Shown piece after piece: positions 1 through 61,717 of a stretch of DNA of 61,717 nucleotides. The notes under the pieces were generated by a model that had not been told where the DNA came from, searched no databases, and saw nothing but the letters and a program-made list of their open reading frames with translations. Origin of the DNA: an uncultured Ruminococcus sp. GTDB taxonomy: Bacteria > Bacillota > Clostridia > Oscillospirales > Acutalibacteraceae. The stretch is taken from positions 1 to 61,717 of the forward strand of contig CACWOX010000014.1 of assembly GCA_902762615.1 (NCBI GenBank). Reading direction: 5' to 3'. Each line of letters opens with the position of its first letter. The stretch's first letter is position 1. A program made the position numbers and the translations under genes.

Positions 1-118
1 CGCTAAATGGCGGGGAGAAGTCTGCCCTTTTGGCTATGGTCGCTTAATCGTCATTTGTGCATTTTGACGAATGTGCCTCTTTTATGCTCATTTATAGATC
101 TATTATCTATTATCTTAA

Positions 119-136
119 TGAGCGAACGCGAGTGCT
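119..136 (-). repeat. Stop-adjacent repeat, copy 1 (after def)
   Basis: Read on the minus strand, an AGCACTCGCGTTCGCTCA element begins directly after the def stop codon. It is followed by an AT-rich TTAAGATAATAGATAATAGA tract. Related elements follow glgP (7684-7702) and the YjdF-like gene (56477-56496). The core is a 7-nt direct repeat CGCTCGC/ATT/CGCTCGC in the other copies. Function is unknown. Confidence 0.6.
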
Positions 137-628
137 TCAGTCTCTCGGGTGATCCTCGCGCTCCTGCTCGACCTCGTCGGGGTCTACCATGCGGATCACC
201 TTGTCGATGTAAAGCGTTCCGTCAAGATGATCGGTCTCGTGGCAGGCACAGGAGGCAAAAAGATCCTCGCCCTCAATCTCATAGAGATCGCCGTTGCGGT
301 CTCGGTATCTCATTTTGACATACTGGGGACGGTTGAGTATTCCCCACTGTCCGGGTATGGAAAGGCAGCCCTCCATACATTCCTGCTCGCCCCGCTTTTC
401 GATAATCTCCGGGTTGATCATCTCAATGGGATCGTCCCCCATGTCGATAATCACAATTCGCCTGAGAATGCCAACCTGCGGCGCGGCAAGTCCGAGACCC
501 TTTGCCTCGGCAAGGGTTTCCTTCATATCGTCGAGAAGATCCCAGAGCTTCTGATTGTATTCGGTCACGGGACGGCATTTTTTGCGCAGAACGCTGTCCC
601 CTTCTTTGACTATTTGCCTGAGTGCCAT
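137..628 (-). CDS. def: Peptide deformylase
   Basis: Removes the N-formyl group from nascent proteins in the cytoplasm. The 163-aa protein has all three family motifs: GLGLAAPQVG near residue 46, EGCLSIPG near 86, and HETDHLDG near 130, which supplies the HExxH metal ligands. Length is normal for a bacterial type I/II enzyme. It is the last gene of the minus-strand yicC-remA-gmk-rpoZ-priA-def cluster, separated from priA by a 90-bp spacer that carries an intergenic hairpin module. The usual downstream partner fmt is not in the 136 bp that remain; that stretch holds only a stop-adjacent repeat and AT-rich DNA, so fmt is either beyond the edge or elsewhere. The assignment is secure. Confidence 0.97.
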   Translation of the reverse strand: MALRQIVKEGDSVLRKKCRPVTEYNQKLWDLLDDMKETLAEAKGLGLAAPQVGILRRIVIIDMGDDPIEMINPEIIEKRGEQECMEGCLSIPGQWGILNRPQYVKMRYRDRNGDLYEIEGEDLFASCACHETDHLDGTLYIDKVIRMVDPDEVEQEREDHPRD

Positions 629-645
629 AAATATCGTTCCTCTTT

Positions 646-693
646 CAAAAAAATATATTCCAAGGACAAAGTCCTTCCGAATTTATTATCTAA
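646..693. repeat. Intergenic hairpin module (priA-def spacer)
   Basis: AAGGACAAAGTCCTT (662-676) forms a 6-bp stem with a 3-nt loop. It is flanked by AAATATATT on one side and TTTATTATCTAATA on the other. The same arrangement, with a covarying base pair (AAGGGC/GCCCTT), lies at 7608-7640. It lies inside the spacer of an operon. Confidence 0.55.
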
Positions 694-718
694 TATTTTT
701 TATCTGTTTAAATCAGTG

Positions 719-3193
719 TCACAATACGTTATCGGGATTGAGATCGGCGTAGACGGTAACTTCCTTGTTTGCCGGATCCCTGCCGGATTCGCACAGCAGA
801 AGCTGCATCATCTCGCGGAACCGCGCGTTATTGCGGCATTTGAGAATTATTTTGTAGCGATAGCGTCCGCTGACCTTCTTGACCGAAGCAGGAGAAGGAC
901 CCAGCGCACGTATCGGAATGTCTGAGTACTCCCGCTGCGTGTGGTATTTAAGATTCTGCATAAAGGCGTCGGCGGCAAGTGACGTCTCATCGTCGCGGCT
1001 TCCCACGAAGCCCACCATGCATATATCCGCAAACGGAGGATACAGCATAGCCTTGCGGAGAATGATCTCGTTCTGATAGAACTTTTTGTAATCCTGACTT
1101 GCCGCCAGATCAATGACGGGATTGTCGGGTGTGACGGTCTGAATGATCGCCCGACCTCTGCTCTCCCCTCTGCCGGAACGACCGACCACCTGTGTGAGCA
1201 GCGAGAAGGCTCTTTCGTAGCTGCGGAAATCATCGCTGTACAATGCCTGATCCGCCATCAGCACGCCAACCAGTGTCACCCGCTCGAAGTCAAGACCCTT
1301 GGCGACCATCTGTGTGCCGATCATTATATCGTAAAGCCCGGCGGCAAAGTCGCTCAGCTTCTTGTCGTAGGAAGAGCGCCGCGTCATGCTGTCGGCGTCC
1401 ATGCGGAGTATTCTCGCCCCTGGGAAGAGCTTTGCGAGCTCTTCTTCCGCCTTCTGGGTACCGTGTCCCGCAAATCGCAGGTAGGGTTCCCCACAGGAAG
1501 GGCAGGTGTGCGGAACCGGCATGGAATATCCGCAGTAGTGGCACATCAGCCGCCTGTTGTCGCTGTGGTAGGTCATGGAGACGCTGCAGTTGGGGCAGGT
1601 AATGACCTCGTTGCAGGCGCGGCAGGAAACAAAGGTGTTGAAACCGCGGCGGTTGTTGAGCAGTATCGACTGCCTGCCGCTCTCCAAATTATCTCTGAGC
1701 GCCTGATACAGCCGGGGACTGATGATGCCGTCGTTGATGTCCATGCGGGAAATATCTATTTTTTCAACGTCGGGCAGAATGGCATTGCCATAGCGCTGTG
1801 TAAGCACCTGATAGTCATACCTTCCGCTCTCGGTCGCGTTGTAGTAGGTTTCGATAGACGGCGTTGCCGAGGCAAGCACCAGCAACGCCTTATTGTAGCC
1901 GCAGCGGAACCGTGCCGCGTCGCGTGCGTGAAACCGTGGGGAATTTTCGGACTTGTAGGTGTATTCCTGCTCCTCGTCGATGATCACCAGTCCCAGCCGC
2001 TTAAAGGGCGCGAATATCGCGGAGCGGGTACCGAGCGCTATCTGAGCTTCACCGTCCCGCACACGTTTCCATTCGTCCATGCGCTGTGCAAGCGACAGTC
2101 CGCTGTGGAATACTGCCACCCTGCTGCCGTAGCGCTCATGAAATTTGCCGAGCGTCTGTGAGGTCAGCGCAATCTCCGGCACCATGACAATGATGCCCTT
2201 GCCGTCGCTGAGCACCTCATCAATCAGTCGCAGGAAAACCGAGGTCTTGCCGCTTCCGGTCACTCCGAAGAGCAGCGAAACGCGGAACTTATCCTCGCTG
2301 TAAAGTTTGTACAGGTTTTCAAATGCGGTCTGCTGCTGGGGCGAAAGCACTACTCTGCCGCTGTGTCCGCTGCCCGCATTGGAATAGGGATTTCGGTAAA
2401 TTTCTTCCTCATAATAGATGACAACACCCTTTTTGGCAAGCAGGTCGACCACAGCCTGAGATATGCCTGTAAAGTAGCATATTTCCCTGACTGAAGCGTT
2501 CTGCACTTCACCCAGCAGCTTCACTATCTCGTTCTGCTTGGGGGTCAGCCTGTCACCGGCGTGCTTTTCCCAATCCGGTGCAAGCGCCGCCATTTTGATC
2601 GTTGCGTCCTTGATATTGCGCACGGCGTCGTCGGTGCGTTCAAGAAGCTTTTTTTCCACCAGCTTATCCGGAATGGTGGAATTGGCGGGAAGGTTCATCA
2701 CCTCGGCAATGTGCTTTTTCTCCAGCACAAGACCGGGGTTGGAAATGAACATCTCAAGAATCCTGCGCTGCTGCGGCGTGATGTCGCTTCGTTCCATGAG
2801 CGTCAGGCTGTCCAATTGTTCGGTCGCCCGATAAGAGGTAACCACACGAACATTGATTCCGGAGGGCAGCATTACCTTTGCCGCCTCGTAATAGGTGCAG
2901 TAGTAGTTGTCGCGGAACCATTTTGCCATAAGCAGCATTTCGTCCGAAAGCACCGGCGATTCGTCGAGCAGCGACGAAATGGGCTTTACCTTGCCGTAAT
3001 CCGCCGTGCGACTCAGCTCGAATATGACTCCCTGACGCTTCCTGTTGCCTCTGCCGAAGGGGACAATAACCCGACAGCCGGGAGCCACAAGCCCGTCGTA
3101 TTCCAGCGGTATCAGATAATCAAACAGCTTATCAAAATCGTAGGCAGTATTTTCCACCGCAACCTTCGCGTAGGTTTTCGGAGGGTAATTCAA
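719..3193 (-). CDS. priA: Primosomal replication-restart helicase PriA
   Basis: Superfamily 2 3'-5' helicase that reloads the replisome at stalled forks. The 824-aa protein has the N-terminal DNA-binding region (from MNYPPKTYAKV), then the helicase core with Walker A GVTGSGKT near residue 312. The Walker B region is IIDEEQEYTYK, where most PriA proteins have DEEH. The family zinc-binding Cys cluster follows (CRAC, CPNC, CHYC, CPSC pairs, roughly residues 525-565). Motifs V/VI include the segment ending VVGRSGRG. Length is slightly above the usual 730-800 residues. It sits 43 bp downstream of rpoZ in the housekeeping operon; coaBC (dfp), which often separates rpoZ and priA in Firmicutes, is absent. 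Confidence 0.97.
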   Translation of the reverse strand: MNYPPKTYAKVAVENTAYDFDKLFDYLIPLEYDGLVAPGCRVIVPFGRGNRKRQGVIFELSRTADYGKVKPISSLLDESPVLSDEMLLMAKWFRDNYYCTYYEAAKVMLPSGINVRVVTSYRATEQLDSLTLMERSDITPQQRRILEMFISNPGLVLEKKHIAEVMNLPANSTIPDKLVEKKLLERTDDAVRNIKDATIKMAALAPDWEKHAGDRLTPKQNEIVKLLGEVQNASVREICYFTGISQAVVDLLAKKGVVIYYEEEIYRNPYSNAGSGHSGRVVLSPQQQTAFENLYKLYSEDKFRVSLLFGVTGSGKTSVFLRLIDEVLSDGKGIIVMVPEIALTSQTLGKFHERYGSRVAVFHSGLSLAQRMDEWKRVRDGEAQIALGTRSAIFAPFKRLGLVIIDEEQEYTYKSENSPRFHARDAARFRCGYNKALLVLASATPSIETYYNATESGRYDYQVLTQRYGNAILPDVEKIDISRMDINDGIISPRLYQALRDNLESGRQSILLNNRRGFNTFVSCRACNEVITCPNCSVSMTYHSDNRRLMCHYCGYSMPVPHTCPSCGEPYLRFAGHGTQKAEEELAKLFPGARILRMDADSMTRRSSYDKKLSDFAAGLYDIMIGTQMVAKGLDFERVTLVGVLMADQALYSDDFRSYERAFSLLTQVVGRSGRGESRGRAIIQTVTPDNPVIDLAASQDYKKFYQNEIILRKAMLYPPFADICMVGFVGSRDDETSLAADAFMQNLKYHTQREYSDIPIRALGPSPASVKKVSGRYRYKIILKCRNNARFREMMQLLLCESGRDPANKEVTVYADLNPDNVL

Positions 3194-3236
3194 ATGCGCT
3201 CACCGCCTTCCGCTCCGAATATGCGGGATTTCAGGA

Positions 3237-3551
3237 TTATTCGTCCTCGCCCTCGGCGTATGACGGCTCATCCTCTTCCGATTCGATGGTGAAATTCACA
3301 CCGTTAACGGAAAGCTCGTGTGTATGATATTCCTCTTCCTCCGGCTCTATGTGCTCTATCGTGGCTCTTCCGTCCAGCAGGCGGTCTATCACCATGTTCA
3401 CCGGCTTGCGGTAAAGCACGTCGTTGTTGGACTCGGCTTCATCAGCTATCTCTCTTGCCTTTTTGCTGATAGCGTTGACAAGCGAATATCTGCTGTCGGA
3501 CATCTCAAAAATATCGTCAATCGTTCTGTTTTTCTTCTCTATCTTTTCCAT
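3237..3551 (-). CDS. rpoZ: RNA polymerase omega subunit
   Basis: Small RNA polymerase subunit that stabilises beta-prime. I start it at the ATG at 3551 ([13 protein letters not shown]), which has a GAGGTG Shine-Dalgarno about 10 nt upstream; a longer frame to 3572 is open but unsupported. This gives 104 aa and a 35-bp overlap with the end of gmk, suggesting translational coupling. The conserved core is SRYSLVNAISKKAREIADE near residues 20-40. An acidic C-terminal extension (EPEEEEYHTHEL and SEEDEPSYAEGEDE) makes it longer than most omega subunits. RemA and polyphosphate kinase in this window also end in acidic tails. Confidence 0.93.
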   Translation of the reverse strand: MEKIEKKNRTIDDIFEMSDSRYSLVNAISKKAREIADEAESNNDVLYRKPVNMVIDRLLDGRATIEHIEPEEEEYHTHELSVNGVNFTIESEEDEPSYAEGEDE

Positions 3552-4185
3552 AAGTTGCAAGCACCTCATCAATCTTGTATTCTATGTGTCTGCGGCTGTT
3601 TTGCTCGGCTCTGATGATGCAGAGCAGATCGTCAGCCGATTCTTCGATTATCTCATTTACCAGAATATAGTCGTACCAATGCGCCTCGGGAATTTCGTCT
3701 CTGCCCTTTGCGAGGCGGTATCTGATTTTTTCCTCGCTGTCGCGTCCTCTGTTTCTCAGGCGGTATTCCAGTTCCTGAAATGAGGGTGGCAGAATGTAGA
3801 CCGTCACGGCTTCGGGGTACTGCTCAAGCACCTGCTTTGCGCCGTTCACGTCTATCTCCAGTATTACGCTGCTGCCGGAATTCAGCCAGCCCTCGAGCTT
3901 ATCCTTGGGAGTGCCGTAGTATTCGCCGGCATAGCTGTTGTATTCCACCAGATTGTTTTCGGCGATATTCTGCTCAAACGCCTCCCTGGAGACGTAAAAA
4001 TAAGTCTCTCCGTCAACCTCGCCCTTGCCGATACCTCGTGTGGTCATTGATATGGAAAGCTGCACATCCACCCGGGCATCGTCGGCTTTTTCCAGAGCGC
4101 GGCTTACTACGGTTCCCTTGCCCGACGCTGACGGGCCGGAAACGATGATAATAATGCCTTTGTTTTTCGTGTTTGCTTTATTCAT
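3517..4185 (-). CDS. gmk: Guanylate kinase
   Basis: Phosphorylates GMP to GDP with ATP. The start is placed at the ATG at 4185 ([14 protein letters not shown]), which overlaps the end of remA by 8 bp; an upstream in-frame extension to 4257 lies wholly inside remA and lacks homology. The 222-aa product has the P-loop [10 protein letters not shown] near residue 16, the GMP-binding region around [21 protein letters not shown], and the conserved [14 protein letters not shown] stretch. Its position between remA and rpoZ is the standard Firmicutes order. The C-terminal coding end overlaps rpoZ. Confidence 0.96.
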
Positions 4186-4468
4186 CAGAATCACTGTCCT
4201 CGCTTTCTTCAAGATGATCAGCCGCTTCGTCCTCGCGGTTATCCACCCTGCCCGCAATATGCTTGGGCTGGATGGCTGACAGAATGACGTGGTCGCTGTC
4301 GGTGATGATTACCGCTTTGGTACGCCGTCCAAAGGTCGCGTCAATGGCGGTGCCGCGTTCCTTCGCGTCCTGCACCATTCGCTTGATGGGAGCGGAATCG
4401 GGACTGACTATCGCTATGATATGGCTGACGGCGACCATGTTGCCGTAGCCCACGTTGATCAGCTTCAT
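4178..4468 (-). CDS. remA: RemA/DUF370 family regulator
   Basis: A 96-aa protein matching the RemA (YlzA, DUF370) family. In Bacillus, RemA is a DNA-binding activator of extracellular-matrix and osmoprotection genes. Visible family signatures are [12 protein letters not shown] at the N-terminus, the [11 protein letters not shown] segment and the [15 protein letters not shown] core with its basic DNA-contacting RRTK. The last 20 residues are acidic ([18 protein letters not shown]), longer than in the Bacillus protein. It starts 15 bp after yicC. Its presence makes it a candidate matrix regulator for the Pel-type operon in the same window, but no binding site was identified. Confidence 0.92.
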
Positions 4469-4483
4469 GCTATCGCCTCCGTG

Positions 4484-5362
4484 TTATTCGATATTTTGTA
4501 TCTGCTCACGGATCTTTTCGATCTCGGCTTTGATCTCTACAACCATGTGTGCAATGTCGGAATTCTGGCACTTGGAGCCGATGGTGTTGGCTTCGCGGTT
4601 CATCTCCTGCACGATGAAGTCCAGCTTGCGCCCTACCGCCTCACCCGAATGCAACATTTTGTTCATCTGGTCAAAATGACTGCGCAGGCGCACGGTTTCC
4701 TCGTCAACGGCTATCTTGTCGGCGAATATCGCTATCTCGGTGAGAAGCCGCTGCTCGTCAATGGAGGCGTCACCCTTCAGCTCCTCTATCTTTGTTCTCA
4801 GACGGGTTTTGTAATTCTCCAGCGTCTGCGGAGAAAGCACTTCGATCTGCTCCACCACTCCGAGAATTTGCTCCATGCGGCTCATCACATCGTCCCTGAG
4901 CTTTATTCCCTCCGCTTCGCGCATGGCGATAAAGTGTTCCACAGCCTCGGCAAGCACTGTCTGCAAATCGTTCCAGACCTCGTCCTCGTCCTGCTCCGCT
5001 TTTTTGACGGTGAAAATGTCGGTATATCGCGCGACACTCGAAACCGAGATGTCGTCGGTCAGCCCGAATTGTGCTCCAAGCTCGTGAAGCGCTTTGATGT
5101 ACCCTTCGGCAAGCGACTTGTTGAGTATCACCTGCGCAGCCGTTTCGTCTACAGTGAGAATGGTAACATATACGTCGATCTTTCCTCTTGCCACACGCTC
5201 CTTGACAAAATTGCGTATCTTATCCTCGACGAAGGAATATCCCCTCGGGGTTCTTACGGAAAAATCAAAATATTTGTGGTTCACAGACCGTATTTCCACG
5301 GAAATATCCCTTCCGTGAAGGGTCGCCTGAGCGTGACCGTAGCCCGTCATGCTTCTTACCAT
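4484..5362 (-). CDS. yicC: YicC/YloC family endoribonuclease
   Basis: A 292-aa protein with the YicC N-terminal signature MVRSMTGYGHAQ and EIRSVNHKYFDFSVR (residues 1-40) and the DUF1732 C-terminal region (GDASIDEQRLLTEIAIFADK through NREANTIGSKCQNSDIA). E. coli YicC is an RNase implicated in RyhB turnover; the role in Clostridia is less clear. It is the first gene of the housekeeping operon, downstream of a near-consensus promoter at 5450-5479, and is 15 bp from remA. Length is normal. Confidence 0.94.
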   Translation of the reverse strand: MVRSMTGYGHAQATLHGRDISVEIRSVNHKYFDFSVRTPRGYSFVEDKIRNFVKERVARGKIDVYVTILTVDETAAQVILNKSLAEGYIKALHELGAQFGLTDDISVSSVARYTDIFTVKKAEQDEDEVWNDLQTVLAEAVEHFIAMREAEGIKLRDDVMSRMEQILGVVEQIEVLSPQTLENYKTRLRTKIEELKGDASIDEQRLLTEIAIFADKIAVDEETVRLRSHFDQMNKMLHSGEAVGRKLDFIVQEMNREANTIGSKCQNSDIAHMVVEIKAEIEKIREQIQNIE

Positions 5363-5449
5363 ATATTCCGTCCTTTCATGCTATAATTTATCTGAAATCA
5401 TCAATTATTGAAATGCATATCTATACGTATACATATTTCTGTAAATTAC

Positions 5450-5479
5450 ATTATAGCAGTTTTTAACATGTGTTGTCAA
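5450..5479 (-). promoter_or_regulatory. Promoter of the yicC-def operon
   Basis: On the minus strand TTGACA (5474-5479) is followed after 18 bp by TATAAT (5450-5455), about 90 bp upstream of the yicC start. It is a full sigma-A consensus and is read as driving the six-gene operon. Confidence 0.8.
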
Positions 5480-5525
5480 TAGTTTAGCGAGAGTTATCGG
5501 GAAATAAACAAATAGAACAATTAAC

Positions 5526-5580
5526 AAAAAGCGCACACATCAAATCTTTGAATTCACACTTCAAAGGGAGACATATGCGC
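5526..5580 (-). terminator. Terminator after the first GH13 gene
   Basis: In the 285-bp spacer between yicC and the amylase. On the minus strand a long imperfect stem closes with GCGCATATGT/ACACATGCGC-type arms (5531-5540 with 5573-5580), contains an inner CTTTGAA/TTCAAAG stem, and runs into TTTTTG. It isolates the amylase transcript from yicC. Confidence 0.65.
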
Positions 5581-5647
5581 CGATTTGTTTTTATCTGTTA
5601 TTTTTCTTTGAAAAAAGAGAACACAATTGCTTCCACAAGCGGGACAG

Positions 5648-7534
5648 TCATTTGAACATGGAGTAATTGTTCGCCCTGAGCACAATGCAGCTCATAGGCG
5701 GAATGGTTACGGTTTCCTTGTAGACCGAAGCTCTGCCCAGCACCGTACGCGCTCCGTTGAAGCCTTCGGGAAGCTCAATGTGATGGGTGTTGCAATCCGA
5801 GCGGTTAACAGCCACAAAAATGGAGTCCTTCTTGCCGCGGCGGACGAATGACATAACAGCGTCAAGGCACTTGGCAACCTCAAAGTCGCCTTCGGTCAGG
5901 CAGTCCACCTCATTGCGCAGCTTGCCGAGTTTCCTGTACCAGTCCACAAGACTTCTGTTTTCGCTGCCCCACGGATAGGTGGAGCGGTTGAAGGGATCCT
6001 TGTAGCCCTCAACTCCGGCTTCATCGCCGTAATAGATGCAGGGCACACCCGGAAGAGTGTATTGCAGCACAGAAGCAAGCTTCATCTTACAAATGCCCTT
6101 TTCGCGCTGTTCGGGAGACATCTTGGCGTACGCCTGCCAATCTCTGCCGCGGTTGTGAGCGGGTTCGCCTGCCAGAATGGTAATGGCACGCTCGGTGTCG
6201 TGCGTACCGAGAGAATTCATCAGCAGGCGCGTGACCTGCGGAGGATAATTCTCAATGATATTGTTGACCACTTCAATGGCTTCGTCACCCGACCAGCCGG
6301 TCAGGAAACCGAGAATAACGTCCTTGAAGGGATAATTCATAACGGAATCGAGCTGCTTGCCCAGCAGGTAGCGTCTGCGCTGTCCGTAAGCGACCTTGTT
6401 GCTTGCGTCCTCCCAGACCTCGCCGATGATGACCGCATCGGGATCGACCTTCTTGGCAGCATAACGCAGCCTGTCGAGGAACACGTCGGGCAGTTCGTCG
6501 GCAACGTCAAGTCTCCAGCCGCCCGCGCCCTTCTCCAGCCATGTGCCGACCGTACCGCCTTCGCCTGTGTGGTACTCGATGACGTCCGGCTCTTCCTCTT
6601 TGACCTCAGGAAGTGTGTCTATTCCCCACCAGGAATGGTAGCTGTCGGGCCACTGATAGAACTTGAACCACGAATAAAAGGGAGATTCTTTGGAATTGTA
6701 AGCGCCGAGGGTATCGTAACGCTTCTTTTTATTGAAATAAATGGAATCGTCGCCCGTGTGGGAGAAAACGCCGTCTATAATGATCTTGATTCCGCGCTTT
6801 TTCGCTTCTTCACAAAGCTCAACATAATCCTCTTCGGTGCCGAGCATGGGGTCGATCTTACGGTAATCGGCTGTGTTGTAGCGGTGATTCTCATGCGCTT
6901 CAAATATCGGGTTGATATAAATGCAGCTAACGCCCAGCGACTTGATATAATCCAGCTTCTGGGTAATGCCCTTGAGGTCGCCGCCGAAGTAGTCGGAATT
7001 GGTGATGAGTCCGTGCTCATTCGGCGCCCAGTCGGGCTGATCTCCCCAATTTTCGTGAATCTTTCTGCCGTAAGGAATGTTGTCGTGATTCACCCCGGAC
7101 TTGCAGAAGCGGTCAGGAAATATCTGATACATGATGCCGCCTGCGAGCCAGTCGGGCGTTTTGAAGGTGCTTTCGTACACCGTAAGCTGCCATGCGACCG
7201 GCTGCGACTGAAGCTCACCGACGCCTGCGCGTGTACGTCCGAGATACTTGGTGCCGGAAGAGGTCTGAAGCTCAAAGTAGTAATAATTCAGCGACGCTTC
7301 TTCGGGAGTGTAGTCCACCTCCCAGAATTCAAAATCGCCGCCCTCCATGCCGCACCAGAAGAGATTGCCGCGTTCTACCTTGCCCTCATGCTCGTTGTGT
7401 ATGATGAGCGTAGCGGCGGTACAGCAGAGATATCGGGGCAGACACACCTTAAAGTGTACCCGCGTGCCGTTTGCCACGGCTCCCGTAGGATTGCGGAAAA
7501 AGGGATCGCGTGAATTGAAAAGTGTTTTTTTCAT
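5648..7534 (-). CDS. GH13 alpha-glucanase, neopullulanase/cyclomaltodextrinase-like
   Basis: Glycoside hydrolase family 13 enzyme expected to cut alpha-1,4 (and possibly alpha-1,6) bonds in maltodextrin. The 628-aa protein has an N-terminal beta-rich domain (about 1-125, CBM34-like) and no signal peptide, so it is probably cytoplasmic. Catalytic-barrel motifs are all present: INPIFEAHENHRYNTADY near 208-224, IIDGVFSHTG near 253, GWRLDVADE with nucleophile D343, IIGEVWEDA with acid/base E372, and LGTHDTER with D446. It lies downstream of glgP across a 168-bp spacer built of repeat modules. A second GH13 relative lies at 10472. Substrate specificity cannot be fixed from sequence alone. Confidence 0.92.
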   Translation of the reverse strand: MKKTLFNSRDPFFRNPTGAVANGTRVHFKVCLPRYLCCTAATLIIHNEHEGKVERGNLFWCGMEGGDFEFWEVDYTPEEASLNYYYFELQTSSGTKYLGRTRAGVGELQSQPVAWQLTVYESTFKTPDWLAGGIMYQIFPDRFCKSGVNHDNIPYGRKIHENWGDQPDWAPNEHGLITNSDYFGGDLKGITQKLDYIKSLGVSCIYINPIFEAHENHRYNTADYRKIDPMLGTEEDYVELCEEAKKRGIKIIIDGVFSHTGDDSIYFNKKKRYDTLGAYNSKESPFYSWFKFYQWPDSYHSWWGIDTLPEVKEEEPDVIEYHTGEGGTVGTWLEKGAGGWRLDVADELPDVFLDRLRYAAKKVDPDAVIIGEVWEDASNKVAYGQRRRYLLGKQLDSVMNYPFKDVILGFLTGWSGDEAIEVVNNIIENYPPQVTRLLMNSLGTHDTERAITILAGEPAHNRGRDWQAYAKMSPEQREKGICKMKLASVLQYTLPGVPCIYYGDEAGVEGYKDPFNRSTYPWGSENRSLVDWYRKLGKLRNEVDCLTEGDFEVAKCLDAVMSFVRRGKKDSIFVAVNRSDCNTHHIELPEGFNGARTVLGRASVYKETVTIPPMSCIVLRANNYSMFK

Positions 7535-7553
7535 ACCGTATCCTCCTGATAAA

Positions 7554-7702
7554 AGTGTGGAGTTTGGAGTGTGGAGTGTGGAGTTAAGGAAGGCGCATAC
7601 GCGCCTTGAAAATATATTTTTTCAAGGGCGAAGCCCTTCCTCCACTGTTATCTATTATCTATTCTTTATTCTCTATTATCTAAAGCGAGCGAATGCGAGC
7701 GC
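7554..7702. repeat. Composite intergenic repeat block between glgP and GH13 gene
   Basis: Nearly the whole spacer is modular. It contains GTGTGGAGT-type short repeats (7554-7586), a palindrome AAGGCGC/GCGCCTT (7590-7607), an AT palindrome GAAAATATATTTTTTC and the hairpin AAGGGCGAAGCCCTT (7608-7640). A TATTATCTATT tract (7648-7681) and the stop-adjacent repeat (7684-7702) that touches the glgP stop codon complete it. No gene is seen. Equivalents occur at 646-693, 119-136, 45990-46045 and 56477-56554. Confidence 0.6.
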
Positions 7703-10099
7703 TTACTTGAGTCCCCAGATGTCTCTTGCGTAGTCCTCAATGGAGCGGTCGGCTGCGAAAATGCCGGATTTTGCGATGTTGACAAGACTCATGGAATTCC
7801 ACTTATACTTGTCGAGATAGAGAGCGGAAGAATCGTTCTGCGCTCTGCAATAGTCGTTGAAGTCGGCAAGAACCATGTATCTGTCCATATCGAGCAGCGA
7901 ATTGACAACATCGTGGAACTGCTTGCCGCCAAAGCCGGCACTCATGAAGTCGATCGCCTTGTGGAGCTGCTGATTGTTGTTGTAGCAGTCGCGGGGAGAA
8001 TAGATATTCTTGAGGTTTTCCGCTTCGGGGGTGGACATACCGAAGATGATGATGTTGTCGTCGCCTACAGCCTGATGAATCTCAACATTCGCGCCGTCCT
8101 CGGTACCGAGTGTAACAGCGCCGTTCATCATGAACTTCATGTTGCTGGTGCCGCTTGCCTCTGTGCCGGCAAGGGAAATCTGCTCGCTGATTTCCGCCGA
8201 GGGAATGAGCTTCTCCGCGACTGTCACGCGGTAATTCTCGAGGTAGACCACCTTGAGCTTGTCGGCAACGCGTTTGTCGTTGTTGATGAGATCGGCAAGC
8301 GTGCAGATGAACTGAATGATCTGCTTTGCAAGGAAGTATCCGGGAGCTGCCTTGGCGCCGAAGATGTAGGTCTTGGGAGTGAAGGGAGCGTTGGGATTTT
8401 CGAGCAGCCACTGATACTGCGAGAGAATGTGGAGCGCGTTGAGGTGCTGTCTCTTGTACTCATGCAGACGCTTGACCTGCACGTCAAAAATCGAATCGGG
8501 ATCGACCTTGATGCCGTTGTTCTTGAGAATATAGTTGGACATCTCGACCTTATTCTGGTGCTTGATGGCAGCCAGCTTGTCAAGAACCGCCTTGTCGTCC
8601 TTGTACTTCATCAGATTTTCCAGCTTGGAAGCGTCCTTGACGAAGCCGTCGCCGATCAGGTCGGTGACAAGCGAAGCAAGTCCGGGATTGCTCTGGTTGA
8701 GCCAGCGGCGATGGGCAATGCCGTTGGTGACATTGGTGAACTTCTCAGGCATTACGCTGTAGAAATCCTTGAAAACGCTGTCCTTGATGATCTGGCTGTG
8801 CAGAGCCGAAACGCCGTTGACGTGATGGCAGGACGCAACGCAGAGATTAGCCATCTTGACCCATCCGTCGCGGATAATGCTCATACGGGCGACCTTGTTG
8901 TAATCGTAGCCGGTGCGGATATCCATTTCGGCACAGAAGCGGCGGTTGATCTCGCAGATGATCTGATAGATTCTCGGTAGCTTGGACTTGAAGAGGTTCT
9001 CGTCCCAGCACTCCAGCGCTTCAGCCATAACGGTGTGGTTGGTATATGCCATGACCTTGGTGGTCATCTCCCATGCTCTGTCCCAATCGAAGCCGCACTC
9101 GTCCATGAGCAGGCGCATGAATTCGGGAATGGCAAGGGTGGGATGTGTGTCGTTGATATGAATGGCGTTGAACTCGGCAAAGTTCTCCATGGAGCCGCCG
9201 TGTCTGCGCAGGTGACGCTTGACGATATCCTGCACCGAAGCCGACACGAGGAAATACTGCTGTGACAGACGCAGGCTCTTGCCCTCGACATGGTTGTCGC
9301 CGGGATAAAGCACCTTAGTGAGCATTTCTGCCATTGCATTCTGCTCCATGGCACGCATATAATCGCCCTCGTTGAAGAGCTTCATGTCAAAGTGAGGACA
9401 CTCGGCAGCCCACAGACGAAGGGTTGAAACGCCGCTGCCGTCCTTGCCTGCACACATCATGTCGTAGGGAACCGCCTTGATGACATTGTAATCCGTGTGC
9501 TCGGCATGGTGATAGCCGTTGTTCCAGCTCTCCACGACTCTGCCGTTGAAGCGGATATCCACCGCGTCCTCACGGTGCGGAATCATCCATACTTCGCCGC
9601 CGGGCAGCCAGAATTCGGGAAGCTCGGTCTGCCAGCCGTCGATGATCTTCTGATTGAAGATACCGAACTCATAGCGCAGGGAATAGCCCATGCCGCAGTA
9701 GCCGTCGTTTGCCAGACCGTCGAGGAAGCAGGCGGCAAGTCTGCCCAGACCGCCGTTGCCAAGACCTGCGTCAGGCTCCTGGTCGTAGATTTTTTCAAGT
9801 GTTGTATCGTAATCGGAAAGGCACTGAGAAACTACCTTTTCGAGATTGAGGTTGTAAAGATTGTTGCGGAGGGAACGTCCCATAAGGAACTCCATGCAGA
9901 GGTAATACACTCTCTTGCCGTTTTTCTTGTCGTACTTGTCGGCAAATTCCTTGCGTGCCTCAAAGAGAATGTCGCGTATGACAAGCACGATAGCTTTGTA
10001 GATGTGCTCGTTGTCCGCGTCCTCCGGTTTCAGTCCGTAGTGGTGAGACAGCTTGGCGTCAATGAGAGCTTTCATTTGCTTTGCGTTAAGGTTGTTCAT
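7703..10099 (-). CDS. glgP: Glycogen/maltodextrin phosphorylase
   Basis: GT35 enzyme releasing glucose 1-phosphate from alpha-1,4-glucan ends, using pyridoxal phosphate. The 798-aa protein has the standard family length. The PLP site is EASGTSNMKFMMNG with the Schiff-base Lys at about residue 655. Other landmarks are YYLCMEFLMGRSL, DAGLGNGGLGRLAACFLDG and FNAIHINDTHPTLAIPE. It has its own promoter (10190-10218) and is separated from the upstream GH13 gene by a strong terminator. With two neopullulanase-like enzymes alongside, it would complete maltodextrin breakdown to glucose 1-phosphate. No glycogen synthesis gene (glgA, glgB, glgC) is in the window. Confidence 0.97.
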   Translation of the reverse strand: MNNLNAKQMKALIDAKLSHHYGLKPEDADNEHIYKAIVLVIRDILFEARKEFADKYDKKNGKRVYYLCMEFLMGRSLRNNLYNLNLEKVVSQCLSDYDTTLEKIYDQEPDAGLGNGGLGRLAACFLDGLANDGYCGMGYSLRYEFGIFNQKIIDGWQTELPEFWLPGGEVWMIPHREDAVDIRFNGRVVESWNNGYHHAEHTDYNVIKAVPYDMMCAGKDGSGVSTLRLWAAECPHFDMKLFNEGDYMRAMEQNAMAEMLTKVLYPGDNHVEGKSLRLSQQYFLVSASVQDIVKRHLRRHGGSMENFAEFNAIHINDTHPTLAIPEFMRLLMDECGFDWDRAWEMTTKVMAYTNHTVMAEALECWDENLFKSKLPRIYQIICEINRRFCAEMDIRTGYDYNKVARMSIIRDGWVKMANLCVASCHHVNGVSALHSQIIKDSVFKDFYSVMPEKFTNVTNGIAHRRWLNQSNPGLASLVTDLIGDGFVKDASKLENLMKYKDDKAVLDKLAAIKHQNKVEMSNYILKNNGIKVDPDSIFDVQVKRLHEYKRQHLNALHILSQYQWLLENPNAPFTPKTYIFGAKAAPGYFLAKQIIQFICTLADLINNDKRVADKLKVVYLENYRVTVAEKLIPSAEISEQISLAGTEASGTSNMKFMMNGAVTLGTEDGANVEIHQAVGDDNIIIFGMSTPEAENLKNIYSPRDCYNNNQQLHKAIDFMSAGFGGKQFHDVVNSLLDMDRYMVLADFNDYCRAQNDSSALYLDKYKWNSMSLVNIAKSGIFAADRSIEDYARDIWGLK

Positions 10100-10189
10100 A
10101 AATAAGCCTCCGAGGAATTTTTTAAAATGCGGCTCATTTTGTGTTTCAAAAACACCCCGAAAAGCCGCAATTCAGGGGTTGACCTATAT

Positions 10190-10218
10190 ATTTTAGCATA
10201 TTTTTAATTTAATTTCAA
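10190..10218 (-). promoter_or_regulatory. Promoter of glgP
   Basis: Minus-strand TTGAAA (10213-10218), 17-bp spacer, TAAAAT (10190-10195). It lies in the 372-bp spacer 10100-10471, which otherwise holds the GH13 terminator and AT-rich sequence with no gene. Confidence 0.6.
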
Positions 10219-10399
10219 GAATAAATATTACAATAAGGAAGCAGATATTTGTGCAATATTTATATCATTATGTGCGTTTTACAAGTTTTTTCATGTACAA
10301 TTTGTATGTATTTACAAAATTGTTATCAAATTGTTATAAAAGTAATGTTTTACGAACTATCATGCTAAAGTATTTTGGAAATAATACATAAACAAAAAA

Positions 10400-10443
10400 G
10401 CAGCCGCAGGACTACTTGAAGTGCATGAGCAGTCCTGCGGCAT
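10400..10443 (-). terminator. Terminator of the second GH13 gene
   Basis: Perfect 11-bp stem GCCGCAGGACT/AGTCCTGCGGC around a 17-nt loop. On the minus strand it is followed by TGCTTTTTTG. It directly follows the GH13 stop codon at 10472. Confidence 0.85.
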
Positions 10444-10471
10444 TGTTCGGTTTACGGATTCTTTCAGAAAA

Positions 10472-12256
10472 TTACCAGCGCACGATGACAACTCCGTTCG
10501 GGTGAAGCCAGCCGTTGTCATAGAGGTTGGCAAAGAATATCTCCTTGCCCTCCATGTAGGGAGTCTGCACCGTTTCATCAGAACAGTTGATGATAATTTT
10601 GAGCTGATGATTCTCGCAGTCGAGCTTGAGGTATTCGATGACGCGGTCGTTGGGGATCTCATTCGGGAAGTGGAAATTGCGGCTGCGGAAGAGCGGTTCG
10701 TTTTTACGCAGCCATATGAGGCGCTTGACCATATTAATGCGGTCGGTAAACTGACCGGCGTCTATCTTGTCCCACGGCATGCAGCGTCTGCAATCCGGGT
10801 CTCCGCCGCCGTCCATGCCGATTTCGGTGCCGTAATAGATACAGGGACTTCCCGGCATGGTAAAGAGCACGGCAAGCTGCTGATAGACCAAATCCATATT
10901 GCATTGGTTGCGGCGGAATACTCTGTCGGTGTCGTGAGAATCGAGCAGATTGAAGAGCACGTCGTTGGTGTGCTGCATATACATGGTATAGCAGCGGTTG
11001 ACCATGTATTCAAAATCGCGCTTTTTGCGGGAACGGTCTATCCAGAAGTCTGTAATGCTGTGAGAAAGCGGATAGTTCATCACCGAGTCGAATTCATCGC
11101 CGCGAAGCCACGGCATTGCGTTGTGCCATATCTCGCCGAGAATGTAAAATTCCGGATCTATCTTTTTAAGGGCATAGCGAAGCGTCTTGCAGAACTGGTG
11201 CGAGACCTCGTTGGCAACGTCGAGCCGGATACCGTCTATGCCGAAATTCTTTGCCCAGTGTTCCACCACGCCGACGAGATAATCCACCACTTCGGGATTG
11301 TTGGTGTTGAGCTTGGGCATTCTGGCAAAAAAGCCGAAGGAATAGTATTTGCCGTCGCGCGTGTCCCAGCGGTCTTTGTCAATGGGCCACTGATTTATCA
11401 TGAACCAGTTGTAATACCTGGATTCGGGACCGTGCTCCAGCACATCCTGCCACGGAGCGAAGTATTCGCCGCAGTGGTTGAAAACACCGTCGAGCATGAT
11501 GCGTATGCCGCGCTCATGCGCCCGCTCCACCATTGTGCGGAAGGTCTCCTCGTCACCGAAATGAGGGTCTATCTTCATGTAGTCGGTGGTGTTGTATTTG
11601 TGGGTGGAGGGAGCCTCAAATATCGGGGTGACATAAATGCCGGTAATGCCGAGGTCGGCAAGGTAATCCAGCCGGTTGATAATGCCCTGCAAATCGCCGC
11701 CGTAAAACTGCTCATTGGTCACGGGCGTGCAGTCGTCCCCCCACGGCAGCGTATCCGTCGAATTTATTTCGGGATTGCCGTTGCAGAAGCGCTCGGGAAA
11801 TATCTGGTACCACACCGCGTCGTTTACCCATTTAGGAGTCTGGTTGATGTCGGAGGGATTCATCCACGGGAAGGTGAAGCACTGCAGCATCTTGCCTTCG
11901 AGATGCACCTGCTCGTCGCTGAGCACGCCGTCCTCGAAGTAATACCAAGTCTCGCGTTCTCCGCCGTATTCCTCACGGCTGACCAGCTCAAAGAAGTAGC
12001 GGCAGCGCTTGTACTGCGGCACGATGGTAGTCGTCCACCAGAGCTGATGTGCCAGACGCTTCTTGAAGGGCACAGGCAGGCGGACGCCCTCCCAATTGTT
12101 CTGTGCGCCTAATATGCCGGTTGCAAAGGGGTCTCCGTAATGAATGTAGACCTCCTCCACATCGTAGCCCGTCTTGAGGTTGACGATAAGCTCATTAAAA
12201 TTATTCATGTAGCAATAATTGTCGCTGCAGATGTGATAAACCGCTTCAAATTTCAT
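10472..12256 (-). CDS. GH13 alpha-glucanase, neopullulanase-like
   Basis: A second GH13 enzyme. I start it at the ATG at 12256 (MKFEAVYHICSDN), which has an AGGA Shine-Dalgarno about 10 nt upstream; an open extension to 12322 has no support. The 594-aa protein has an N-terminal beta-sandwich region (about 1-130) and no signal peptide. Motifs are VTPIFEAPSTHKYNTTDY (209-226), LDGVFNHCG (255-263), GIRLDVANE with nucleophile D346, ILGEIWHNA with acid/base E375, and LLDSHDTDR with D442. This pattern fits GH13 subfamily 20-type neopullulanase or cyclomaltodextrinase. It is a diverged paralogue of the 5648-7534 enzyme, and the two flank glgP. It has its own promoter and terminator. Confidence 0.9.
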   Translation of the reverse strand: MKFEAVYHICSDNYCYMNNFNELIVNLKTGYDVEEVYIHYGDPFATGILGAQNNWEGVRLPVPFKKRLAHQLWWTTTIVPQYKRCRYFFELVSREEYGGERETWYYFEDGVLSDEQVHLEGKMLQCFTFPWMNPSDINQTPKWVNDAVWYQIFPERFCNGNPEINSTDTLPWGDDCTPVTNEQFYGGDLQGIINRLDYLADLGITGIYVTPIFEAPSTHKYNTTDYMKIDPHFGDEETFRTMVERAHERGIRIMLDGVFNHCGEYFAPWQDVLEHGPESRYYNWFMINQWPIDKDRWDTRDGKYYSFGFFARMPKLNTNNPEVVDYLVGVVEHWAKNFGIDGIRLDVANEVSHQFCKTLRYALKKIDPEFYILGEIWHNAMPWLRGDEFDSVMNYPLSHSITDFWIDRSRKKRDFEYMVNRCYTMYMQHTNDVLFNLLDSHDTDRVFRRNQCNMDLVYQQLAVLFTMPGSPCIYYGTEIGMDGGGDPDCRRCMPWDKIDAGQFTDRINMVKRLIWLRKNEPLFRSRNFHFPNEIPNDRVIEYLKLDCENHQLKIIINCSDETVQTPYMEGKEIFFANLYDNGWLHPNGVVIVRW

Positions 12257-12301
12257 GTCGGGCACTGTCCTTTCCGTATGGAATTGTTGTTTCTTACCTT
12301 C

Positions 12302-12330
12302 ATTATACAGGACGGCAGGCAAAAAATCAA
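12302..12330 (-). promoter_or_regulatory. Promoter of the second GH13 gene
   Basis: Minus-strand TTGATT (12325-12330), 17-bp spacer, TATAAT (12302-12307). The -35 box overlaps the T-run of the terminator of the preceding gene. Confidence 0.6.
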
Positions 12331-12365
12331 CCCATATACTTCCCTGTGAATGGAAATATATGGGT
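12321..12365 (-). terminator. Terminator of the DUF2304 gene
   Basis: Stem ACCCATATA/TATATGGGT (12330-12338 with 12357-12365) with an inner TTCC/GGAA extension. On the minus strand it is followed by TTGATTTTTTG. It separates the DUF2304 gene from the GH13 gene. Confidence 0.7.
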
Positions 12366-12394
12366 AAATTTATATGATGTTTTTATTAAATTTC

Positions 12395-12937
12395 TCACTG
12401 CTTCTCCGGTCCTCTGACAGGATCATCATGCGCAGGCGCCGTCTCAGACTGACCCGATTCAAGCTCCGCTATGCGCTTTTTAAGCACATCTATTTCATGC
12501 TGCTGCAACGAAACCACAGAACCAAGCTCCACTACCTTCGACATGATCGCGGAGATCTGGCACATCTGCTTGAATGCCAGATAATACAGCAGGGCAATAA
12601 ACGGAACCGTTACCACCAGGGCGTAACCGTAAGCGAGGTGGGTCTTGTCAGCGACAAAATAGGTCAGTTCCGGCCACATGCCATAGACAAAAAGCAGGAA
12701 TGCCGGCAGCGTCCACAGCAGAAAAGCCGATTCCTTGATCTGGCTTTTGAGCATGCGCTTAAAAAGAAACCAAATAACCAGCAGGCTGATTGTCACCATG
12801 GCTATTCTGACAGCCGAATTCATACCGATAGGCGTATGGCTGAGATTGCGCATCACATCCAAAAGCCATTCTCTTATAGAGTCAAGCATTCTTATAAATA
12901 AATTGTCTAATCCGTTCATTGCGATCACCGCATTCAA
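12395..12937 (-). CDS. DUF2304-like membrane protein
   Basis: A 180-aa protein with three hydrophobic segments (about 44-60, 72-90, 101-122), then a predicted coiled coil (VVSLQQHEIDVLKKRIAELE) and a polar tail. The arrangement resembles DUF2304 proteins: small membrane proteins with a SAFLLWTLPAFLLFVYGMWP-type middle helix and a C-terminal coil. They usually sit beside a DPM1-like GT2 glycosyltransferase. Here it stands alone; the only DPM1-like enzyme in the window is at 23699, more than 10 kb away. It is divergent from the PAS/GGDEF-like gene. The family call is moderate and function is unknown. Confidence 0.6.
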   Translation of the reverse strand: MNAVIAMNGLDNLFIRMLDSIREWLLDVMRNLSHTPIGMNSAVRIAMVTISLLVIWFLFKRMLKSQIKESAFLLWTLPAFLLFVYGMWPELTYFVADKTHLAYGYALVVTVPFIALLYYLAFKQMCQISAIMSKVVELGSVVSLQQHEIDVLKKRIAELESGQSETAPAHDDPVRGPEKQ

Positions 12938-13134
12938 TAATTTTGGTTGTTTCCTGTAATTATAGCACGTTTTTTCTGGAATGACAATATCATTTAAGAA
13001 AAAAAGCAGACGATTTTTTGTCCGAATAGGAAGCTAAAAAATCAGGAATGGCATTGGCGTTTTATAAAGTGGAAAACACCCGATGATTTATAAAAAGTTT
13101 ACAAATTACAGCCCATAATTATGTTTAATAAACC

Positions 13135-13163
13135 TTGAATAATGGTTGAAAAATATGTATAAT
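13135..13163 (+). promoter_or_regulatory. Promoter of the PAS/GGDEF-like gene
   Basis: TTGAAT (13135-13140), 17-bp spacer, TATAAT (13158-13163). It predicts a leader of about 100 nt that includes the hairpin at 13194-13216. The spacer 12938-13272 holds nothing else that I can identify. Confidence 0.75.
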
Positions 13164-13193
13164 TAGAGTAGGTTATGATGTAATTGTGTTGCG

Positions 13194-13216
13194 GCATCTT
13201 TTTTATCAGAAGATGC
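13194..13216 (+). promoter_or_regulatory. Leader hairpin of the PAS/GGDEF-like gene
   Basis: Perfect 7-bp stem GCATCTT/AAGATGC with a 9-nt T-rich loop, followed by TTTGTATTT. It lies in the predicted 5' UTR between promoter and Shine-Dalgarno. It could be a weak attenuator or an mRNA-stability element. No known riboswitch class is recognised. Confidence 0.35.
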
Positions 13217-13272
13217 TTTGTATTTACATGTTTTTACCAGATGGACTGCGGAGCAATTCAGGAGGTGATCTG

Positions 13273-15624
13273 ATGAATCCGTCAAGCTTTGTTTCGACAA
13301 ATGAAAACTGCGGCTTTTTTGATTTATATTCGACAGATAGCTTTGAAATAGTCAACCCCGGCAGGCAGCTTGCCCGCATACTGGGACTGAATCCAGCTGA
13401 CAGCGCCGAAGGGTTGAGCTACATTGCTCTGGTTTGTCCCGAGGACAGAGAACAGGTTGCCGAAAATCTGCGCGAAGTGCTGGAACAAGGAATACGCTGC
13501 GAAGAAGTGAAGCGTCCGGGCAGGTGCATCAGACACCGCTTGCTGCTGCCCGATGAGAACGTTGTCACCGTGTCGCTGACCTTCGGCTATGACCCAAAGG
13601 GATACTTAGTTTGTTCGGTCATGCGTCTTTACGACGATATCGGCGGCGAAAGCGAAACCAAATACCGCTCCAACAGCGTACTGGAATCCTTTGCCATCAG
13701 CATGGCGGTGGTCTTTATCAATTCCGAAGGGCAGATCGCCGTCAAGTACGCAAACAACGATTTTTACAGCATGATAGGCTGGAACCGTCTGGAATTCAAG
13801 GATTTCTTCAATGAATGTCTGGGCGACGACATCATTTTCCCCGAGGATTTTGAAAAATTCCGCAGTACACTGACCTCCATGAGCGAGGATTGCCGCGAGG
13901 CTGTGTTTGAAACCCGTGTGCTCAACATGAGCGGCAAGCTGATAGTCAACGAGGTTCGCACAAGATTTTTGGAGCGAGAAAATGATCATGCTCTTGTCAC
14001 GGTCATTTTTGCCGACATCACCGAACGCAAACGGCTTCGCAGGGAGCTGATGATAAAAAACGAGCGCTTCAACATCATTCAGCAAAGCTCCGAACAGACC
14101 ATTTTTGACTACGACACCGAGAATGACGTGTGTGTATTCTCCGGAAACAAGGCGCGAATGGAAAAATATCTGTCGGTCTACAGCTACAATGATCGCACCA
14201 ATGAAGTCGTAATAGATGATTTCTTCAACGGACAATTTGCACTCAACATCATGAGCAAAAGCGACTACAACAAGATATTCGATGCCTTTGCCGACGCGAT
14301 AGTGGACGGTACGGACGGAGAACTCGATTTTGAGGCGCTGGCTCTCGGTCAAAGCGCCGGCACATGGTTCAAGTGCGCCTACAGCACCGTCAAGGACGAC
14401 ATGGGCAACGTAATTCGCATTGTCGGCAGAATCAAAAACATTGACAAGCAAAAGAAATCCGAGCTGCTCATTGAGAAGCGCATGAAAACCGACCTGCTCA
14501 CCGGTCTGCTCAACAAGGAGACCGCCAAGGCACAGATACGCGAATTTCTCGCTTCACAGACCGACGTTCCGGAGCAGGGCGAAAAGTATCATGTGCTGAT
14601 GATACTCGACCTTGACAACTTCCACCTGATCAACGAGTGCTTCGGTCACACCTTCGGCGACAATGTGCTGAAGGAATTTGCGTCCGACATCAAATCCTCC
14701 TTCCGCGACACCGACATTGTTTCCCGTCTGGTGGGCGACAGATTCATGGTGCTGATGAAGGACATCACCCAGAAATTCGCAGTCAAAAAGGCGGGAAGAC
14801 TTTGCCGCAGCCTGATAAAGAGCTACGGCGTGCAGAACAACATAACGGTCAGCTGCAGCATAGGCGTTGCCTTCTTCGGCAAGGATGCCTTTGATTTTGA
14901 CGAGCTTTATCAGTACGCCGACAGAGCGGCATACGAGGCAAAGAAAAACGGCAAGTGCGCCTACTTCATTTACGACGGCGAGCTGGAGACGGATTACAGC
15001 TTGTTCAAGGAAATCAGCCAGAGCAGCAGTTCGGACAATATACAGACAGTCGCCGAGATCAGCGAGCTTGATGTCAATATGATAGACATAGCCTTCTCGC
15101 TGCTTTCCGCGTCAAGCGACATTTACGGCACATTGGAAATACTGCTGCGCACGGTGGGCAGGAAGTACAATCTCAGCACCGTCTCGCTCTATGTGAAGGG
15201 CTACAACGAAGGCGAAAAGCTCAAAACGGTCTGCCGCTGGATAAGCAATCGCAATCTTCCCAACCGCGACGGTCGTTCCCCTCTGGTCACCAATCATGTC
15301 AATCTCGACGCGGAGCTTGGCAGCTCGGGCGTCAGATGTATTTCGGATATCAGCACCTGCAATATGCACCCCGGACTCAAAAATCTGCTGAAAAACGACG
15401 GCATGATATCAATGGTTTTTTGCGGACTGGAAGGACGTTCGGGAGAGACCTTCGGCTATCTGCTGTTCAACCAGTTTGACCGCAAGCGCAAATGGAGCCG
15501 TAAGGAAACCAACACCTTCAAATATCTAGCTAAGATTCTCTCGGCATCTCTGTCCGAGAAGTACGCCAAACACGAAATTATCGCTGAGGGAATAGAGAAT
15601 CTGCCGCCCAAAAACGAGGATTAA
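13273..15624 (+). CDS. PAS-PAS-GGDEF(degenerate)-GAF signalling protein
   Basis: Start chosen at the ATG at 13273 because GGAGGTG lies 5 nt upstream; the frame is open back to 13186. The 783-aa protein has a PAS-like region (about 15-75), a second PAS (about 137-250), a third PAS-like region (about 264-390), a GGDEF-family domain (about 400-570) and a GAF-like C-terminus (about 600-770). No transmembrane segment is seen. The domain starts KTDLLTGLLNKETA and keeps the LDLDNFHLINE metal region, but the signature is VGDRF (487-491) instead of GGDEF. An intact inhibitory-type RxxD (RDTD, 478-481) lies exactly five residues before it. It may bind c-di-GMP rather than make it, or may be a weak cyclase. 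Confidence 0.88.
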   Translation: MNPSSFVSTNENCGFFDLYSTDSFEIVNPGRQLARILGLNPADSAEGLSYIALVCPEDREQVAENLREVLEQGIRCEEVKRPGRCIRHRLLLPDENVVTVSLTFGYDPKGYLVCSVMRLYDDIGGESETKYRSNSVLESFAISMAVVFINSEGQIAVKYANNDFYSMIGWNRLEFKDFFNECLGDDIIFPEDFEKFRSTLTSMSEDCREAVFETRVLNMSGKLIVNEVRTRFLERENDHALVTVIFADITERKRLRRELMIKNERFNIIQQSSEQTIFDYDTENDVCVFSGNKARMEKYLSVYSYNDRTNEVVIDDFFNGQFALNIMSKSDYNKIFDAFADAIVDGTDGELDFEALALGQSAGTWFKCAYSTVKDDMGNVIRIVGRIKNIDKQKKSELLIEKRMKTDLLTGLLNKETAKAQIREFLASQTDVPEQGEKYHVLMILDLDNFHLINECFGHTFGDNVLKEFASDIKSSFRDTDIVSRLVGDRFMVLMKDITQKFAVKKAGRLCRSLIKSYGVQNNITVSCSIGVAFFGKDAFDFDELYQYADRAAYEAKKNGKCAYFIYDGELETDYSLFKEISQSSSSDNIQTVAEISELDVNMIDIAFSLLSASSDIYGTLEILLRTVGRKYNLSTVSLYVKGYNEGEKLKTVCRWISNRNLPNRDGRSPLVTNHVNLDAELGSSGVRCISDISTCNMHPGLKNLLKNDGMISMVFCGLEGRSGETFGYLLFNQFDRKRKWSRKETNTFKYLAKILSASLSEKYAKHEIIAEGIENLPPKNED

Positions 15625-15703
15625 TCCTTTCCACAACTGCACGGCGTGTCTTTTTGCCATGTATAAATGCAGGCATTGAAGGCGCGCCGGATATTTTTAA
15701 TAT

Positions 15704-15736
15704 TTGTCAACCCGTTTAATAAATTATGGTTGACAA
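15704..15736 (+). promoter_or_regulatory. BirA (biotin repressor) operator upstream of bioY
   Basis: Perfectly matched inverted half-sites TTGTCAACC (15704-15712) and GGTTGACAA (15728-15736) separated by 15 bp. This is the known BirA operator architecture (TTGTnAACC-N14-16-GGTTnACAA). The right half overlaps the bioY -35 box (TTGACA), so bound BirA would block RNA polymerase. Confidence 0.93.
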
Positions 15737-15758
15737 TATGATTGATCAGTGGTAGAAT
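15730..15758 (+). promoter_or_regulatory. Promoter of bioY
   Basis: TTGACA (15730-15735), 17-bp spacer, TAGAAT (15753-15758). The -35 box is embedded in the BirA operator. Confidence 0.8.
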
Positions 15759-15792
15759 ACTATCCGATAAAAAAATCGGAGGTAAATATCCT

Positions 15793-16362
15793 ATGAGCCA
15801 AAACAAAAACGACAACAAGAAAAAAAGATCCATTACAACCGCAGATATCGCAGTTATAGCGCTTTCTACCGCGATCATTGCGGTATGCTCGTGGATTTCG
15901 GTACCCACTGTGGTGCCATTTACGCTGCAAACCTTCGCGGTATTCGCGGTGGCTGGACTCTTCGGCATGAAGCGCTCCACCTTGTCTGTGCTGGTTTATA
16001 TTCTGCTCGGAGCGATAGGCGTGCCTGTACTCGCCGGCATGCAGGGCGGCTTTGACAAGATCATCGGCAGCACCGGAGGCTACATCGTCGGATTTATATT
16101 CATTGCGCTCATTGTGGGCTTTGCGTCGGACAGATTCGGGCGCAAGGTCATTCCGCTCACGCTGTCCATGCTTCTCGGGCTTGCCGTGTGCTATATCTTC
16201 GGGACGGCGTGGTTCATGCTGGTATATGCACGGACAAGCGGACCTGTGGGTCTTGGAACAGTACTCGGCTGGTGCGTGCTGCCCTTCATCATTCCCGACT
16301 GTGCTAAGATCGTCTGCGCCGTCATTCTGGCAAACCGGGTGGGAAAGCATGTCAATTTCTGA
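15793..16362 (+). CDS. bioY: Biotin transporter BioY (ECF S component)
   Basis: Membrane substrate-binding subunit for biotin uptake. The start is the ATG at 15793 (MSQNKNDNKKKRS), with a GGAGG Shine-Dalgarno upstream; the product is 189 aa. About six hydrophobic helices are visible. Family hallmarks are VPFTLQTFAVFAVAGLFG (T-Q-T/F motif region), LGAIGVPVLAGMQGGFDKIIGSTGGYIVGF and the RFGRK loop. No ECF ATPase or EcfT is adjacent, so it must share a distant energising module or act alone. Control by biotin through the BirA operator is clear. It overlaps the following DUF1284 gene by 14 bp. Confidence 0.95.
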   Translation: MSQNKNDNKKKRSITTADIAVIALSTAIIAVCSWISVPTVVPFTLQTFAVFAVAGLFGMKRSTLSVLVYILLGAIGVPVLAGMQGGFDKIIGSTGGYIVGFIFIALIVGFASDRFGRKVIPLTLSMLLGLAVCYIFGTAWFMLVYARTSGPVGLGTVLGWCVLPFIIPDCAKIVCAVILANRVGKHVNF

Positions 16363-16741
16363 AAAACACACTCTGAGAATACGTCCTCACCACGGATTGT
16401 GTATTGCATTCTTTCGCGGAGAAGGCTACAGCAGTGACTTCACCGCCAACATGACTTCGGTCATCGCACGGCTCAACGACGGCTGTGCCATCCAGCTGAC
16501 TTCCGGCGATGACTGCATTTGCTCCGCTTGCCCAAACAATTGCGGCGGCATATGCGCTTCGGAGCAAAAGGTGCAAAGATACGACGCACGGGTGCTTGCA
16601 TTATGCGGAATTAAAGCCGGCGTGCGTATGGAATGGAATGACCTTGCCGATCTGGTGCGCAGTCGGATTATAGACCGCGGCTTGATGAACACCGTCTGCG
16701 GGGACTGCGAATGGGCTTATATCTGTCATAATACCCAATAA
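16349..16741 (+). CDS. DUF1284 domain protein
   Basis: Start set at the ATG at 16349, which overlaps the end of bioY and implies translational coupling; the frame upstream is only an out-of-phase reading of bioY. The 130-aa product has the family opening LRIRPHHGLCIAFFRGEGYS and a Cys-rich centre (CICSACPNNCGGICASE), then CGDCEWAYIC near the end. The eight or so cysteines suggest a metal or Fe-S site. Function is unknown. Co-transcription with bioY under BirA control could hint at a role near biotin, but this is only inference from context. Confidence 0.8.
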   Translation: MSISEKHTLRIRPHHGLCIAFFRGEGYSSDFTANMTSVIARLNDGCAIQLTSGDDCICSACPNNCGGICASEQKVQRYDARVLALCGIKAGVRMEWNDLADLVRSRIIDRGLMNTVCGDCEWAYICHNTQ

Positions 16742-16751
16742 TCATAACCAC

Positions 16752-16787
16752 AAAAATCGCTGCAACTTCGCTGTGCCGCGATTTTTT
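16752..16787 (+). terminator. Terminator of the bioY-DUF1284 operon
   Basis: Stem AAAAATCGC/GCGATTTTT (16752-16760 with 16778-16786) followed by TTTATTTG. Confidence 0.75.
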
Positions 16788-16807
16788 ATTTGTTTTCATT
16801 TTGAGTG

Positions 16808-16836
16808 TTGCGCTTTGTATTGAAATACAATATAAT
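16808..16836 (+). promoter_or_regulatory. Promoter of the metallophosphatase gene
   Basis: TTGCGC (16808-16813), 17-bp spacer, TATAAT (16831-16836), 21 bp upstream of the ATG. Confidence 0.6.
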
Positions 16837-16856
16837 TATACAAAGGGGCGATCATT

Positions 16857-17558
16857 ATGATTTACGTTATGTCAGACCTTCACGGCGAGTATGACAAATA
16901 CATCGCCATGCTTAAAAAGATTCAATTCAGCGACAGCGACGAGCTTTATATTTTGGGCGATGTAGTGGACAGGGGCAATAAGCCTGTGGAAATTCTGCGA
17001 GACATGAGTATGAGGGCAAATGTTTTCCCCATCATGGGCAATCACGACAAAATGGCGATCGACGTACTCAGCTGGCTGCTCGATGAGGTCAACGAGGAGA
17101 ATCTCTATAAAAACATCAGCAGGGAATCCATGTATCAACTGGCAATCTGGCGCATGAACGGCGCACAGACCACTATCGACGGTTTCACTCGGCTTTCGCA
17201 GAACGAACGGCTCATTCTGCTGGACTACATGAAGGAATTTGTCCCCTATGAAGTGGTCAGTGTCAGAGGCAAGACCTTTATTCTGGTGCACGCCGGACTT
17301 GGTAATTTTGATAAAAACAAGCCGCTGGACGAATATTCCTTACACGACCTCGCCTTTGTGCGCTTCGATTACGACAGGGAATATTTCGGAGGCAACGTGT
17401 ACATCATAACAGGACACACGCCCACCCTCACCATTACCTGTAAGCCCGAAATATACCACAGCTGCAACAACATATGCATCGACTGCGGCGCGGTCTTTAC
17501 GAGCGGAGCGCTGGCATGCCTCTGCCTTGACAACATGAAGGAATATTACGTTTACTGA
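16857..17558 (+). CDS. Calcineurin-like metallophosphatase (PrpE/ApaH-type)
   Basis: A 233-aa protein with the full two-metal phosphoesterase signature: DLHGEYD (residues 7-13), GDVVDRG (near 35-41), GNHDK (near 60), VHAGLG (near 143) and TGHTP (near 183). This pattern is typical of protein serine/threonine phosphatases of the lambda/PrpE type and of diadenosine tetraphosphatases. The substrate cannot be decided from the sequence. It is monocistronic, with its own promoter and a shared convergent terminator. Confidence 0.88.
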   Translation: MIYVMSDLHGEYDKYIAMLKKIQFSDSDELYILGDVVDRGNKPVEILRDMSMRANVFPIMGNHDKMAIDVLSWLLDEVNEENLYKNISRESMYQLAIWRMNGAQTTIDGFTRLSQNERLILLDYMKEFVPYEVVSVRGKTFILVHAGLGNFDKNKPLDEYSLHDLAFVRFDYDREYFGGNVYIITGHTPTLTITCKPEIYHSCNNICIDCGAVFTSGALACLCLDNMKEYYVY

Positions 17559-17581
17559 GTGTTTTTTCAGAAATAAATAAA

Positions 17582-17634
17582 CGGCTGCATTTGCAAGAAC
17601 AAATTTCCCTGCAAATACAGCCGGATTTTTTATA
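17582..17634. terminator. Bidirectional terminator between convergent genes
   Basis: A 14-bp stem with one mismatch, CGGCTGCATTTGCA with TGCAAATACAGCCG (17582-17595 with 17610-17623), then GATTTTTTATAG on the plus strand. It serves the phosphatase gene and probably also the opposite operon. Confidence 0.85.
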
Positions 17635-17643
17635 GTAGCCATA

Positions 17644-18108
17644 TCACTTTTTCGCCCCAAAGAATATTCTTATCTGGAAGCGGTGATTGCAGCGCGGACA
17701 GCGCACGGTGTGTTTGCCCTTCTGACGCGGCACACGGAGAGTCGCCTTGCACTTGGGGCATTTTATATACTTCTTGTCAGCCTCAGGCTTTTGAATTTGG
17801 CTGAAGCCCGCGGTCATATTTTCAAAAGGATTGGTAACATTGCCGCTGGATGCTCTGCCAAGCAGACGCATGAACGCCTGATTCTCACGGCTGCGTCTCT
17901 CGATATTGCGGGAGAATACACGGTAAAAGGCAATGATCAGCACGATCCACGACAGGACATTGAGCACTCTGGCGACCACCGTAAAGCGAACAAATGCAAA
18001 ATGCAGCAGCAGCAGAATGATGTACAGCACAAGAAGTCCGTAATAAAGCTGATCCGTGCCGTAGCGGTTCTGCATAAACATCCTTAATCTGAATAAGAAT
18101 TTTCCCAT
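17644..18108 (-). CDS. Membrane protein with C-terminal zinc ribbon
   Basis: A 154-aa protein with two hydrophobic helices (about 21-41 and 46-63), a polar linker, and a C-terminal zinc ribbon with CPKC and CPRC knuckles (CPKCKATLRVPRQKGKHTVRCPRC). It is the third gene of the minus-strand DUF5685-DnaJ-zinc-ribbon operon, 31 bp after the DnaJ gene. The ribbon resembles those in membrane-associated quality-control proteins, but no specific function is recognised. Confidence 0.7.
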   Translation of the reverse strand: MGKFLFRLRMFMQNRYGTDQLYYGLLVLYIILLLLHFAFVRFTVVARVLNVLSWIVLIIAFYRVFSRNIERRSRENQAFMRLLGRASSGNVTNPFENMTAGFSQIQKPEADKKYIKCPKCKATLRVPRQKGKHTVRCPRCNHRFQIRIFFGAKK

Positions 18109-18139
18109 ATGTCATTTCTCCTTTGTTGTGATATTTATA

Positions 18140-18745
18140 TTATACATTGCAGCAATTTGTCACACAGTAACAGAACATCATGGCACCGAAAAGGGTCGAA
18201 CAGTACTGCGTCAGACCGCCTACATCTACGCCCCTGACCTGCTGCCAGCTGTCATATTCCACACCGCCGGAAGAGATTTTATCATACGCGACGCGATATT
18301 TTGAATTGTCCGGCTCCAGCATTACCGCCTGACGGGCATGCCTTACCGCGGTGACGGTGTTTCCGATGCCGTAATTCGCCAGTGCGCTTAGATAATACCA
18401 CTGTGCGTTTCGCACGCTTACACCGTTTAAAAGAGAAAGCGCCTCGATAAAAAGTCCGCGCTCTATATATCTTTTCGCATCAGTCAGCCTGTCGGCGTCC
18501 TGACCGGAATACGGCTGTCTGTAGCCTGTACTGCCCGAATAATCTCCGTATGAATCCGAAGACGTATTGCCGCTTTTGATCGCCTCATAGGCGGCGTTGA
18601 TCTCGCTCATTTTTTTCTCGGCTGATTTGTCGCCGGGGTTCAGGTCGGGATGATATTTCTTTGCAAGTCTTCTGTATGCTTTTGTGACCTCTTCCTTAGA
18701 GGCAGAGGGAGATACTCCCAGCACCTCATACGGACTTTTTGCCAT
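18140..18745 (-). CDS. J-domain (DnaJ-like) protein
   Basis: N-terminal J domain ([21 protein letters not shown] and YHPDLNPG with the HPD triad near residue 35), able to stimulate an Hsp70 ATPase. The C-terminus contains TPR-like helices ([50 protein letters not shown]) and ends in a hydrophobic Cys-rich tail ([16 protein letters not shown]). It lacks the zinc and peptide-binding domains of classical DnaJ. I use the ATG at 18745; a TTG four codons upstream (18757) is also possible. It overlaps the upstream DUF5685 gene by about 20 bp, so the two are coupled. Confidence 0.83.
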
Positions 18746-19574
18746 GTTCCTTGTCAATCTCCTTTTTTGCCTGTTTCCTTTTCTGAACGGCGTACCTCTG
18801 CCATACGCCTGCCGTGAGTATATTGTCGGTTATCTCGCTGTCGGCGGTCAGAGGCAGCTTCTTATAGCAGCGCATGAAATCGCCGCCCATTACCTGCAAT
18901 GTCTGATAGATTTCATCCGACGGCGTGCCAATGAGACAATTGTAACGCTCATGTCTGAGATCGCTCTTGAGGTCGGTGGCAGCGTCCATCACATATATGA
19001 ACCGCCCGAGCGTCCGTCCGAATGCCCTAAGCTCCTGCTCCCATTCAATGCCGTCCTCCATCACGAAAAGCTCACCCATCAACCGCCCGAAGCAATTGGC
19101 AGGAAGATCGGGATTGCATTCGCCGTCCTGCTCAAGCTCACTGAGATTTTCCAGACAGGTTGCGATTGCCTGCGCCTGACGCGGATATTTCGCTTCAAGC
19201 TCTTTGCATTTTGAGGCGAATGCGGAGGCGGCAGCGAGTGCGGCAGGATTCTTGTCGTCGTGCCAGTCGTCGATGAGCTTGTAGTAGCCGAGGATCACGT
19301 TCATATCGGCTGCATAATCGCTGGCTGAGGTGCGGATCTCGAGGTGCTTTTTCAGCGGATGGGCTGCGCAGGAGCATTCATCGGAGGTTTCGGGAAGCCT
19401 GTGAACCGATGACAGCAGCATAGCGAGAAATGCCATGTCGTAATTGAGCAGCAGCCGGCAGGACTGTCCGCACACCTCGCCGAGCGAACGGCAGAGTCCG
19501 CAGTACCAGCCGCGGTAGCGTATTCTGTTTTGTTCGCTGAGAAGACCGGAAGCAGCTGTGACAAAGCCGAACAT
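18726..19574 (-). CDS. DUF5685 family protein
   Basis: A 282-aa protein with the family opening [15 protein letters not shown] followed by [34 protein letters not shown], and a helical remainder with DWHDDKN and [16 protein letters not shown]. The repeated D-rich helices and conserved Cys residues (CGLC, CSCAAHP) are characteristic. Function is unknown. It is first in an operon with the J-domain and zinc-ribbon membrane proteins, behind a perfect consensus promoter. Confidence 0.8.
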
Positions 19575-19613
19575 CGCGTTTTCATTCCCTTCACTGCAAG
19601 ATATTATTGTATT

Positions 19614-19642
19614 ATTATAAACCCAATATAAATTAATGTCAA
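19614..19642 (-). promoter_or_regulatory. Consensus promoter of the DUF5685-DnaJ operon
   Basis: Minus-strand TTGACA (19637-19642), exact 17-bp spacer, TATAAT (19614-19619). A textbook sigma-A promoter suggests strong constitutive expression of this uncharacterised operon. Confidence 0.85.
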
Positions 19643-19686
19643 TTTTTTTAAGAGCTTTTGTCGTGCGGCAATTTCATATTTCATAT

Positions 19687-20520
19687 TTAAGCTACGATCC
19701 ACTTTTCCATCACCCGGATGAAATATTCCGCCGTCAGCTGGAGAGAAGCCATTGCTTCCAGACGTTCGCGGTTTTCCGGCTTTACGCGGAGAGTGTGAGG
19801 CGTCATAAGCAGCAGATCGTGAAGCTGCTTGCCATCAAGCGTCATGCGGAAGCTTTTTAATTCGCAGCTCACTTCACGCAGAAAGCCCTGCGTCGGCTTC
19901 GGCCGCTTGTGCTGCTCAAAAACCTCGTCGTATATCACACGCTTCAATTCGATCAGATGGTTGGTTCCCGCGGTGATTTCGATCACCCTGCCGCCCGAAC
20001 GCAGTACACGTGCAAATTCCTCTTCACAAAACAGCGAAAACATCGCTGTCACACCGTCCATCGAACCTTCCTCAATCGGCAAATGCGATGCAGTCGCGGT
20101 GATCCAGCTTATCTGATGCGTGCGGGAAGCTGCCATCCTGACGGCAGCTTTGGAAATATCCGCCCCTATTATTCTCGCGGCTGGGAACTGCCGCAAGAAT
20201 TCCGCTGTGTAATAGCCTTCGCCGCAGCCCACGTCGGCAATGGACGATACTCCGCCCGGAATGGCTCCAAGCGCGTTCACCACATCACCGCATATCCGGG
20301 AATAATGCCCCTCATTCAGAAAATTCCTTCTTGCTGTGAGCATTTCGGGTGTGTCGCCGGGAGACAGCGAATGCTTCTGCTGAACGGGAAGGAGATTGAC
20401 ATACCCCTGACGCGCTATGTCGTATGTGTGATTCTGGGGACAAATCAGTGAACCGCCGTTCTGCGCAAGCGCCTGACCGCAGACAGGACATAATAGGGAA
20501 TTGCAGTTAAAATTGATCAT
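19687..20520 (-). CDS. rlmA: 23S rRNA (guanine-N1) methyltransferase, RlmA type
   Basis: SAM-dependent methyltransferase related to RlmA(I)/(II), which methylate G745/G748 in 23S rRNA. From the ATG at 20520 the product is 277 aa; a TTG five codons upstream is possible. The N-terminal zinc finger is CPVCGQALAQNGGSLIC followed by CxxxH, then AVxxKGYVNLL-like RQGYVNLLPVQQ. The Rossmann SAM motif is ADVGCGEGYYTAEFL and the post-I acidic residue is in RIIGADISK. Substrate position (745 or 748) cannot be assigned, and a tylosin-resistance role is not claimed. Confidence 0.87.
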   Translation of the reverse strand: MINFNCNSLLCPVCGQALAQNGGSLICPQNHTYDIARQGYVNLLPVQQKHSLSPGDTPEMLTARRNFLNEGHYSRICGDVVNALGAIPGGVSSIADVGCGEGYYTAEFLRQFPAARIIGADISKAAVRMAASRTHQISWITATASHLPIEEGSMDGVTAMFSLFCEEEFARVLRSGGRVIEITAGTNHLIELKRVIYDEVFEQHKRPKPTQGFLREVSCELKSFRMTLDGKQLHDLLLMTPHTLRVKPENRERLEAMASLQLTAEYFIRVMEKWIVA

Positions 20521-20558
20521 AATACATCGATCCAAACGGGTAAAAATCTGTTGATTCT

Positions 20559-20587
20559 ATTATAGCATAATATCATTGAAAAAACAA
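20559..20587 (-). promoter_or_regulatory. Promoter of rlmA
   Basis: Minus-strand TTGTTT (20582-20587), 17-bp spacer, TATAAT (20559-20564), divergent from the ABC transporter promoter. Confidence 0.65.
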
Positions 20588-20724
20588 GCATTCACATACT
20601 CTCTTCGGCATAATCAGCCTATATGCCGATACTTTTTAGAGCCTTTTTAGAATAAACCGTTCCCTAACACCAAATTCACTTGCTCTGTTTAAACTGCGTT
20701 TATATTGGCAAAATATAATGGGCA

Positions 20725-20753
20725 TTGTTAATAAAATGATAATGCTGTATAAT
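20725..20753 (+). promoter_or_regulatory. Promoter of the ABC transporter gene
   Basis: TTGTTA (20725-20730), 17-bp spacer, TATAAT (20748-20753), with AAAGGA upstream of the ATG at 20779. Confidence 0.65.
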
Positions 20754-20778
20754 TCAAACAAAAAGGATATCGGAAAAC

Positions 20779-23466
20779 ATGCTGAAATTAACTGACATTG
20801 TAAAATCCTATTCCGGCGGCAGCACCAAAGTGGAGGCATTGAAGGGCATTACTATCGAATTCAGAGAAAATGAATTCGTTTCGATACTCGGTCCCTCCGG
20901 CTGCGGCAAAACCACTATGCTCAACATCATCGGCGGTCTGGACAGATACGACAGCGGCGATCTGAGCATAAACAATAAATCCACCAAGAAATTCAAGGAC
21001 TCCGACTGGGATTCCTACCGCAATCACTCCATAGGCTTCGTCTTTCAGAATTATAACCTCATTCCGCATCAGTCGGTACTGTCAAATGTTGAGCTTGCGC
21101 TGACGCTCTCGGGCGTTTCCAAATCCGAACGCCGCAAGCGTGCCGCGGAGGTGCTGGAAAAGGTCGGTCTGGGCGATCAGCTGCGCAAGAAACCTAATCA
21201 GATGTCCGGCGGTCAGATGCAGCGAGTGGCAATTGCACGCGCGCTGGTCAACAATCCCGAGATACTTCTCGCGGACGAACCTACAGGCGCTCTCGATTCG
21301 GAAACCAGCGTGCAGATAATGGAGCTGCTAAAGGAGATCGCCAAGGAAAAGCTGGTCATCATGGTGACCCACAATCCCGAACTCGCTCAGCAGTATTCAT
21401 CACGAATCGTCAGACTGCTCGACGGAAGAATAACAGACGACTCCAATCCCTACAATCCCGTCGAATGCACCGCCACTTCTCCAAGCGCCGATAGTACAAA
21501 TGGCAAAAGAAAGAAAGAGAAAAAGAACAGAACCTCCATGTCGATATTCACTGCCTTTTCGCTTTCGCTCAACAACCTTATGACCAAAAAGGGCAGAACC
21601 ATTCTCACGGCGTTTGCCGGCAGCATAGGTATTATCGGCATTGCGCTGATACTGTCGCTCTCCAACGGCTTCCAGCAATACATCGACAAGGCGCAGGAGG
21701 ACACCCTTTCATCCTATCCGCTGACCATTCAGAAGGAATCTGTCGATCTGGCGTCTATGATCGCTACACTTCAGGAGCAGAATTCAGGTGAAGCGGACCA
21801 CGACAAGGACAAGGTTTATTCCTCTACCGTCATGGCTGACCTGATGAATACCATGATTGCCGACGCCAAGACAAACAATCTGGCAGACTTCAAAAAATAC
21901 ATCGAGCAGGACGAGAACGGCAAAAAAATGACCCAGTACACCAGTGCGATACAGTATTCATACGACGCACCGCTCAACGTATTCAACGCCGATACATCAA
22001 ACGGCGTCGTGCAGGTCAATCCCAGCAAGGTCATGGAAAAAATGATGCCGGAGCAGGCAGGCTCTTCCTCCATGTTCTCCTCCAATGCCAATAACTTCTG
22101 GTGTGAGCTGCTTCAGAATCAGACGCTTCTGGAATCACAGTATGATATTCTGGCAGGCAGATGGCCGCAGGCATACAACGAGGTCATCATTGCCGTTACC
22201 GAAAAGAACGAGATAAGCGACGTGGAGCTTTACTCCCTCGGTCTGAAAGACCAGAAGGAAGTCGACGAAAGCATGAAGAAGATCATGTCGGGCGAACAGG
22301 CAGATATTAAGCAGCTTTCCTTTACCTATGAAGAGCTGCTCGATCTGAAATTCAAGCTGCTTCTCAGTCCGGAGCTTTATTCAAAAGACCCCATTACAGG
22401 CGCATGGAAAGACCTGCGTGAGGATGAAATCCTGCTCAAGAAGGCGGTAGACAAGGGCGTTGACATCAAGGTCGTCGGCATTGTCCGCCCGAATCCCGAC
22501 GCGGCATCCTCCTCGATAACCGGTGTGATCGGCTACACGCACGAGCTGATGGAATACGTCATTGACAAGACAAACGAAAACGAGCTGGTCAAGGCTCAGA
22601 AGGCAGACCCTGATACCGATGTATTTACAGGTCTTCCCTTTGAAAGCGACGAGGAAACACAGAGCCAGCCCGATTTCAGCGCAATGACTCCCGAGCAGAT
22701 TGCCGAATATCAGCAGGAGGCAGAGCAGAAACAGAAGCAGATGGAGGAATATATCGCCACGCTGCCCGAGGAAACCCAGCAATATCTCGCCTCCCTTTCT
22801 GAGGAAGAAAGAGCCGCTCTGATAGCCGGATATACGGAACAGGCACAGCCAAAGACCACTTACCAGGAAAATCTGACCAAGCTCGGCGTGGCAGATATCC
22901 AAGACCCGAGCATCATCAGGCTCTATCCGATAGACTTTGAGTCAAAGGAAAACATCGAGCAGATTATAAGCGATTACAACGAGGATAAATCGGAGGAAGA
23001 ACAGATCAGCTATTCCGACATCGTGGGAATTATGATGAGCTCCATTTCCACCATAATCAACATGATCTCCTATGTGCTGATCGCGTTTGTTTCGATTTCG
23101 CTGGTGGTTTCTTCCATTATGATAGGCATTATAACCTATATCTCGGTGCTGGAACGCACCAAGGAAATCGGCATTCTCCGCTCGATAGGCGCTTCCAAGA
23201 AGGACATTTCCAGAGTATTCAACGCCGAGACGCTGATTATCGGCTTTGTCGCAGGCGCACTCGGAATCGGCACAACGCTGCTGCTCAACCTTCCGGTCAA
23301 CGCGCTCATCAAATCGCTTTCCGGCATATCCAATGTGTCCAAGCTGCCGTGGAACGGCGCTGTGATACTGGTTATCATCAGCATGGCTCTTACACTGATT
23401 GCGGGACTCATTCCGTCCGGGGTTGCGGCAAAGAAGGATCCTGTGGTAGCGCTGAGAACCGAATAA
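20779..23466 (+). CDS. Fused ABC transporter ATPase-permease (MacB/FtsX-type)
   Basis: An 895-aa single-chain half-transporter. The N-terminal nucleotide-binding domain (about 1-220) has Walker A GPSGCGKTT, Q-loop FVFQNYNLIP, signature MSGGQMQRVAIARAL, Walker B EILLADEPTGALD and the switch His in MVTHN. A first helix follows (about 275-295), then a roughly 450-residue extracytoplasmic region rich in Glu/Gln, and three C-terminal helices of the FtsX fold (VGIMMSSISTIINMISYVL onward, with the ERTKEIGILRSIGASKKDI loop). This is the MacB/type VII mechanotransmission architecture, used for export of peptides or lipoproteins or for antibiotic sensing. No sensor kinase or partner is adjacent, so the substrate is unknown. 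Confidence 0.9.
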   Translation: MLKLTDIVKSYSGGSTKVEALKGITIEFRENEFVSILGPSGCGKTTMLNIIGGLDRYDSGDLSINNKSTKKFKDSDWDSYRNHSIGFVFQNYNLIPHQSVLSNVELALTLSGVSKSERRKRAAEVLEKVGLGDQLRKKPNQMSGGQMQRVAIARALVNNPEILLADEPTGALDSETSVQIMELLKEIAKEKLVIMVTHNPELAQQYSSRIVRLLDGRITDDSNPYNPVECTATSPSADSTNGKRKKEKKNRTSMSIFTAFSLSLNNLMTKKGRTILTAFAGSIGIIGIALILSLSNGFQQYIDKAQEDTLSSYPLTIQKESVDLASMIATLQEQNSGEADHDKDKVYSSTVMADLMNTMIADAKTNNLADFKKYIEQDENGKKMTQYTSAIQYSYDAPLNVFNADTSNGVVQVNPSKVMEKMMPEQAGSSSMFSSNANNFWCELLQNQTLLESQYDILAGRWPQAYNEVIIAVTEKNEISDVELYSLGLKDQKEVDESMKKIMSGEQADIKQLSFTYEELLDLKFKLLLSPELYSKDPITGAWKDLREDEILLKKAVDKGVDIKVVGIVRPNPDAASSSITGVIGYTHELMEYVIDKTNENELVKAQKADPDTDVFTGLPFESDEETQSQPDFSAMTPEQIAEYQQEAEQKQKQMEEYIATLPEETQQYLASLSEEERAALIAGYTEQAQPKTTYQENLTKLGVADIQDPSIIRLYPIDFESKENIEQIISDYNEDKSEEEQISYSDIVGIMMSSISTIINMISYVLIAFVSISLVVSSIMIGIITYISVLERTKEIGILRSIGASKKDISRVFNAETLIIGFVAGALGIGTTLLLNLPVNALIKSLSGISNVSKLPWNGAVILVIISMALTLIAGLIPSGVAAKKDPVVALRTE

Positions 23467-23554
23467 TTACACCTGCAAGAAGTACATTTCCAAGTGTCAG
23501 AAGGGGCATGCGAAATTGTACGATCTCATAAATAACCTCACAATCTTAACGGAT

Positions 23555-23604
23555 AATACGGAGACACCGCATTTTAACTCCTTTTAGGCGGCGTTCTCCG
23601 TATT
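23555..23604 (+). terminator. Hairpin downstream of the ABC transporter gene
   Basis: Long stem AATACGGAGA/TCTCCGTATT (23555-23564 with 23595-23604), extended inward by ACACCGC/GCGGCGT-type pairs. It is followed by a weak T-tract, so it may be a 3'-end stabiliser or terminator. Confidence 0.5.
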
Positions 23605-23636
23605 GTTCGTTTATGGGATTTTTCATGTATAAAACC

Positions 23637-23680
23637 AAAAAGGGAGACATTCCAGTGCGGTGTGTCTCCCTTTTATTTTC
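23637..23680. terminator. Bidirectional terminator, ABC gene / exopolysaccharide operon
   Basis: Perfect stem AGGGAGACA/TGTCTCCCT (23641-23649 with 23663-23671), with TTTTATTTT on the plus side and TTTTTGGTTTTA on the minus side. It ends the plus-strand ABC transcript and the long minus-strand exopolysaccharide operon. Confidence 0.85.
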
Positions 23681-23698
23681 ATATTAAATTTGTAAAAA

Positions 23699-24478
23699 TT
23701 AAGTAAGATCAAGTTCCTCGGTGATGTCCTTATGTCCTTTTTTGATGAGGTGAAACTGCATGACAACCACCACAATATTCAGCGTGACGGTGAACATATA
23801 GGCTATATTCTTGCGCAGACCGCTGTGCATACTTACGCCGGATTTGCGTTCATGCATGACTGCCGGAACCTCCCTGAGCCAATAGCCGTTGAGCAGCATC
23901 TTTGTGATGATGTTTGCGTCGGGATAATTGGTGTCGAAATTGTCGTAGAGAGAATAGGCAGTAAATGCTCTTCGGCTGAGCCCCTGCAGACCCGACGTCG
24001 GGTCAGTGAACTGCTTGCGGGTGACAAGTCTGATTGCCATGTTGAAAAAGCCGATGGCAACCTTTTTGGCAATGCCCACCTTCATGGTGTTCTGCTGTTT
24101 CTCACCGATAAAGCGGGATCCGATCACTATATCATACGGGTGCTTGCCGCGTGTCAGCTTATTGTATATCGTACCTATATTGCACACGTCGTGCTGACCG
24201 TCGGCGTCCATCTGTATGATGAATTCGTAGTCGTGGTCCACAGCATATTTGTATCCGGTCTGGAGCGACACGCCGTAGCCCATGTTGTAGATATGCGAGA
24301 CAACTATTGCTCCCGCTCTTTCAGCTACCTCGGCAGTCTTGTCACGCGAGCCGTCGTTGATCACCAGAATATCAACCTTGCCGCACTCTTTTTTAATGTT
24401 TTTTATTACCTTTGAAATGCTGCCCTCTTCATTGAAAGCAGGTATTAATATAAGAGTTTTTCTGTCGAGGCATGTCAT
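23699..24478 (-). CDS. GT2 glycosyltransferase, DPM1-like
   Basis: A 259-aa family 2 glycosyltransferase with ILIPAFNEEGSI, ILVINDGSRDKT and the DxD region IIQMDADGQHD, followed by the DPTSGLQGLSRRAF stretch typical of polyprenyl-phosphate mannosyl/glucosyl transferases. One hydrophobic C-terminal segment (about 224-246) would tether it to the membrane. It is the last gene of the exopolysaccharide operon, 30 bp after the GT4 gene, and probably makes a lipid-linked sugar. The donor sugar is unknown. A polyprenyl-phosphate sugar would fit as donor for the polytopic protein at 26798, but this is inference. Confidence 0.85.
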   Translation of the reverse strand: MTCLDRKTLILIPAFNEEGSISKVIKNIKKECGKVDILVINDGSRDKTAEVAERAGAIVVSHIYNMGYGVSLQTGYKYAVDHDYEFIIQMDADGQHDVCNIGTIYNKLTRGKHPYDIVIGSRFIGEKQQNTMKVGIAKKVAIGFFNMAIRLVTRKQFTDPTSGLQGLSRRAFTAYSLYDNFDTNYPDANIITKMLLNGYWLREVPAVMHERKSGVSMHSGLRKNIAYMFTVTLNIVVVVMQFHLIKKGHKDITEELDLT

Positions 24479-24508
24479 TATATGCCACCTCCGGGTGAAT
24501 AATTGCTG

Positions 24509-25741
24509 TCAGTCCGTCAATGCGTAAAGCATCTCCAGATCCTTTTTGAAATCGAGCGCAATTCCGCTCAGATTACGGGTAAATTTTGCCCGCAGCTCGG
24601 GCGAAGTAATGAGCTTTTCCATACCTTCCACTATGTTCTCTGTGGAAAGATCGATCAGCACGCCTGTTTCGCCGTCTGTCACCTGCTCCTCGTTGCCGGC
24701 ACATTTTGAAGCCAGCACAGGACGGGCAAGCACCAGCGATTCGGCAAGCGCTATGCACCATCCTTCAAAACGTGACGCCTGTGAATATACATCACAGGCT
24801 GCAATATAGGGATAAGGATTCGGCGTCGTTCCCAACAAAATAAAGCTGTCCTCTACGCCGTGCTGCCTGATGAGCGCCCGAAGATTGTCCTCCTCGGCAC
24901 CTTCACCGATCACGTACCAACGCACGTTATGTCCTCTGCGGCGAAGTTCAGCAAGTGCGGGAATGGCAAGGTCGTATGCCTTCTGATAGTGCAGCCTGCC
25001 GACCGTCAGTATTCTCAGACCGTCAAAGCCGTCGGTAAAGCCTTCGCCTTCCTTCGAGAGCCTGATGATACGCTCTCTCGGCACCATATTGTGAAAGAAG
25101 AAGGTCTTGGAATCATACTCGGGATACGCCTCAAGAAATACCCTGCGCACGGTGTCCGACACACAGAATACCCGATCGAATTTGTCGTAGTATTTCTTGT
25201 CGAGCTTGGGTGAATAACCAGCCGCCAGATAGTCTATATGGACATATGTCGCCTTTTTCTTAGCCTTGACGTAATTAGCGACGTAATATGTGGCTGCTCC
25301 CTCGATGAAGGCAACCGCGAGATCATATTCCTCATCAAAGCGCTTTGCGTTTCTTGCCAGCAGCATCCAGAACAGCTTACTGAAGTCAAAGCGCTTTATC
25401 TTTATCTGGTGAAAAAGCACACGGAAAAAATAGGGTATATAGGTTATGAAGCTGCATTTCTTGACAAGGCTCCACAATATCTGTCGGGCAATCGCTGCCA
25501 ATCCGGCGTTGTCAAGCACCGATTTGGTGCAGGGATTTTTGTTGAGAATATGCACATATTCGGGCATATCGCTGTAAAGCTCGCCACGGTTGATGATGGA
25601 ATAGACCGAGAGATCGTATTTCTCCGGGTCAAGCAGCTCCATCAGCGCCTGAAGGCATTTTTCTGCTCCGGCACGTCCCATCGTATTGGTGACAAAGAGA
25701 ATTTTTTTCTTTGCGGCAGGAGCTTTGCCCTGTTCATTCAC
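24509..25741 (-). CDS. GT4 glycosyltransferase
   Basis: A 410-aa GT-B fold retaining glycosyltransferase. The N-terminal domain opens KKKILFVTNTMGRAGAEKCLQ; the C-terminal donor-binding domain has ILTVGRLHYQKAYDLAIPAL, IGEGAEEDNLRALI and the EX7E motif in SRFEGWCIALAESLVLARP. The tail DGETGVLIDLSTENI is typical. It lies between two GT2 genes at the end of the exopolysaccharide operon (26 bp after the upstream gene). Acceptor and donor are not predictable. It is a second GT4 enzyme, distinct from PelF. Confidence 0.88.
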   Translation of the reverse strand: MNEQGKAPAAKKKILFVTNTMGRAGAEKCLQALMELLDPEKYDLSVYSIINRGELYSDMPEYVHILNKNPCTKSVLDNAGLAAIARQILWSLVKKCSFITYIPYFFRVLFHQIKIKRFDFSKLFWMLLARNAKRFDEEYDLAVAFIEGAATYYVANYVKAKKKATYVHIDYLAAGYSPKLDKKYYDKFDRVFCVSDTVRRVFLEAYPEYDSKTFFFHNMVPRERIIRLSKEGEGFTDGFDGLRILTVGRLHYQKAYDLAIPALAELRRRGHNVRWYVIGEGAEEDNLRALIRQHGVEDSFILLGTTPNPYPYIAACDVYSQASRFEGWCIALAESLVLARPVLASKCAGNEEQVTDGETGVLIDLSTENIVEGMEKLITSPELRAKFTRNLSGIALDFKKDLEMLYALTD

Positions 25742-25767
25742 GATTTTTCACCCTTTCTTCCCGTTCT

Positions 25768-26775
25768 TCACATGATTTTTCTTACAGCTCTGACCGCAAA
25801 CCTGAACACGCCGAAGCCCATGCTGAAAAATAATGCGCTTGCACGGTAACTCAAAGGAATGCGGCTCATCTTCATGTATTTTTTCCTAAGCGGTTTGAAT
25901 TCTTCACGGTACTCTCTGAATAGCTTTTCGTCATAGGGACCGTATTCCGCCATAACGTCCGACACCCAGAGTATCGTAGTGGCAAGCAATCCGTTTCCCG
26001 CGTCTACAAGTTCGGACGATTCTCCTGCAAGCTCATCGCGGATTTCCCGCGCCGTTGCAACCATTTTGCGGTGTTCGTCGCCGAAGCGCCGGTGCATGGC
26101 GCTCTGTCCGCGCTGGATATAATGGTATGATTTGTACGAAGTAAATGAAACGTTCTTTACCCGCTTAAATACCTCAAAATTAAAGCAAAGATCCTCTAAT
26201 ATCTTGATGTCGCAGCGAAACCTGATTCCTTGGAGCAATTCCCTGCGATAGAGCTTATTCCACACATAACCGCCGACAGCGCCGCCGGCGAGTAGTACGC
26301 AGACGGCGCTGTTATGGTTGTAGCTGATACATTCTTTATTCGTGGAGTCTGAGCAAACCACCGGCTCGGAGCATTTGTCCTCATGTTCGCTGATGAAGCT
26401 GCACACAGCCACATCGCAGCCTGATTGATTTATCAGACCGAGCAGGCTTTCGATATGATCGGGAGCCGCGTAGTCATCCGCATCGACAAAGGTAATGAAT
26501 TCTCCCCCTGCCGCTTCTATGCCCGTATTGCGAGCCGATGACACGCCGCCGTTTGCCTTGTGCAGCACCTTGATGCGGCTGTCCGATTCTGCCAGCTTAT
26601 CGCATATCACGTCGGTGCCGTCGGTCGAGCCGTCGTCCACCAGTATGATTTCGAGATTGCGATAGGTCTGATTGATCAGGGAATTTACACATCTCGGCAG
26701 ATATTCTCCGCTGTTATTCAAGTTATAAACGGGTACTATAATACTTACATTGCTCATGCTTACAATGCCTTCCAT
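25768..26775 (-). CDS. GT2 glycosyltransferase
   Basis: Family 2 inverting transferase. The start is the ATG at 26775 (MEGIVSMSNVSIIVPVYN), preceded by AAAGGAG at good spacing; a longer open frame to 26883 runs into the upstream gene and is not used. The 335-aa product has NVSIIVPVYN, LVDDGSTDGTD, a SSARNTGIEAAGGEFITFVDADD donor site and a helical C-terminus ending in a hydrophobic/basic segment. The spacing to neighbours (22 and 26 bp) makes it part of the exopolysaccharide operon. Confidence 0.87.
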   Translation of the reverse strand: MEGIVSMSNVSIIVPVYNLNNSGEYLPRCVNSLINQTYRNLEIILVDDGSTDGTDVICDKLAESDSRIKVLHKANGGVSSARNTGIEAAGGEFITFVDADDYAAPDHIESLLGLINQSGCDVAVCSFISEHEDKCSEPVVCSDSTNKECISYNHNSAVCVLLAGGAVGGYVWNKLYRRELLQGIRFRCDIKILEDLCFNFEVFKRVKNVSFTSYKSYHYIQRGQSAMHRRFGDEHRKMVATAREIRDELAGESSELVDAGNGLLATTILWVSDVMAEYGPYDEKLFREYREEFKPLRKKYMKMSRIPLSYRASALFFSMGFGVFRFAVRAVRKIM

Positions 26776-26797
26776 GCTCAAAGCTCCTTTACCTTGA

Positions 26798-29227
26798 TTA
26801 CGGTATGGCTGTAGCCGAAGCCATCTCCCCTTCGGTCGAAGTATTTTCACCTTCAGCCGAAGTACCATCGACGGAAAGATCACTCTCCGAAACAGCCGGA
26901 GTGGTATTGCCTCCCAAAGCGTCGGGATGCTCGAGCAGCCACTGCTCCATGGTTATGGTATTGTAGCCGTAATCAATGGCAAAATTATTCAGAGCATACA
27001 TGTTTTGCTTGATTTCATAGATGATAATATCCATGTCCTCATAGTAAATGCTCATCTGATCGGGGAAGTACAACATGTATTTCTCAGCCCAGAAATAGGC
27101 TTTGGACATGATGGCATACCTGTTCTCATACACGCCGTAATAATCACTCTTGCGGCTTGTACGGACGGTCTGCTCGGTAAGCAGCTGATTTGCCGCATCC
27201 TTGCTGATTCTCGGATAGAGTGTCAACGGCTGTCCCAGATAGCTTGTATCCGCGTATTTGAGCGGACGCTTTTCTATCACAAAGTAGACATACTCGGTCG
27301 GGATCTGAATGACCCGGGTGCTTTCATACTGCTCCATACGGAATACAAATTCCCAAAGCTCGTAATGCCAGCCCTTGTTACGAGTCAGCGACAGCTCGTC
27401 AACCGTCGATATAATTGTCCATGTATCCTTGCGGTGTGTCTCCTTGATTTTGTAATAGTTCTCGGTAACCGCTGAATAGCTCAGTCTGAAATAGGCGCTC
27501 GACCAATAAGTCGATCCCATAAACACTATTACATATGCCGTTGCCAGCACAATCGCAACAGAGCCTACCCAGCGCACCGGCTTGAATCTATCCTCAAATA
27601 CGATCCAGAACAGTCCAAAAGGAACACCTAACATTAATGCGCCAAGATAAACCAGGTAAATCGGTGAACGGTCGCCCGTAACCAAAGACGGTAATCCAAA
27701 GGTCTTAGGATTCATTATCAGGTAGTTGAACAATAGCATGTTAAGCCCAAGACCGATTCCTACCCTTCCCTGTTTTTTCTTTGAAGTCAGGAACAGCACG
27801 GCAGCGCCCATTACGATGGATGCAGCCGAACAGGCATAGATCACATAGCCCCAATAATCGGTAACACTCTTCATTGTGAACTTGAAGGAATTAATCGACT
27901 TTTCGATGAAATTGGGACCTTGTTCTTCGTCTTCTGAATTGACCTCTTCCTTTTTCTCTTCGATCTCGGCAGACGAATCATCGGAGCTGTTGTCCTTTTC
28001 CATCATACTTAATGCCCAGTCAAGCGAGCCTTGCCAGTGATAGCCCAGCGTAAGACCGAATAACATCGGACCAACGCTGATCACCGCGGCAAGAATAACG
28101 CTCAGCACCATCTTAATGAAAACCTTTTTCTTAAAAAGAACGGGTATATACGGCAATACAAGACAGAAGCAAAGCGGCACTGAGAAAAACGCGTTATAGA
28201 AGTGCGCTGAAACTGTCATCGACGCGGCAAACGCAAACGCGATACCGTCCACATTTCTTTGATCCTCCAGAAACTTTACCATAAAGTAGCCGGTCGGAAT
28301 GATGAAAAGCATACCGTATTCCTGAGGAAGCGTGAAAAATAGACGGTCAACAACAGCGCCTGTTCCAAAGCTGCTCAGGCAGTATATCATGCCTGTAACC
28401 ACAGAAGCCGCGGGACTTTTGAATATTCTCGATATGACCGCCATCAACACCACGCCCATAAACACAGCGTTAAGAGGTCCTAAGAATCTCATAACCGTAA
28501 CCACGTCAATAAAGGTTATTTTGGAAAACGCGGAAACAATATTGTGTAAGGCAAACGGATAAATACCGTCGCAGAAAATGTAATCTGCATCAAGAAAATT
28601 GATCCAGGAGGTGTGAACCGAAACGTCGGATGTCGGGAATGCCTGACTCGTCATGGCGAAATATCCGCGCCGTATCAAAAGCACAAATAAGCAAACCGAC
28701 CCAAGCAAGTGATATACAACGTTCTTGTCAAAATACCATTTTATAAATCTCTTCAAACCGTGAGAAATGTTGCTGATTTTGTCATTGAAATAATTGCGCA
28801 CGATCAGCGAAAATTTAAGCTGCCCGCTGATAACATCTGCAAACGAAAATATAAAATCATTTAATTTCTTGCGGAAGCTGATTCTGTTTTTGAATTTGAC
28901 GTAAAACAAAATGACAAAGATAATTGACAGTCCCAGAGTAAGTCTGTTGTATATCTTCATGAAGCCAAGCACATACACTATCGAGGCAAGAGTCACCTGA
29001 CTGATGATAATGCTTATCATGGCGTTATCCAAAAATTCTCCGTCACAAAGCTTCAGTTTGAGCACCTTTGTCGGAATAATGATAAATACGATAGCATATG
29101 CCACCACAAACCATATGAATGACCATATGTTGTTCATGACCTTCTGATCAAAGAAGCCGCCGGACAGCATGTTGGAAATCATGGGTAGATTTGACAGATT
29201 GGCAAGTGCATCAGTTAATGATAACAT
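26798..29227 (-). CDS. Large polytopic membrane protein, GT-C-like, in exopolysaccharide operon
   Basis: An 809-aa protein with roughly 14 hydrophobic helices and a C-terminal extracytoplasmic region (about 600-809) ending in a Ser/Thr/Glu-rich tail. After the fifth or sixth helix, the loop SQAFPTSDVSVHTSWINFLD and DGIYPFALHNIV looks like the first extracytoplasmic loop of GT-C transferases, where an acidic residue binds polyprenyl-phosphate sugar. A charged Asp/Glu/Ser insert (NSSDDSSAEIEEKKEEVNSE) sits in a mid-protein loop near residues 415-440. It could decorate the polymer or replace a polymerisation or export function. No named family is recognised with certainty. It is tightly placed between pelE and the GT2 gene with a good AGGAGG site. 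Confidence 0.7.
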   Translation of the reverse strand: MLSLTDALANLSNLPMISNMLSGGFFDQKVMNNIWSFIWFVVAYAIVFIIIPTKVLKLKLCDGEFLDNAMISIIISQVTLASIVYVLGFMKIYNRLTLGLSIIFVILFYVKFKNRISFRKKLNDFIFSFADVISGQLKFSLIVRNYFNDKISNISHGLKRFIKWYFDKNVVYHLLGSVCLFVLLIRRGYFAMTSQAFPTSDVSVHTSWINFLDADYIFCDGIYPFALHNIVSAFSKITFIDVVTVMRFLGPLNAVFMGVVLMAVISRIFKSPAASVVTGMIYCLSSFGTGAVVDRLFFTLPQEYGMLFIIPTGYFMVKFLEDQRNVDGIAFAFAASMTVSAHFYNAFFSVPLCFCLVLPYIPVLFKKKVFIKMVLSVILAAVISVGPMLFGLTLGYHWQGSLDWALSMMEKDNSSDDSSAEIEEKKEEVNSEDEEQGPNFIEKSINSFKFTMKSVTDYWGYVIYACSAASIVMGAAVLFLTSKKKQGRVGIGLGLNMLLFNYLIMNPKTFGLPSLVTGDRSPIYLVYLGALMLGVPFGLFWIVFEDRFKPVRWVGSVAIVLATAYVIVFMGSTYWSSAYFRLSYSAVTENYYKIKETHRKDTWTIISTVDELSLTRNKGWHYELWEFVFRMEQYESTRVIQIPTEYVYFVIEKRPLKYADTSYLGQPLTLYPRISKDAANQLLTEQTVRTSRKSDYYGVYENRYAIMSKAYFWAEKYMLYFPDQMSIYYEDMDIIIYEIKQNMYALNNFAIDYGYNTITMEQWLLEHPDALGGNTTPAVSESDLSVDGTSAEGENTSTEGEMASATAIP

Positions 29228-29268
29228 TCGTTTCCCTCCTACTGCATAAACAAATTTGCATGATCACA

Positions 29269-30228
29269 TCACTTGCGATTCCAGAAACGAACGACGCCTA
29301 TGCCCTTCTGCGAAAGCTGTGCGCCTGACTTGAGCATTTTGTCCAGAACGATCTTGAAATCGTCCCACTGCTCAGTCTTATATTTTACGTTCAGCGCATT
29401 GAGATATGACTGCTCCATGTTAGGCTGACGCTCTATGGACAGATTGGCCCATCTGTCTGCGTCATCATATCTTCCGATTTTGAGAAGGCACTCTACAACA
29501 TTCTTATATTGCTCTGTGTCAAGCATCTCGGGATGGAAGGTATTGAGGTTGTCAATCAGCTCAACATAGAGATGGGAATACTTCTTGACCTCAATTTCGC
29601 CAAGAACACCGCTGCTGATGTATTCAAACGTGGTATCGGCATATTCCTTATTGATGTCGGAATCCTGAGGATTTTCCTGATATTTCTGCTGGAGACCCGA
29701 AAGCTTCTTGGAGTATTTCTGAAGAATATCCATCAGAGCCGCAGCCGCATAGTGAGCGGTCTCAGGGTCCTCGTTGTCAAGCGCCTTTACCAGAGACTTC
29801 ATGTTGTTGGAAACATCCGCTTTGAGCACGTTGAGCAGCGCACGGCGCTTATCCTCAACATCCGAGATAATAAGTGCTTCTTCCAGCGGAACAAATTCCT
29901 TTTCGGTCTCGTAGTCGGTCTGCTTTGCAAATTCCTTCTTTTCCTTGCTGAATGTAAGTTCGAGATAGTCGATGTCGGACTTACGGTCAAACAGCGAAAC
30001 GATAAAATTGATGAAGAAGCATATAACGCCGAAAGGAGGTGTGAAAAACATCACTATCGACTTACAAATGGCAGGTCTGAATTTCCCCAGCAGCGTAAAG
30101 ACTACCAGATAGAGCAGAACCAATGCCGTGTTGACAAGAATGATCTGGTATATGAAGTTAGGATCTCTGGCGTTGAGCGTAAAGTAAAATCCGTTTATTA
30201 TGCGTTCAAAGTTAATTCCTGTATTCAT
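29269..30228 (-). CDS. pelE: PelE-like membrane/TPR protein
   Basis: A 319-aa protein with two N-terminal hydrophobic helices (about 25-48 and 56-80) and a long helical cytoplasmic part with TPR-like repeats (residues about 130-310, for example VVECLLKIGRYDDADRWANLSI and ALNVKYKTEQWDDFKIVL). This is the PelE architecture of Pel polysaccharide systems, where PelE is an inner-membrane scaffold. The gene follows pelD with a 17-bp overlap, the same pelD-pelE order as in known loci. The assignment rests on topology and context more than on motifs. Confidence 0.72.
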   Translation of the reverse strand: MNTGINFERIINGFYFTLNARDPNFIYQIILVNTALVLLYLVVFTLLGKFRPAICKSIVMFFTPPFGVICFFINFIVSLFDRKSDIDYLELTFSKEKKEFAKQTDYETEKEFVPLEEALIISDVEDKRRALLNVLKADVSNNMKSLVKALDNEDPETAHYAAAALMDILQKYSKKLSGLQQKYQENPQDSDINKEYADTTFEYISSGVLGEIEVKKYSHLYVELIDNLNTFHPEMLDTEQYKNVVECLLKIGRYDDADRWANLSIERQPNMEQSYLNALNVKYKTEQWDDFKIVLDKMLKSGAQLSQKGIGVVRFWNRK

Positions 30229-32437
30229 CTAATGACACCACCTCTGCCTCCAAATCAATGCGGGCGATCTTCTTGTAAACAAAGGGCAGATCCTTTTCGG
30301 TCGTGTTGTTAAGCAGCATAAGCAGCTCGTTCGGATCCTTTTCGCTGAGACCGACATAGTCGTTGTCGCGGAGAATACCGCCGAGGGCAGCACCCTTTTC
30401 CATAAGCTGCGAGCTGTCGTCCACCCTTGTGCGGAGCACGGCGAAGTCGGCAATGTTGGTGCCTGTACCGCCGAGCTTGGTCTTGACAACATCGGTGAAA
30501 GCACTTGCAAGAAGGATATTCGTTCCCGGCACATAACGGGAATCCTTGGTGTCGTTCTGATAACGGTATGCCTTCTCGAAGCTGGAAGCAATAATCTTGG
30601 AAAGAACCGAGAAAAGATTTTCCTGATAGAGGGTCATCTTATCGAAATCCATGTTGAACAGCATGATCATGTAAATCATGCTCTGCTCAGAGAAAACAGG
30701 TGCAACCATCGAAGGCATGTTGGGTTCGAGCTTGCGGTTGACATAGATTCTCTCCTCAAGCAGTACGCCTTCGAGCTGCTCGTAGTCCTCGAGGTTGATG
30801 ATGTTGTGCATCTTCTGTGCGCGTCTTGAAGAAGCACCTGCCAGACGGTAGAGACCTTCGTTGCTCTTGACATAAATAGCAACGTCCTGCACACCCATGA
30901 TCTGCATGATAACGTCGAGAGCCGAGCTGACGATCTTTTCGGAATCGAGCAGGTCGAGCTGGGAGACGATAGAGTAAACCTTGGCTATGGAGTTATCATA
31001 GTTGATCAGGCGCTCTTCAAACATCTTCTTGATCTGGATATGTCTCTCAGAGATGTCATAGATTCTGGCAAGCTCTTCCTGCAAAGCCGCTTTTTCTTCG
31101 GTCAGCTCGGTATTTCTGAGCTTCAGACGGTCTTTGCTGTAGCCGACCAGAATACCGACTAAGAAGAAGAAGAGTATCTTGATAAGCGTACCGTAATCCA
31201 GAACGATCTCGGAGAATTCCATGCCCGAGAACATCTTCACTACAACATACATGATAGATGACAGGAAGATGGAGATGTAGGAATGTGTGACGCTGTAAAC
31301 GACCGACATGATGATGATGTAGATGACAAAGAAGTCGAGAGACTTCAGCATCGTGAAATCATTTGCGAAATAGGTGCCAACACAGGCAATGGCGCAGAGT
31401 ACAAGGCTCTCAATATAGGCAAGCAGTCCCTTGCCGATTTCCTTCATGCGCTTTTTGCTCTCATCCCATGCAGCGGTGTCGCCGCGCTTTTTCTTTGCTG
31501 CATAGTTTTCCTGAAGCGCTCCGAGGTTGCTTGTGATCCACTTGTAGTTGCGTTCCATGCCCTTTTCAAGAGTGACGATCGGCTTGTACTCAGTTGCCTT
31601 CTGGAAAAGTGTACCAACAGGGTTACAGGTGCAGCCCTTGCCGGAGGACTTTTTGTCCACAACAGTGATCTTTGAACCGCAGATCTTTTCAGCCATTTCG
31701 ATAATGTTTCTGTTGGAAACATATTCGTTGCCTTCCACATTGTAGGTACCCTTGGGGATTGATGTGTTGGCAATGGCTCTGTAGGTAGCGTCAACGGCAT
31801 CGCCGATAAAGATGGTCTTGTATTCCATATCGAGGTCGCACTCGAAGGGAACACCCATTTTGGCATAGAGGAAGCAGTTGCTTATGAAGTTAAGCTGCTC
31901 ATCGGTGTTTGCCTGAGGACCGTAAACCATTGGCAAACGCAGAATCACCGACTTCAGTCCCGTGTTATCGTTGTAAATCTTGCATTGTCCTTCGCCGTTG
32001 AGCAAGGTAAGACCTCTGATGGACGAGGGTGCGGGCTTGTTTTTTTCGGTAACGGGAGTGTCGTAATCCAGACCGTAGACGTCTGTCGAGGACAGATATA
32101 CCATATGTTTCACGCCGGCATTGCTGGCGCAGGTAAGTACGTTGGATATGGCGGCATTGAATACGGCTGCATCGGAGTTGCTGTTCCACGCGAACGATGT
32201 ATCCTGAGAACCGACAAATACCATGGCGTCAGGACCGATAGAGTCGATAATGTTCTGGATCAGCGGATCGTCCAGAGCAAAATCGTAGTTGATGTGTCTG
32301 GGCAGACCTCTGCCCTTCAGCTTAGAATTTTTTCCTGTTATCATATAGATTTCGCAGCCTTCCTTGGAAAGACGCTGCACCAACGAATTGGTAAAGAAAC
32401 CATATGAACCTACAATCAAAACTTTAATTGTACCCAC
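30212..32437 (-). CDS. pelD: SDR-PelD fusion: degenerate epimerase domain plus c-di-GMP receptor
   Basis: Starts at a GTG (32437) with AAGGAAGG just upstream. The 741-aa protein has three parts. Residues 1-300 are an extended-SDR epimerase-like fold (VLIVGSYGFFTNSL, VYLSSTDVYG, ILRLPMVYGP). Where the catalytic YxxxK should be (about 141-145) it reads RGLTL, so Tyr and Lys are both lost, and the third Gly of the Rossmann motif is Thr. Residues 338-433 hold four hydrophobic helices. Residues 445-620 are a coil plus GAF region and 635-741 a degenerate GGDEF domain. That domain reads RDND (690-693), five residues, then EKDPN, so the RxxD inhibitory-site motif used by PelD to bind c-di-GMP is kept and the catalytic motif is gone. 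Confidence 0.85.
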   Translation of the reverse strand: MGTIKVLIVGSYGFFTNSLVQRLSKEGCEIYMITGKNSKLKGRGLPRHINYDFALDDPLIQNIIDSIGPDAMVFVGSQDTSFAWNSNSDAAVFNAAISNVLTCASNAGVKHMVYLSSTDVYGLDYDTPVTEKNKPAPSSIRGLTLLNGEGQCKIYNDNTGLKSVILRLPMVYGPQANTDEQLNFISNCFLYAKMGVPFECDLDMEYKTIFIGDAVDATYRAIANTSIPKGTYNVEGNEYVSNRNIIEMAEKICGSKITVVDKKSSGKGCTCNPVGTLFQKATEYKPIVTLEKGMERNYKWITSNLGALQENYAAKKKRGDTAAWDESKKRMKEIGKGLLAYIESLVLCAIACVGTYFANDFTMLKSLDFFVIYIIIMSVVYSVTHSYISIFLSSIMYVVVKMFSGMEFSEIVLDYGTLIKILFFFLVGILVGYSKDRLKLRNTELTEEKAALQEELARIYDISERHIQIKKMFEERLINYDNSIAKVYSIVSQLDLLDSEKIVSSALDVIMQIMGVQDVAIYVKSNEGLYRLAGASSRRAQKMHNIINLEDYEQLEGVLLEERIYVNRKLEPNMPSMVAPVFSEQSMIYMIMLFNMDFDKMTLYQENLFSVLSKIIASSFEKAYRYQNDTKDSRYVPGTNILLASAFTDVVKTKLGGTGTNIADFAVLRTRVDDSSQLMEKGAALGGILRDNDYVGLSEKDPNELLMLLNNTTEKDLPFVYKKIARIDLEAEVVSLDEYRN

Positions 32438-32492
32438 AACCTTCCTTAATATATTTGAAAATGATTCGCTTTCTTTACGGAAACCGCTTTGT

Positions 32493-32531
32493 CAGCCGCT
32501 TCCGTTATAAAGTTATAAACCCTGACGGCTG
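32493..32531 (-). promoter_or_regulatory. Intercistronic hairpin upstream of pelD
   Basis: CAGCCG/CGGCTG arms (32493-32498 with 32526-32531) enclose a TTATAAAGTTATAA repeat in the 122-bp gap between the GT8-like gene and pelD, the largest gap inside the operon. It could be a processing or stability element. There is no T-run. Confidence 0.35.
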
Positions 32532-32559
32532 CCCGCAAGCGCCGACCGGGATTATTCAT

Positions 32560-33480
32560 TTACTTGCCTGGTCTCTGCACATGAAGAATCATGCACATCA
32601 CCGTGAGAATATATCCGCATACCGCCACAATGGGACGGAACGGACAAAGCAGCCTATATCCGATAGGAGCAAATTCCCTGTATGCCTCCTGATATTCATA
32701 GCAGTACTTGTTGCGGTAGTGTATGCTCCACGGCTTGACCGGTCCCATAAAGTGAACGATGATCGGATTCTCGCGCCTTCTGTATTTCTTGCTCAGTCCC
32801 CACTTTACGACCTCGCTTGCCAGAAGCCCGGGGTTGTAATTGTAGAGATTCTTCCAGATTTTCATGGAGTCGCGGAAGTAAATATTGATGGCGTCCTGAT
32901 CGGGATAAATCAGATCTTTTTTCTTTTCCTCAATGATCTCAAATATGCTGTTTACGTCAAATCCCTTTTCACGCATCAGCTTGAGATTCATAAGAAGCAC
33001 GCCGCTGTTGACGTATGTGCTTCCCTCCGGCAGACCCAGCCGCACATAATGAGGACGGTTGTCGGGACATTTCGGATCGTTAACCTGTGGAGGATCCGAC
33101 ATCGCTATCAGCATATTGTCGTCAAAGGGCAAATGGTAGAATTCCTCCACCGAACCCCTGATGAGAATATCCGGATCCATATAGAGCACACGTTCTTCGC
33201 TCTCGGGAATCATCCGGCTTGCGAGCAGGCGGTAATACATTTCCTTTGTGAAGTGCATGTTTACCGGTGCATCGTCAAACATATCGTCACCGATTCGTAT
33301 CGGCTCAAAACTGTTGCCGAACGATTCAATGTACTGTCTCATTTTTCCGAGAGTAGGTTCATCTATTCTCGAATACATCAGATAAACCGTAATATGGCAT
33401 TTGTTGTGCTTGAAAAGGGTCTTGAGCATGGTAAGAGAATATTTGCAGTAATTCTGTGATACGGTTATCAATACATTCAT
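32560..33480 (-). CDS. GT8-like glycosyltransferase (copy B)
   Basis: The start is at 33480 (MNVLITVSQNYCKYSLTML), with AAGGAGG about nine nt upstream. The 306-aa product has the GT8 layout: N-terminal nucleotide-binding region, FTKEMYYRLLASRMIP, the DxD motif in VLYMDPDIL, the YVNSGVLLMNLKLMR acceptor segment, PDQDAINIYF and a terminal HFMGPVKPW (His metal ligand). Known relatives are galactosyl- or glucosyl-transferases using UDP-sugars. It is a paralogue of the next gene upstream and lies between pelG and pelD. Confidence 0.88.
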   Translation of the reverse strand: MNVLITVSQNYCKYSLTMLKTLFKHNKCHITVYLMYSRIDEPTLGKMRQYIESFGNSFEPIRIGDDMFDDAPVNMHFTKEMYYRLLASRMIPESEERVLYMDPDILIRGSVEEFYHLPFDDNMLIAMSDPPQVNDPKCPDNRPHYVRLGLPEGSTYVNSGVLLMNLKLMREKGFDVNSIFEIIEEKKKDLIYPDQDAINIYFRDSMKIWKNLYNYNPGLLASEVVKWGLSKKYRRRENPIIVHFMGPVKPWSIHYRNKYCYEYQEAYREFAPIGYRLLCPFRPIVAVCGYILTVMCMILHVQRPGK

Positions 33481-33499
33481 ACCCTCAGCCCTCCTTTTT

Positions 33500-34396
33500 C
33501 TATCCGAAGATGACTCTCCATGTCGCCGCTGCGACCGATTTGAATACCAGCCACGGTCGGAGCAGCAGCTCACGTTTTTCATCGGCGGTCAGATATTTAT
33601 TCAGATAGAATCTGTATGTGCGATAAAATTTGTAATAGTATGAAGGCTTCCAAGGCTTGCATTTGCCCATATAATGTGCAATGACCACCCGTTCGCGTTC
33701 GCTGCGTCTGTACCCGGGACTGAACAGATATTTCAGAAAATCTCCCGTACCGACATATTCGGTGGTGAAGTTGTACTCTCTGGGCGCGTACTTGATGCCG
33801 TCCTTGAAGTAAACGTTAATGAGATCCTGATCGGGAAATTCCAGCGTGAGTCCGCAGGTATTCATAAAGGAAAACATTTCGTCAAGATGAAAGCTCTCGT
33901 TCATCAGCGGAATATTGAAGAGTATCACGCCGGAATTAATGTACCTGTAATTGCTGTCAAGCCCGAGATTCTTTTTGCGCTCAGGGTAGTAGCTGTCTCC
34001 CAGATAATCGGGAACGGCTATCATCAGCCTTCCTTCAAAATCAGAGCGGTAAAATTCCTCTATCGACCGGAAAATAATGATATCCGGATCGAGATACAGC
34101 GCCCTTTCCTCCTGCGGCAAAAGCTGGGGTATGAGCAGCCGGTAGTACATTTCCTTTGTAAAATACTTGGTAACCGTTGCACCTTCAAACAGCTCCGGGG
34201 GAACCCTGACGTCGCTGAACGCACCGCCTAACCGCCCGACATGGGCGGCAAGACGTGCCAGATTTTCCTTGCATACATTGGAGTGCAGCAGATAAATATG
34301 AATTTCCGATCTGTTGTGCTCAAATAGTGACTCGAGCATTATCAGTGCCGGACGGATGTAATTGTCATCCAACGTAATTACAACATTCATCGCCAT
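33500..34396 (-). CDS. GT8-like glycosyltransferase (copy A)
   Basis: A 298-aa GT8-like enzyme, with AAGGAGG 12 nt before the first ATG (34396). Motifs are MNVVITLDDNYIRPALIML, FTKEMYYRLLIPQLLP, the DxD in ALYLDPDII, YINSGVILFNIPLMN, PDQDLINVYF and HYMGKCKPW. It is closely similar to the following gene, which starts 19 bp after its stop, consistent with tandem duplication followed by divergence. GT8 enzymes are not part of the core Pel set, so these may add a side-branch or a different backbone sugar. Confidence 0.88.
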   Translation of the reverse strand: MAMNVVITLDDNYIRPALIMLESLFEHNRSEIHIYLLHSNVCKENLARLAAHVGRLGGAFSDVRVPPELFEGATVTKYFTKEMYYRLLIPQLLPQEERALYLDPDIIIFRSIEEFYRSDFEGRLMIAVPDYLGDSYYPERKKNLGLDSNYRYINSGVILFNIPLMNESFHLDEMFSFMNTCGLTLEFPDQDLINVYFKDGIKYAPREYNFTTEYVGTGDFLKYLFSPGYRRSERERVVIAHYMGKCKPWKPSYYYKFYRTYRFYLNKYLTADEKRELLLRPWLVFKSVAAATWRVIFG

Positions 34397-34441
34397 TACA
34401 GGCTGCCGCCTCCTTATTGGAATGAGAAAACTCAGATGAAT

Positions 34442-36022
34442 TTATTTCTTTGCCTTCTGGGCAATCTCCTTCATCTGTGCCTCGCGTTCTGCCTTCTGCT
34501 GAGCAAACATCTTCTGCTTCTGCTGCTCGGCTTCCTGCTGAACCTTTTCATCCTTGCTGAGCTTGAGAGCTGCAAGGGAGTCGTCTGCCTCTTCGATGCG
34601 CTTCTTGGACATCTTGCCTGCCGAAGTGGTATTGATGATCATGCCGCGGCAGAATATCTGCTCGTCGATCTTATTGATGACTCTGCGCAGACGCATATAA
34701 CCGATCGTCCAGCCGATAAATGCGCCCAAAAAGAGACCGAGACCTGCAAACACTACATCGAAGTATGTGGTGATAATGGAGCCGATCAATGTTCCGATGA
34801 AGAATCCGATAGTGACCATGCAAGTACCCACGCCGTCATCGAAGTAGAAGAGGAAGATAACCTCGCAGTACATGATAAAGGTGACAAAGTAGGCAGCTGC
34901 CAGCGACGGATAGATCGAGAGAATGACGCCCTCAAATCCGAAGTCGGGCAGGAATATCATGGCGAGAATGAAGAGAATGATGGTAATGATGAACTGGAAG
35001 CGGATAATATAGAACAGTTCGCTCTTGAGTGTGCGGAACATGTTCTTCTTGGCAAGCTCAATGTCCTCGCCGCCGCCGCCGTTGACCGTTTCAAGATAAG
35101 CCTGATAGGAACCGAAGAAGGACGTCTCAGCCTTGACAACGAATATAACCAGAGTGGAAATATTGGTGAAAAGCGCAAGACAGGTAGCCATATCATAGTC
35201 AGGCGCGGTCCAGAAAACATTGCCGATATAAGCGCTGTACCGTGCGGTCGACCAATAAACGAAGTTATGGACATACAGACCAAAGGTGTAGAAAAAGTTT
35301 GTAATGAAGAGCGGCTTGAATCTCAGGAAGTACTTGAGAGCCTCGGTGTAGTTCTTGCTGGAGACCTTGAAGTAGGTTCTGAGGTTGGCATACAGCATAG
35401 TGGCTATGATGGAGAAGCAGAGCACCATTGAGCCGAGAATGGAATATGAAACCGCGTTGTGGAATACATAAACGCTGATAATGGCAAAAACCAGCGCCGC
35501 AAGTATGCCAATGAAATAAGCCATACCTATCTTTCCGTAGTCCTTCAGAGCCGAAACATATGTCATCAGGTAAAGCGACATATTGATGACCATAAAGAAC
35601 CAATAGGACAGGAATGTGAAAAACGGATCAATGCCGACCTCGATCTCTCTGAAAACTATGTAGAGCGATGCAAGGAATGCCAGCACCATGTTGAGTGCCA
35701 AGCCGACATTGATAGCCGGCATAATGTCGGCTATCTGTTCCTGATAGATCTTATCCGCGACGTACCTCGACAAAACCGAGTTGAGCGGCGATGTGATTAT
35801 CATGGAGAAAATGAAAACATAAAGAATTGTCGACGACAAAAACTCTCTGTCAGCAAAAGCCGCAGTCGAGTAAGGCAGCACAATATACATCAGCATAAGT
35901 GTGCCGGCAAGCAATATGGTAGGACCAATGGTAACCATGATGGCGTAGGTAGTACCTGCCACAAGGTTGACGATGTTGCCCTTGCCCATAAGCTTTTTTA
36001 ATTCAAAACCTATACCAGCCAT
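34442..36022 (-). CDS. pelG: PelG exopolysaccharide export protein
   Basis: A 526-aa MOP-superfamily flippase-like membrane protein with about 12 hydrophobic helices and the PelG opening MAGIGFELKKLMGKGN, followed by TYAIMVTIGPTILLAGTLML. In Pel systems PelG with PelD and PelE forms the inner-membrane synthase/export complex with PelF. The last 60 or so residues are a highly charged Lys/Gln/Glu coil (KVQQEAEQQKQKMFAQQKAE), an extension beyond the membrane core that could contact a partner. It lies 21 bp downstream of pelF, matching the pelF-pelG pairing in known loci. Confidence 0.92.
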   Translation of the reverse strand: MAGIGFELKKLMGKGNIVNLVAGTTYAIMVTIGPTILLAGTLMLMYIVLPYSTAAFADREFLSSTILYVFIFSMIITSPLNSVLSRYVADKIYQEQIADIMPAINVGLALNMVLAFLASLYIVFREIEVGIDPFFTFLSYWFFMVINMSLYLMTYVSALKDYGKIGMAYFIGILAALVFAIISVYVFHNAVSYSILGSMVLCFSIIATMLYANLRTYFKVSSKNYTEALKYFLRFKPLFITNFFYTFGLYVHNFVYWSTARYSAYIGNVFWTAPDYDMATCLALFTNISTLVIFVVKAETSFFGSYQAYLETVNGGGGEDIELAKKNMFRTLKSELFYIIRFQFIITIILFILAMIFLPDFGFEGVILSIYPSLAAAYFVTFIMYCEVIFLFYFDDGVGTCMVTIGFFIGTLIGSIITTYFDVVFAGLGLFLGAFIGWTIGYMRLRRVINKIDEQIFCRGMIINTTSAGKMSKKRIEEADDSLAALKLSKDEKVQQEAEQQKQKMFAQQKAEREAQMKEIAQKAKK

Positions 36023-36043
36023 ACAGCGCCTCTTTCCTTCCGA

Positions 36044-37483
36044 TTATTTTTTCTTCTTTGTCGCAATAGCCGTTGTGCCGACTGCGGCAAAGTGATCGTA
36101 CATTTTGGAATATTCTATCAGCCAGCCGTCCTTGGTGTAGTGATCGGCGACTCGCTTCTTGCCGATTTCGCCCATCTTTTTGCGAAGCTCCGGGCTTTTT
36201 GCCAGGGTAACGATAGCCTGCGCTATGCGGGCGACATTCATGGTGGGAGTGACTATGCCGCAATCGCCCATGTCATCGTGATCGCCATGGATTAAGCCGG
36301 CGCAGTCGCCAACCTGTGTGGCAATGCAGGGAATGCTGCATGCCATTGCTTCCAGCATAACGATAGGCTGACCTTCACTGATACTGGTGAGAATCAACAT
36401 ATCCATCTTGGCGAGATAATCCCTGGGCTTAATACGTCCGGTAAATTCTATATCCTTCAGATGGTTGATTTCCACCATCTCAACGCAGTCGTTGTAATAA
36501 TCAGGATCCTCGTCGGTCGGTCCCATGATCCACAGTTTAAGCTCCGGAACCTCTTCCTTCGCAAAGCTGTAAGCACTAAGCAGTGTCTTAACATCCTTGA
36601 TAGGCGTAACACGCAGCAGCGCGCCGATGTTGATGTAGGGATCATTCGGATCCTTGCGCGGGAAGGACTCATAATCGCTGATATTAACGCCGTTTGGAAT
36701 AACCACCGTTCTGCCGGGATCACATCCCAGTTCGAGCTGAATATGCTGTGCCGCCTTGAAAAGAGATGTGATCTTGTCGGCATAGTAGTACGCACAGTCC
36801 GAAAGGCAGTAGAAGTAATGAATCCAGATGTCTTTGTAAATGCCCTGCGTCCAGCTGCTCTTGATAATTTCCTCTTCGCGCTCACGGGTGTAAATACCGT
36901 GTTCACTCAGAATCATGGGCTTGTTGTACAGCACCTTGCCCTTGGCTGCCAGTATGCCGGAGTATCCCGTGGCAACGCAGTGATAAATGTCACAGACCTC
37001 CATCGGGGTCTTGAGCACCTTAAAGAGCAGCAGATACAGCGAACGAGTATTCCACAGGAAGTCAACAAAAACCGTCTGCGAATATTTATCCTTGTAAAAC
37101 TCCATAACTATGTCATAGAAGTCCTTGCCCATGAGCAATCCGTTTATCGAAACATCCCTGTGCTCAAAGTAATTGAATATAGTGACCCAGTCAACGTTTT
37201 TGCCGTAAAGCAATGACTTAAATGCATCCTTTTCCTTGGAGTTCATCCTGGTCTTGCTGCGTACTTTATGGACAACGTCGTCATCCGTCAGGAAGGTGTC
37301 GTGCATCGAAACCACATTGGCAGGTATGACAAACTTGCATTCGCCTGCGTCAGCACGGCTTGCCACAATGGTCTGTATGGAAAAATCCACCTTCGGCACA
37401 CCCTGTATAAGCATCTGCACCCAAGCGGAAACGCCGCCGAAGGTATAAGGATAGCTGCCTTCTGCAATCAAGCAAACCTTCAT
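36044..37483 (-). CDS. pelF: PelF GT4 glycosyltransferase
   Basis: A 479-aa GT4 enzyme with the PelF signature opening MKVCLIAEGSYPYTFGGVSAWV (shown here in part) and the PelF-type YSGILAAKGKVLYNKPMILSEHGIYTRER segment. The donor site is IPNGVNISDYESF, LLRVTPIKDVKTLL and the EX7E motif SEGQPIVMLEAMACSIP. PelF is the soluble polymerising transferase of Pel systems and acts with PelG at the membrane. AAGGAGG precedes the ATG. It is the second gene of the operon. Confidence 0.93.
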   Translation of the reverse strand: MKVCLIAEGSYPYTFGGVSAWVQMLIQGVPKVDFSIQTIVASRADAGECKFVIPANVVSMHDTFLTDDDVVHKVRSKTRMNSKEKDAFKSLLYGKNVDWVTIFNYFEHRDVSINGLLMGKDFYDIVMEFYKDKYSQTVFVDFLWNTRSLYLLLFKVLKTPMEVCDIYHCVATGYSGILAAKGKVLYNKPMILSEHGIYTREREEEIIKSSWTQGIYKDIWIHYFYCLSDCAYYYADKITSLFKAAQHIQLELGCDPGRTVVIPNGVNISDYESFPRKDPNDPYINIGALLRVTPIKDVKTLLSAYSFAKEEVPELKLWIMGPTDEDPDYYNDCVEMVEINHLKDIEFTGRIKPRDYLAKMDMLILTSISEGQPIVMLEAMACSIPCIATQVGDCAGLIHGDHDDMGDCGIVTPTMNVARIAQAIVTLAKSPELRKKMGEIGKKRVADHYTKDGWLIEYSKMYDHFAAVGTTAIATKKKK

Positions 37484-37545
37484 TGAGTTATTTCCTCCTT
37501 AATGTATATGAATTATTTTGTTAAATCGCAATGAGCAAATTCCTA

Positions 37546-39312
37546 TCAGACAAGCTGTATGGTAACCTCAGGCTTCAGAATCTCCACCATGTAGAAGTCG
37601 TCGCTGACCTTTGTCGCGGTAAACTTGGCGTCATCCGGCTTGATCTTCTTTGTAGTCTTGACGATAAAGGCAGCGCTGTCATCAAAGTTGTCGCACTTGA
37701 TGGTAAGCTCGTTTTCGCTGAAAGTAATCTCAGGCATCAGGCAGAGATATCTCTTGGCGCGATAGCCAGCCTGTGCGGATGTTCTCTCGGTGAGCCATGA
37801 TGTTCCTCTGTTGAGCAGGTTGAACTGCTTTGCGAGGTTCTGTGCGTAAGTCATCCACTCATAGCTGTAGTTGCTCTTATTGGTGATAACATCATACATG
37901 TCGAAGTAATGGGTGGAAAGACCCAGACCCGAAGCCATATTGCATGCCTTCCAATAATCCTGGAAGCTCGGCTCTACCTCTTCGCAGATAATGGGCAGAT
38001 TGACTATGTTGCTCTCAGCAAATCCGAGATCCGCCTGATATTCAGTGCTTTCCTCAGGAACATCGAGTTTGCTGACATAGACGCTCGTCTTTCTGAGCTT
38101 GTGCAGCATGTCGGTCTGCAAAGCCTGTGAAATATCCGTGGAGTACTTATAAGTAACCAGGTTGTAGCTGCCCATGTTGTATTTGAACTGATTGTAGCTG
38201 GCGTCCATTGCATCCTCCTCCAGCTCCTTGTCGGAATGAAGGTCCTTATGGTAGCCGCCGAAGCCAAATTCGCACCCGTATTTGCTGAATTGCTTTTTGA
38301 AATAGGACAGCGTTTCTGTGTTGAAATTGGTGGTTCCTCTCGAAGCATCGGTGAGATACGCGTAATACAGACCGGTGAACTTGATATCGGAATCCTTCAT
38401 CATGGTAACGAGGTTCGGCCAAACCTGATCCTTGATGAACGCCTGAGAATCTCTGTTGTAGAATCTCATCATAGCGTCGCCGTTTTCATAGCTGAGGAAC
38501 GGGAAGCTGTCTATAAAATTCACTTTAGCATCGATGACGGGATATGCATACTGCGATTCCATTCCGCCCAGAACGGCTATACACAGACCCATGCCGTATT
38601 TCTGTTCCATAAAATCGGCATTAAGCACAAAGATCTGACCATCGCCGTAAACAGTTCTCCACAGCAGCGGTACCATAGTGCTCTGATCGGCGTTGGGATC
38701 AGGAGAATATTCAAAAATATACTTGCGGCAGGTAGCGTCAATTCTGATGTCCTCCACTGTAAGAGGATAATCGTTGCAGACAATGTCGCCCTTCTGCGCA
38801 AACAGACCCTTAAAGGTCTGGAATCCGGCTATCGAGGCTTCGCCCGTTCTCGAGACGATGCCCATTGCCTCGCAGTAATTATCGTAGTTATCCGAACCTT
38901 CCTGTGGAAGAGCCGCAAAGAAAATATCAGTGCCGCGCTTTACAGAGCTCATAAGAAGGATCATATCGCCCAGAGAATTCAGATCGGGTGTGGTAACAAT
39001 GACAGCCTTGACGTCTCTGAGATCGGTGGAATTAAGACCCGCAGCGGTGGTTGCAACCTTATAGCCCTTCTTTGCGTAATTGAGAGCCAGCTTGACATTT
39101 TCGCAGATAACCTCGTCGTTACCCGTTATAATGAGATAATCCTTGTCCAACTTTTCCACATTTGCGGTATGAGTTGACGAGTCGAATTTATCGACAATCT
39201 CATTGTTGCTAGCGGCGGAATCGGTGATGTAGTTCATCGAAATCACAAGAAATATGGCAAGCATAAATACAAATGACAACGACATAACGACGTATTCACT
39301 TCTTTTTAACAT
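37546..39312 (-). CDS. DUF2194-like membrane-anchored protein (putative PelA-type deacetylase)
   Basis: A 588-aa protein with one N-terminal helix (about 9-28) and a large extracytoplasmic part. Residues about 55-200 look like an alpha/beta (Rossmann-like) domain (KDYLIITGNDEV, AVIVTTPDLNSLGDM). The rest resembles a divergent polysaccharide deacetylase: VNFIDSFPF in the place of the NodB TFDDG motif and GGYHKDLHSD giving an HxxxH pair that could bind a metal. I read it as DUF2194, which accompanies pelF/pelG in clostridial loci and probably replaces the PelA deacetylase. The glycoside hydrolase part of Gram-negative PelA is absent. It is first in the operon. Confidence 0.68.
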   Translation of the reverse strand: MLKRSEYVVMSLSFVFMLAIFLVISMNYITDSAASNNEIVDKFDSSTHTANVEKLDKDYLIITGNDEVICENVKLALNYAKKGYKVATTAAGLNSTDLRDVKAVIVTTPDLNSLGDMILLMSSVKRGTDIFFAALPQEGSDNYDNYCEAMGIVSRTGEASIAGFQTFKGLFAQKGDIVCNDYPLTVEDIRIDATCRKYIFEYSPDPNADQSTMVPLLWRTVYGDGQIFVLNADFMEQKYGMGLCIAVLGGMESQYAYPVIDAKVNFIDSFPFLSYENGDAMMRFYNRDSQAFIKDQVWPNLVTMMKDSDIKFTGLYYAYLTDASRGTTNFNTETLSYFKKQFSKYGCEFGFGGYHKDLHSDKELEEDAMDASYNQFKYNMGSYNLVTYKYSTDISQALQTDMLHKLRKTSVYVSKLDVPEESTEYQADLGFAESNIVNLPIICEEVEPSFQDYWKACNMASGLGLSTHYFDMYDVITNKSNYSYEWMTYAQNLAKQFNLLNRGTSWLTERTSAQAGYRAKRYLCLMPEITFSENELTIKCDNFDDSAAFIVKTTKKIKPDDAKFTATKVSDDFYMVEILKPEVTIQLV

Positions 39313-39383
39313 AGACAGATCTCCTATCTTTGATAAAATATTGATGAATGATTGAACCTGGGCGCAATTCAGCTATCGTTAAT

Positions 39384-39411
39384 ATTATAGCACTAAAAAA
39401 TTCTCAGTCAA
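39384..39411 (-). promoter_or_regulatory. Promoter of the Pel-type operon
   Basis: Minus-strand TTGACT (39406-39411), 16-bp spacer, TATAAT (39384-39389), giving a leader of about 65 nt. It lies in the 411-bp spacer 39313-39723, which also contains the trk terminator (39485-39520) and an unexplained inverted repeat (39551-39584). Confidence 0.7.
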
Positions 39412-39484
39412 CCATAAATTTTATATAAATCTTGTACACCTAAGATTAAGCAGATATTACAAAGCTTTGAATTATTTGATAACG

Positions 39485-39520
39485 AAAAAAATCCCCCATC
39501 AAAAAGACCGGGGATTTTTG
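39485..39520 (-). terminator. Terminator of trkA-trkH
   Basis: Stem AAAAATCCCC/GGGGATTTTT (39487-39496 with 39510-39519), followed on the minus strand by TTTTTCG. It lies about 200 bp beyond the trkH stop codon. Confidence 0.75.
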
Positions 39521-39723
39521 ATATTTTTAACTAATTATTTTTTCGACATTGGCAATTTACCACAAATATTATGAACATTTGGTAAACAAAGTGCAACGCC
39601 CAACATATTTTTTCACCAACTTGCCATTTACAAATACATCACAAAAAGCAACCGGAAGCGAATCGTTCGTTATTTTGCACATTTTTAAAATAAAAATTTC
39701 GTCACTTATGTTAACTCAAGTTA

Positions 39724-41166
39724 TCACGCTTTTTTCCATGTTCTGGGCATAAAGGCAATCAGCACCGGGAATATCTCCAATCTGCCCGCCAGCATATCAA
39801 ATATTATCACCAGCTTGGAGAATGGCGTGAATTCCGAAAAATTGCCGTACGGTCCGATGGCGCCGAGTCCCGGCCCCATATTGTTGAGAGCCGTGAGCGC
39901 CGCAGAAAAGGAGACGTCAAAGCCGTATTTGTCCAGAGAGATCAGCAGCGTGGAAACAAGCAGAATCACCATATATATAATGAAAAAGGAACCCTGCGTA
40001 CTGAGCTGTTCGCTGTCCACTGCCTGACCCTCCAGCTTTACGGTCGCAACCATACGGGGATTGAGCTGACGGCGCATTTCTCTGACGCCGGATTTGAGCA
40101 GTATCATCACACGGGCAACCTTCAGACCGCCGCCGGTGGAGCCGGCGCATGCTCCGCAGAACATCAGCAGTATCAGCACGGTCTGGGAGAATCCCGGCCA
40201 CTGCGTATAGTCGGAGTTGCCGAATCCGGTGGAGCTGGAAAGAGAAGCTACAGTGAAGCCAGCATAGCGCAACGCCCTGGAAAAGGAGTGGTACATCGGC
40301 GCAATGTTACAGGTGATCAGCAGCGTGGAAAGAATATAGATGGCAAAGAACACCTTGATTTCGACATTGTGCAGCACATCGGAAAAGCGCTTGATGAGCA
40401 GCAGGTAAAAGAGATTGAAGTTTATGCTGAATACCAGCATAAATATCGTAATGATCACCTCTACCCACACATTGTGGTACCCGCTTACACCGTCGTTCAG
40501 AACCGAGAAGCCGCCCGTACCGGCTGTGGCAAATGCATTGGCAATGCAGTCGAACCAGCGCATTCCGGTAAGCCTTAGCATAATTGTTTCAAGGAATGTA
40601 AAGAAAACATATATCCCATAAAGAATACGGGCTGTTATCTGTGTCTTGGCGACCAGCTTGCCCACTGACGGACCCGGAACCTCCGCACGCATGATGTACA
40701 TGGACTGTGCGCTGCCTGCCGGAAGTATGGCAAGGGCAAAAACCAGCACGCCCATGCCCCCTATCCAGTGGGTAAAGCTGCGCCACATCTTCAGGCTCAT
40801 AGGGAACGACTCGACGTCGGTCAGCAGCGTGGAGCCTGTAGTGGTGAAGCCTGACACAGTTTCAAAAAGCGCGTCGGTAAAGCTCGATATGTCGCCGCTG
40901 ATAACAAACGGCAGAGCGCCGAATACGGACATCAGTATCCATGCAAAGGCGACTATAACAAATCCCTCGCGTGCGTATATGGTTTGATTTTTGGGTTTGA
41001 AGCCGGTGAGCAGATATCCCAGAATGCCGAGCGGCAGCATGACCGACAGCAGAGGAATCATTCCCTCGTCGAGATAGTACAGCGAAAAAAGCAGCGGAAG
41101 TCCCATCAGCGCCGCTTCCAGCTTCATGATCTGCCCCAGCACATATCTTATCATATGATAATTCAT
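39724..41166 (-). CDS. trkH: Potassium uptake membrane subunit TrkH
   Basis: A 480-aa polytopic protein of the TrkH/KtrB family that forms the K+ channel-like pore. Pore-loop signatures include SGFTTTGSTLL, the FATAGTGGFSV segment, SLSSSTGFGNSDY, and ALNNMGPGLGAIG, corresponding to the four P-loops with their Gly residues. It is 12 bp downstream of trkA and ends at the long spacer before the exopolysaccharide operon. No riboswitch for c-di-AMP is visible upstream. Confidence 0.95.
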   Translation of the reverse strand: MNYHMIRYVLGQIMKLEAALMGLPLLFSLYYLDEGMIPLLSVMLPLGILGYLLTGFKPKNQTIYAREGFVIVAFAWILMSVFGALPFVISGDISSFTDALFETVSGFTTTGSTLLTDVESFPMSLKMWRSFTHWIGGMGVLVFALAILPAGSAQSMYIMRAEVPGPSVGKLVAKTQITARILYGIYVFFTFLETIMLRLTGMRWFDCIANAFATAGTGGFSVLNDGVSGYHNVWVEVIITIFMLVFSINFNLFYLLLIKRFSDVLHNVEIKVFFAIYILSTLLITCNIAPMYHSFSRALRYAGFTVASLSSSTGFGNSDYTQWPGFSQTVLILLMFCGACAGSTGGGLKVARVMILLKSGVREMRRQLNPRMVATVKLEGQAVDSEQLSTQGSFFIIYMVILLVSTLLISLDKYGFDVSFSAALTALNNMGPGLGAIGPYGNFSEFTPFSKLVIIFDMLAGRLEIFPVLIAFMPRTWKKA

Positions 41167-41178
41167 ATCCGCACCGCC

Positions 41179-42531
41179 TTATTCCACAATATCCGCAAGG
41201 GTGCGAAGGCTTTCGATAGAGGTGACAACGATGATCGTATCGCCAGCCTCCATGCAGTCCCCGCCACGAGGGAATATGATCTTGTTGCGGCGGATAATGC
41301 AGGCGATAATCAGATTTTTCCTGAGTCTCAGCTCACGGAATGTCACGCCGATGTATTCAAAATCATTGGGTACGCTGAATTCCAGCGCTTCCACCTTGCC
41401 GTCCACAATGCGGTAGAGAGTGCGAACGCCTGTCCCCTCGGAATTGTGAAGAGCGCGCACGTAGCTGAGTATGCGGTCGGTGGCAAGCTCCTGCGCCGAG
41501 ATCACCGTGTCAAGTCCTATGCTGCTCAGCACGTCGGTGGAAATGCGGCTCGCCTTGGTGACCACCTTGCCCACCTTCTGCGATCTGGCATACATTGAGA
41601 TAATGGCGTTTTCCTCGTCGTGCCCCATCAGAGCAACAAAAGCATCCTGATGAGCCAATCCCTGTTCGTTGAGCAGTTCTCTATCGGTAGCGTCACCGCA
41701 TATAATCTCGGTGGCAGGCAGAATATCGCCCAGTTCAAGAGCACGGCTTTCCTTCTTTTCCAGCACCCTGACGGTGTGACCCGATTCGGTGAGCTGCCGC
41801 GCAAGATAATAGCCCACATTGCCGCCGCCGGCTATCATAACTCTCTTGGTGCGTGTACGGTAAAGCCCCAGCTTTTTCATGAAGCTGACCAGCTCGGGAC
41901 GTGACGCGGTCACGCTGATGCGGTCGCCCTGCTTGATGATGAAATCGCCGTTGGGAATGATGGCGTCTTCCCCTCTTTTGACGGCGCATACCAGCACACT
42001 GACGCGGTATTTTTCGTGAATGATATGCACCGGCTTGCCGATCAGATCATTGCCCTCGGAAATACCAATCTCGGCAAGCTCCACCCGTCCGTTGGCAAAC
42101 GGTTCCAGCTTGATGGCGGAGGGGAACCGGAGAATTCTGGCTATCTCGTTTGCAGCGAGAAACTCGGGGTTTACAAGCATACTGATTCCGAATCCGGTGC
42201 GCATGAAATCAAGCTGCTTGGAGTATTCGGGCGTACGCACACGGGCTATCGAATGACGGCAGCCCATCTTTTTGGCGAGCATGCAGCAGAGAATATTCAG
42301 CTCGTCGGTCTGTGTGACAGAGATAAGCAGATCGGCTTTGTCAACGCCAGCCTGCTTCTGAATATCGTAGCATGCGCCGTTGCCGCATATGCCGTTTACG
42401 TCAAACGCATTGATAAGATCCTCCACCACCTGCGGATCCTTGTCGATCACGACTACATCATGATTTTCCCTTGCCAGCTGTTTGGTCAGAGCCCTGCCGA
42501 CCTTACCGCTGCCAACAATGATAATATTCAT
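41179..42531 (-). CDS. trkA: Potassium uptake regulatory subunit TrkA
   Basis: A 450-aa cytoplasmic protein with two RCK repeats. Each has a Rossmann NAD/nucleotide motif: IIVGSGKVGRALTKQL at the N-terminus and MIAGGGNVGYYLARQL near residue 233. Each is followed by a TrkA_C region (VELAEIGISEGNDLIGKP and VEALEFSVPNDFEYIGV). The double-domain form is typical of TrkA rather than single-domain KtrA. It is the first gene of the trkA-trkH operon and gates TrkH. Confidence 0.95.
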   Translation of the reverse strand: MNIIIVGSGKVGRALTKQLARENHDVVVIDKDPQVVEDLINAFDVNGICGNGACYDIQKQAGVDKADLLISVTQTDELNILCCMLAKKMGCRHSIARVRTPEYSKQLDFMRTGFGISMLVNPEFLAANEIARILRFPSAIKLEPFANGRVELAEIGISEGNDLIGKPVHIIHEKYRVSVLVCAVKRGEDAIIPNGDFIIKQGDRISVTASRPELVSFMKKLGLYRTRTKRVMIAGGGNVGYYLARQLTESGHTVRVLEKKESRALELGDILPATEIICGDATDRELLNEQGLAHQDAFVALMGHDEENAIISMYARSQKVGKVVTKASRISTDVLSSIGLDTVISAQELATDRILSYVRALHNSEGTGVRTLYRIVDGKVEALEFSVPNDFEYIGVTFRELRLRKNLIIACIIRRNKIIFPRGGDCMEAGDTIIVVTSIESLRTLADIVE

Positions 42532-42573
42532 ATATTTCCTTCCTTAAATAGAGAATAAAAATTGTCAATCTAT

Positions 42574-42602
42574 AATATACATTATTTTCATAAAGTTTGC
42601 AA
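42574..42602 (-). promoter_or_regulatory. Promoter of trkA-trkH
   Basis: Minus-strand TTGCAA (42597-42602), 17-bp spacer, TATATT (42574-42579), about 43 bp upstream of the trkA ATG. Confidence 0.55.
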
Positions 42603-42742
42603 GGGTTCATACAAATATTACATATAAAATTTACGGCAAATTTTATCACAATATAACAAAACAGCAGCGGCAGCCATGCCGCATAAATCCTCTTGATATG
42701 CAAATAATAAAGCCGACAGACAATCCTAATGAATTCGGAGGA

Positions 42743-43759
42743 ATGATTTTGCAGAGATTACAGAGAGGAACATTCAGATTTGACATGAAGCCGACAGTAC
42801 TTGCCTTTGCCGGGGTCGCCGGCAAAAAGGAGAGCGAAGGTCCGCTCGGCGACAGGTTTGACAAGGTGCATGAGGACCCGATGCTGGGACAGGCTTCGTG
42901 GGAAAAAGCGGAGAGCACCCTCCAGCAGGAGGCAATTCACATAGCGCTCGACAAGGCAATGCTCCCGCCGGCAAGTGTTGACGTCATTTTTTCGGGAGAC
43001 CTGCTCAATCAGTGCATAGCCTCCACCTTCGGGCTGAGAAGCCTCGGTGTACCGCACATGGGAATGTACGGAGCCTGCTCCACGATGGTAGAAGCGCTGA
43101 TAAACGCATCGGTTTTTGTAGAATCGGGAGCCGCGAACATCTGCGCGGCGGTGACTTCCTCCCATTTCTGCTCGTCGGAACGGCAGTTCCGCACGCCTCT
43201 CGGCTACGGCGGACAGCGCAGTCCTTCCGCCCAGTGGACTGTGACGGGAGCGGGTGCGGCTGTCATCGGACAGGGAGGCAGCATCGCGGTAAACGCCGCC
43301 TGCGTGGGAATTATCGACGATCTCGGCATCAAGGACCCCTGCAATATGGGCGCTGCAATGGCTCCGGCGGCAGCCGACACAATCAAGCGATTTCTGACGG
43401 ACACCTGCACCTCACCTGCCGATTACGACCTGATTCTCACAGGAGACCTCGGATTTGTCGGCAGCGACCTGCTGCGCCAGCTTCTCATGCGTGAGGGAAT
43501 CGACCTCGGCGACAAACACAACGACTGCGGAATGATGATATTCGACCGCGAAACACAGGACGTTCACGCCGGCGGCTCCGGCTGCGGCTGCATTGGAAGC
43601 CTGCTGTGCTCACATATCATGCAGCTCATGTCGGACGGAGAGCTTCACCGTGTGCTGGCAATCGCCACCGGCGCGCTGATGTCCACCACAAGCTCATGGC
43701 AGGGGGAAAGCATTCCCGGTGTGGCGCATCTCATTGAGCTGACCAACGCCGCGGGATAA
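42743..43759 (+). CDS. spoVAD: Stage V sporulation protein AD homologue
   Basis: In Bacillus, SpoVAD is part of the channel that loads dipicolinic acid into the forespore and binds it. This copy matches along its length: GPLGDRFDKVHED, FSGDLLNQCIAST, GMYGACSTMVEAL, AVTSSHFCSSERQFRTPLGYGGQ, VTGAGAAV, DLGIKDPCNMGAAMAPAAADTI, LILTGDLGFVGSDLL, KHNDCGMMIFD and AGGSGCGCIGS. It is a thiolase-fold protein. The start is uncertain: the ATG at 42743 touches the GGAGGA site, and a TTG at 42749 gives better spacing; an ATG at 42698 lacks a ribosome site. spoVAC and spoVAE are not adjacent, so this is an orphan. Confidence 0.9.
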   Translation: MILQRLQRGTFRFDMKPTVLAFAGVAGKKESEGPLGDRFDKVHEDPMLGQASWEKAESTLQQEAIHIALDKAMLPPASVDVIFSGDLLNQCIASTFGLRSLGVPHMGMYGACSTMVEALINASVFVESGAANICAAVTSSHFCSSERQFRTPLGYGGQRSPSAQWTVTGAGAAVIGQGGSIAVNAACVGIIDDLGIKDPCNMGAAMAPAAADTIKRFLTDTCTSPADYDLILTGDLGFVGSDLLRQLLMREGIDLGDKHNDCGMMIFDRETQDVHAGGSGCGCIGSLLCSHIMQLMSDGELHRVLAIATGALMSTTSSWQGESIPGVAHLIELTNAAG

Positions 43760-43779
43760 ATATTTAGGGTATTGCCAAA

Positions 43780-43830
43780 AAAATATCGCCGCGCTTTTCC
43801 GAATTCATTCAACGAAAAGCGCGGCAGTTG
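43780..43830. terminator. Bidirectional terminator spoVAD / DUF4250
   Basis: Perfect 12-bp stem GCCGCGCTTTTC/GAAAAGCGCGGC (43788-43799 with 43814-43825). The minus-strand side continues GATATTTTTTTGG, a strong T-run for the DUF4250 gene; the plus side has a weaker AGTTGTTTC. Confidence 0.85.
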
Positions 43831-43832
43831 TT

Positions 43833-44033
43833 TCAGCAGAAGCGATTGAGCTTTGGATCGTAGGCATAGCCTATCGAATCAAGCGCCTGAATCATCTCAT
43901 TCTTATCGACATTCAGATCATCACAAAGCGCATCAAGAGTGGGATATTTATCTCGCAGCTTGGTATTGATTACACTGAGCAGCATGAATTTATCCTGCGG
44001 AAGTTGATTTGTCATGTCATTCACATTATTCAC
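43833..44033 (-). CDS. DUF4250 family small protein
   Basis: A 66-aa protein with the DUF4250 pattern: LPQDKFMLLSVINTKLRDKYPTLDALCDDLNVDKNEM (quoted in part), then the IGYAYDPKLNRF ending. The helix-turn-helix-like alternation suggests a small DNA- or protein-binding domain, but the family function is unknown. The methionine at residue 7 (MTNQLPQ) is an alternative start. It lies 37 bp downstream of the DUF6020 gene and could be co-transcribed with it. Confidence 0.8.
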   Translation of the reverse strand: MNNVNDMTNQLPQDKFMLLSVINTKLRDKYPTLDALCDDLNVDKNEMIQALDSIGYAYDPKLNRFC

Positions 44034-44070
44034 AAGCTTTCAATTAAAATACGATTGCCCTCACAATATG

Positions 44071-45969
44071 TCATTCTGCGTCGGGCAATCCGGCAGCTGT
44101 TGTCTGGGGATGTACCGTCATAACCACCGTCAGCGGGAAGAAAAGGAATAACGGCATAAAGTATCTCATCAGCACGATGGGAATAAAGAAGCAGAACGCA
44201 AGATACACAAAGATGGCTGCGAGCGGAAGATACAGCTTCTTTCTTCGTCTGTAAACGGAGTAGAACAAACAGTTCAGCAGCAGCCAGTACTGGAAGCCGA
44301 TGGAGAAAAGCATCGACAGCAGCGGTACTTTTTCAAATGAAATATCCCTGCAGAGCATTCTGTAGAATTCCTCACCCTCCGGCCATAAAGGTACTCTGGT
44401 ACCGGGTTTTTCAACGCCCGTCACATAATAGCATTTTTCGGTCGTGTAAATTTCCGCCTTGACATATCCGTCTATCAGACTGTCGGGATACCACATATAC
44501 CGCGTCTGCGCAATCACCGCATTCAGGTAGGCGCCGGGGCATTTAACGCCCATTTTCAGCCAAAATTTTACAAATCCCACGCTGTTTTTGGCGCCCTTGA
44601 TGTTTTGCAGCATATCCTTGGAATAATCGGCACATTCAGGGCAATATCTGAAATATTCCATATTCATGTAGTATTTGAATTGCTTTGCGTCCCTGTCGGT
44701 CCATTTTTCCGGTTCCTCTATATAGGCTCTGATAAGCGTCTGTGAAACAAGCGACATGGACGCTCTCGGATTGACCCCCGAAATGGGCTTGCAAATCGCA
44801 CTAAGCGCAAGTGAAAGCGAAATAAACACCGCGACATTAGAAACTATAAAGACCAGTATTCCGCGGGAATGATTGCGATGCGACTTGAACCAAACGAAAA
44901 TATTCAAAACCGCAAGCAGCGCAAGCATGATAAGCTCACTGTTGTTGTTTCTTGCCATCAGTGTCAGAGACATTACCGCGCCTAAAACCGCCGGCTTTCT
45001 GACCGAGCCAAAAAAGCCCTTTGTGTCACACGCAAGCTGGTACAGCAGGAACCCGAGATAAGTCAGCAGTCCGGCAAAAAGCGTATCCCTGCCGGTGTGA
45101 GTCACAATCAGAGGAATAACCGGAAACAGCGCAAAATAGGCTCCGAACAGGCAAGTCAGCGCACGGCTGAGGCGCTGTCTGTAAAATGTCACAAGCATAT
45201 GCGTAAACATAGCCGAGAAGGTCATCATCTGTATTGCCGCGTATATGGCTATACCGGCGTTATAAGACCCGAACAGGCTGTGTGCCGCATTCAGGCAGCC
45301 GATGATCAGCACCGTATGAAGGCGCGGAAAATCATTTTTGTATATGACGAACTGCTGATTAAACTCCTTCATCATATCGTAGGAAAAGCCGCCCGGGAAA
45401 AGCGCAATATAACACGGCAGCCAGCACAGCACCAAAATCAGCGCAATCACCCACGGATGCGCCATGGCAAAGGATACGCATTTTTGGAGCCGTGAAGCGG
45501 AACCTTCGTCTGTGTCCGGGCGAACCGTCACCTTTTTTGCCTCCATCTCCGACAGCTTCGCCCATAGCAATGAGACGCCGCAGGCAAACGCATGGGTATA
45601 AAGCAAGATGGAAAGGCACATCATGAATCCGATCGGGAAAAAGCGCTCATTCTGATCAATTGCCCTGCCCATGGCAATCATACAGGACAGCATAAAACCG
45701 AAAACGTGGGTCAGCACAAGTTCTCTTTTTCGGTGTTCCTGTCTCCAATACCACCGGAAAAGCAGGAACAGCACTGCCGCATAGGCTATCGAAACCAAAC
45801 TGTTTGAAAATCCGATGGTTTTATCGGATAAATAAGAGGGCAGCAGCAGCGTGCATATCAGCGAAAGACATGCAGATATATACGCCGAAACGCGCGGCGA
45901 CCGATTTTTGAAGTGCGTACTAAAATCACTTACCGTTTTTGTCACACTACTCAATGAAAAAGGCTGCAT
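44071..45969 (-). CDS. DUF6020-like polytopic membrane protein
   Basis: A 632-aa protein with about 13 hydrophobic helices and two larger extracytoplasmic loops. The segment ALFPGGFSYDMMKEFNQQF after a long helix, a HTGRDTLFAGLL loop and RNNNSELIML resemble DUF6020/GT-C-like proteins, where the first loop carries an acidic residue. The extracytoplasmic stretch 430-520 (NMEYFRYCPECADYS, VEKPGTRVPLWPEGEEFYRM) is between the last helices. It may be a glycosyltransferase for a surface glycan, but the substrate is unknown. It lies downstream of ppk across a palindrome-rich spacer. Confidence 0.65.
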   Translation of the reverse strand: MQPFSLSSVTKTVSDFSTHFKNRSPRVSAYISACLSLICTLLLPSYLSDKTIGFSNSLVSIAYAAVLFLLFRWYWRQEHRKRELVLTHVFGFMLSCMIAMGRAIDQNERFFPIGFMMCLSILLYTHAFACGVSLLWAKLSEMEAKKVTVRPDTDEGSASRLQKCVSFAMAHPWVIALILVLCWLPCYIALFPGGFSYDMMKEFNQQFVIYKNDFPRLHTVLIIGCLNAAHSLFGSYNAGIAIYAAIQMMTFSAMFTHMLVTFYRQRLSRALTCLFGAYFALFPVIPLIVTHTGRDTLFAGLLTYLGFLLYQLACDTKGFFGSVRKPAVLGAVMSLTLMARNNNSELIMLALLAVLNIFVWFKSHRNHSRGILVFIVSNVAVFISLSLALSAICKPISGVNPRASMSLVSQTLIRAYIEEPEKWTDRDAKQFKYYMNMEYFRYCPECADYSKDMLQNIKGAKNSVGFVKFWLKMGVKCPGAYLNAVIAQTRYMWYPDSLIDGYVKAEIYTTEKCYYVTGVEKPGTRVPLWPEGEEFYRMLCRDISFEKVPLLSMLFSIGFQYWLLLNCLFYSVYRRRKKLYLPLAAIFVYLAFCFFIPIVLMRYFMPLFLFFPLTVVMTVHPQTTAAGLPDAE

Positions 45970-45984
45970 TATTATCTCCTTTTA

Positions 45985-46045
45985 CTTCCAAGCGCACAGC
46001 GCTTAGGAAAACATTCTATTATTTTATCTGCATTTATCTGATTAA
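45985..46045. repeat. Intergenic hairpin module (ppk-DUF6020 spacer)
   Basis: AAGCGCACAGCGCTT (45990-46004, 6-bp arms and 3-nt loop) lies beside an AT-rich TATTATTTTATCTG tract. It has the same architecture as the modules at 662-676, 7624-7638 and 56540-56554, but a different arm sequence. A second palindromic GCGCTTGCAAGCAAGCG follows near 46052-46068. Confidence 0.5.
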
Positions 46046-46076
46046 CCTGCGCTTGCAAGCAAGCGGTCATGAATAC

Positions 46077-48401
46077 TTACAGCACTCCTCCGTCGTCATC
46101 GTCATCATCGTCCTCGTCGTCGTCAACGTCGATGTAGCCGTATTCGTACTTGTAATTGTATTCACCGAATTTGCCGCCGTAGAGAGGATTTTCACCCATT
46201 TCATCATCATCGTCGTCCTCGTCGTCAGCGCCTTCGTGATATTCCCCGTATCCGGCAGGCTCTTCATAATCGTCGCCCATGCCGTCCTCATAGCCTTCTT
46301 CAAGCTCGGCGTGATAGATAATCTTATCCTCGTTATAGGCGGCACGCTCTTCCTCTTCCTCGTTGTAATCGTAGTCGATGAGCATTTCCTGCGCATTGAT
46401 ATCCTCGCCCGAAATACGGTGATAGGAGCCGTCGCTGCCCAGTCTGCGGGCTTTGACGGTATCGTGCCAATACATGTCGATATCGCTCTTGATCTGCGCG
46501 AATACTTCCTCGTCCTCTATGGGGAACAGCAGCTCCACGCGGTGATCGAGATTTCGTGTCATCCAGTCGGCGGAACTGAGATAGAGCTTCTGCTCTGTGC
46601 CTTCCGCACCGAAGAGATAGACACGGCTGTGCTCTAAGAAACGTCCCACCACGGAACGCACCTCTATATTCTCGCTGAGTCCCGGAATGCCCGGACGCAG
46701 GCAGCAGATGCCGCGCACGAAAAGCCTTATCTTCACACCCGCGGCGGCAGCCTTGAAAAGCTCCCGCACGATATCCGGATCGGCAAGAGAATTCATCTTG
46801 GCGAATATCGCGGCAGGCTGTCCGGCGCGAGCCTTCTTCTTCTCGGCACGGATAAGGTTGGTGAAGGAAAGTCTCAGCGCGTGAGGCGCCATAATGAGCT
46901 TCTGCATCACCGGCGCGCGGAAGTAGCCCGTGATGGAATTAAAGAATACCGTCGCGTCCTCTCCCAGCTGGCGATCCGCCGTCAGCAGCGAATAGTCGGT
47001 GTAAATGCGTGCGGTAACGTCGTTGTAATTGCCGGTACCGAGGTGGAGGTAACGCTTGATGCCGTCGGCTTCACGGCGCACAATGAGGGTTATCTTGGAA
47101 TGTGTCTTGAGTCCTGCCACGCCGTATATGACATGCGCACCCATGCGGGAGAGCTGCTCGCCGAATTCGATGTTGTTCTCCTCGTCAAAACGCGCCTTGA
47201 CTTCCACCAGGGCGGTGACCTGCTTGCCCTTGTCGGCGGCACGCTCGAGGGCGGCGACGATGGGGCTGTTGTTGGAGACGCGGTAGAGCGTCTGCTTAAT
47301 GGCGAGCACATCCGGATCGTCGGCGGCTTCGTCCAGCAGTCTTACCACCGGATCAAAACTGTCGAAGGGGTGATACATCAGTATGTCTTTACGTGCGATA
47401 ACGCTGAAAATGCTCTCATTTGTCAGCAATTCACGGCAGGTCTTGGGCGTGTAGGGTCTGTCCTTGAGATGATCAAAGCCCGGCAGCGAATACAGCTGCT
47501 TTACCAGGAAGGAAAGATTAATCGGACCGTTGATCTCGTAAATATCACGCTTCTCAATCTCCAGCTTTTTCTGGAGGAATTTGAGCATCTTGGGATTGGC
47601 GCCGCGCGCGATTTCCAGACGGATCACCGAACCGCGCTTGCGGGCTTTGAGGGAATTCTTGATTTCGCTGAGCAGGTCGATGGCTTCTTCCTCGTCAAAG
47701 GAAAGGTCGCCGTTGCGTGTAATGCGGTAGGGCACGCAGTCGATGACAGTGTATCCCGAGAAAAGCTTGGCGATATTCATTTTGATGATTTCTTCAATGG
47801 GTATGAATATGTAACCCTGCTCCGAAGGCAGCTTGATAAGGCGCTGGAGGTTATCCGGCACCTGCACGGTGGCGAACACCGGCTTTTCCGCGCCGCAGTC
47901 GAGCAGCACCCCTATATTCAGGCTCTTGTTGAGAATCAGCGGGAAGGGATGGCTGCGGTCTACGGCAAGAGGCGTCAGCACGGGATAAATCGCGTTGTCA
48001 AAGAGGCTCTTGCAGAAGCGCACCTGTTCGTCCATGAGAGAATCGGCGTGGATGATGGAAATGCCGTTGGAGCGCAGCTCGGGGAGAATGGATTTGTGAT
48101 AGATGGAATACTCCATCTCGCACAGCTCGTGTGTGCGTTCGCTTATGGCGATAAGCTGCTGCTTGGGCGTCATTCCTGCCGGATCAACAGCGTCATATCT
48201 GGCGCGAAGCTGGTCGCGTATGGAAGCAACGCGCACCATGAAAAATTCATCGAGATTCGATGTCACAATAGAGAGAAACTTGATTCGTTCAAATACGGGG
48301 TTTTCATCCGCCACAGCCTGCATCATAACGCGGTGGTTAAATTCCAGCCAGCTAAGCTCACGGTTGATGTAATGCTCGGGCAGAATGGTTACGGACGCCA
48401 T
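46077..48401 (-). CDS. ppk: Polyphosphate kinase 1 with acidic C-terminal tail
   Basis: Reversibly polymerises ATP gamma-phosphate into polyphosphate. The 774-aa protein has the PPK1 N-terminal domain (YINRELSWLEFNHRV, SNLDEFFMVRVA), the FASTASK-like phospholipase D catalytic half with TLYRVSNNSPIVAALERA, and the autophosphorylated His in LKTHSKITL. A second HxK site (EHSRVYLF) and YLSSADWMTRNLDHRVELLFPI follow. After residue about 678, a 96-residue tail is extremely acidic, with runs of Asp and Glu and a Tyr/Gly-rich interruption (GGKFGEYNYKYEYGYID). Typical PPK1 ends near residue 690, so the tail is extra. A promoter is at 48485-48513. Confidence 0.94.
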   Translation of the reverse strand: MASVTILPEHYINRELSWLEFNHRVMMQAVADENPVFERIKFLSIVTSNLDEFFMVRVASIRDQLRARYDAVDPAGMTPKQQLIAISERTHELCEMEYSIYHKSILPELRSNGISIIHADSLMDEQVRFCKSLFDNAIYPVLTPLAVDRSHPFPLILNKSLNIGVLLDCGAEKPVFATVQVPDNLQRLIKLPSEQGYIFIPIEEIIKMNIAKLFSGYTVIDCVPYRITRNGDLSFDEEEAIDLLSEIKNSLKARKRGSVIRLEIARGANPKMLKFLQKKLEIEKRDIYEINGPINLSFLVKQLYSLPGFDHLKDRPYTPKTCRELLTNESIFSVIARKDILMYHPFDSFDPVVRLLDEAADDPDVLAIKQTLYRVSNNSPIVAALERAADKGKQVTALVEVKARFDEENNIEFGEQLSRMGAHVIYGVAGLKTHSKITLIVRREADGIKRYLHLGTGNYNDVTARIYTDYSLLTADRQLGEDATVFFNSITGYFRAPVMQKLIMAPHALRLSFTNLIRAEKKKARAGQPAAIFAKMNSLADPDIVRELFKAAAAGVKIRLFVRGICCLRPGIPGLSENIEVRSVVGRFLEHSRVYLFGAEGTEQKLYLSSADWMTRNLDHRVELLFPIEDEEVFAQIKSDIDMYWHDTVKARRLGSDGSYHRISGEDINAQEMLIDYDYNEEEEERAAYNEDKIIYHAELEEGYEDGMGDDYEEPAGYGEYHEGADDEDDDDDEMGENPLYGGKFGEYNYKYEYGYIDVDDDEDDDDDDDGGVL

Positions 48402-48484
48402 AAAAAGCAGCTCCTTCTGAATAGGTAATGATTATTTGATTATTGCACTACTTGAAATACTTCATTATATTGCATACATAGATA

Positions 48485-48513
48485 ATTATATCACCCGCAT
48501 AAAGCAAATGCAA
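48485..48513 (-). promoter_or_regulatory. Promoter of ppk
   Basis: Minus-strand TTGCAT (48508-48513), 17-bp spacer, TATAAT (48485-48490). A tandem GTAAACAA repeat lies 22-50 bp upstream (48535-48566). It sits in the 317-bp divergent spacer 48402-48718, which has no gene. Confidence 0.65.
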
Positions 48514-48534
48514 CTGAATTTTGTTAAATATGTT

Positions 48535-48566
48535 GTAAACAAGTAAACAAGTAAACAAGCAAACAC
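48535..48566. repeat. Tandem 8-nt repeat upstream of ppk
   Basis: Three perfect GTAAACAA units plus a diverged GCAAACAC unit, head to tail. They lie just upstream of the ppk -35 box and about 70 bp upstream of the opposite promoter. They could be iterated transcription-factor sites or a simple slippage repeat. Confidence 0.6.
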
Positions 48567-48637
48567 GCCAATCCGAGTGTGAACCGGTTTTGCATCATTA
48601 TTCACATATTATTATTCAGATGGAATCACTGTGCCAA

Positions 48638-48666
48638 TTGACTTTGTTTTAAATCTGTCGTATAAT
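48638..48666 (+). promoter_or_regulatory. Promoter of the Ig-like repeat protein gene
   Basis: TTGACT (48638-48643), 17-bp spacer, TATAAT (48661-48666), 52 bp upstream of the ATG. Confidence 0.75.
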
Positions 48667-48718
48667 TATATTCGGAAGGCAGCTGCCTTTACATCAACAG
48701 AACGGAGAGAAAAGCATC

Positions 48719-51442
48719 ATGAAATGCAAGAAGATCTTAGCGCTGCTGGCGGCGGCAGTCATGTTCGGCTCGATGGGTACCGGCGCATACGCCGCCACAA
48801 AGAGCGATTCCGCTTCGCCCTCGCTGAAAGCCGAGCTTTCCGGCTCACAGCTTTCCAACTTCACGGTCGTGGCTGTCGACAGTGCCAAAAGCCACAACAT
48901 CGGCGCTCACAGCTATCAGTGGAACGGATACAGAGAGAATGCATGGAACTGGGCTGAAACAGCCAAATCATACCTTGTCGCCAATTCCGACGGCACATTC
49001 ACCCGATTGGAAAACATCGGCGAAAGCATCGTCATTGAAAATTACTCGTCAGCCCTCAGTCTGAAATCCACAAAGAAGCTGAATCTGGAGCTGCCGATAT
49101 TCGGCGGATTCCTTTCCGGCGCGAAGTACAACTTCATTGTCTGCGGGCAGCAGAACGATGACGAAAGCGACGCCACCGAGGTGGTAAGGGTCATCAAATA
49201 CGACAAGTCATGGAACCGCCTTGGCAGCAAATCCTATTACGGCATAAACACTTATGTTCCGTTTGAGGCGGGTACCGTGAGCATGACCGAGGACGCCGAC
49301 CGGCTCTACATTCACACCAGCCACAAGATGTATAAATCGAGCGACGGCAACAATCATCAGGCCAATCTCACCTTCTTTATCGACAAGGAAAACATGAAGT
49401 CGCTGTATGAAAATTACATCGTGTGGAATATATCATCCGGCTATGTCTCGCACTCCTTCAATCAGGTCATCAGGACAGACGGGGAGTATGTATACACCGC
49501 CGACCACGGCGACGCACATCCCAGAGCGGTCGTGCTTGTCAAGAGAAATACCGGCGGCAGCGCTGTCGCTTCCGGTAATATTCTTGAAATCAAAGGCAGC
49601 ACCGGAGCCAATCTGACCAAGGTCACTCTCGGCGACATGCAGCTTTCCGGCAGCAGGGTAATTACCGTCGGCGCTTCGGTCAAGCAGGACGACAGCTATG
49701 CCGACCGCTCCCAGAAGAATATCTTTGTCTCGGCAGCCTCCAAGAGCGATCTTTCGTCGCAATCCTTCATATGGCTGACAAATTACGACGAGAATGCCGG
49801 CGTTACGGTCTGCAATCCCTATCTTGTCAAGATGAGCGACAGCAAATTCTTTGCGGTATGGGAAGAGCTTTCATCCTCCGGCAACACGCTCAAATATGCC
49901 AAGCTCGACGCAAACGGCAAGCTCACAGGCAGCGTACTGTCACTTACTGAGGACAGCGACGAGGGTCTTTCCGACTGTGCGCCCGCGGTATCCAACGGCA
50001 AGCTCGTCTGGTATTCCACAGGCTCCCGTTCCGACAGCTGGTGGAACAAGACCGACGCCGCACCGACATTCTACATGCTGTCCCCCGAGATTGGCGCACC
50101 CGTCATCACAGCGCAGCCGCAGAACGTCAGTGTAATGTCCGGCGACACGGCTTCCTTCACGGTAAAGGCAAGCGGCACCGGTCTGAAATACCAGTGGTAT
50201 TACAAGAAAAAGGGCGCATCGGCGTGGAGCCTCTGGAAGGGACACACCACCGCGACCACATCCGGAACAGCCAACGACACATGGGACGGCATGCAGGTCT
50301 ACTGCGCCGTATCCAATTCCGCAGGCATTACCGTTGACTCCAATCCGGCAACCGTCACTGTAAACGCGGAGCTTAAAATAACCTCTCAGCCGCAGAACGT
50401 CACCGTCAATTCGGGCGACTCGGTAACCTTTACCGTGAAGGCAAGCGGCGTCGGACTCAAATACCAATGGTATTACAAAAAGAAAGGCGTCAGCACATGG
50501 AGCAAATGGGGTACGCGAACCACCGCCTCTACCACCGCGACCTCCAATGACAGCTGGGACGGCATGCAGGTTTACTGCAATGTCACCGATTCCAAGGGAA
50601 CAAGCATCCATTCCAACACGGCAACCGTCACCATTTCAGCCACTCTTAAAATTACACAACAGCCCCAGAGCCAGAGCAAAACGCTGGGCGAATCGCTCAC
50701 CATATCGGTCAAGGCATCGGGCTTAGGACTGAAATATCAGTGGTATTTCAAGAAAAAGGGGCAGACGGAATGGTCAGTCTGGAACGGACGGACGCACGCC
50801 TCCGAGACCTGCACGCCCAACGATACATGGAACGGCATTCAGCTCTACTGCCTTGTCAAGGACAGCGCAGGCAATTCGGTTAAATCATCCGCCGCGACCA
50901 TCACCGTTACCCAGGAATTCAAAATCATCACCCAGCCCTCCGATGTTGTGGTAAAGTCGGGCGATACCGCCAAATTCACCGTCAAAGCAAGCGGCACCGG
51001 TCTGAAATACCAGTGGTATTACAAAAAATCCGGCTGCTCGACAAGCTGGACCGTCTGGAACGGTCACACCACGGCAACCACTACAGCCACGGCCAACACT
51101 TCATGGGACGGCATGCAGGTGTATTGCAAAATCACAGACGCCACCGGAAGCACCCTCACTTCCAAAGCCGCCCTTATTACCATTATGAATGAGAAAACTC
51201 TCACCGTCAGCGCAGGCTCAACCCTCAGAATTAAAAACACGGCAAGCGGCGACACCTTCACTTACCAGTGGTACTACAAAAAGAAGGGCGCTGCCGACTG
51301 GAGCATATGGAAGAGTCACACCGATCCCGAACTCAGCGTCACAGCCAACGACACATGGGACGGTATGATGATTCACTGCGCTATAGTGAATTCAAGCGGC
51401 AGAGACATCAACAGCACCTACTACAAGATCGCTCTCGCCTAA
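48719..51442 (+). CDS. Secreted protein with five Ig-like repeats
   Basis: A 907-aa protein with a clear signal peptide (MKCKKILALLAAAVMFG, cleavage near the AYAA site). Residues about 30-455 form a region of beta-propeller-like or sialidase-like repeats (for example KMYKSSDGNNHQANLTFFID, YTADHGDAHPRAVVLVKR); I do not recognise a catalytic motif. Residues about 458-907 are five Ig-like domains of about 90 residues, each with xITxQPQxVxVxSGD, GLKYQWYYKKKG, WDGMQVYC and a final TATVT strand; the last is the most diverged. No sortase motif or anchor is seen at the C-terminus. It faces, across one terminator, the SGNH lipoprotein that carries the same Ig module. Confidence 0.85.
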   Translation: MKCKKILALLAAAVMFGSMGTGAYAATKSDSASPSLKAELSGSQLSNFTVVAVDSAKSHNIGAHSYQWNGYRENAWNWAETAKSYLVANSDGTFTRLENIGESIVIENYSSALSLKSTKKLNLELPIFGGFLSGAKYNFIVCGQQNDDESDATEVVRVIKYDKSWNRLGSKSYYGINTYVPFEAGTVSMTEDADRLYIHTSHKMYKSSDGNNHQANLTFFIDKENMKSLYENYIVWNISSGYVSHSFNQVIRTDGEYVYTADHGDAHPRAVVLVKRNTGGSAVASGNILEIKGSTGANLTKVTLGDMQLSGSRVITVGASVKQDDSYADRSQKNIFVSAASKSDLSSQSFIWLTNYDENAGVTVCNPYLVKMSDSKFFAVWEELSSSGNTLKYAKLDANGKLTGSVLSLTEDSDEGLSDCAPAVSNGKLVWYSTGSRSDSWWNKTDAAPTFYMLSPEIGAPVITAQPQNVSVMSGDTASFTVKASGTGLKYQWYYKKKGASAWSLWKGHTTATTSGTANDTWDGMQVYCAVSNSAGITVDSNPATVTVNAELKITSQPQNVTVNSGDSVTFTVKASGVGLKYQWYYKKKGVSTWSKWGTRTTASTTATSNDSWDGMQVYCNVTDSKGTSIHSNTATVTISATLKITQQPQSQSKTLGESLTISVKASGLGLKYQWYFKKKGQTEWSVWNGRTHASETCTPNDTWNGIQLYCLVKDSAGNSVKSSAATITVTQEFKIITQPSDVVVKSGDTAKFTVKASGTGLKYQWYYKKSGCSTSWTVWNGHTTATTTATANTSWDGMQVYCKITDATGSTLTSKAALITIMNEKTLTVSAGSTLRIKNTASGDTFTYQWYYKKKGAADWSIWKSHTDPELSVTANDTWDGMMIHCAIVNSSGRDINSTYYKIALA

Positions 51443-51473
51443 ACAATCAGACAAACATTCTCCGAAATAAATA

Positions 51474-51549
51474 AACTCCCGAAAGGAGAGCCGTCAGGCG
51501 TTGTGTTCGCCATAAATTACGGCACCTCCCTTCGGGAGTTGTCTTTTTT
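51474..51549. terminator. Long bidirectional terminator between convergent genes
   Basis: Arms of about 21 nt pair almost fully (AACTCCCGAA, GGAG, GCCGT with ACGGC, CCTCC, TTCGGGAGTT; 51474-51494 with 51519-51540), then GTCTTTTTTC on the plus strand. It lies between two genes that share an Ig-like module. Confidence 0.85.
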
Positions 51550-52700
51550 CAATTGTAAACCGCCTGCTGAACAAGCGGAAGGTAGTACTCGAGATAGCCG
51601 CGTGTAAGCGGGTGAATGCCGTCGGCGTCGACATAATCGGTGTTGTTGTTCCTTGCGTTGATCCAGCCGGGATCGGTCAGCCATGTATAATTTACGTTGC
51701 TGCGGTATTCGTCATACAGCGTGTCAAGCGGACTGTCGTTGAACACGTCGATAATACCTATGTCATAGACGTTGCAGCAGGCAACGATAGCGTCGTGCAG
51801 CTCCTGCTGGGTATATCCGGCATTATTCGGGGTATTTACAAGATAAACGCCTTCCTTATATACACGGTGGGTAATCAGAAAGAACTTTCGGGCGTCCGGG
51901 TATTTGCTTTTCATCGTGACAAAAAGCCTCTGCAAACTGCCCATAACGGTGTAATTATCCAATTCGTCAACGCTTTCCGCAGGGAATGCAGGTATCTCCC
52001 CCATCGGCGCATCCAGACAGTAATCGTTGTACCCTCCGTCGGCAATGATTATATCGGGAATAAAATTATCCGTCATTTCCAGCTGCTCGGGTATGGTTGA
52101 AATATCGTTCCTTGCGGTGGACAGGGTAGCGCCGGATACGCCCTGATTCAGATAGCACATATCAAGGTCGCCCACAAAGCCCCTTTCGCCGTTGCGATAT
52201 CCCCGGCAAATGCTGTCCCCCACGGCAAGCACCCTTGTGCGCGTGTCTATCGTTATCGTTGCCGTGTCCGAGATCATCGCATTGCCGAATTCATCGCCTA
52301 CAACACAGTACAGCTGAATGCCGTTCCACGAGTCATTCGGCATAACGGTCTCGCTGTAATGCGTTCTGCCTATCCACTCCGAGAACTTGCTCTGCCCCTT
52401 TTTTTTGAAGTACCACTGGTATTTCAGCCCGATTCCCGTCGCTCTTACGGTGACGGTGAGACTGCTGCCCTTAGGCACTGCGCGGCTTTTGGGCTGCTTG
52501 ACAATCGACAGCTCGGTTTCTTGGGTAAGTTTCTCTTCTTCCTCGCCGACCGGCTGATAGCCGTCCAGATAAACGGCGGAATCGTCGGCAGTCCCATTGT
52601 CAGCGTCTTTTGAAGAACACCCGGATATAAATACAGCGAGCAGCATCAATACTGCCGCAATGCTTACTTCAAGCAATTGTTTACTTTTCATTGGTTTCAT
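51549..52700 (-). CDS. SGNH-hydrolase lipoprotein with Ig-like domain
   Basis: A 383-aa protein with a lipoprotein signal (AVFISGC lipobox near residue 28), so it should be anchored outside the membrane. Residues about 65-150 are an Ig-like domain (IVKQPKSRAVPKGSS, GLKYQWYFKKKGQSKF, WNGIQLYC) nearly identical in layout to the third repeat of the facing secreted protein. Residues 155-383 are an SGNH/GDSL hydrolase with block I GDSICRG, the GGYND block, and a DGIHP catalytic Asp-His pair. Likely an extracellular esterase or O-acetyl hydrolase acting on a glycan. It is 12 bp downstream of the LCP gene. Two ATGs (52700, 52691) are possible starts. Confidence 0.88.
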   Translation of the reverse strand: MKPMKSKQLLEVSIAAVLMLLAVFISGCSSKDADNGTADDSAVYLDGYQPVGEEEEKLTQETELSIVKQPKSRAVPKGSSLTVTVRATGIGLKYQWYFKKKGQSKFSEWIGRTHYSETVMPNDSWNGIQLYCVVGDEFGNAMISDTATITIDTRTRVLAVGDSICRGYRNGERGFVGDLDMCYLNQGVSGATLSTARNDISTIPEQLEMTDNFIPDIIIADGGYNDYCLDAPMGEIPAFPAESVDELDNYTVMGSLQRLFVTMKSKYPDARKFFLITHRVYKEGVYLVNTPNNAGYTQQELHDAIVACCNVYDIGIIDVFNDSPLDTLYDEYRSNVNYTWLTDPGWINARNNNTDYVDADGIHPLTRGYLEYYLPLVQQAVYN

Positions 52701-52712
52701 TAGTCCTTGCTG

Positions 52713-54005
52713 TCAGCTCTTTTTCTTATTTTTCTCATATTTTGACCTGTCGTATTCGGTCTTTTGTTCATCTGTCTTCTGTTGTTGGTCAGCAAGCTCC
52801 TGCGCCGCTTCATCGTCGCCATAGATGAATTGATTCAGATAACCTGCGTTTTGGTTCAGGTTAACCTCAACATACCATGCATTGCCGGTTTTTTTGTCCT
52901 TCCATGTGCCGTCTATGGGTATACGCAGACCCATCGTGTCGTAATTCAGGCTGCTCAGACCTTCCCAAAGCAGAGAATTCATCTCGTCGCGCGTCATGTT
53001 GGTCGTGACACATGGCGCAACAACGGATAAGATACGCTGTGCTTTTAAGGGCGAAAGCGACCGACATTTCTTCATGATCTCCCGCAGCACCTTTCGCTGA
53101 CGTGCCGTGCGTGCGATGTCTGTGCCTACCTTGCGTATGCGGCAGTAGGAAAGCGCCTGCTGTCCGTTGAAATTGTACCGTCCCGCCTCGGTGATCCTGT
53201 TTTTTTTGCCTCCCTGCACGTACTTGTTGAATTGTTCAAGCTCCATCTCTTCAATCTCTACCTCAACTCCGCCGAGATCGTCCACTACGGCGGCAAAAGC
53301 AGCGTAATCCACGCATACGTACCGATCTATCCTCATGCCGAAATTCAGGTAGATTGTTTCCAGCAGCAGATCTCCGCCGCCGAAGGTGAATGCCGCATTG
53401 AGCTTGTTTTTGCCATGCCCCGGTATTTTGAGATACATGTCACGCATAAGAGAGGTCATTTTGATTTTCCGGTGGGCGTGATCTATGCTCAGAATGATCA
53501 TGCTGTCGGTGCGGGAAATACCGTTTTCATCAATATCGCAGCCGCACAGCAGTATGTTTTTGGTTTCATCGGTGTGCGATACAATAAAATCGGCGTCGGA
53601 TTGACTGACCAGCGCATTGATATCGTCAAAATTGAGATTGCTTTTGACGTAATTGACAGAATCGACAATGCTCATCATCCTGTAAGCCTCGTATATACCA
53701 AAGGCAGCGACAGCAGCAAAAATGACTGCCACAGCCACGGCAATGACCTTCCTTGCGGAATGGGGCTTTTCTGCGTTGTACTGAGCGTCCGATCTTTTTG
53801 AGACTCTTATCGGGGAATTACTGTCAACATTCGGTTTTTCGGGCTGTACAGGACGATTGGTTATCAATTCGGCAAGCTCACGCACTTCCGGCAAACTCTC
53901 GAACTTTACATTATAAGAAGCAGCGGAAAGGCACTGACGCGCGTTTGCTCCGCTGCCGCCCACTACCACAGCTTCATCTCCGAGCTTCTGACTCTGCCCG
54001 TCCAT
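52713..54005 (-). CDS. LytR-CpsA-Psr (LCP) family protein
   Basis: LCP enzymes transfer polyprenyl-linked glycans onto peptidoglycan or proteins. The 430-aa protein has a cytoplasmic N-terminus of about 85 residues, one membrane helix (about 87-107) and an extracytoplasmic LCP domain. The domain shows SRTDSMIILSIDHAHRKIKMTSLMRDMYLKIPGHGKNKLNAAF (quoted in part), DYAAFAAVVDDLGGVEVEI, LSYCRIRKVGTDIARTARQ and a polar Lys/Gln/Asp tail. The catalytic Arg/Asp residues of LCP proteins are in these segments. It is first of a two-gene operon with the SGNH lipoprotein. Candidate glycan substrates in the window include the Pel-type polymer, but this is speculative. Confidence 0.92.
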   Translation of the reverse strand: MDGQSQKLGDEAVVVGGSGANARQCLSAASYNVKFESLPEVRELAELITNRPVQPEKPNVDSNSPIRVSKRSDAQYNAEKPHSARKVIAVAVAVIFAAVAAFGIYEAYRMMSIVDSVNYVKSNLNFDDINALVSQSDADFIVSHTDETKNILLCGCDIDENGISRTDSMIILSIDHAHRKIKMTSLMRDMYLKIPGHGKNKLNAAFTFGGGDLLLETIYLNFGMRIDRYVCVDYAAFAAVVDDLGGVEVEIEEMELEQFNKYVQGGKKNRITEAGRYNFNGQQALSYCRIRKVGTDIARTARQRKVLREIMKKCRSLSPLKAQRILSVVAPCVTTNMTRDEMNSLLWEGLSSLNYDTMGLRIPIDGTWKDKKTGNAWYVEVNLNQNAGYLNQFIYGDDEAAQELADQQQKTDEQKTEYDRSKYEKNKKKS

Positions 54006-54065
54006 AGTATCCCCCCTAAAACCATCTCACATCTTCCGCATAACCACAGACCTTTTTCAGAATAA

Positions 54066-54094
54066 ATTTTACATCACGTAAAACGCCCTGTCAA
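54066..54094 (-). promoter_or_regulatory. Promoter of the LCP-SGNH operon
   Basis: Minus-strand TTGACA (54089-54094), 17-bp spacer, TAAAAT (54066-54071), divergent from the aspS promoter. Confidence 0.75.
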
Positions 54095-54197
54095 TCGCTG
54101 CACAAAAAATTAATGATATCTAAACAGGCAATTCACCAAATGTTAAACTAATTGTAAATTAATTAACGCTATCCCTCATAAAAAATCCCGAAATTAC

Positions 54198-54227
54198 TTG
54201 ACGTACAGTATATCATTGTGCTATAAT
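54198..54227 (+). promoter_or_regulatory. Promoter of the Asn-leader/aspS operon
   Basis: TTGACG (54198-54203), 18-bp spacer, TATAAT (54222-54227). The predicted transcription start is near 54234, which leaves a leader of about 215 nt before aspS, too short for a full T-box. The stretch 54095-54197 between the two divergent promoters holds nothing else I can identify. Confidence 0.8.
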
Positions 54228-54262
54228 CAAGGCTAAAGTATATTTTAGTGAGGTGAAGTTTT

Positions 54263-54379
54263 TTGTCTCTTGCAGTATTTTTATCAATGTCGGGCACATG
54301 TATGAGTGCCGCGTACGCAACAAACAACAATAATAATATGACGGGAGGCGCTGAGATTTCATCTTGCTTTTATGCATAA
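54263..54379 (+). CDS. Asn-rich leader peptide (attenuation peptide) upstream of aspS
   Basis: A 38-codon frame starting at TTG (54263), preceded by GAGGTG with a 7-nt spacing, a strong ribosome site. It ends with TAA at 54377-54379. The peptide begins MSLAVFLSMSGTC, continues SAAYAT and then has five consecutive Asn codons (AACAACAATAATAAT, 54323-54337), then MTGGAEISSCFYA. The Asn run stops 3 nt before the start of the antiterminator arm (54341). The five-Asn cluster in a leader directly before an operon for Asn-tRNA synthesis indicates ribosome stalling as the sensing step. Two internal ATGs (54287, 54302) in the same frame also include the Asn run. Known analogues are trpL, hisL and pheL in other bacteria. 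Confidence 0.78.
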   Translation: MSLAVFLSMSGTCMSAAYATNNNNNMTGGAEISSCFYA

Positions 54380-54421
54380 GAAAATCAGTGTCCTCCCGTT
54401 ATGCTTTGCGGGAGGATTTTT
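54341..54421 (+). promoter_or_regulatory. Transcription attenuator: mutually exclusive antiterminator and terminator
   Basis: Arm A (54341-54354, ACGGGAGGCGCTGA) pairs with arm B (54385-54399, TCAGTGTCCTCCCGT): 8 bp, a one-base bulge, then 6 bp, extendable inside by 4 bp. Arm B also pairs with arm C (54409-54416, CGGGAGGA) to make the terminator at 54391-54421. A:B and B:C cannot coexist. A ribosome stalled on the first Asn codons (from 54323) leaves A free, so A:B forms and transcription continues. A ribosome that reaches the stop codon at 54377 sits between A and B and covers the start of B, favouring B:C and termination. A small hairpin GGCAC/GTGCC (54293-54310) upstream could pause polymerase. 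Confidence 0.75.
54391..54421 (+). terminator. Intrinsic terminator of the aspS leader
   Basis: Perfect 8-bp GC-rich stem TCCTCCCG/CGGGAGGA (54391-54398 with 54409-54416), a 10-nt loop, and then TTTTT. It ends 28 nt before the aspS ATG and its 5' arm is shared with the antiterminator. Confidence 0.9.
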
Positions 54422-54449
54422 GATTTATTGAGAGAAGGAGAATTACACT

Positions 54450-55772
54450 ATGGAATTTACAAATCCCAGCAACGTTAAGAAGCCGCTCAGCGTCAAGGAC
54501 GTTGCCGCGGCAAACGGCGGAGAAATCACCATTCACGGCGGAATCCACATTATCCGCGATATGGGCGAGTTTTCTTTCGTGGTACTTCGTCTGCCTGACG
54601 GAATATGCCAGTGTACCGTTGAGAAATCCGCCGACTTTGGCGGAGAAAGCCTTGTGGAGGAAGCCTGCATTGAGGTGACAGGCACCGTCCGTGAGGAAAA
54701 CCGCGCTCCCGGCGGCTACGAAGTGGTTGTCAAATCGGGCAAAGTGCTTTCCAAGCCTGCCGCAGCCATGCCCATCAGCATCAACAAGCACAAGATCACC
54801 GCCGCTCTCGAAAATGAAATTCCGCTGCGCAACATCACCCTGCGCAACGGCAATTACCGCACACGCTTCCGCATTCAGGGCGAGATCGTCAAGGGCTTCC
54901 GCGATTATCTGGACAGCCAGGGATTTGTGGAGATTCACACTCCGAAAATCAACGCAAGAGCTGCCGAAGGCGGCGCCAACGTATTCAAAATGGAGTACTT
55001 CGGCAAGAAAGCGGTCCTCGCGCAAAGTCCTCAGTTCTACAAGCAGGCTATGGTCGGCGTATTTGAGAGAGTCTATGAGGTCGCACCCGTATTCCGCGCC
55101 GAGAAGCACAACACTGCCCGTCATCTCAACGAGTACATCAGCATGGACTTTGAGATGGGCTACATCGACAGCTTTTACGACATCATGGCAATCGAGACAG
55201 GCATGCTCAAGCTGGTCATGGACAGAATCCGCGATAACTACGCACGCGAGATTTTCCTGATGAAGCTGAACATTCCGGTAATCGACACCATTCCCCATGT
55301 CCGTTTCAAAGAGGCAAAGGAGCTTATCCAATCAGAATACGGCAGGGAAATCAAGGATCCCTACGACCTTGATCCCGACGAGGAACAGCTCATCGGCAAA
55401 TACTTCAAGGAAAAGTACAATTCCGACTTTGTTTTCGTCACACATTATCCCTCCAAGAAGCGTCCCTTCTACGCAATGGACGACCCGGAGGATCCCAACT
55501 ACACACTGAGCTTCGATCTTCTCTTCCGCGGACTGGAAGTCACCACCGGCGGTCAGAGGATTCACGACTACGACGAGCAGGTCGCCAAGATCATCAAAAA
55601 GAAGATGAACCCCGAGGACTTTGCCACCTACCTCAACATTCACAAGCACGGCATGCCGCCCCACGGCGGTCTCGGCATAGGCTTGGAGCGACTGACCATG
55701 CGCCTCTTCAACGACGACAACATCCGCTATTCCTCCATGTTCCCGAGAGATATGCTGCGATTGGTGCCGTAA
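54450..55772 (+). CDS. aspS: Archaeal-type aspartyl-tRNA synthetase, probably non-discriminating (AspRS2)
   Basis: Class II synthetase of 440 aa, the length of the archaeal/eukaryal-type AspRS and much shorter than the roughly 590-aa bacterial type. It has an N-terminal OB-fold anticodon domain (about 20-105), motif 2 in FRAEKHNTARHLNEYISMDFEM (quoted in part), a Q-S-P-Q-FYKQ segment (LAQSPQFYKQ) and motif 3 GGLGIGLERLTM. In bacteria this form usually charges tRNA(Asn) with Asp for amidation by GatCAB, and gatC, gatA and gatB lie downstream in the same direction. The anticodon-domain region reads HGGIHIIRD, without the Trp typical of discriminating archaeal enzymes, consistent with a non-discriminating role. 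GAAGGAG precedes the ATG. Expression is set by the Asn leader attenuator. Confidence 0.9.
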   Translation: MEFTNPSNVKKPLSVKDVAAANGGEITIHGGIHIIRDMGEFSFVVLRLPDGICQCTVEKSADFGGESLVEEACIEVTGTVREENRAPGGYEVVVKSGKVLSKPAAAMPISINKHKITAALENEIPLRNITLRNGNYRTRFRIQGEIVKGFRDYLDSQGFVEIHTPKINARAAEGGANVFKMEYFGKKAVLAQSPQFYKQAMVGVFERVYEVAPVFRAEKHNTARHLNEYISMDFEMGYIDSFYDIMAIETGMLKLVMDRIRDNYAREIFLMKLNIPVIDTIPHVRFKEAKELIQSEYGREIKDPYDLDPDEEQLIGKYFKEKYNSDFVFVTHYPSKKRPFYAMDDPEDPNYTLSFDLLFRGLEVTTGGQRIHDYDEQVAKIIKKKMNPEDFATYLNIHKHGMPPHGGLGIGLERLTMRLFNDDNIRYSSMFPRDMLRLVP

Positions 55773-55773
55773 T

Positions 55774-56469
55774 ATGAAACAGGATTTTAAAAAGAATTTT
55801 CCAAAGATACTTTATGTATTCGTGCTGCTGGGATTTATCGTGCCGATCATCTTTATTGTGCTGATGATGATTTTCGGCACAACTCCCCAGAACGAAGCCG
55901 GCTATCATTCTCAGGCGGATTACGCCCTGATGCTGGTGCAGTGCCTGCTTGGCCTTGTGGTGGTACATATTCCGTCATTCCTCGAAAAAAGGCTGAAATT
56001 CGAGCTGCCGACGGTGCTGTATGTGCTGTACCTGATATTCCTCTACTGCGCGATCACTCTCGGTGAGGTGCGTTCCTTCTACTACACCATTCCGCACTGG
56101 GATGTGTTCCTGCACGCCTTCAGCAGCGTGATGACCGGACTGTTCGGCTATATGCTGATCACCATCATCAACCGCAACGACAAATTGGTGGTGCAGCTTT
56201 CGCCCCTGTTCGTGGCGATGTTCGCCTTCTGCTTCTCGGTGATGATCGGCGCGGTCTGGGAGGTATATGAATTCACCTTCGACGGTCTGTTAGGGCTGAA
56301 TATGCAGAAATTCGCCCTTGCCGACGGGACCGAGCTGACCGGACATCTGGCACTTGCCGATACCATGAAGGACATTATTGTGGATATCCTCGGCGCTATG
56401 GTTGCTTCCGCCGTGGGCTACTTCTCGCTTAAATTCGACAAGCACTGGCTCAAAATCACGCTCACATGA
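55774..56469 (+). CDS. YjdF/DUF2238-like membrane protein
   Basis: Starts one base after the aspS stop, so it is co-translated or coupled. The 231-aa protein has about six hydrophobic helices and conserved polar residues inside them: HWDVFLHAFSSVMTGLFGY, GAVWEVYEFTFDG, and ADTMKDIIVDILGAM. The W-E and D...D patterns resemble DUF2238/YjdF proteins of unknown function. It has no obvious link to tRNA charging. A stop-adjacent repeat follows 7 nt after its stop codon. Confidence 0.65.
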   Translation: MKQDFKKNFPKILYVFVLLGFIVPIIFIVLMMIFGTTPQNEAGYHSQADYALMLVQCLLGLVVVHIPSFLEKRLKFELPTVLYVLYLIFLYCAITLGEVRSFYYTIPHWDVFLHAFSSVMTGLFGYMLITIINRNDKLVVQLSPLFVAMFAFCFSVMIGAVWEVYEFTFDGLLGLNMQKFALADGTELTGHLALADTMKDIIVDILGAMVASAVGYFSLKFDKHWLKITLT

Positions 56470-56476
56470 AATAGGA

Positions 56477-56554
56477 AGCGCTCGCATTCGCTCGCTAATT
56501 TAAGACTGAAAACTTAAAACTTAAAATGAATAATGAATGAGCGCCTGCGGCGCT
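56477..56554. repeat. Stop-adjacent repeat plus hairpin module (YjdF-like/GyrI-like spacer)
   Basis: AGCGCTCGCATTCGCTCGCT (56477-56496) follows the YjdF-like stop by 7 nt, almost identical to the copy at the glgP stop. It is followed by AAAACTTAAAACTTAAAATG repeats and the 15-nt hairpin AGCGCCTGCGGCGCT (56540-56554). Confidence 0.6.
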
Positions 56555-56580
56555 GGAATAAAACAAGTAAGAGGTATGCT

Positions 56581-57213
56581 ATGGCTTTTGATTATAAAAA
56601 AGAATACAAAGAATTTTATATGCCGCCAAAGACACCAACCATTATTACTGTACCATCTATGAATTATATCGCAGTGCGAGGTCAGGGTAATCCTAATGAA
56701 GAGGACGGCGCATATAAACAGGCGATAGGGCTGCTTTACGGGATCGCGTTCACAATAAAGATGAGTAAAAAAGGAAACCGTCAGATAGAGGGCTATTTTG
56801 ATTACGTTGTGCCGCCGTTGGAAGGCTTTTGGTGGCAGGACGGCGTGCAGGGCATTGATTATTCACACAAGGAGAATTTCAAATGGATTTCTCTGATTCG
56901 TCTTCCCGATTTTGTTACAAAAGCCGATTATGAATGGGCAGTATCGGAAGCTGCCGCTAAGAAAAAAACGGACTTTTCCAAAGTTGAGTTTCTGACTTAC
57001 GATGAGGGGTTGTGTGTGCAATGTATGCACATAGGCAGTTACGATAACGAACCTGCCACGGTACAGCTTATGCACGAGTTTATCGAGCGGGAAGGATATG
57101 CTCTTGCTATTTCCGACAAGAGATTTCATCACGAAATTTATTTATCTGACGCAAGGCGTATTGCTCCCGAAAAATTGAAAACCGTCATCAGACATCCCAT
57201 CGCCGCACTGTAA
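56581..57213 (+). CDS. GyrI-like small-molecule-binding domain protein
   Basis: The start is the ATG at 56581 (MAFDYKKEYKEFY), with GAGG six nt upstream; the frame is open 48 nt further but that part lies in the repeat block. The 210-aa protein has the GyrI-like pattern: YMPPKTPTIITVPSMNYIAVRGQGNPNEEDGAY (in part), YFDYVVPPLEGFWW, and IGSYDNEPATVQLMHEFIEREGY. Such domains bind small hydrophobic molecules, often in regulators or as stand-alone proteins. No DNA-binding domain is present. It sits between aspS and gatC with no clear functional tie. Confidence 0.8.
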   Translation: MAFDYKKEYKEFYMPPKTPTIITVPSMNYIAVRGQGNPNEEDGAYKQAIGLLYGIAFTIKMSKKGNRQIEGYFDYVVPPLEGFWWQDGVQGIDYSHKENFKWISLIRLPDFVTKADYEWAVSEAAAKKKTDFSKVEFLTYDEGLCVQCMHIGSYDNEPATVQLMHEFIEREGYALAISDKRFHHEIYLSDARRIAPEKLKTVIRHPIAAL

Positions 57214-57292
57214 ATTCCCATTTACCATAGCTTCATAATCATAAAATCCATTGAAAATGCCACAATACTACCCGAAAGGAGACAATATAAAA

Positions 57293-57580
57293 ATGGTCAT
57301 TACCGACGAACTGGTAACATATCTCGAGGCGCTGGGCAGGATCAGACTGCCCGAGGAAAGCCGCGCGAAGGCGCAGAGCGACTTGCAGGAGATATTGCAG
57401 TATATCGACACGCTGTCCGAACTGGACACCGAGGGCATCGAGCCGATGAGCCACGCCCTGCCGCTCACTAACGTCATGCGTGAGGACGAAGTGCAGCCCT
57501 CCATCCCCACCGAGGACGTGCTGCGTAACGCTCCCGCTCAGAAGGACAATTACTTCCTCGTACCGCGTTCGTTTGAATAA
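57293..57580 (+). CDS. gatC: Aspartyl/glutamyl-tRNA amidotransferase subunit C
   Basis: Small subunit that stabilises GatA-GatB. The start is the ATG at 57293 (MVITDELVTYLEAL), after AAAGGAG; an in-frame ATG at 57251 has no ribosome site. The 95-aa protein has YLEALGRIRLPEESRAKAQSDLQEILQYIDTLSELDTEGIEPMSH (in part) and the PLTNVMREDEV hinge typical of GatC, with an ending that wraps GatA. It starts the gatC-gatA-gatB block. Confidence 0.93.
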   Translation: MVITDELVTYLEALGRIRLPEESRAKAQSDLQEILQYIDTLSELDTEGIEPMSHALPLTNVMREDEVQPSIPTEDVLRNAPAQKDNYFLVPRSFE

Positions 57581-57637
57581 TTACGGCTGTTTGCTTAATG
57601 ATCAGACGACTACACAGAATTGAAAGGAAGATTAACG

Positions 57638-59107
57638 ATGAATCTTGAAACAATGACCGCGCTTGAGCTCGGCGCGGCAATCAAAAATGGCGAAATCAGC
57701 GCCGTGGAAGCGGCAAAATTCTCGCTCGGTCAGATTGATAAATACGATAAGAAATTCTCCTGCTTCGTCACCGTGCAGGACGACGTTTTACAGAGAGCAG
57801 AAGAGGTGCAGAAGAAGATTTCCTCCGGCGAATACACATCCCCCCTTGCCGGCGTACCGATGGGCATTAAGGACAACATGTGCCAGAAGGGCATACAGAC
57901 CTCCTGCGGCTCCCGCATGCTGAGCAATTTCAAACCCACCTACAGCGCGACCGCCGTGGAGGAAATCATGAAGGCAGGCGCAGTGCCGCTGGGCAAGCTC
58001 AATATGGACGAATTCGCCATGGGCTCCACCTCCGAGACCAGCTTCTTCGGCGCGACAAAGAACCCGTGGAACGTCGCCTGCGTCCCCGGCGGTTCCTCGG
58101 GAGGTTCGGCAGCGGCTGTCGCTGCGGGCGAATGCTTCTACGCGCTCGGTTCCGACACAGGCGGAAGTATCCGCCAGCCTGCCTCCTTCTGCGGCGTGAC
58201 AGGCATCAAGCCGACCTACGGCTCGGTTTCCCGCTTCGGACTGGTCGCCTACGCAAGCTCCCTTGATCAGATCGGTCCCATCGCTCACAATGCAGCCGAC
58301 TGCACCGCCGTCCTCGCGGAAATCATGAAGCAGGACAAGAAGGACAACACCAGCGTTGCCACCAAGGGCGCAGACCTTGCGGCCGTGCTCAATGCCGACG
58401 TCAAGGGCACGAAAATCGGCATTCCCACCGACTTCTTCGGAGAAGGTCTTGACAAGGAAGTCGCCGCTGCCATCGAAGCCGCTGCAAAGCAGCTCGAAAG
58501 CATGGGCGCGACTGTCGAAAAATTTGACATGCCGATTGTCAAATACGCCATTCCGGCATACTACATCATCGCTTCGGCAGAAGCAAGCAGCAACCTCAGC
58601 CGCTACGACGGCATCAAATACGGCTACCGCGCCGACGATTTTGAAGACCTGCTCGACCTCTACACCAAGAGCCGCAGCGAGGGCTTCGGCATGGAGGTCA
58701 AGCGCAGAATCATGCTGGGCTGCTTCGTGCTTTCCTCCGGATATTACGACGCCTACTACCGCAAGGCATTGCAGGCAAAGGCTCTGATCAAAGAAGCATT
58801 CGACAAGGCGTTTGAGAAATACGACCTCATTTTGGGTCCGGTTGCACCTACCACTGCTTTGAAGATAGGTGAAAATCTCTCCGACCCGCTGAAAATGTAC
58901 CTCGGAGACATCTACACCGTTATGATGAATCTCGCCGGACTGCCTGCCGCCTCTGTTCCCTGCGGCTTTGACTCCAAGGGAATGCCGGTAGGTATGCACC
59001 TCATCGGCAATTACTTCGACGAAACCAAGATTCTCGGCGCGGCACACGCTTACCAGCAGGTAACCGACTGGCACAAGCGCAAGCCGACCGAGCTTGTCAA
59101 TATGTGA
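57638..59107 (+). CDS. gatA: Aspartyl/glutamyl-tRNA amidotransferase subunit A
   Basis: Glutaminase subunit that makes ammonia from glutamine for transamidation. The start is the ATG at 57638, after AAAGGAAG. The 489-aa protein has the amidase signature: GVPMGIKDNM with the catalytic Lys near residue 76, then GGSSGGSAAAVAAGE and GSDTGGSIRQPASFCGVTGIKPTYG, giving the cis-Ser and nucleophile Ser of the Ser-cisSer-Lys triad. Length is normal. It is 57 bp after gatC and overlaps nothing. Confidence 0.97.
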   Translation: MNLETMTALELGAAIKNGEISAVEAAKFSLGQIDKYDKKFSCFVTVQDDVLQRAEEVQKKISSGEYTSPLAGVPMGIKDNMCQKGIQTSCGSRMLSNFKPTYSATAVEEIMKAGAVPLGKLNMDEFAMGSTSETSFFGATKNPWNVACVPGGSSGGSAAAVAAGECFYALGSDTGGSIRQPASFCGVTGIKPTYGSVSRFGLVAYASSLDQIGPIAHNAADCTAVLAEIMKQDKKDNTSVATKGADLAAVLNADVKGTKIGIPTDFFGEGLDKEVAAAIEAAAKQLESMGATVEKFDMPIVKYAIPAYYIIASAEASSNLSRYDGIKYGYRADDFEDLLDLYTKSRSEGFGMEVKRRIMLGCFVLSSGYYDAYYRKALQAKALIKEAFDKAFEKYDLILGPVAPTTALKIGENLSDPLKMYLGDIYTVMMNLAGLPAASVPCGFDSKGMPVGMHLIGNYFDETKILGAAHAYQQVTDWHKRKPTELVNM

Positions 59108-59126
59108 GAAAGGAGCAGAAGGAACA

Positions 59127-60569
59127 ATGGCTAAGACAACATCATGGGAAATCGTAATGGGTCTGGAGGTACACGTAGAGCTTGCCACCAAGACCAAGAT
59201 ATTCTGCTCCTGCACCACCGAATTCGGCGGCGCACCCAACACGCACTGCTGCCCGATCTGCACCGGCATGCCCGGCGTGCTCCCCTCGCTCAACAAGGCA
59301 GTTGTGGAATACGCCACCAAGGCAGGACTCGCTCTGAACTGCGAAATCACCCGCTACAACAAATTCGACCGCAAGAACTACTTCTATCCCGACCTTCCCA
59401 AAGCATATCAGATCAGCCAGCTCTACCTGCCGATCTGCCGCAACGGCGGTATTGAAATCGAGGCGGAAAACGGCGGCAAAAAGGTCATCGGCATTCACGA
59501 GATACACATGGAAGAGGACGCCGGCAAGCTGGTGCACGATCCGTGGACGGATTCCACCATGGTCGACTACAACCGCTGCGGCGTTCCGCTCATCGAAATC
59601 GTCAGCGAACCTGACTTCCGCTCGGCAAATGAAGTCATCCGCTACCTCGAAAAGCTCAAGGCAATCCTGCAATTCATCGGCGTATCCGACTGCAAGATGC
59701 AGGAAGGCTCCCTGCGTGCCGACATCAACCTTTCCGTGCGCCCTGTCGGTTCGGAAAAATTCGGCACACGTACCGAGATGAAGAACATGAACTCCTTCAA
59801 GGCCATCGCACGCGCCATCAACGGCGAATCCAAGCGTCAGATCGAGGTGCTGGAGGACGGCGGCGAGGTGAAGCAGGAGACACGCCGCTGGGACGACAAC
59901 AAGGACGCTTCCTTTGCCATGCGTTCCAAGGAGGACGCGCAGGATTACAAGTACTTCCCTGAGCCTGACCTTATCCCCATTGAAATCAGCGACGAAACCA
60001 TCGAGCAGACAAGGAATTCTCTGCCCGAGCTGCCCGAAGCCAAGCGTCAGCGCTACGTCAGTGAGCTGGGTCTTTCCGAGTACGACGCTTCGCAGCTCAC
60101 CACCTCCAAATATCTGGTGGCTCTCTTTGAGCAGAATCTGGAAGCGGGCTATCCGGCAAAGGAGCTTGCCAACTGGATTATGGGCGAAGTCATGCGGTTG
60201 CTCAGCGACAGCGGCAGAGAACCGGAGGACATGACCTTTGACTACAGCTACCTCGGCTTACTCATCGGCATGGTACAAAAGAACGAAATCACACGAAACA
60301 CCGCAAAGAAGGTATTCAAGGCAGTGTTTGAAGAGGGCTGCGATCCGGTCAGATACGTCGAGGAGCACAACCTCAAGACCGTCACCGACACAGGAGCCGT
60401 CAAGGCAGCCATTCAGGAGGTCGTCGCGGCCAATCAGAAGTCCGTGGACGAATACAAGTCCGGCAAGGAGAAGGCGCTGCAATATCTCATCGGTCAGTCC
60501 ATGCGTGCGCTCCGAGGCAAAGCCGACCCGCAGACCGTCACAGCGATTCTGAAGGAAATTCTCGGGTAA
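59127..60569 (+). CDS. gatB: Aspartyl/glutamyl-tRNA amidotransferase subunit B
   Basis: Kinase/amidotransferase subunit that activates Asp-tRNA(Asn) or Glu-tRNA(Gln) with ATP and amidates it. The start is the ATG at 59127 (MAKTTSWEIVMGLEVH), after AAAGGAG; an ATG at 59094 lies inside gatA. The 480-aa protein has GLEVHVELATKTKIFCSC, GAPNTHCCPICTGMPGVLP (zinc-binding Cys residues), YFYPDLPKAYQISQ, EEDAGKL and a C-terminal YqeY-like tail domain (VKAAIQEVVAANQKSVDEYKSGKEKALQYLIGQSM in part). With GatC and GatA it forms the transamidase that completes the AspRS route. Confidence 0.97.
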   Translation: MAKTTSWEIVMGLEVHVELATKTKIFCSCTTEFGGAPNTHCCPICTGMPGVLPSLNKAVVEYATKAGLALNCEITRYNKFDRKNYFYPDLPKAYQISQLYLPICRNGGIEIEAENGGKKVIGIHEIHMEEDAGKLVHDPWTDSTMVDYNRCGVPLIEIVSEPDFRSANEVIRYLEKLKAILQFIGVSDCKMQEGSLRADINLSVRPVGSEKFGTRTEMKNMNSFKAIARAINGESKRQIEVLEDGGEVKQETRRWDDNKDASFAMRSKEDAQDYKYFPEPDLIPIEISDETIEQTRNSLPELPEAKRQRYVSELGLSEYDASQLTTSKYLVALFEQNLEAGYPAKELANWIMGEVMRLLSDSGREPEDMTFDYSYLGLLIGMVQKNEITRNTAKKVFKAVFEEGCDPVRYVEEHNLKTVTDTGAVKAAIQEVVAANQKSVDEYKSGKEKALQYLIGQSMRALRGKADPQTVTAILKEILG

Positions 60570-60612
60570 AGCGGTAATTCTATATTTATCCTGCCAAAGG
60601 AGGTAACCAACC

Positions 60613-61188
60613 ATGCGTTATACCGACCCGAACAGCTACGCCGATAATCCGGGAAGCATCAAACTGTCACCTTTTAAGCTCCGGAAAATCAAAAAGATGA
60701 TTTGCATGACCAGACGTGAAAAGGAATACTTTAAGAAACGTATTCCGGCGGTAAGGGAATATGTGGCACTTGGCGATACACAGCCTGCGTATGTAATGTC
60801 GGTATCGCCTCTGGTGATTTCGGCATACTCTGATGAAATGGATGCGGTAGTCATGCTGTGTTTTCCTGACGAGCTGGCAACGCAATACAAGCTCTCTGCC
60901 GGCGACAGGCTGGTGACAGTCAACACATACCGAAATTTGGACAAAAACGGCATTGCTCCGGATATTTTTGTAGGAGAGAACTATTTAAACCGCTATTCCA
61001 ACTGCGCTCCCATCGTGCCGCTTTTCATTTCCGGCAGCACTAAGTTGATGAAACAAAAGCTGTCGCTCTTTGATGAGGAACAATGGGAAATGGTGCGGGA
61101 GAAATCGCTTGAATACGTCTCTGCGCACCCCGATCTGATGCGTGACGGCTTCTTTTACCTGAAAGCCGCCAACAGAATTGTATATTGA
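60613..61188 (+). CDS. Conserved hypothetical protein downstream of gatB
   Basis: A 191-aa soluble protein, 43 bp after gatB with a good AAAGGAGG site. It has a basic N-terminal helix (KLSPFKLRKIKKMICMTRREKEYFKKRI), a beta-rich middle (YVMSVSPLVISAYSDEMDAVVMLCFP, RLVTVNTYRNLD) and a helical end. I do not recognise a family, and no catalytic motif is evident. As the last gene before a strong terminator it is the likely end of the aspS-gatCAB transcript. Confidence 0.7.
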   Translation: MRYTDPNSYADNPGSIKLSPFKLRKIKKMICMTRREKEYFKKRIPAVREYVALGDTQPAYVMSVSPLVISAYSDEMDAVVMLCFPDELATQYKLSAGDRLVTVNTYRNLDKNGIAPDIFVGENYLNRYSNCAPIVPLFISGSTKLMKQKLSLFDEEQWEMVREKSLEYVSAHPDLMRDGFFYLKAANRIVY

Positions 61189-61206
61189 AAAAAACAAAAA
61201 CAAAAA

Positions 61207-61257
61207 TCCGCATTGCGCGACTTGATTCTTCAAGCGATGCAATGCGGAAATTTTGTT
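61207..61257 (+). terminator. Terminator at the end of the aspS-gatCAB region
   Basis: Perfect 10-bp stem TCCGCATTGC/GCAATGCGGA (61207-61216 with 61239-61248), followed by AATTTTG. It lies 18 bp after the last stop codon. Confidence 0.8.
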
Positions 61258-61273
61258 CGGAACATAAGTTCCG

Positions 61274-61338
61274 CAGAACGGCAATCGGGTCAACAATTGT
61301 TGTAATATCCGCCGTGCAGCCGTTCTGTTACTTTTTTG
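61274..61338 (+). terminator. Second hairpin/terminator
   Basis: Stem CAGAACGGC/GCCGTTCTG (61274-61282 with 61319-61327) with an AACAATTGTT palindrome in its loop, then TTACTTTTTTGC. It is a likely back-up terminator. From 61339 to the window end I see only AT-rich sequence and a short tandem repeat; no gene is supported. Confidence 0.6.
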
Positions 61339-61580
61339 CTTTTTGTTTTTGCACAGGAGACATAAGGTGATATATTTTTTATGTGAAAGTCTGAATTATT
61401 ATATTGTGATTGATTGTGATTTAATGTGATTTAAGGATAAATTGTAATTTTGTTGTTTTTGTTGTTTACAAATTATTTTTTACTATCGTGTGTATTTGGC
61501 ACACCAAATGTGCCTTTTTTATATCGTCTCGTTAAATATGAATGATCATTGCATTCCCCCTTTGAAATTATTTTGATATT

Positions 61581-61616
61581 TCTGATGGTTCTGATGCTTC
61601 TGATGCTTCTGATGCT
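61581..61616. repeat. Short tandem repeat, 9-nt unit
   Basis: Four units of TCTGATGST (one GGT, three GCT variants) in AT-rich non-coding DNA. The frame it would encode has a stop just upstream and no start, so it is not coding. Confidence 0.6.
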
Positions 61617-61717
61617 TAGATTAGTACTTTCCCAGACCATAAGACTATACAAAGAGCGTAAAACCAGTGAAAAATGAGGGAAATAAGCCTGAATAAATGA
61701 GTTAAGTACCTCACGAA

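Follow-up and report, generated by a model that had tools for sequence, protein, structure and literature searches.

A predicted asparagine leader-peptide switch upstream of the AspRS-GatCAB genes in a lineage of uncultured Clostridia

Leader-peptide, or ribosome-mediated, attenuation is a classical mechanism of transcriptional control. In trp/his-type attenuators, a short translated leader carries a run of codons for the product amino acid, and an antiterminator and a terminator share an arm in front of an operon that raises the corresponding aminoacyl-tRNA. In Bacillota, His leader peptides were reported before hisS* and hisZ in bacilli, where hisS has a T-box, and this was described as switching of sensing systems between paralogues (PMC2965389). 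A Leu-rich attenuator peptide is listed for S. aureus (PMC5794164). In Rhodobacterales, the uORFC-8-2 leader of cysS is a predicted ribosome-mediated attenuator with Cys codons for an aminoacyl-tRNA synthetase, and it was also found by comparison. Both the His and the Cys systems serve direct charging of tRNA (PMC2965389, PMC8632094). The pathway in which an extra AspRS and GatCAB produce Asn-tRNA(Asn) is known to be under T-box control in C. acetobutylicum (PMC4206432). T-boxes were not found before the amidotransferase genes considered in PMC2494555, but one of the three aspS genes of C. acetobutylicum was under a T-box.

Here, we analyzed a stretch of 61,717 nucleotides (the window) from an uncultured Ruminococcus sp. 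(GCA_902762615.1, contig CACWOX010000014.1). In this window, the genes of the same kind of pathway are preceded by a small open reading frame with a run of asparagine codons and by two alternative RNA hairpins. The signal is apparently also tRNA(Asn), but it would be read by a translating ribosome as usable Asn-tRNA and not by a T-box that reads the tRNA directly. The regulatory amino acid is Asn instead of His, Cys or the amino acids of the trp/his-type leaders, and the operon makes its aminoacyl-tRNA by transamidation. In addition, arm A lies inside the leader ORF, and no upstream arm protecting it was seen. The element and its operon consist of the following parts.

54198..54227, plus strand: sigma-70-type promoter TTGACG-18-TATAAT with TG before the second hexamer
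54250..54255, plus strand: ribosome-binding site GAGGTG, 7 nt before the TTG start
54263..54379, plus strand: 38-codon leader peptide ORF, MSLAVFLSMSGTCMSAAYATNNNNNMTGGAEISSCFYA, stop TAA (54377-54379)
54323..54337, plus strand: run of five Asn codons, AAC AAC AAT AAT AAT (regulatory codons)
54338..54354, plus strand: arm A, the 5' arm of the antiterminator, inside the leader ORF
54385..54402, plus strand: arm B, the 3' arm of the antiterminator, of which 54390-54399 is also the 5' arm of the terminator
54408..54417, plus strand: arm C, the 3' arm of the terminator
54417..54421, plus strand: U run of the terminator
54450..55772, plus strand: aspartate--tRNA(Asn) ligase (archaeal/non-discriminating-type AspRS)
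55774..56469, plus strand: 231-aa ORF, apparently a membrane protein (by eye), without a family match
56533..57213, plus strand: GyrI-like small-molecule-binding protein
57251..57580, plus strand: gatC (the true start is probably near 57293, by comparison with the genome G001 of the genus)
57620..59107, plus strand: gatA
59094..60569, plus strand: gatB

Everything noted in the preliminary description of this element is present, although the arms are slightly longer than the spans given there (A 54341-54354, B 54385-54399 and C 54409-54416). The promoter matches 11 of 12 consensus positions, and 4 promoter-like sites were found in 53900-54800 against 1.8 expected. Arms A and B form 17 pairs with one bulge. 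The segment 54335-54402 folds at -33.2 kcal/mol (z -8.2), and 0 of 200 shuffles were as stable. Arms B and C form 10 pairs followed by the U run, and 54380-54425 has a z of -6.4 (0 of 200). The two hairpins share arm B and exclude each other. The Asn run is the only one of four or more codons in the window on either strand, and (AAY)5 occurred in 0 of 60 dinucleotide shuffles. The AGAAGGAG before aspS lies beyond the terminator, so the natural point of control is transcription rather than masking of that ribosome site.

The first gene of the operon was assigned by profile searches to the tRNA(Asn)-type AspRS (NF003483, 546.6 bits against a cut-off of 353; TIGR00458 aspS_nondisc, 392 against 368.4). 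gatC, gatA and gatB matched TIGR00135 (90.9 bits), TIGR00132 (611.9 bits) and TIGR00133 (568.9 bits), respectively. Two extra ORFs lie between aspS and gatC, which corrects the preliminary description of an AspRS-GatCAB operon. The 231-aa ORF was found by tblastn in only 1 of 7 named genus loci. The GyrI-like protein (PF06445, 67.1 bits) was not found in any of the 24 loci searched, so the spacer content varies.

The genome of the window (G000) also contains a second AspRS-like frame of 602 aa, taken as the ordinary bacterial AspRS by homology, and an AsnRS (asnS; contig C10, locus L151:6030-7424, minus strand; 546.8 bits for TIGR00457). Transamidation is therefore not its only route to Asn-tRNA. 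Further AsnRS-like matches lie in the genus genomes G004, G005, G006, G007 and G010. By these matches, G000 is the only one of the 8 genomes with the archaeal-type AspRS that also has an AsnRS-like match, and no T-box signature was found in its locus. GlnRS was found in 17 of 18 genomes of the genus, 15 of them over the cut-off, so GatCAB is probably needed for Asn only. AsnA was found in 0 of 18 genomes and AsnB over the cut-off in 16 of 18. One tRNA-Asn gene was found in the 30 tRNA loci scanned, of 42 tRNA matches. It has the anticodon GUU and a U1-A72 pair, which is noted in genomes with an extra AspRS and GatCAB (PMC4206432).

To examine conservation, a protein search was carried out in 18 genomes of the genus, and the AspRS orthologue (91-100% identical) was found in 8. 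The leader is present upstream in 7 of these 8. In contrast, in G009 the promoter leads straight to the aspS ribosome site, as if the leader had been deleted, although this was seen in one assembly only. A covariance model (R1) built from the seven leaders matched at E below 1e-19 in 9 of 18 genomes. These are the seven, which match by construction, and G001 and G017, which lack this AspRS and carry the leader directly before gatC. All other matches in the genus scored 32.1 bits or less, several of them on the reverse strand of the same place. gatCAB was seen behind AspRS on the same contig in 6 of the 7, whereas the contig of G003 ends first. In G011 and G013, a long insert beginning with GATAAGAGATA-type repeats lies between the terminator and aspS.

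TTGACG-18-TATAAT stands before all nine leaders and in G009. All nine leaders keep a start codon (TTG, GTG or ATG) after a ribosome site; the spacing is 7 nt in 7 of 9, and 12 and 9 nt in G001 and G017. The Asn frame is open in 9 of 9. One other frame is also stop-free up to the Asn run in 4 of 9, so openness alone is weak evidence of coding, and the Asn codons carry the argument. The Asn runs are 3, 4, 5, 5, 5, 5, 5 and 6 codons long, and in one genome the run is NNNHN. Of the 43 run codons, 42 are Asn (11 AAC and 31 AAT). The stretch from the start to the last Asn ranges from 18 to 25 codons, and the identity of its variable part to the window is only 38-70%, against 70-96% for the A-to-B core. 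The N-terminal half is free to change while the Asn codons and the arms stay.

Compensatory change, one of the tests suggested in the preliminary description, is weak, and this test was not passed. In eight distinct rows, 92.6% of A:B cells pair, against 34-60% when the partner is slid by 1-3 columns. However, 11 of 17 pairs never vary, and the two doubly changed pairs are not above shuffles, since two or more arise in 284 of 500 (cells paired, 124 of 500). With seven rows the score was borderline (15 of 500). The predicted hairpins rest on conservation, energy and the shared arm, and not on covariation.

The position of the ribosome was modeled with an assumed leading edge 12 nt beyond the first base of the A-site codon. 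With the first Asn codon in the A site, the exposed RNA folds as A:B in 9 of 9 leaders (-29.8 to -38.0 kcal/mol). In G008, with three Asn codons, the first few bases of arm A would already be covered. With the stop codon in the A site, the terminator folds in 7 of 9 leaders (-10.7 to -19.8 kcal/mol). In G001 and G017, the stop lies 6 nt nearer the terminator, and a parked ribosome would cover part of B (-1.5 kcal/mol). In these two genomes, termination would need the ribosome to be released or still within arm A, which counts against a uniform design.

Relatives outside the genus appear to control this kind of gene with a different RNA sensor. Of 80 AspRS loci from public genomes, 7 match genus members. 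Among the other 73, 47 carry the T-box signature GGGTGG[CTA]ACC[AG]CG within 700 nt upstream. In 44 of these, the pattern AAC(2-9)GGAG[CT] marks an AAC (Asn) specifier candidate, and the other 3 have AAC at the same place by eye. The 26 loci without the signature include 3 with under 300 nt of upstream DNA. gatC, gatA and gatB follow aspS in 6 of 8 of these relatives searched for synteny; they were not detected in the other 2, both without a T-box. That AAC is the specifier is inferred from its position and not from a model. These findings support the signal proposed in the preliminary description.

Inside the genus, all 10 genomes without the archaeal-type AspRS have another AspRS behind a T-box with the motif GGGAAC[AG]C, and the copy of G001 scores as bacterial-type aspS. 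In G007, this T-box leader carries an extra stretch of roughly 100 nt ahead of its T-box sequence compared with its relatives. A second gatCAB follows in 4 of the 5 neighbourhoods read and was not detected in the fifth. A divergent gatC (31-34% identical) was found in 8 of the 10 genomes, but not in G004 and G005. The gatC orthologue of the window exists in 18 of 18 genomes. In 8 T-box genomes, no leader was seen when its upstream region was read by eye, and a TTGACG/TATACT-like promoter is visible by eye in 7 of the 8, well upstream in G007. Asn-tRNA genes are thus under an apparent Asn-type T-box in 10 of 18 genomes and under an Asn leader in 9. Two genomes have both, before different gatCAB copies. 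G001, for example, carries one gatCAB behind the Asn leader without AspRS and one behind a T-box with a bacterial-type AspRS.

A gatA tree of the 18 genomes and six outside rows needs three changes of the leader label (3-4 over bootstraps), which fits one gain and two losses (the eight-genome group and G009), although 6 of 21 inner branches are weak. The leader probably arose once in the genus and was lost at least twice. Beyond the genus, R1 gave only weak matches, with stricter search filters that lose weak matches. Of 398 family genomes, 14 had E <= 0.1, and 5 of these were genus members with strong hits. The 9 others (at most 30.9 bits) look like ordinary inverted repeats. Of 394 order genomes, only G000 and one other (31.7 bits, locus not read) had E <= 0.001. 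No strong match was found in the other 393 family genomes, some of them leaderless genus members, or in the other 393 order genomes. Both sets are samples and overlap, and as far as searched the element is confined to the genus.

Together, these data strongly suggest, in the absence of transcript or expression data, that the element is a ribosome-mediated transcription attenuator that reads the supply of Asn-tRNA(Asn), as proposed in the preliminary description. When Asn-tRNA(Asn) is plentiful, the ribosome is inferred to run through arm A to the stop codon while RNA polymerase makes B and C, so that B:C forms and transcription stops near 54421. When it is scarce, the ribosome would stall on the first Asn codons with its leading edge near 54335, just short of arm A at 54338. 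A:B would then form, the terminator could not, and aspS-gatCAB would be transcribed. The leader would sense the end product of AspRS plus GatCAB as the ribosome sees it. No upstream arm pairing with A was seen in the folds made, so the default with no translation would be read-through. In this genus, the leader stands where relatives have an apparent Asn-type T-box.

Other explanations are considered unlikely. A decayed or constitutive remnant, in which the hairpins no longer regulate because AsnRS now supplies Asn-tRNA in the species of the window, would fit the AsnRS in G000, the absent leader in G009 and the shifted stop in G001 and G017. However, the copy of the window has five Asn codons, a good promoter and intact arms, and G008 and G015 keep the A-to-B core at 94-96% while the N-terminal half is at 53-70%. 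The leader could also be an arrest peptide whose conserved end (TGG-[AT]-x-[IV]-S-[SP]-C) stalls the ribosome in response to a small molecule or drug, with the Asn run being incidental. Drug-responsive leaders that work by transcription attenuation are reported in Bacillota, and the part after the Asn run is conserved in all nine leaders, more than the first half. This part lies in arm A and the predicted apical stem, so RNA pairing explains much of its conservation. Moreover, the downstream genes are Asn-tRNA genes and not resistance genes, the Asn run is kept with nearly only synonymous change, and many relatives use apparent Asn-type T-boxes.

It is similarly improbable that AspRS, GatCAB or another RNA-binding protein binds the leader RNA and chooses between the hairpins, with translation being secondary. 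The A:B hairpin is strongly conserved, as is the apical motif TTTCRYCYTGC (about 54357-54367 in the window), which is present in all nine leaders. The ends of this motif pair in the predicted apical stem but its middle does not, and a pausing role is possible. Binding by a protein does not explain the ribosome-binding site, start codon and Asn run kept in 9 of 9 leaders. An unrecognised T-box or other known riboswitch is the least likely explanation, although homologous operons elsewhere have apparent Asn-type T-boxes. No Rfam match at gathering level was found in the window or in 15 other loci, but this says little about T-boxes, because the cut-off of RF00230 (93 bits) also misses the T-box of L014, another locus (35.3 bits). 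A permissive search that finds the T-box of L014 gave no T-box up to E 5 in 54000-54470, with only two eukaryotic-RNA chance matches.

This appears to be the first leader-peptide attenuator read by Asn codons, and the first for a transamidation operon, within the literature that could be searched, which left out most subscription papers, so an earlier report cannot be excluded. Passage searches found no mention of asparagine in PMC2965389, PMC1262725 or PMC8632094. It can be tentatively hypothesized that a sensor exchange within one genus has moved control of tRNA-dependent asparagine synthesis from tRNA charging to decoding. A T-box is expected to test the free 3' end of tRNA and should be blind to whether the attached residue is Asp or Asn. 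When GatCAB is limiting, Asp-tRNA(Asn) builds up; a T-box should read it as charged and a leader as missing, as far as the ribosome refuses it. The operon would then respond specifically to failure of the amidation step.

Elsewhere in the window, 48719-51442 encodes a 907-aa protein with repeated KASG-GLKYQWYYKKKG-like domains. The neighbouring 383-aa protein (51549-52700) has one such domain joined to what looks by eye like an SGNH hydrolase.
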